Part shown: piece by piece, positions 1-14,906 of the stretch
Layout of the letters: each line of letters opens with the position of its first letter
How positions within the stretch are numbered: position 1 is the stretch's first letter
Assembly: GCA_003601875.1 (NCBI GenBank)
Contig: PIYF01000003.1
Coordinates: 1-14,906, forward strand
Length of the DNA stretch: 14,906 nt
Reading direction: 5' to 3'
DNA from: Candidatus Bathyarchaeota archaeon
Lineage (GTDB): Archaea > Thermoproteota > Bathyarchaeia > Bathyarchaeales > Bathycorpusculaceae
Notes under the pieces: model-generated
Told to the model about the DNA's origin: nothing
What the model saw: the letters and a program-made list of their open reading frames with translations, nothing else
Database searches by the model: none
Position numbers and translations under genes: made by a program

Positions 1-264
1 ATGGTTTTTGATGCTAAAGTTGAACTTGACGCAGCCCGTTTAAAAACAGCTTTAGCTTCCTTCATTCTTCTGAAAAACTGGAATAGCCGTGTTAAATGTT
101 TTGTTGTTTACGTGAATAGAGAACTTAATGATGTTCTTTTAAATTTAACAAAAAGCTGGATTGACGGATTTTTCAGCTTTAATGACGAAAGAGATGAAAC
201 TGAAATTTTTCTTAAAAAAGTTAGAGAATCGTTAGCTGCTTTAAAGAATGACGTCTCTCATTAA
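1..264 (+). CDS. C-terminal part of an unidentified protein (probably 5'-truncated by the window edge)
   Basis: An open frame runs from the first base to a TAA at 262-264. The window happens to begin with ATG, but no upstream sequence is available to show a ribosome binding site, so this is most likely the tail of a longer gene. The visible 87 residues are a mixed alpha/beta sequence. They contain a hydrophobic strand (around residues 33-38, CFVVYV), a helix with LLNLTKSWID (46-55) and an acidic C-terminal helix. There is no signal peptide or membrane segment. I do not recognise the family. The last 24 bases overlap the 3' end of the convergent SDR gene at 241-1263, in the opposite orientation. 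Coding status is supported by amino-acid composition like that of its neighbours; function is unknown. Confidence 0.6.
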   Translation: MVFDAKVELDAARLKTALASFILLKNWNSRVKCFVVYVNRELNDVLLNLTKSWIDGFFSFNDERDETEIFLKKVRESLAALKNDVSH

Positions 265-1263
265 AACTTCCTTTAAGAGTTTATGCGTTTCTAGTAGATG
301 CTTATACCATTCAACGGTTCTCGTTTTTATTGTATCTTCAACCTTTCCATTTTTTAATGCTTCATAAACCTCCATTATTCCATCTTTAGGTGTATACTTT
401 GGTTTAAAATCCAACATGCTCTTAATTTTGTTAAAGCTCACGCGATATGAACGTTTATCAGGGCTTCCATACCATTCTATTTCAACTGGAATTTCCAAAG
501 TGTCCTTTATCATTTTTGCAAGCTGAAAAATCTGTAGGTTCTGCTCATCTGACCCTACATTGAAGATTTGTCCGTTAACTTTCTCCTTGGGGCTTTCCAT
601 AACTGTTATGAAAGCTCTTGAGGTGTCTTTCACATGGACGAAAGGTCTCCATTGAGTTCCATCACGCATAACTGGGATTTTTCCATGTTTGAATGCTCCC
701 AAAACCATCCCATTTATAGCTAGGTCAAATCTCATTCTAGGAGATAAACCATAAACTGTTGCTTGCCTTAAAACAGTAACCGTGAACTTTTCGTCAGCAA
801 GAGGTAGAATGTCCCTTTCAGCAAGCATATTACATTTTGCATAGGTTGTTAAAGGGTTAAGAGGTGATCTCTCATCTAAAAGAATTTTTTCTCTGAAACC
901 GTAAACACTGCAAGAGGAAGCTAAAACGTATCTTTCAACACCGTACTCCTTACTAAGCTTTGCCACTCGAAGTCTTCCCAAATAATTTATGTCGTAGGTT
1001 TTCGCCGGATCAAGTTCCCCTGACGGATCGTTTGACAAGGCGGCTAAATCAAAAACAGCGTGAACATCCTTTAAAATTTCCGGGTTAAACCAGCGAACAT
1101 CATCTTTAATGATTTCAAGGTTTGGGTTTGAAATTACATTTTTTAACGTTTCTTTTCCAAAGAAGAATCTGTCTAAGCATTTAACTTTGTATCCTTTTTC
1201 AAGAAGCAGTTGAATCATAACAGAACCTATGTAACCAGCTCCACCAGTCACTAAAACCTTCAA
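241..1263 (-). CDS. NAD-dependent epimerase/dehydratase (extended SDR family), nucleotide-sugar type
   Basis: This 340-residue cytosolic protein has the length and order of an extended short-chain dehydrogenase/reductase acting on nucleotide sugars. The N terminus carries the Rossmann motif GGAGYIG (7-13), and Asp31 at the end of strand 2 indicates preference for NAD(H). LAALSND (73-79) and SSCSVYG (116-122) follow, and the substrate-side region includes RQATVYGLSPRMRFD and the WRPFVHVKD motif. The usual catalytic Tyr-x3-Lys reads Tyr141-Ala-Lys-Cys-Asn145, so the Lys position is Asn. It lacks the Thr-Asp-Glu triplet of RmlB-type 4,6-dehydratases, so I call it an epimerase-like SDR rather than RmlB. 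The start is TTG at 1263, preceded by AGGTG with a five-base spacer. That ribosome binding site overlaps the stop of the upstream cupin gene (8-base gap), so the two are probably co-translated. The exact sugar substrate cannot be read from sequence. Confidence 0.85.
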   Translation of the reverse strand: MKVLVTGGAGYIGSVMIQLLLEKGYKVKCLDRFFFGKETLKNVISNPNLEIIKDDVRWFNPEILKDVHAVFDLAALSNDPSGELDPAKTYDINYLGRLRVAKLSKEYGVERYVLASSCSVYGFREKILLDERSPLNPLTTYAKCNMLAERDILPLADEKFTVTVLRQATVYGLSPRMRFDLAINGMVLGAFKHGKIPVMRDGTQWRPFVHVKDTSRAFITVMESPKEKVNGQIFNVGSDEQNLQIFQLAKMIKDTLEIPVEIEWYGSPDKRSYRVSFNKIKSMLDFKPKYTPKDGIMEVYEALKNGKVEDTIKTRTVEWYKHLLETHKLLKEVLMRDVIL

Positions 1264-1271
1264 TTTTTCAC

Positions 1272-1748
1272 CTACTTATGAGGAGGTTTATTCCAATCAT
1301 AAGGTCTACCTGTTCTAGGGTCAATTATGGTTGGGTCGTTCCATGGACGTCTTTCCTCATCTGGATTATCATAATCGTAAAGTCTAGTGACAAAATATAA
1401 TGTTAATGATGGTTTATAACCAACAGTTTTTGTTCCATGCCAATAATGACCCGGAATCCTAACAACTTGCAATTTATGTTCACTGGATAATATTTCGTCC
1501 AACTGCCCTGTCTTCTCGTCATAAGCACAAATTCTCATTGCCCCTTCCAAAACGAGGAAGTAATCCACTTGGCCTCTAAGATGTCTATGCCACGCTCTGA
1601 TTACTCCTGGATAGCTATATGAAATGTTTGCTTGAACTATCCATTCATCTCCAAGAAAGTTTTTCCAGTCCTTTCTTAAAGCTTCAGCGAAGAACCCTCT
1701 CTCATCCGGAAATTTTTTCAACTCATAAATTCTTATTCCCTCTAACAT
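1272..1748 (-). CDS. RmlC-like cupin, dTDP-4-dehydrorhamnose 3,5-epimerase family
   Basis: A 158-residue single-domain cupin resembling dTDP-4-keto-6-deoxyhexose 3,5-epimerase. Family signs are FPDERGFF (13-20), VIRAWHRH (49-56), in which Arg51 and His54 occupy the positions of the RmlC substrate-binding Arg and catalytic His, and TRLYDYDNPDEERRPWNDP (121-139), which matches the region containing the RmlC catalytic Tyr and the conserved E..wnDP. It is about 20-25 residues shorter than typical RmlC, and the strand after the His motif (GQVDYFLVLEG) differs from the canonical GKLVRV segment. It therefore belongs to a divergent RmlC-like subgroup, and the precise substrate is uncertain. ATG at 1748 is preceded by GAGGTG at good spacing. 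It is the first gene of a leftward pair with the SDR epimerase. Confidence 0.8.
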   Translation of the reverse strand: MLEGIRIYELKKFPDERGFFAEALRKDWKNFLGDEWIVQANISYSYPGVIRAWHRHLRGQVDYFLVLEGAMRICAYDEKTGQLDEILSSEHKLQVVRIPGHYWHGTKTVGYKPSLTLYFVTRLYDYDNPDEERRPWNDPTIIDPRTGRPYDWNKPPHK

Positions 1749-1754
1749 TTCAAC

Positions 1755-1760
1755 ACCTCA
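1755..1760 (-). promoter_or_regulatory. Shine-Dalgarno sequence of the RmlC-like gene
   Basis: On the minus strand GAGGTG lies six bases before the ATG at 1748. This fixes the start of the cupin gene and shows it is not leaderless. Confidence 0.6.
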
Positions 1761-1783
1761 GCTTCTCATATATTCGCTTGGTA

Positions 1784-1794
1784 AATTATTAAAA
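1784..1794. promoter_or_regulatory. AT-rich TATA-like element in the divergent rml promoter
   Basis: The 69-base gap between the leftward RmlC-like gene and the rightward RmlD-like gene contains AATTATTAAAA. Read rightward, its centre lies about 28 bases before the ATG at 1818, which has no obvious ribosome binding site. That is the spacing expected of a TATA box driving a leaderless mRNA. Read leftward, it would place the transcript start near 1762, just upstream of the GAGGTG of the cupin gene. One AT-rich site could therefore serve both directions. No transcription data are available. Confidence 0.45.
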
Positions 1795-1817
1795 GATTCC
1801 CACATAATTCTAAACTT

Positions 1818-2732
1818 ATGAAGATATTAATAATTGGTGGGAGTGGACTTTTAGGCTATAAAACTGCTAAACTTGCAGTTAAACTTAACCATGACGTTTT
1901 CATAACCTATCTTTTAAGACCTATGAAAATTGAGGGTTCCACAGCTTTTAAACTTGATAAATGTGAGAGAGATTCTGTTTTTAGTCTTTTTGAAAAGGTG
2001 AAACCGGAAGTAGTTATAGATACAGCGGCTCTTCATAATGTTAACTATTGTGAGGCTCATAAGGATGAGGCTTGGAAAGTGAATGTGGAAGGAACTAGAA
2101 ATGTTGCTGAAGCTTGTAAGAAAATCAATGGGAAAATGATTTTTATATCTACAGATTACGTTTTTGATGGAAAGAAAGGCTTTTACAATGAAAATGATGA
2201 GCCTAACCCGCTTAACTATTATGGTAAAACAAAGCTTGAGGCTGAAAAAATTCTGCGAAGCCTAGAACTTGAATATTTAATTGCAAGGACAAGTGTAATT
2301 TATGGTTGGAACCCCAGCGAAATTTCAGGTTTAAAGTCAAGCTCTGGAAAATCCATGAACTTTGTTATTTGGACATTAAAGAAACTTAGAAATAAAGAGC
2401 CAGTGCAAATTGTAACAGACCAGTTTAGTTCTCCAACGTTAGCTGATAATCTCGCTGAGGTATTGCTGGTTATGGCTTCTTCAAATAAAAGTGGAGTTTA
2501 TCATACAGCTGGAAAAAGCTGCCTCAACCGTTACGAGTTCGCTTTAAAAATTGCTGAAATATTTAACCTTGATAAGAATTTAATAAAACCAACCACAAGC
2601 GATGTTTTTAAACAAGTTGCTGAAAGACCTAAACGTTGCTGTTTGGATGTGAATAAAGCGGAGAAAGATTTCGGAGTTAAATTTCTAACAGTAGAACAAG
2701 GATTACATGAAATGAAAAAACAGGAGCCATAA
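1818..2732 (+). CDS. rmlD: dTDP-4-dehydrorhamnose reductase (RmlD-like SDR)
   Basis: This 304-residue protein is of typical RmlD length. RmlD reduces the 4-keto group of dTDP-4-keto-L-rhamnose with NAD(P)H, the last step of dTDP-L-rhamnose synthesis, in the cytosol. Visible motifs in order: Rossmann GGSGLLG (7-13); DTAALHNVNYCE (68-79), which replaces the usual AAYTxVDxAE; VNVEGTRNVAEAC (88-100); ISTDYVFDG (110-118) with the catalytic Thr112; and Tyr135-Gly-Lys-Thr-Lys139 as the YxxxK pair. A C-terminal region with VTDQFSSPTLADNLAE matches the RmlD signature for substrate binding. ATG at 1818 probably starts a leaderless transcript. The RmlA-like gene begins 44 bases downstream on the same strand. 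Closely related SDR reductases act on other dTDP- or UDP-ketosugars, so the family is sure and the exact substrate is inferred from the neighbours. Confidence 0.85.
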   Translation: MKILIIGGSGLLGYKTAKLAVKLNHDVFITYLLRPMKIEGSTAFKLDKCERDSVFSLFEKVKPEVVIDTAALHNVNYCEAHKDEAWKVNVEGTRNVAEACKKINGKMIFISTDYVFDGKKGFYNENDEPNPLNYYGKTKLEAEKILRSLELEYLIARTSVIYGWNPSEISGLKSSSGKSMNFVIWTLKKLRNKEPVQIVTDQFSSPTLADNLAEVLLVMASSNKSGVYHTAGKSCLNRYEFALKIAEIFNLDKNLIKPTTSDVFKQVAERPKRCCLDVNKAEKDFGVKFLTVEQGLHEMKKQEP

Positions 2733-2776
2733 CAAAATTATTTAATATCAGCTTAAAATTTACTTGAAAGGGTTTA

Positions 2777-3853
2777 GTGTTGAAGGGAATAATTCTTCAC
2801 GGAGGACGTGGAACAAGACTGAGGCCATTAACGCATACGGGACCCAAACAACTGATACCAATAGCTAATAAACCAATATCCCAATACGTTTTGGAAAGCC
2901 TCCGAGATTCAGGGATAAAGGACATTGCTATAGTGTTAGGAAATATTTTCCCTGAAAAAGTGAAAGAGTATTATGGAGACGGAAGCAAGTTTAATGTGAA
3001 AATAACTTATATATATCAAGGTAAACCGTTAGGAATCGCCCACGCCATTGGTTTATGCAAAGAATTTGTTGGGAACGAAAAGTTTGTTGTTCATCTCGGA
3101 GACGATCTAATAAGGGGTGGAATAAAATCCTTTGTTGAAGAATTTGAAAAATCAGATTATGATGGTATGGTTTTACTCTGCAAAGTGACAAATCCTCAAC
3201 GTTTTGGAGTAGCTCAATTCGATAGTGAAGGAAAACTTGTTAAACTTGTTGAGAAACCTAAAAAACCGCCAAGCAATTACGCCCTTGTAGGAGTTTACTT
3301 CTTAACACCGTTCATTTTCCACATAATTGGAAAACTTAAGCCCTCTTGGCGTGGAGAACTTGAAATAACTGAAGCATTACAAAAACTTTTGAACAACGGA
3401 AAAAAACTACACTATAAATTTGTGAATGGGTGGTGGAAGGACACAGGGACTCCTGAAGATATTTTAGAATCAAATAGGTTGATTCTTGATGAATTAAAAC
3501 CTGAAGTTAAAGGGACAGTTGAAGATCTAAAATCCGTTCAAGGAAGAGTATCCATCGGTGCAAACTCAATCATAAAAAGAAGCGCGGTGGTTAGAGGTCC
3601 AGTTGTCATAGGAGAAAACAGCATTATAGAGTCTGAAGCATATGTTGGACCATACACAAGTATAGGAAATAATGTTGTAATTCGAAGTGGTGAAATAGAA
3701 AATTCAATAGTTATGGATAACTGTTACATTGAAGTTGAAGGAAGAATAACTGAAAGTTTAATTGGTCCTCATTCAACCATAGTTACAAATAGTAGAGACA
3801 AACCGAAGGGATACCGTTTCATAATAGGTGAAAAATCAAAGGTGTTTACTTAA
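2777..3853 (+). CDS. rmlA: Sugar-1-phosphate nucleotidylyltransferase, long RmlA/StrD type with left-handed beta-helix tail
   Basis: This 358-residue enzyme probably joins dTTP (or UTP) to glucose-1-phosphate to give an activated sugar. The nucleotidyltransferase domain (about 1-240) has the signature LHGGRGTRLRPLT (7-19) with Lys24 in TGPKQLIP, the metal-binding LGDD (107-110), GELEITEA (193-200) and WWKDTGTPED (219-228) with Asp222. Residues 255-335 are hexapeptide repeats (IGANSII, VRGPVVIGENSII, VGPYTSIGNNVVI), a left-handed beta-helix. Short bacterial RmlA lacks this domain; StrD-like and many archaeal enzymes have it. The start is GTG at 2777, with an AAAGGG four bases upstream; a TTG immediately after, at 2780, would also be served by that site. 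Nucleotide and sugar specificity are not proven. The gene ends one base before the convergent Ogg2 gene. Confidence 0.88.
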   Translation: MLKGIILHGGRGTRLRPLTHTGPKQLIPIANKPISQYVLESLRDSGIKDIAIVLGNIFPEKVKEYYGDGSKFNVKITYIYQGKPLGIAHAIGLCKEFVGNEKFVVHLGDDLIRGGIKSFVEEFEKSDYDGMVLLCKVTNPQRFGVAQFDSEGKLVKLVEKPKKPPSNYALVGVYFLTPFIFHIIGKLKPSWRGELEITEALQKLLNNGKKLHYKFVNGWWKDTGTPEDILESNRLILDELKPEVKGTVEDLKSVQGRVSIGANSIIKRSAVVRGPVVIGENSIIESEAYVGPYTSIGNNVVIRSGEIENSIVMDNCYIEVEGRITESLIGPHSTIVTNSRDKPKGYRFIIGEKSKVFT

Positions 3854-3854
3854 C

Positions 3855-4481
3855 TTATTTCAACACTTTTCCAGTTTCCATATACCATAAATACAAATCT
3901 AATTCAGCCAAGCTAAGCTTCATTTTCCTCGCAATATTCCTTAACACACCTTCAATTTCTAAATACTTCGTCTTTGTTAACGTTTTAGGCTTTTTTATAA
4001 TTCCATATCTACTTAAAATGTCAAGTATGTGAAAATCTATGATGGCGAAATCTTTAAAGCCTATATTCCTCAAAAAATGGCTTGCCTCCTTATATCCCAA
4101 TCCATCCACATTTTTAACAAGCCATTCCCTTAACTTCATTTCATTTTTAAAGGATTTCACTCTATCTTTCAGTGAATACGCATATTTTCTTGCTTTCACA
4201 ATGTATTCTGCTCTAACCCTTGGAAAACGATGTCCAAGCTTCTTCAACCTCTCCGTCAATTGAGATTCTGGCAATGTTAGAAATCCGTCACCAATTTCCA
4301 ACCAAATTTTAATTGCTTGCTGAGCTTTAAAATTCGCTGTTAAAATACAAAAGCAAAGCTCCTTAAATATTTCCTCATCAGTTTTGCAGCCAGTTTCTTC
4401 AAACTCTTTAATACGAGTCTTCACTAGGTCTCTTACAGCGCTTTCCTTAATCTTTTCAATGTCTTCTAACAATTTTTCCAT
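3855..4481 (-). CDS. ogg: 8-oxoguanine DNA glycosylase/AP lyase, archaeal Ogg2 family
   Basis: This 208-residue HhH-GPD protein is of the Ogg2 type, which removes 8-oxoguanine from DNA by base excision and nicks the abasic site through a lysine Schiff base. The helix-hairpin-helix reads VDGLGYKEASHFLRNIG (125-141) with catalytic Lys131, followed by the GPD-region Asp149 in AIIDFHILD (146-154). These correspond to Lys129/Asp147 described for the Methanocaldococcus enzyme. The protein ends exactly in Lys (residue 208), the C-terminal lysine that in Ogg2 enzymes contacts the oxidised base. There is no iron-sulfur cluster loop. ATG at 4481 is the only sensible start, and no strong ribosome binding site is visible. 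It converges with the RmlA gene with a one-base gap. The upstream neighbour on the same strand is tRNA-Gln, 164 bases away, with nothing recognisable in between. Confidence 0.9.
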   Translation of the reverse strand: MEKLLEDIEKIKESAVRDLVKTRIKEFEETGCKTDEEIFKELCFCILTANFKAQQAIKIWLEIGDGFLTLPESQLTERLKKLGHRFPRVRAEYIVKARKYAYSLKDRVKSFKNEMKLREWLVKNVDGLGYKEASHFLRNIGFKDFAIIDFHILDILSRYGIIKKPKTLTKTKYLEIEGVLRNIARKMKLSLAELDLYLWYMETGKVLK

Positions 4482-4645
4482 TGTTAAAAACCAAAATTAT
4501 AAGCGTAAAGTAAAATTAAAATTCTTTCTAGCCATCGTTAACGCGTTCAAAAGGGTGTAAAGGCTAAATTACAGCAAAAATTAACGTTCACACTAATACT
4601 TGTCTTCAAAAGAAACACGTAGGGCATGAAAGAAACAGAAAGTTC

Positions 4646-4721
4646 TGGTAGCCCGGGAGAGATTCGAACTCTCGTCAGGGGCTCCAGAGGCCCCCATGCT
4701 TGACCGCTACACCACCGGGCT
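4646..4721 (-). tRNA. tRNA-Gln (anticodon CUG) with encoded CCA
   Basis: On the minus strand the acceptor stem AGCCCGG pairs with CCGGGCT. The D arm (GTGT/GCAT with G-U pairs) has the loop AGCGGTCAA, the anticodon stem GGGGC/GCCCC holds the loop CTCTGGA with anticodon CTG, the variable region is TGAC, and the T arm is GAGAG-TTCGAAT-CTCTC. The 73-base tRNA body is 4649-4721, the discriminator is A, and 4646-4648 encode the 3' CCA. It reads CAG codons. No intron is present. Confidence 0.95.
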
Positions 4722-4761
4722 TCAAGTATTTTAAAATTTAGAATTAGATTTTAATTTTCTG

Positions 4762-4770
4762 TTATATAAA
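4762..4770 (-). promoter_or_regulatory. TATA box candidate for tRNA-Gln
   Basis: The minus strand reads TTTATATAA here, about 41-49 bases upstream of the tRNA 5' end. An archaeal TATA box at this place would start transcription near 4740, leaving a leader of roughly 15-20 bases for RNase P to remove. The rest of 4722-4811 is AT-rich and holds no gene that I can see. Confidence 0.45.
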
Positions 4771-4811
4771 ATTGAGAAAATTGTGAAAAAGAGTTTTTGT
4801 TTTGTTTAGGT

Positions 4812-5069
4812 TTACTCTTCTTTTTCTTCTATTTGTTTTCCGACAACTTCTGCTTCGGCGAATCTTCTGCTTATTCTTGTTATTTTTATTTTAACGTGGT
4901 CTCCTGGTTTCGTGTTTGGTATGAAGGTTACTAGTCCTTGTATTCTGGCTATTCCTTCTCCTCTTCTGCTTGTTTCTTGAACGTCAACTTCATATTCTTT
5001 TCCAAGTTCAACTGGTTTCGGTGAAAATTGTCTTCTTGTGAAGCCGCCGGAGTATTTTCTTCTTTCCAT
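4812..5069 (-). CDS. Small TRAM-domain RNA-binding protein
   Basis: An 85-residue protein with a short basic tail (about 1-18, Lys/Arg/Tyr/Gly-rich) followed by a TRAM domain from about residue 19 (LGKEYEVDV) to residue 74. The domain includes the diagnostic RRGEGIARIQG and FIPNTKPGD..KIKI segments and ends in an acidic tail. TRAM is an OB-like beta-barrel that binds RNA; stand-alone archaeal TRAM proteins have been described as RNA chaperones, notably in cold response. I place the start at ATG 5069. The frame is open to a GTG at 5078, but that GTG lies inside the GAGGTGA Shine-Dalgarno (5075-5081), which sits at ideal distance from the ATG. It is the last gene of a leftward trio behind the SSB gene and a second TRAM gene, and shares the G[ED]GIARIQG core with the latter. 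Confidence 0.88.
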   Translation of the reverse strand: MERRKYSGGFTRRQFSPKPVELGKEYEVDVQETSRRGEGIARIQGLVTFIPNTKPGDHVKIKITRISRRFAEAEVVGKQIEEKEE

Positions 5070-5074
5070 TCTGT

Positions 5075-5081
5075 TCACCTC
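5075..5081 (-). promoter_or_regulatory. Shine-Dalgarno sequence deciding the start of the distal TRAM gene
   Basis: GAGGTGA on the minus strand ends five bases before ATG 5069. The in-frame upstream GTG (5076-5078) is part of this site, so it is unlikely to be the initiation codon. Confidence 0.65.
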
Positions 5082-5090
5082 TGTTACATC

Positions 5091-5100
5091 TATAAATAAA
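5091..5100 (-). promoter_or_regulatory. Possible internal TATA box before the distal TRAM gene
   Basis: TTTATTTATA on the minus strand lies in the 47-base gap between the SSB stop and ATG 5069, centred about 26 bases before that ATG. It could give the distal TRAM gene its own transcript in addition to read-through from the SSB gene. The gap is AT-rich anyway, so this is weak. Confidence 0.3.
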
Positions 5101-5116
5101 CTGAATTTTCACTTGC

Positions 5117-5407
5117 TTATTCAACGGTTAGTTTTCCATATTTTCCAACGTTTAGCTGAATTTCTCCTCTAAAACTTGTGACGTAACCGTTTTCAACTTT
5201 AACTGTGTCATCCACGTTTACTTGACCTATCTGTTCATTCCATAAAGTGAGTTTTATTGTTCCTGTTTCATCACTGATAACTGCTGTTGCTACTCTGTGG
5301 GTTGTGTTTCTATATCTGGACACTACTTCACGTGGTTCAGATTTTTCCACAACTTTTGCTTCAACATTTACGTGTTTCATTCCGTTTCTCAATTCTTTTA
5401 TTTTCAT
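5117..5407 (-). CDS. ssb: Single-OB-fold single-stranded DNA-binding protein, Sulfolobus SSB type
   Basis: A 96-residue protein consisting of one OB fold. It matches the crenarchaeal SSB/SOSS-B-like family along its length: NGMKHVNVEAKVVEKSEPREV, then VISDETGTIKLTLW, then VKVENGYVTSFRGEIQLNVG. The aromatic ssDNA-stacking residues of Sulfolobus SSB (Trp56, Trp75, Phe79) appear here as Trp, Tyr and Phe (56, 75 and 79 in this numbering). The long acidic C-terminal tail of the Sulfolobus protein is missing; the protein stops just after the barrel. I start at ATG 5407. An ATG two codons upstream (5413) directly abuts GGAAGG (5414-5419), leaving no spacer, whereas 5407 is six bases from it. The gene begins 15 bases after the stop of the proximal TRAM gene, so they are surely co-transcribed. 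It probably protects or presents single-stranded nucleic acid; RNA binding is also possible given the TRAM neighbours. Confidence 0.88.
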   Translation of the reverse strand: MKIKELRNGMKHVNVEAKVVEKSEPREVVSRYRNTTHRVATAVISDETGTIKLTLWNEQIGQVNVDDTVKVENGYVTSFRGEIQLNVGKYGKLTVE

Positions 5408-5422
5408 TTTCATCCTTCCTTT

Positions 5423-5707
5423 TCAGTTTATTTTTTCCGCGACTGCAAATTTTCCCCCAACTCTCAGTATTTTAACCCTTATCCGTTCACCGATTTTGCT
5501 GTTTGGAACAAAAATTAAGTATCCTTGTATCCTAGCTATTCCGTCTCCTCTGCTTCCAATATCATCAATTAAAACTTCTAATTCTTGATTTTCTTTAACC
5601 GGCGCCATCTGAAAAAAGGGCTTGTTGGAACGGAACCTTCTTTTACTTCCATGTCTTCTCGGTTTTCTTTTCGCATTTTTTGTTTTTTCTGGGAGCCTTC
5701 TTGGCAT
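5423..5707 (-). CDS. TRAM-domain protein with very basic N-terminal tail
   Basis: A 94-residue protein. The first 30 residues carry 14 Lys/Arg and are probably a disordered nucleic-acid-binding tail. From about residue 41 it is a TRAM domain (ELEVLIDDIGSRGDGIARIQG, then IFVPNSKIGERIRVKILRVGG) that stops at the end of the barrel. It is a paralogue of the distal TRAM protein at 4812-5069, sharing G[ED]GIARIQG and the F[IV]PN[ST]K segment, but has a longer tail at the other end. ATG 5707 has only a weak AGGA about 12 bases upstream. An internal ATG at codon 34 would give a bare domain but has no ribosome binding site, so I keep the long form. It is first in the leftward TRAM-SSB-TRAM unit, which suggests a joint RNA/ssDNA-handling job. 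Confidence 0.85.
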   Translation of the reverse strand: MPRRLPEKTKNAKRKPRRHGSKRRFRSNKPFFQMAPVKENQELEVLIDDIGSRGDGIARIQGYLIFVPNSKIGERIRVKILRVGGKFAVAEKIN

Positions 5708-5730
5708 ATTCGATTTTCGTCCTGTCGCGG

Positions 5731-5782
5731 AGCCAACCCTTCCAAAAACTTAGTGTTTCAACACCAAGATTTTGGTTAGGCT
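5731..5782. repeat. Long imperfect inverted repeat (hairpin) between the PadR gene and the TRAM operon
   Basis: AGCC (5731-5734) pairs with GGCT (5779-5782). Inside lies a near-palindrome at 5742-5775: CCAAAA pairs with TTTTGG, CTT with AAG, and GTGT with ACAC around a four-base loop, with two single mismatches. On the minus strand the structure would sit in the 5' leader of the TRAM gene, ending about 24 bases before its ATG. It could be a leader structure, an operator or a processing site. It is not a tRNA, as no T-loop sequence is present. Confidence 0.5.
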
Positions 5783-5789
5783 GTTACTG

Positions 5790-5797
5790 CAAAAAAG
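5790..5797 (-). terminator. Possible oligo-T terminator after the PadR gene
   Basis: Six T residues on the minus strand (5791-5796) begin about seven bases after the PadR stop. Archaeal RNA polymerase often terminates at such T tracts. The run is short, so read-through into the TRAM operon remains possible. Confidence 0.3.
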
Positions 5798-5802
5798 TCT
5801 TC

Positions 5803-6423
5803 TCAGCAATATAAATCTTGCTGATTAAAATTATAGGAAACGTTGTTCTTCATATTTTTAAGCTCAATTATCCTTTTTTCTATATTTTCTATCATTATTT
5901 CAATGTTCTCTTTCAGTTGAGTGCATCCATCCATAAGCCTTTTTAAGGCTTCAATTTTCTTCTCTGGTAATGCATCTTCATCTAAAAGTAAAATTTTCAT
6001 TGCTTCTACGTATACTCCAGATGAAGAACTTGTGGGGCTTATTATCCCAAGATCCTCTAATTCTTTAAGAAGCATGTTTTGCGTTGCTGAAATCAAATTG
6101 AAATGTTTTTCAACAGCTTCCCTGAAAACTTCTCTACCTTTCTTCGTTATTTTGTAAATTTTAACTTTCTTTCCCCCTTTATTTTCCCATCTTCCCTCAA
6201 TAAGCCCTTTGCTTTCAAGTTCGTTTAATGCGGGATAAATTGCTCCAGGAGTTGGGATTAAAAGACCTAACGTGAATTCCCCTATTTTTTTCATTATTTC
6301 ATAGCCATGAGCCTCTCCTTTAATTAACACAAATAAAATGGATAGTTTTAGGTAGCCTTTTTTCATTTGTTCTTTCCAGAGAACTGCTATTTCTTTTGGT
6401 GTTAAATTCAAGGGTTCTCCCAT
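5803..6423 (-). CDS. PadR family transcriptional regulator
   Basis: A 206-residue winged-helix DNA-binding protein. The PadR domain covers about residues 20-110: KKGYLKLSILFVLIKGEAHGYEIMKKIGE, the recognition region TPGAIYPALNELESKGLIEG, and the wing with KVKIYKITKKGREVF. A helical C-terminal region (about 150-200) is rich in Leu/Glu/Lys and fits the dimerising coiled coil of PadR proteins. The frame stays open upstream to 6486, but I choose ATG 6423. The longer versions have no ribosome binding site, and a TATA-like element at 6441-6450 is spaced for a leaderless transcript from 6423. It is divergent from an ABC transporter operon and probably represses both that operon and itself, as PadR proteins of transporter loci (for example LmrR) do. 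The inducer is unknown. Confidence 0.87.
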   Translation of the reverse strand: MGEPLNLTPKEIAVLWKEQMKKGYLKLSILFVLIKGEAHGYEIMKKIGEFTLGLLIPTPGAIYPALNELESKGLIEGRWENKGGKKVKIYKITKKGREVFREAVEKHFNLISATQNMLLKELEDLGIISPTSSSSGVYVEAMKILLLDEDALPEKKIEALKRLMDGCTQLKENIEIMIENIEKRIIELKNMKNNVSYNFNQQDLYC

Positions 6424-6426
6424 AAA

Positions 6427-6450
6427 AAATATATAGGTTTCAAATATATC
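6427..6450. promoter_or_regulatory. Overlapping divergent TATA boxes between PadR and ABC operon
   Basis: AAATATATA (6427-6435) is a TATA box candidate for the rightward ABC operon, with a transcript start expected near 6458. AAATATAT (6442-6449), read leftward, is a candidate for the PadR gene with a start near 6422. The two ATATAT cores are only nine bases apart, and each lies inside the other promoter's start region. A PadR dimer bound here would block both. No ATGT-N8-ACAT type PadR operator is evident. Confidence 0.5.
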
Positions 6451-6476
6451 ATTTTCTAACATAGTTGGGATCAGCA

Positions 6477-7628
6477 ATGGCTTCAATGACGTTTATCGCT
6501 TTCAAAATGGCTTATCGCAGTATAACTAGAAGAAAGTTTCGTTCAGCCTTAACAACCCTCGGGGTTATAATAGGAATATCCACCATCGTTTCACTTATGA
6601 CTCTTGGTTATGGAATGCACTCTCAAGTTAAAACAACACTTAATGAAATGTTGGGAGCCGGAATAATAATAAGCAGTAAAAGCGGTGGAGTTAACATCCC
6701 TGAACGCGTTCAATCCTCCATTCAACAAGTGCCAGGGGTAAATCAAACAGTTCCAGTTATAACAACGATGACTTACATAAAAAATGAACCAGTTATGACC
6801 ATAGGGATAAATCCAGAAAAAGCCTCAAAGCTTTATCATGTGAAAATCAGTAAAGGGCGAGGGATGAACCAAGGAGAAGATGACTGCGCCGTTTTCGGTG
6901 AAACAACAGCCGCAACACTTGGGATAGACATAAATGATACGGTTATGCTAAGCACGCAGATGGGTGGAGTTGGAAAGAAATTCAAGGTTGTCGGATTCTT
7001 AACAGCCATAGGTGCAGGTGAATTGAAAATAGGTTGTTTCATAACCCTTAAGGCGGCGCAGCAACTGTTAAACAGAGAAGGCTACGTGTCCGATTTATTA
7101 ATAACTTTAAATGATCCAAGCCAAGGAGAATACGTGGAAAATGTGCTGAGAAACATGTTTCCGAACGCGAATGTTGTTCGTCAAGAAGAACTTATGAAAC
7201 AGATAGATAGAATAATGAACATTATAAATGGAGTTCTCGTGGCTTTAGGTTCTGTTAGCTTAGCGGTTGGAGGTTTAGGAATATTAAACACTGTTATGAT
7301 GTCCGTCCATGAGAGGAGAAGAGAAATCGGAATGTTAAAAGCCGTCGGCGCTGAACGTTGGCACGTTCTCTTTCTATTCCTCTCTGAAGCTTTAATAATA
7401 AGTTTAATAGGAGGAGCGATAGGCTGCGGTGTCGGATTAGGCGGCGTCTACCTAATCCAATGGTTTGTTTCAATTCTAGGATTAAAAATAAGTGTTCCAT
7501 TAATGATAGCACCTCACGTTTTAATCGAAGGAATGCTGGTTGCCCTAGCGATAGGTCTTCTCGCAGGAGTTTTTCCCTCATGGCAAGCGTCAAATGTTCC
7601 ACCAGTGGAGGCTTTAAGATATGAGTAA
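6477..7628 (+). CDS. ABC transporter permease, FtsX/MacB type
   Basis: A 383-residue membrane protein with the MacB/LolC layout. A cytoplasmic amphipathic start with the ITRRKFRSALTTLGVIIGIS motif leads into membrane segment 1 (about 24-46). An extracytoplasmic domain of roughly 190 residues follows (MacB periplasmic core type), then three C-terminal segments (about 247-277, 297-335 and 345-368). The FtsX signature VMMSVHERRREIGMLKAVGAERWHV lies after segment 2, where the protein contacts the ATPase. Such permeases do not move solutes through a channel in the usual way; they transmit force to act on surface or membrane-extracted substrates. I choose ATG 6477, about 19 bases after the predicted transcript start. 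TTG 6465 and ATG 6486 are alternatives. Its last 8 bases overlap the ATPase gene, so translation is coupled. Confidence 0.88.
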   Translation: MASMTFIAFKMAYRSITRRKFRSALTTLGVIIGISTIVSLMTLGYGMHSQVKTTLNEMLGAGIIISSKSGGVNIPERVQSSIQQVPGVNQTVPVITTMTYIKNEPVMTIGINPEKASKLYHVKISKGRGMNQGEDDCAVFGETTAATLGIDINDTVMLSTQMGGVGKKFKVVGFLTAIGAGELKIGCFITLKAAQQLLNREGYVSDLLITLNDPSQGEYVENVLRNMFPNANVVRQEELMKQIDRIMNIINGVLVALGSVSLAVGGLGILNTVMMSVHERRREIGMLKAVGAERWHVLFLFLSEALIISLIGGAIGCGVGLGGVYLIQWFVSILGLKISVPLMIAPHVLIEGMLVALAIGLLAGVFPSWQASNVPPVEALRYE

Positions 7629-8532
7629 CATAGTTGAAATAGATAATGTCATGAAAACTTACGATTTAGGCGAAGGAATAAAAGTAAAAGTGCTTCGCGG
7701 TGTCGATTTAAAAATTGAAAAAGGTGAATTTGTTACTATTCAAGGGCCTTCAGGCTCTGGTAAAACTACACTTTTAAATGTTATTGGAGGTTTAGACAAA
7801 CCTACGAGTGGAAAAATAATTATTGACGGAACAGATATAACTCCTTTAAACGAGAAGGAATTAGCCCGTTTTAGACGTGAAAAAATAGGTTTCATATTTC
7901 AAGCTTATAATCTTGTTCCTCTTTTAACAGCGTTAGAAAATGTTGAATTACCAATGTTTTTCGCTCAGAAATTATCGGATAAAGAGATAAGGGAAAGAGC
8001 AATTGAACTTCTTAAACTTGTAGGTTTAGAGAAAAGAATGAATCATAAACCAACTCAGCTTAGCGGTGGAGAACAACAACGTGTAGCTATTGCAAGGGCT
8101 TTGGCAAACGAACCGGCAATAATTCTTGGAGATGAACCAACAGGAAACATTGACAGGGCAATGGGTCAGAAAGTAATACGCCTCATTCAAGATTTAAACG
8201 AAACATTAAATCAAACATTCATTGTTGCAACTCATGATCCAGCTGTAGCTAAAGCTTCAAAACGTGCATTATACATTGTTGATGGGAAAGTTGTGGAAAA
8301 ACCGCCAAAGGAGTATGTGGAAGCTCCAACTGAAAAGTTAACAAGAGAACGGCGTCAACTATTATTAGCTGAATTAGGATGGCTTAAAACGTCTCTAACG
8401 TATCTCAAAGAGAAAAAAACCGAAATGGATCCACAGAGGTATCGCCGAACCTTCTTGGGTTATAAAATGCAACTTGAAAGAATAAAGAGAATTATCAAGA
8501 AGTATCACGCCTTGGAGAGTGAGAAGAATTGA
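7621..8532 (+). CDS. ABC transporter ATP-binding protein, MacB/LolD type, with C-terminal extension
   Basis: A 303-residue ATPase partner of the overlapping FtsX-type permease. Walker A is GPSGSGKTT (42-50), the Q-loop Gln94 lies in [10 protein letters not shown], the signature is [15 protein letters not shown] (147-161), Walker B is AIILGDEPT (166-174) and the switch His is His205 in VATHDP. Residues 1-228 are a standard LolD/MacB-like nucleotide-binding domain, which drives movement of the permease. Residues 229-303 are an extra, highly charged, probably helical or coiled-coil tail ([19 protein letters not shown], then [19 protein letters not shown]) not found in LolD. The start ATG is inside the permease 3' end. 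The stop overlaps the TTG start of the next gene by four bases, so three proteins are made from one coupled message. Confidence 0.9.
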
Positions 8533-10721
8533 AAAATAAGGTTTTAACGGTTTTTTTCTTAATAATTTTAACGTTTTCATGGTTATTTTACGTTCAACCC
8601 TTAAAGGCTGAAGATTCCCTCAAAGGTTTTCTTATATGTAAGAAAACCGAAACTTTAAATGTTAAATATGCTCCTACAGGGGAACTTATTGATAAATTAG
8701 TCTCTGTTCGTTTTGAAATATATAACAATGGTTCTTCACCTGTAACAGTAAATGTTATCGATAGAGTTGAAAATGTCAATTCTTCAACTATTTCTGTGCT
8801 TTATGGAACACCAGAATATTCTAAGCTTGAAAGGTTTGGGAACGTAACAAAAATCACGTGGGAAAATGTGACTGTTGAGAGTGGAAAAAGTGTTAGGTAT
8901 CAATATTCAGCTGAAAGTTTGATAAAACCACCAATAGATGTTGATGTGACTTTACTTTTAAATGGGAAACCAACCAACATAACTAAAATGGATGAAACTT
9001 ACTTTATAAATGCAAATTTATCTGACGTTGTAAGCATCGAACTTAAAATGAAAAACGCTCAAACCCCGCTCTACATAGCCGACAATAGAACAGCTGTTCA
9101 ACCATTACTTTGCACAACTTCCCTGGCTTTATCTGACGATTATTTTTCAGGGATAAAGAGTTCGCCAAACCCGAACTCAACCACGGTTTTCGCTGGAAAG
9201 ACAGTAATGACTTGGATTACCTTCCTAGGAAATGAAACTCAAACTTACAATGCTTCAGCCACCGTGTCAAACGTTGGGTCTTGGGGTGAAATTACAATTG
9301 ACCCTATCACTATCCAAGTTTCTTCATCAAGTGAAACGCTGAAATCATATTTTACAAACATGATTAACGGTTTGAATTCCTCGTTAGAACTTATTAGAAG
9401 TTTTGTAAACAGTTCAGAAGTTTTAAGTGAACAAACTTTAGAGATGAGCAAAATTCTTAAAGGTGTAGCAAATGGAACAGAAAGTCTTGGAAACACAACA
9501 ATGCTTGTTAACATGTTGCTTTTAGTCAGCGGTGGACTTAAAACAGCTGATTCAACGCTTAGTTTTGCTCAAGAATCAATTATACAAGCAAATGTAAGTC
9601 TTGTTAACTTCATGTTTAACAATGAAACAGTTATATTTTTACAAACTCATCAACAACTAAATAGATATCTGGTTAATGCTATAGCAAACTTGACGGCGGC
9701 TTACAAAATTATTGATATGGTTCGCTATGGAAATGCAACTGTTCCAGGTTTAAGTCAGCTTGCTGACAAAATTAGCGAAACGGCAGAAATTATAAGTTCA
9801 AGTGGCACGGTTTTGCAGAACATGACAAAATCGCTAAATGAATTAGCTGACAGTTTATTTTTAATTTCAGTTTCAGCTAATGAAACTAAATTAAGACTGG
9901 AAAGTTCATTAAAGGAGCTTAACGCTGAAAAAACAAGGTTGGAAGATGTTCTTTTAACCTTAAATTATAAGGTTGTTGCACATTTTAACCTTGAAGTTAA
10001 ACCTGAAGAAAAAGAGGAAAACTACATCTGGCAGTCGACAATCAAGAAAGTGAATGGAAAATGGAGTGTTACAGCCATAAATATATCAAATCCCTCCGGC
10101 CTTAACAGAACAATTTATGGGTTAAAACTGTCAATTGAAACAAACGAAACCGTTAAGCCATTCGTCGAAGTAAGCGTTGATGGAAAATGGCAAAGACCAG
10201 TTGATATGAAACAGTTGGGAATAACGGGTAACATTCTAAACAACACGTTTTATTTAACTCCTAAATTAAAAGTGAAAGGAAATTCTACTCGAAATGTGCT
10301 TGTTGACTGGTTAGGGAGACCTATACGAATAATTTTAGACTGTGAGAAAAAACCGGATGTATCCTGTGAATTTGATGTTGCAAGTTTGTATGAAAACATC
10401 CAGATTGAACCGTCTGAAGGACAAGTTTCATACACTATTGCTCAGCCTCAACTTGTAGTTCAAAACTTCACCATTCCTCCAATTCCAAAACCTGAAACCC
10501 AACCTAAAACCTTAAGCGAAATAATTATGGAATACTTACAAAAACCAGAAGTTCAATTAGTAATAACATTAATTGTTGTTAGTGTAATAATTATAATAGG
10601 GTTTTCAAGGAGAAAAAGAAAAGTCGGAGGAAGAGAATCTCCAGAAATTAAAGCTGAAGTTGAATCCCTATTAAAAGAAATAGAAAAAGTAAGGGAAAAT
10701 TTAGAAAAAGAAGAGAAATAA
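8529..10721 (+). CDS. Large membrane-anchored extracellular protein of an ABC (MacB-like) operon; family not recognised
   Basis: A 730-residue surface protein. An N-terminal signal sequence (about 5-27, strongly hydrophobic, ending near KAE) is followed by a beta-rich region (about 30-265) with Ig/CARDB-like strands (VSVRFEIYNNGSSPVTVNV). A long helical region (about 265-475) has coiled-coil character, and a second beta-rich region runs to about 655. A single membrane helix (about 677-695) is followed by an Arg/Lys stop-transfer (RRKRK) and a short charged cytoplasmic coiled coil. I count about 26 N-x-S/T sequons by eye, all outside the membrane, suggesting heavy N-glycosylation. The start is TTG 8529, overlapping the ATPase stop by four bases, with a purine-rich GGAGAGTGAG upstream. 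The coupling and topology suggest an extracellular partner of the FtsX-type permease, perhaps filling the role of MacA, although no MacA domain is seen. Only two bases separate its stop from the convergent gene. Confidence 0.75.
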   Translation: MKNKVLTVFFLIILTFSWLFYVQPLKAEDSLKGFLICKKTETLNVKYAPTGELIDKLVSVRFEIYNNGSSPVTVNVIDRVENVNSSTISVLYGTPEYSKLERFGNVTKITWENVTVESGKSVRYQYSAESLIKPPIDVDVTLLLNGKPTNITKMDETYFINANLSDVVSIELKMKNAQTPLYIADNRTAVQPLLCTTSLALSDDYFSGIKSSPNPNSTTVFAGKTVMTWITFLGNETQTYNASATVSNVGSWGEITIDPITIQVSSSSETLKSYFTNMINGLNSSLELIRSFVNSSEVLSEQTLEMSKILKGVANGTESLGNTTMLVNMLLLVSGGLKTADSTLSFAQESIIQANVSLVNFMFNNETVIFLQTHQQLNRYLVNAIANLTAAYKIIDMVRYGNATVPGLSQLADKISETAEIISSSGTVLQNMTKSLNELADSLFLISVSANETKLRLESSLKELNAEKTRLEDVLLTLNYKVVAHFNLEVKPEEKEENYIWQSTIKKVNGKWSVTAINISNPSGLNRTIYGLKLSIETNETVKPFVEVSVDGKWQRPVDMKQLGITGNILNNTFYLTPKLKVKGNSTRNVLVDWLGRPIRIILDCEKKPDVSCEFDVASLYENIQIEPSEGQVSYTIAQPQLVVQNFTIPPIPKPETQPKTLSEIIMEYLQKPEVQLVITLIVVSVIIIIGFSRRKRKVGGRESPEIKAEVESLLKEIEKVRENLEKEEK

Positions 10722-10723
10722 CA

Positions 10724-11854
10724 CTAAATGCCGCCTGTTAAGAAGCTGATAACCAACAGACTTAACAGGTATGCAAGAGCTGCAATGAAAGCACATTTTA
10801 TCCATGAAAACTTGAACATTTCACGGATGCCTAAAGTGCAGAGTAAAATTGTCCATATATAACTTACAATTCTCACAACCTTTTGCGCTTGAAAAGCTGA
10901 TTGAAGCTGCGGGTTTTCAAGGATGGTGTTGAACGAGATGCCTGCTTTATAATAAATTGTTGGTAAAATAGCATATGCAATGCCGATGTTAGCTATAGAT
11001 TCGATGACAAGAATCATTAATGCAAATCCAGCTACCGTTAAGAAAGTTTTCCATGCGGCTTTTCCCATGAAAAGTTTAGACAATATGTAAAGTAATCCGC
11101 CAAGCACTACCCATTGCATGGTGAATTGAGTGAAAGCAAAAAGTGGATACTGAAGTAAATACGTGCTTGAAATTTCCATTACAGATTTGAAGCCTTTATG
11201 GAAGAACAAACCGTCAATAAGAACTGTTATGTTATAATTATGCGGCCATCTGAAATCTAACATTAACCCTGAAATGTTACTCAAATCTAAGTTAGGACTC
11301 CATTCTTCGGGTTTTAAGGGAATTGTAAAATTGTTCCAGACATTATGAGCTGAGTTACTAGAAATTTCTTTCGTTAAATTGTAATAAAAAGTGTTGTTAG
11401 CGTTTGAGAATAGGTATATGCTGGCATTGCTTGGTTTATCCTTTGGATTAGTCCACTTCATTTTAAATGACATAGTAGGGTAGCCATTGCTAGCTGAACA
11501 GTTTAGTGGTTCTGTAAAGTTTAAACGCATCCAAACTTGAGATTTATTTACTGCTTGGAATTCTATGCTTTTATTACCACAGAATATGCCGTTAAAATAG
11601 TCTTCACTAACTCTAATAATTGTGTTTGCATCTGTAATCCAATATGTTACGTTTTCTGTCCATTCATCAAGCCTTGAAGGTGTTGTTTGGTCATAATAGG
11701 ATTTTGATAATGAGATGAAGCCGAACACAGAGTAGGTTGCTATGAAAAGTATCATTATTAAAATTGGACCTAGATACTGTGGTTTTTGAACTATTTCTTT
11801 AAACGCTTTATGTGGTGCGTAAATAACTCTTAATATTTCATAGGCTACTGGCAT
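10724..11854 (-). CDS. YIP1-like multi-span membrane protein with large extracytoplasmic insert
   Basis: A 376-residue membrane protein. The start EILRVIYAPHKAFKEIVQKPQYLGPI is typical of the prokaryotic YIP1 family (short amphipathic stretch, then helix 1 at about 28-50). Instead of going straight to helix 2, the chain has about 180 residues (51-230) of beta-rich sequence with some ten N-x-S/T sequons and the pattern VWNNFTIPL..W..NLDLSNISGLMLDF..NITVLIDGLFF, which resembles a jelly-roll carbohydrate-binding module. Four further membrane helices follow (about 235-260, 268-298, 327-346 and 352-373). Function is unknown for the family in archaea. ATG 11854 has a weak GGAAG upstream. A TATA-like TATTAATAAA near 11888-11897 could give it a promoter separate from the HMG-CoA synthase gene 49 bases upstream. 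Confidence 0.68.
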   Translation of the reverse strand: MPVAYEILRVIYAPHKAFKEIVQKPQYLGPILIMILFIATYSVFGFISLSKSYYDQTTPSRLDEWTENVTYWITDANTIIRVSEDYFNGIFCGNKSIEFQAVNKSQVWMRLNFTEPLNCSASNGYPTMSFKMKWTNPKDKPSNASIYLFSNANNTFYYNLTKEISSNSAHNVWNNFTIPLKPEEWSPNLDLSNISGLMLDFRWPHNYNITVLIDGLFFHKGFKSVMEISSTYLLQYPLFAFTQFTMQWVVLGGLLYILSKLFMGKAAWKTFLTVAGFALMILVIESIANIGIAYAILPTIYYKAGISFNTILENPQLQSAFQAQKVVRIVSYIWTILLCTLGIREMFKFSWIKCAFIAALAYLLSLLVISFLTGGI

Positions 11855-11903
11855 TTTTAAGCTTCCATTTAACTTGTTCTTTACGGATTTATTAATAGTT
11901 TGG

Positions 11904-13412
11904 TTATAGTCCAGCTTTCAATCTTCTATAAGTGTTGTAATCTACATATTCAATAAATGGGTTTTCGGCTTGATATTTTACAGTTAATTTTTGTCTTTTT
12001 CTTTTCTCCGAAATTTGACTTGTTGTTATAAATGAGTAAGCGTCGCTTCCAGCTCCTGAACCATAGCTTACCATTAATATTCTTTCATCGGGTTTTGCTA
12101 TATCTAAAACGGATGCCAACCCCGTCGGTGACGAACCAGAATAAGTGTTGCCGAATCTAGCTACTTGAATTGCTGGTAAATACTGTTCTTCTTTGAAGCC
12201 TAACTCCTTTGCAATTCTCGTTGGAAATCGAACGTTGGGTTGGTGGGGGACAAAGTAGTTTATGTCTTCCGGTTCAAGTTTAAGTTTTTCCATAAGTTTT
12301 TCCGCTGTTTTTCGTATATGTTTAAAGTATGCTGGGTCACCTGTATATCTTCCACCATGCATTGGATATGGTTCACCGTCTCTTCTCCAAAAGTCAGGTG
12401 TGTCTGAAGTGCATGAATACCACCCTTCAATTTCCGCTATGACATCTTGTTTCCCGAAAATATATGCACAACCACCATATCCAACGAAGAGGTCTAATTC
12501 TCCTCCCGGTGAATTTCTTGGAGCTGCTTGAGAGTTATCTGCTCCTATAACCATTGCGTATTGAATGTTTGATTTAGGATAACTGACGAGGGCGGCAGCG
12601 TCCTTAAACATGCTTGAAGCAGCTTTACATGCAAATTCTGTGTCAACAGCGTCAACACCTTGTACATCACCATTTTCCTCGCCGAGTTTAAGAACTTGTG
12701 CAACCTTTGAGGCTATGGGCTTAACAGCGTAAGGGTTAGACTCTGAACCCACATAGACTTTGCCTACAAGTGTGCTGTCAACTCCAGAGTGTATTAAAGC
12801 CATTTTTCCAGCTTCAACAGCCGCTGTTATAGCGTCTTCATCTATAAAGGGAACTGAACGTTCCATTTTTCCTTCACGAATTCTGAAGCGTGACGTGTAA
12901 AATCCATAACCAACTATTCCGGGTGAATCATACTCTTTTTTCGGCTTTGTCACCTTGTATTGTTGATGTGGATAATATTCATCTGCAAAAGTGAAGGTAA
13001 GAGAGATTGTTGGAATTATATCAGACTTATCAACGGAGTAGCGTCTTCTAAACCTTGGAACAACTTCTCTTCCCTCAAAACTTGAAAGGTTAATTTCATC
13101 TTCATCTTTTATCAGCTTATCCGTTAATCTTCCTGGAACCCTTATTTTTCCATCGTGAAAAGAGACGATTCCGTAAATGTAACTGCCAAGTTTTTTGAAT
13201 TTATTTGTTGGATTATTAATAAAAGTGCAGACTTCAAGTTCACCCTTTTCAAAGAAAAGGTCTATGTCAACCATTTTTCCAAAGCTTTTTCTACCGCATC
13301 TTCCACAGTAATCTCTTATCTCAAAATATTCTTTTCCACATAATAGACAACGTCTGCCTCTTAACCTGTCACCTAAATATGAAACCCTTCTCTCTATTGG
13401 TTCGCTACTCAT
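11904..13412 (-). CDS. DUF35 (zinc ribbon/OB) - HMG-CoA synthase fusion protein
   Basis: This 502-residue protein joins two modules. Residues about 15-150 are a DUF35 acyl-CoA-associated domain: a rubredoxin-like zinc ribbon with Cys22-x2-Cys25 and Cys36-x2-Cys39, then an OB fold (GELEVCTFINNP, then GSYIYGIVSF.DGKIRVPGRL). Residues 164-502 are an HMG-CoA synthase of normal archaeal length, beginning GIVGYGFY. The thiolase-fold catalytic triad is intact: Glu224 in YVGSESNPYAVKP, Cys262 in DTEFACKAAS, and His390 in FVPHQPN. Other family motifs are TSDTPDFWRR, RYTGDPAYFKH, FGNTYSGSSPTGLASVLD and SYGSGAGSDAYSF. The expected reaction is condensation of acetyl-CoA with acetoacetyl-CoA in the mevalonate (isoprenoid lipid) pathway, but the segment SQAAPRNSPGGELDLFVGYGG is divergent, so a different acyl substrate is possible. 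ATG 13412 is one base after the stop of the thiolase-like gene, with GGAAGGGG inside that gene's end as ribosome binding site. Confidence 0.88.
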   Translation of the reverse strand: MSSEPIERRVSYLGDRLRGRRCLLCGKEYFEIRDYCGRCGRKSFGKMVDIDLFFEKGELEVCTFINNPTNKFKKLGSYIYGIVSFHDGKIRVPGRLTDKLIKDEDEINLSSFEGREVVPRFRRRYSVDKSDIIPTISLTFTFADEYYPHQQYKVTKPKKEYDSPGIVGYGFYTSRFRIREGKMERSVPFIDEDAITAAVEAGKMALIHSGVDSTLVGKVYVGSESNPYAVKPIASKVAQVLKLGEENGDVQGVDAVDTEFACKAASSMFKDAAALVSYPKSNIQYAMVIGADNSQAAPRNSPGGELDLFVGYGGCAYIFGKQDVIAEIEGWYSCTSDTPDFWRRDGEPYPMHGGRYTGDPAYFKHIRKTAEKLMEKLKLEPEDINYFVPHQPNVRFPTRIAKELGFKEEQYLPAIQVARFGNTYSGSSPTGLASVLDIAKPDERILMVSYGSGAGSDAYSFITTSQISEKRKRQKLTVKYQAENPFIEYVDYNTYRRLKAGL

Positions 13413-13413
13413 T

Positions 13414-14613
13414 TCAACCCCTTCCTAAAATATGAACATAACCTTTGGTTCCGAAACCTTCCAATTCAAGAACGCAACCGTATTTTAATTCTCCATCAGG
13501 CTTAACTTGTCTTTCTCCAGCCTCCCCCTTCAATTGTTTATAAACCTCATATATTTGGGCTCCTCCAGTTGCACCTAATGGATTACCATCAGCCTTTAAT
13601 CCACCATTAGTGTTAACAAAAAGTCTTTTACCATTTATTTCATAATAACCCCTAAAGTTTTGACAGCTTACATACACCTTCTCCCAAGCCTTACCCCGCT
13701 CACAAAAACCTAAATCCTCCAAAGAAATCATCTCCATAAGAGTTGACTGGTCATAAAGTTCAAGAACCTGAATATCCCATAAATCTACACCAGCCTTATC
13801 TAAAGCATTTTTCATCGCTATTCTACTAACTAGAAAACCAGTTCTATCTTCTCTTGCTGGAAAAGTCAAATAATCAGTAGCTGAAGATGAACCTAAAATA
13901 TAAACTGGGTCATCTGTAAATTTTTTAGCAAATTCTTCACTTGTAAGAATTAGAGCTGTTGCACCATCAGATATGGGTGCAAAATCGTAAAGTCCTAATG
14001 GTTTTTTAGCGTTTCTCCTAGCCTTTAACACTTGTTCAACTGTTATTTTTCTTCTGTATTGAGCATACTCGTTCTTTAACGCTTGAATATGATTTTTAAC
14101 CGCTATCTGTGCCAATGCAATGTCTAATTTTTCAAGGTCTTCACCTTTTATTCCATATTTTTTGATGTAGGCTCTAAGCATTAATTCATGGTTTGCCTCA
14201 GGAGCACATCCAGCATAGTAGCTCCAAGGATCTTCAAGAAGCATGAGGTCGTCTCGAATTTTATCCCATCTATCCGTCATTTTCTCCATTCCACCGACTA
14301 AAACAACATTGTATCTTCCAGCCTGAATGGCGTTGCACGCGTTTATTAAAGCTGAACTGAAAGAGCGGGTTACCTCCATTGGAACATGGAGTTCTGTAAG
14401 TTCTGATAAGAATCCTTCCTCTAATCCAAGCTTATTTGTTATTGGAAGGAAATAATCTGAAAAGTATCCTGCCTCTAAATCTTTTCTTTCTATTCCAGCA
14501 TCGGAGGAAGCGTTTAGCCAAGCCTCTTCAATAAGCCTTTCAGGTTCCCTTTCATAATGCTCTCCAAACTTTGTTCTACCAACCGCAATTATTGCTGGTC
14601 TTTTACTTTTCAT
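13414..14613 (-). CDS. Thiolase-fold protein (archaeal acetyl-CoA acetyltransferase/SCP2-like family) lacking the catalytic residues
   Basis: A 399-residue protein with the full length and fold markers of archaeal SCP2-type thiolases: IIAVGRTKFGEHYER (8-22), VVLVGGMEKMTD (103-114), FAPISDGATALILT (211-224), LEDLGFCERGKAW (298-310) and NTNGGLKADGNPLGATGGAQIYE (334-356). However, the nucleophile region reads VPMEVTRSFSSALINAC (77-93) where active enzymes have a V-E-x-x-C-A-S-G type motif. No Cys is there; Phe85 is the best match, with a few residues fewer before the next helix. The HDCF/NEAF motif is Tyr287-Asp-Gln-Ser, and the GHP histidine is Asn344. Classical Claisen chemistry is therefore unlikely. 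ATG 14613 follows AAGGAGTGA. It is transcribed just ahead of the DUF35-HMG-CoA synthase fusion, so a shared complex is likely. It may be a scaffold or an Ltp2-like C-C lyase. Confidence 0.85.
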   Translation of the reverse strand: MKSKRPAIIAVGRTKFGEHYEREPERLIEEAWLNASSDAGIERKDLEAGYFSDYFLPITNKLGLEEGFLSELTELHVPMEVTRSFSSALINACNAIQAGRYNVVLVGGMEKMTDRWDKIRDDLMLLEDPWSYYAGCAPEANHELMLRAYIKKYGIKGEDLEKLDIALAQIAVKNHIQALKNEYAQYRRKITVEQVLKARRNAKKPLGLYDFAPISDGATALILTSEEFAKKFTDDPVYILGSSSATDYLTFPAREDRTGFLVSRIAMKNALDKAGVDLWDIQVLELYDQSTLMEMISLEDLGFCERGKAWEKVYVSCQNFRGYYEINGKRLFVNTNGGLKADGNPLGATGGAQIYEVYKQLKGEAGERQVKPDGELKYGCVLELEGFGTKGYVHILGRG

Positions 14614-14653
14614 CTGTCACTCCTTCTATTGCATTTTATCCTTTCACTAACAC

Positions 14654-14663
14654 TTTTTAAGTC
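14654..14663 (-). promoter_or_regulatory. Possible promoter of the thiolase-like/HMG-CoA synthase operon
   Basis: ACTTAAAAAG on the minus strand lies about 45 bases before ATG 14613. It would set the transcript start near 14632, upstream of the Shine-Dalgarno AAGGAGTGA. A second AT-rich block, TTTTTAATAATTTAAG (about 14679-14694), is an alternative. Confidence 0.35.
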
Positions 14664-14721
14664 TTTGCCATTTTCAGCTTAAATTATTAAAAACCATTTA
14701 ATAACAGAATTCACCATAAAC

Positions 14722-14730
14722 TTTAAATAA
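14722..14730 (+). promoter_or_regulatory. TATA box candidate for the ABC ATPase at the window end
   Basis: TTTAAATAA on the plus strand lies 40-48 bases before ATG 14770. It predicts a transcript start near 14752, giving a short leader that contains GAGGTT (about 14758-14763) as ribosome binding site. Confidence 0.45.
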
Positions 14731-14769
14731 ACTCTTATTTGCTTGGCTTAACACTGCAGAGGTTAAACA

Positions 14770-14906
14770 ATGATAGTTGCAGAGAACCTTGAGGTTTCAT
14801 ACAAACGTAAACAAAAGCCTGTTTTAAAGAAAGTTAACGCCGTTTTTGACGATAAGAGCCTTATTTTGGGGCCTAACGGTTCGGGGAAAACCACATTTTT
14901 CAGAGC
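14770..14906 (+). CDS. ABC transporter ATP-binding protein, N-terminal fragment (cut by window end)
   Basis: From ATG 14770 the frame is open to the last base and encodes 45 complete residues. They contain a typical ABC ATPase opening (MIVAENLEVSYKR, then VLKKVNAVF) and a perfect Walker A, GPNGSGKTT. The ribosome binding site GAGGTT lies about six bases upstream. It is divergent from the thiolase-like gene, separated by 156 bases. Nothing visible tells the substrate; a natural-product, lipid or multidrug-type exporter with a membrane partner downstream is the common case, but that is a guess. Confidence 0.85.
   Translation, partial: MIVAENLEVSYKRKQKPVLKKVNAVFDDKSLILGPNGSGKTTFFR

Follow-up and report, generated by a model that had tools for sequence, protein, structure and literature searches.

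The window analysed here, a stretch of 14,906 nucleotides from a Candidatus Bathyarchaeota archaeon (contig PIYF01000003.1), encodes a thiolase-like protein from which, as judged by alignments and codons, the catalytic elements of a thiolase are gone and whose pairing with a DUF35-HMG-CoA synthase (HMGS) fusion is conserved. This protein is probably a pseudothiolase, descended from an acetoacetyl-CoA thiolase but no longer capable of thiolysis and condensation, and retained within the archaeal thiolase/DUF35/HMGS complex as one of its subunits. Complexes of this kind are known; in the variant described here, a Cys-less thiolase accompanies an intact-triad HMGS, the next enzyme of the membrane-lipid pathway. 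Beyond a preliminary description of this DNA, the analysis revealed the HMGS neighbour, a fourth altered site, and the recurrence of Cys loss in other Thermoproteota. Due to the neighbour, the protein can be tied to the known archaeal complex. The relevant features are as follows.

13414..14613, minus strand: thiolase-like protein without catalytic residues, 399 aa
14347..14367, minus strand: nucleophile elbow R83-S-F-S-S-A-L89, shortened by four residues, the Cys among them
14335..14337, minus strand: Cys93, a helix residue and no displaced nucleophile (model, sister alignment, conservation, codon)
14188..14199, minus strand: E139-A-N-H142, part of a loop whose sequence varies among Cys thiolases
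13744..13755, minus strand: Y287-D-Q-S290 replacing His-Asp-Cys-Phe (alignment and codons)
13579..13590, minus strand: D342-G-N344-P replacing x-Gly-His-Pro (alignment and codons)
13444..13467, minus strand: E383-L-E385-G-F-G-T-K390 replacing the oxyanion loop NVGGSG and the residues after it (alignment)
11904..13412, minus strand: DUF35-HMGS fusion, 502 aa (matches to NF003274 and 6esq)
12948..13412, minus strand: DUF35 part, roughly residues 1-155, containing the zinc-ribbon residues C22, C25, C36 and C39 (codons read)
12741..12743, minus strand: predicted HMGS catalytic Glu224 in SESxPY (alignment and codon)
12627..12629, minus strand: predicted HMGS catalytic Cys262 in EFACKAA (alignment and codon)
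12243..12245, minus strand: predicted HMGS catalytic His390 in HQPN (alignment and codon)

Fold and altered catalytic sites of the thiolase-like protein

The open reading frame (14613-13414, minus strand) is intact, starts with ATG and comprises 399 codons. The Pfam domains Thiolase_N and Thiolase_C_1 and the two-domain thiolase fold place its product in the thiolase superfamily. The top PDB matches by sequence are 7yvy (a Pyrococcus thiolase), 6esq (thiolase of the Methanothermococcus thiolase/HMGS complex), and 4yzo (ST0096); in a fold search, the best structural match was again the thiolase chain from this solved complex. All fold-search rows shown were thiolases or thiolase-like proteins and therefore gave no further information on function. 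The protein scores 237.6 bits against the acetoacetyl-CoA thiolase equivalog NF053570 of NCBIfam, below the curated cut-off of 600. This miss alone says little, because the Cys-containing sister L071 stays under the cut-off as well (357.4 bits). The name acetyl-CoA C-acetyltransferase, which databases attach to some of these Cys-less genes, is likely a misannotation.

Between the anchors HxP and xxAL, the nucleophile elbow reads HVPMEVTR----SFSSAL, compared to HIPATRTETACASSGAAL in the normal thiolase of the same genome. The turn is four residues shorter than in Cys thiolases (TR----SFSSA versus TETACASSGAA). The preliminary description had regarded the nucleophilic position as replaced; it was right that the region is devoid of Cys, but the Cys turn is deleted and not substituted. 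Its claim of three altered active-site motifs in an intact frame is borne out by the codons, which are CGC for R83, TCT for S84, TTC for F85, TGC for C93, TAT for Y287, GAC for D288, CAG for Q289, TCA for S290, and AAT for N344; those of Phe85 and Asn344 had been read identically on the minus strand. The fourth altered site is the C-terminal oxyanion loop, which is E383-L-E385-G-F-G instead of the NVGGSG of Cys thiolases. Measured against the catalytic features of EC 2.3.1.9, the elbow helix has lost the nucleophilic Cys from its start together with the turn, the His residues of GHP and HDCF and the second Cys (SCP2/archaeal type) are absent, and the oxyanion glycines GGxG are disrupted by a Glu at position 385. 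By these catalytic features the protein fails as a thiolase, as far as its sequence can tell.

The DUF35-HMGS partner

The fusion gene begins one base past the stop codon of the thiolase-like gene. Its product reaches 376 bits with NF003274, which is above the cut-off of 244, and 328 bits with TIGR00748, which is below the cut-off of 353. Compared to the solved complex, it scores 266 bits with 6esq_I (HMGS) and 30.7 bits with 6esq_E (DUF35). The latter chain aligns to residues 17-89, and zf-ChsH2 matches residues 16-44 slightly below its cut-off. The genes for all three components of the complex are thus found together in the window, and E224, C262 and H390 form a predicted-active HMGS triad.

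Conservation in relatives

Two sets of relatives were considered. The similarity-found set consists of 54 loci (L011-L039, L073-L078 and L111-L130, with L128 excluded because it is without a thiolase) from 52 genomes, G005 and G034 having been read twice; these loci were identified via protein similarity or via their HMGS and not via a motif. The named set comprises 80 loci, the best 80 of 119 found, which belong mostly to Bathyarchaeia, including Ca. Bathyarchaeum tardum and Bathycorpusculum. They were collected by means of the patterns GG[LR]KADGN and ExEGFGTKxY, and fixation at positions 340-344 and 383-392 is therefore partly by construction in this set.

In all 54 similarity-found loci, R83, S84, E139, H142, R199, D288, Q289, S290, and N344 are identical. 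The same is true for E383 and K390 in the 53 loci that are readable there, and E385 occurs in 51 of these 53, the exceptions being one Val and one Gly; the 16 Cys thiolases all contain Gly at position 385. Tyr287 is found in 52 loci and Asn in two. Among the named loci (best 80 of 119), S84, E139, H142, R199, D288, Q289, and S290 are identical in 80/80 and R83 occurs in 77, whereas position 287 is occupied by Tyr in 66, Asn in 13 and Cys in one. Neither the 80 named (best 80 of 119) nor the 54 similarity-found loci possess an invariant Cys: C93 occurs in 76/80, C136 in 43/80 and C380 in 65 of 78 readable named loci (best 80 of 119). Position 93 contains Tyr, Thr or Ser in the other four of these 80 (best 80 of 119), and Tyr or Thr in five of the 54 similarity-found loci. 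Cys93 as a displaced nucleophile was considered and rejected: it is not invariant, it lies within a helix that spans residues 85-97 in the predicted model, and L071 contains a Cys at this position in addition to its catalytic Cys. Its earlier assignment to the helix following the elbow is thereby corroborated.

A comparison of 26 sequences of the clade with 16 Cys sequences identified eight columns with class-fixed differences. Seven are located within the catalytic loops, namely R83 for Glu, the missing Cys and Ala columns, S290 for Phe, N344 for His, E385 for Gly, and K390 for Thr; the eighth, R199 for Pro, is outside. The mean entropy of the former active-site loops is 0.24 bits compared to 0.97 bits elsewhere (Mann-Whitney p 1.8e-8) in 61 sequences, most of which stem from the motif search covering two of the loops.

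A sequencing or assembly error can be rejected, since the same changes occur in the 54 similarity-found and the 80 named loci (best 80 of 119). They are also present in at least 120 database proteins among the matches listed, including P0001, and the signature recurs outside the class in six genomes (L073-L078) that belong to four families. The preliminary description had argued that the changes go beyond error and point to a real loss or change of chemistry. The identity of R83, S84, D288, Q289, S290, and N344 in 54/54 similarity-found loci supports the former point; family-wide fixation, the lack of an invariant Cys, a Cys-containing sister clade, and the normal Cys thiolase that this genome encodes elsewhere support the latter.

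Distribution of the gene pair

The fusion follows directly downstream in 76 of the named loci (best 80 of 119), with DUF35 in front in all 76. Three of the remaining loci (L144, L154, L169) stop at a contig edge. The fourth, L180 (record CP070835.1), is a second copy of the Cys-less thiolase in the record that also contains L187, and it has no adjacent HMGS. The HMGS triad Glu-Cys-His is present in all 76 named loci with the fusion (from the best 80 of 119), in 29/29 further HMGS loci (L041-L069) and in each of the 53 HMGS read beside similarity-found thiolases.

Within a set of 61 genomes, which consists of the window's own and 60 relatives, a thiolase-like orthologue was found in 57; it is full or nearly full length in 54 and in pieces in three (G012, G018, G050). 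The gene was not found in G031, G039, G040, and G044. An HMGS match exists in 58 of the 61 genomes and is absent from G018, G031 and G039. Exactly one match was obtained for 55 genomes, with a weak one in G044 and one of 50% identity in G040, and two matches were obtained for three genomes. The extra matches are broken-triad HMGS-like proteins in G010 and G027 and a 21-residue contig-end piece in G017. No second intact-triad HMGS occurs in cassette genomes among the matches read, a set outside of which some weak matches lie. Judging from these matches, the HMGS of the pair is the sole good HMGS in nearly all genomes searched.

Four loci from other families of the same class (L079, L080, L081, L083) code for a different HMGS type, in which the Cys is embedded in DxEGACNAG; the frames range from 369 to 520 codons. 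The fetched stretches contain no thiolase, though these organisms are closer relatives than some carriers of the cassette; this pattern suggests transfer or differential loss.

Origin of the Cys loss

The loci L071 and L072 possess the same gene order and the fusion, and their thiolases keep EAACASS, HDCF and GHP. They are sister to the Cys-less clade with a support of 100 in a tree without the catalytic columns (quick method, SH-aLRT only), and with 99-100 in a later tree. Because both loci share operon and fusion and yet keep the Cys, it was most likely lost after operon and fusion existed; the tree is unrooted, and this direction of change relies on Cys as the thiolase norm.

Outside the clade, 35 Thermoproteota thiolases beside an intact-triad HMGS were compiled. 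The Cys is present in 14 and missing in 21, where it is replaced by Asp, Gly, Glu, Gln, Ala, Thr or Leu; as the neighbourhoods were hand-picked to spread over families, 14 versus 21 is no rate. Seven pairs with a broken triad, L082 (too short) and the loci without an adjacent thiolase (L079-L081, L083, L086, L090, L096, L097, L099, L261, L266) were dropped. L096, L097, L099, L261, and L266, from other Thermoproteota families, contain an intact HMGS and no thiolase in the fetched stretch.

In the Sulfolobales type, the Cys is absent from 35/35 listed homologues with a readable elbow (P0121-P0155), whose named members include Sulfolobus acidocaldarius (P0145), Saccharolobus and Metallosphaera. 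P0156 also lacks it, P0157-P0159 are partial, and the count stops before P0160-P0240. A thiolase of this type was observed to adjoin HMGS in three loci (L106, L107, L263). Two families hold both states, f19 with Cys in L250 and without in L251, and f24 with Cys in L100 and without in L256.

A first tree of 59 sequences requires seven changes of the Cys state, three of them forced by well-supported branches, and a later tree of 57 sequences requires five, all of which are forced. The preliminary description had proposed a tree in order to see whether Cys-less forms make a clade. This holds for the group of the window; a single clade of all Cys-less forms is rejected by the AU test (p-AU 1e-7 for all sequences, 8e-58 for the set without THI_C16a). 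According to these trees, Cys loss arose more than once in Thermoproteota, and the number of losses is unsure because some branches are long.

The HMGS triad is intact beside all 47 Cys-less thiolases, 21 from the wider sample and 26 from the clade. In contrast, the seven broken-triad HMGS-like genes (L084, L085, L088, L089, L093, L109, L110) are each located beside a Cys-containing thiolase, so that no pair in the sample is dead on both sides. The broken-triad proteins of L085, L089 and L110 carry DUF35 at the C-terminus, and some broken-triad genes share a genome with a Cys-less cassette (G120, G145, G183, G027).

Entropies of the Sulfolobales set (35 sequences) are 1.73 bits for the lid and 1.25 bits for the oxyanion loop compared to 1.50 bits in the rest of the protein, and lower than the rest for elbow (0.70), HDCF (0.28) and GHP (0.28). 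Taken together, the loops have 1.01 bits and are still more conserved than the rest (p 0.001); plain loss is therefore not clear-cut in this group either.

Separate sources of acetoacetyl-CoA

The preliminary description had suggested a search for a normal thiolase in the rest of the genome. In this genome (66% complete), such a Cys thiolase was found on contig C16 (L006 11310-12479), accompanied by its own DUF35 gene. Among 23 cassette genomes that were hand-picked from 57 and scanned, 20 contain a separate Cys thiolase, which is of the archaeal type in 19 and of the classical PhaA type in G001. In the other three of the 23, G013, G032 and G043, no second thiolase was found beside the Cys-less protein. 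HMG-CoA reductase was detected in 24 of 26 genomes, consistent with operation of the mevalonate route; it was not detected in G013 (85% complete) and G032 (93%). Because these two also lack the reductase, they may simply be incomplete. G043 (97% complete) contains the reductase and no second thiolase, which counts against a pseudothiolase.

Comparison with known systems

In the complex from Methanothermococcus thermolithotrophicus (6esq, 6et9), the thiolase subunit keeps its active Cys85, according to PMC6392133. In contrast, the window's protein is altered in its Cys turn and in HDCF, GHP and GGxG, and its HMGS partner carries DUF35 as an N-terminal fusion. Thiolase and HMGS of the solved methanogen complex use a common CoA site without releasing acetoacetyl-CoA (PMC12329534).

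The Friedel-Crafts acylase PhlABC (5m3k) has the same three-part architecture with one ketosynthase-type subunit catalytically depleted. It represents a mirror image: according to PMC6392133, Cys and Glu are missing from the HMGS-like PhlA, and the thiolase-like PhlC is the working subunit, whereas the window's genes predict an HMGS with a complete triad and a thiolase without its catalytic residues. PhlABC resembles the pairs of a broken-triad HMGS with a Cys thiolase, which are the reverse arrangement. ST0096 from Sulfolobus tokodaii (4yzo) is likewise a nucleophile-less thiolase-like protein; however, its elbow is SGSGG, it keeps GHP and HD, and it has neither the four-residue deletion nor GNP. 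TbSLP (5ab4-5ab7) is also thiolase-like without a nucleophile, with the motif YDCF (PMC12329534). No description of Cys-less HMGS-partner thiolases was recognised in the literature searched; the original paper on the complex may mention them.

Possible functions

As a pseudothiolase, the protein would still dock via DUF35 and supply half of the shared CoA-binding cleft, which would let HMGS fold, bind CoA or be gated properly. The old pocket would be plugged by R83, E383, E385, K390, N344, and S290, a charge swap compared to Glu, Asn, Gly, Thr, His, and Phe, possibly with R83 paired to E385. Acetoacetyl-CoA would come from the separate Cys thiolase, and the hand-over from thiolase to HMGS within the complex would be lost. 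That HMGS still needs the pseudothiolase for assembly or for its CoA cleft would be the simplest account, and the recurrent losses together with the retention beside HMGS suggest that the inactive enzyme persists as a functional component of its partner. Against this speak the L180 copy without HMGS, the three genomes without a second thiolase found (G013, G032, G043), and the loops, which are far more conserved than the rest, an unobvious need for a mere scaffold. The strong conservation of the rebuilt pocket makes new chemistry or ligand control a serious possibility.

One such alternative, which we consider unlikely, is new acid-base chemistry on a CoA ester in the old pocket, feeding or draining the HMGS step, with S84, E139, H142, D288, Q289, S290, and N344 as candidate residues. 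Their identity in all 54 similarity-found loci, including L073-L078 outside the class, is in agreement with it, as are the loop conservation (p 1.8e-8) and the contrast to Sulfolobales, where the lid (1.73 bits) and the oxyanion loop (1.25) vary as much as the remaining positions (1.50). We know of no active relative with this residue set, and the oxyanion Gly385 is a Glu in 51/53 readable loci; thioester chemistry in the thiolase fold relies on this glycine feature, as described for PhlC in PMC6392133. A pocket that is conserved yet catalytically implausible would also be expected of a regulatory sensor that binds CoA, HMG-CoA or a prenyl phosphate and gates HMGS at the entry to isoprenoid synthesis, next to the mostly single HMGS of the genome. 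Since the ligand is purely postulated and the CoA site comes from the homologous solved complex alone, such a role is quite improbable.

Considerably less probable still is an aldolase of the Ltp2/Sal type, with Tyr287 of YDQS as the base (cf. YDHF/YDCY) and a beta-hydroxyacyl-CoA, possibly HMG-CoA itself, as substrate. These steroid aldolases (6ok1, 9myr) share the nucleophile-less thiolase fold, the YD motif and a DUF35 partner with the protein studied here (PMC12329534). However, their essential Tyr, present in the window as Y287, is not conserved family-wide: it is Asn in 13 and Cys in one of the named loci, 14/80 in total (best 80 of 119), and Asn in 2/54 similarity-found loci, which makes this function unlikely. 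Moreover, Gln289 takes the place of Sal Cys304 (motifs aligned by eye from the paper's text), the fold score is lower (about 41 versus 49), and their DUF35 is joined to a hydratase, whereas here it is joined to HMGS and the neighbour is a synthase with no hydratase partner. It is similarly hard to believe that the protein is a Cys-independent acetoacetyl-CoA thiolase performing a direct Claisen condensation without an acyl-enzyme. It does occupy the thiolase place of the complex, and three cassette genomes, one of them with HMG-CoA reductase, are without another thiolase found; but the second Cys, the His and the oxyanion glycine are gone too, and 20 of the 23 genomes examined keep a Cys thiolase.

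Tentatively, and with some doubt, the thiolase half of the archaeal isoprenoid entry complex might have become a different functional module in Bathyarchaeia and several other lineages, with a rebuilt and fixed former active site that exerts new chemistry or ligand control over HMGS; other Thermoproteota would have dismantled the same site independently. The arrangement in methanogens reportedly helps the unfavourable first condensation. If the module reading is true, channelling from thiolase to HMGS is not the general archaeal solution to this step. Should the thiolase subunit of Bathyarchaeia, Sulfolobales and other Thermoproteota be inactive, hand-over would be impossible there, and yet its gene has been retained next to HMGS. 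This raises the testable question of which role a catalytically dead thiolase plays for HMGS, and P0145 of Sulfolobus acidocaldarius, a genetically tractable archaeon, opens it to genetics.

Other genes of the window and its genome

The HMG-CoA reductase of the window's genome (G000:C8:5024-6130) scores 262 bits compared to 361-404 bits in 22 of 23 other matching genomes; only that of G039, where the cassette was not found, is similarly low (264 bits). Contig C16 additionally codes for two Cys-less thiolase-like proteins, one at L006 7959-9137 (plus strand) with SNGTASGGS, HDAF and GHP, and one at L006 9883-11172 (minus strand) with ESGGATPID, FNPY and GHP. The latter adjoins an apparent long DUF35 gene, and the pair is located near apparent methylmalonyl-CoA mutase genes (named by eye) and the normal thiolase. 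In the window itself, positions 241-3853 contain, on both strands, sugar-nucleotide genes whose translations resemble, by eye, a set of the dTDP-rhamnose type with epimerases, a reductase and a nucleotidyltransferase.
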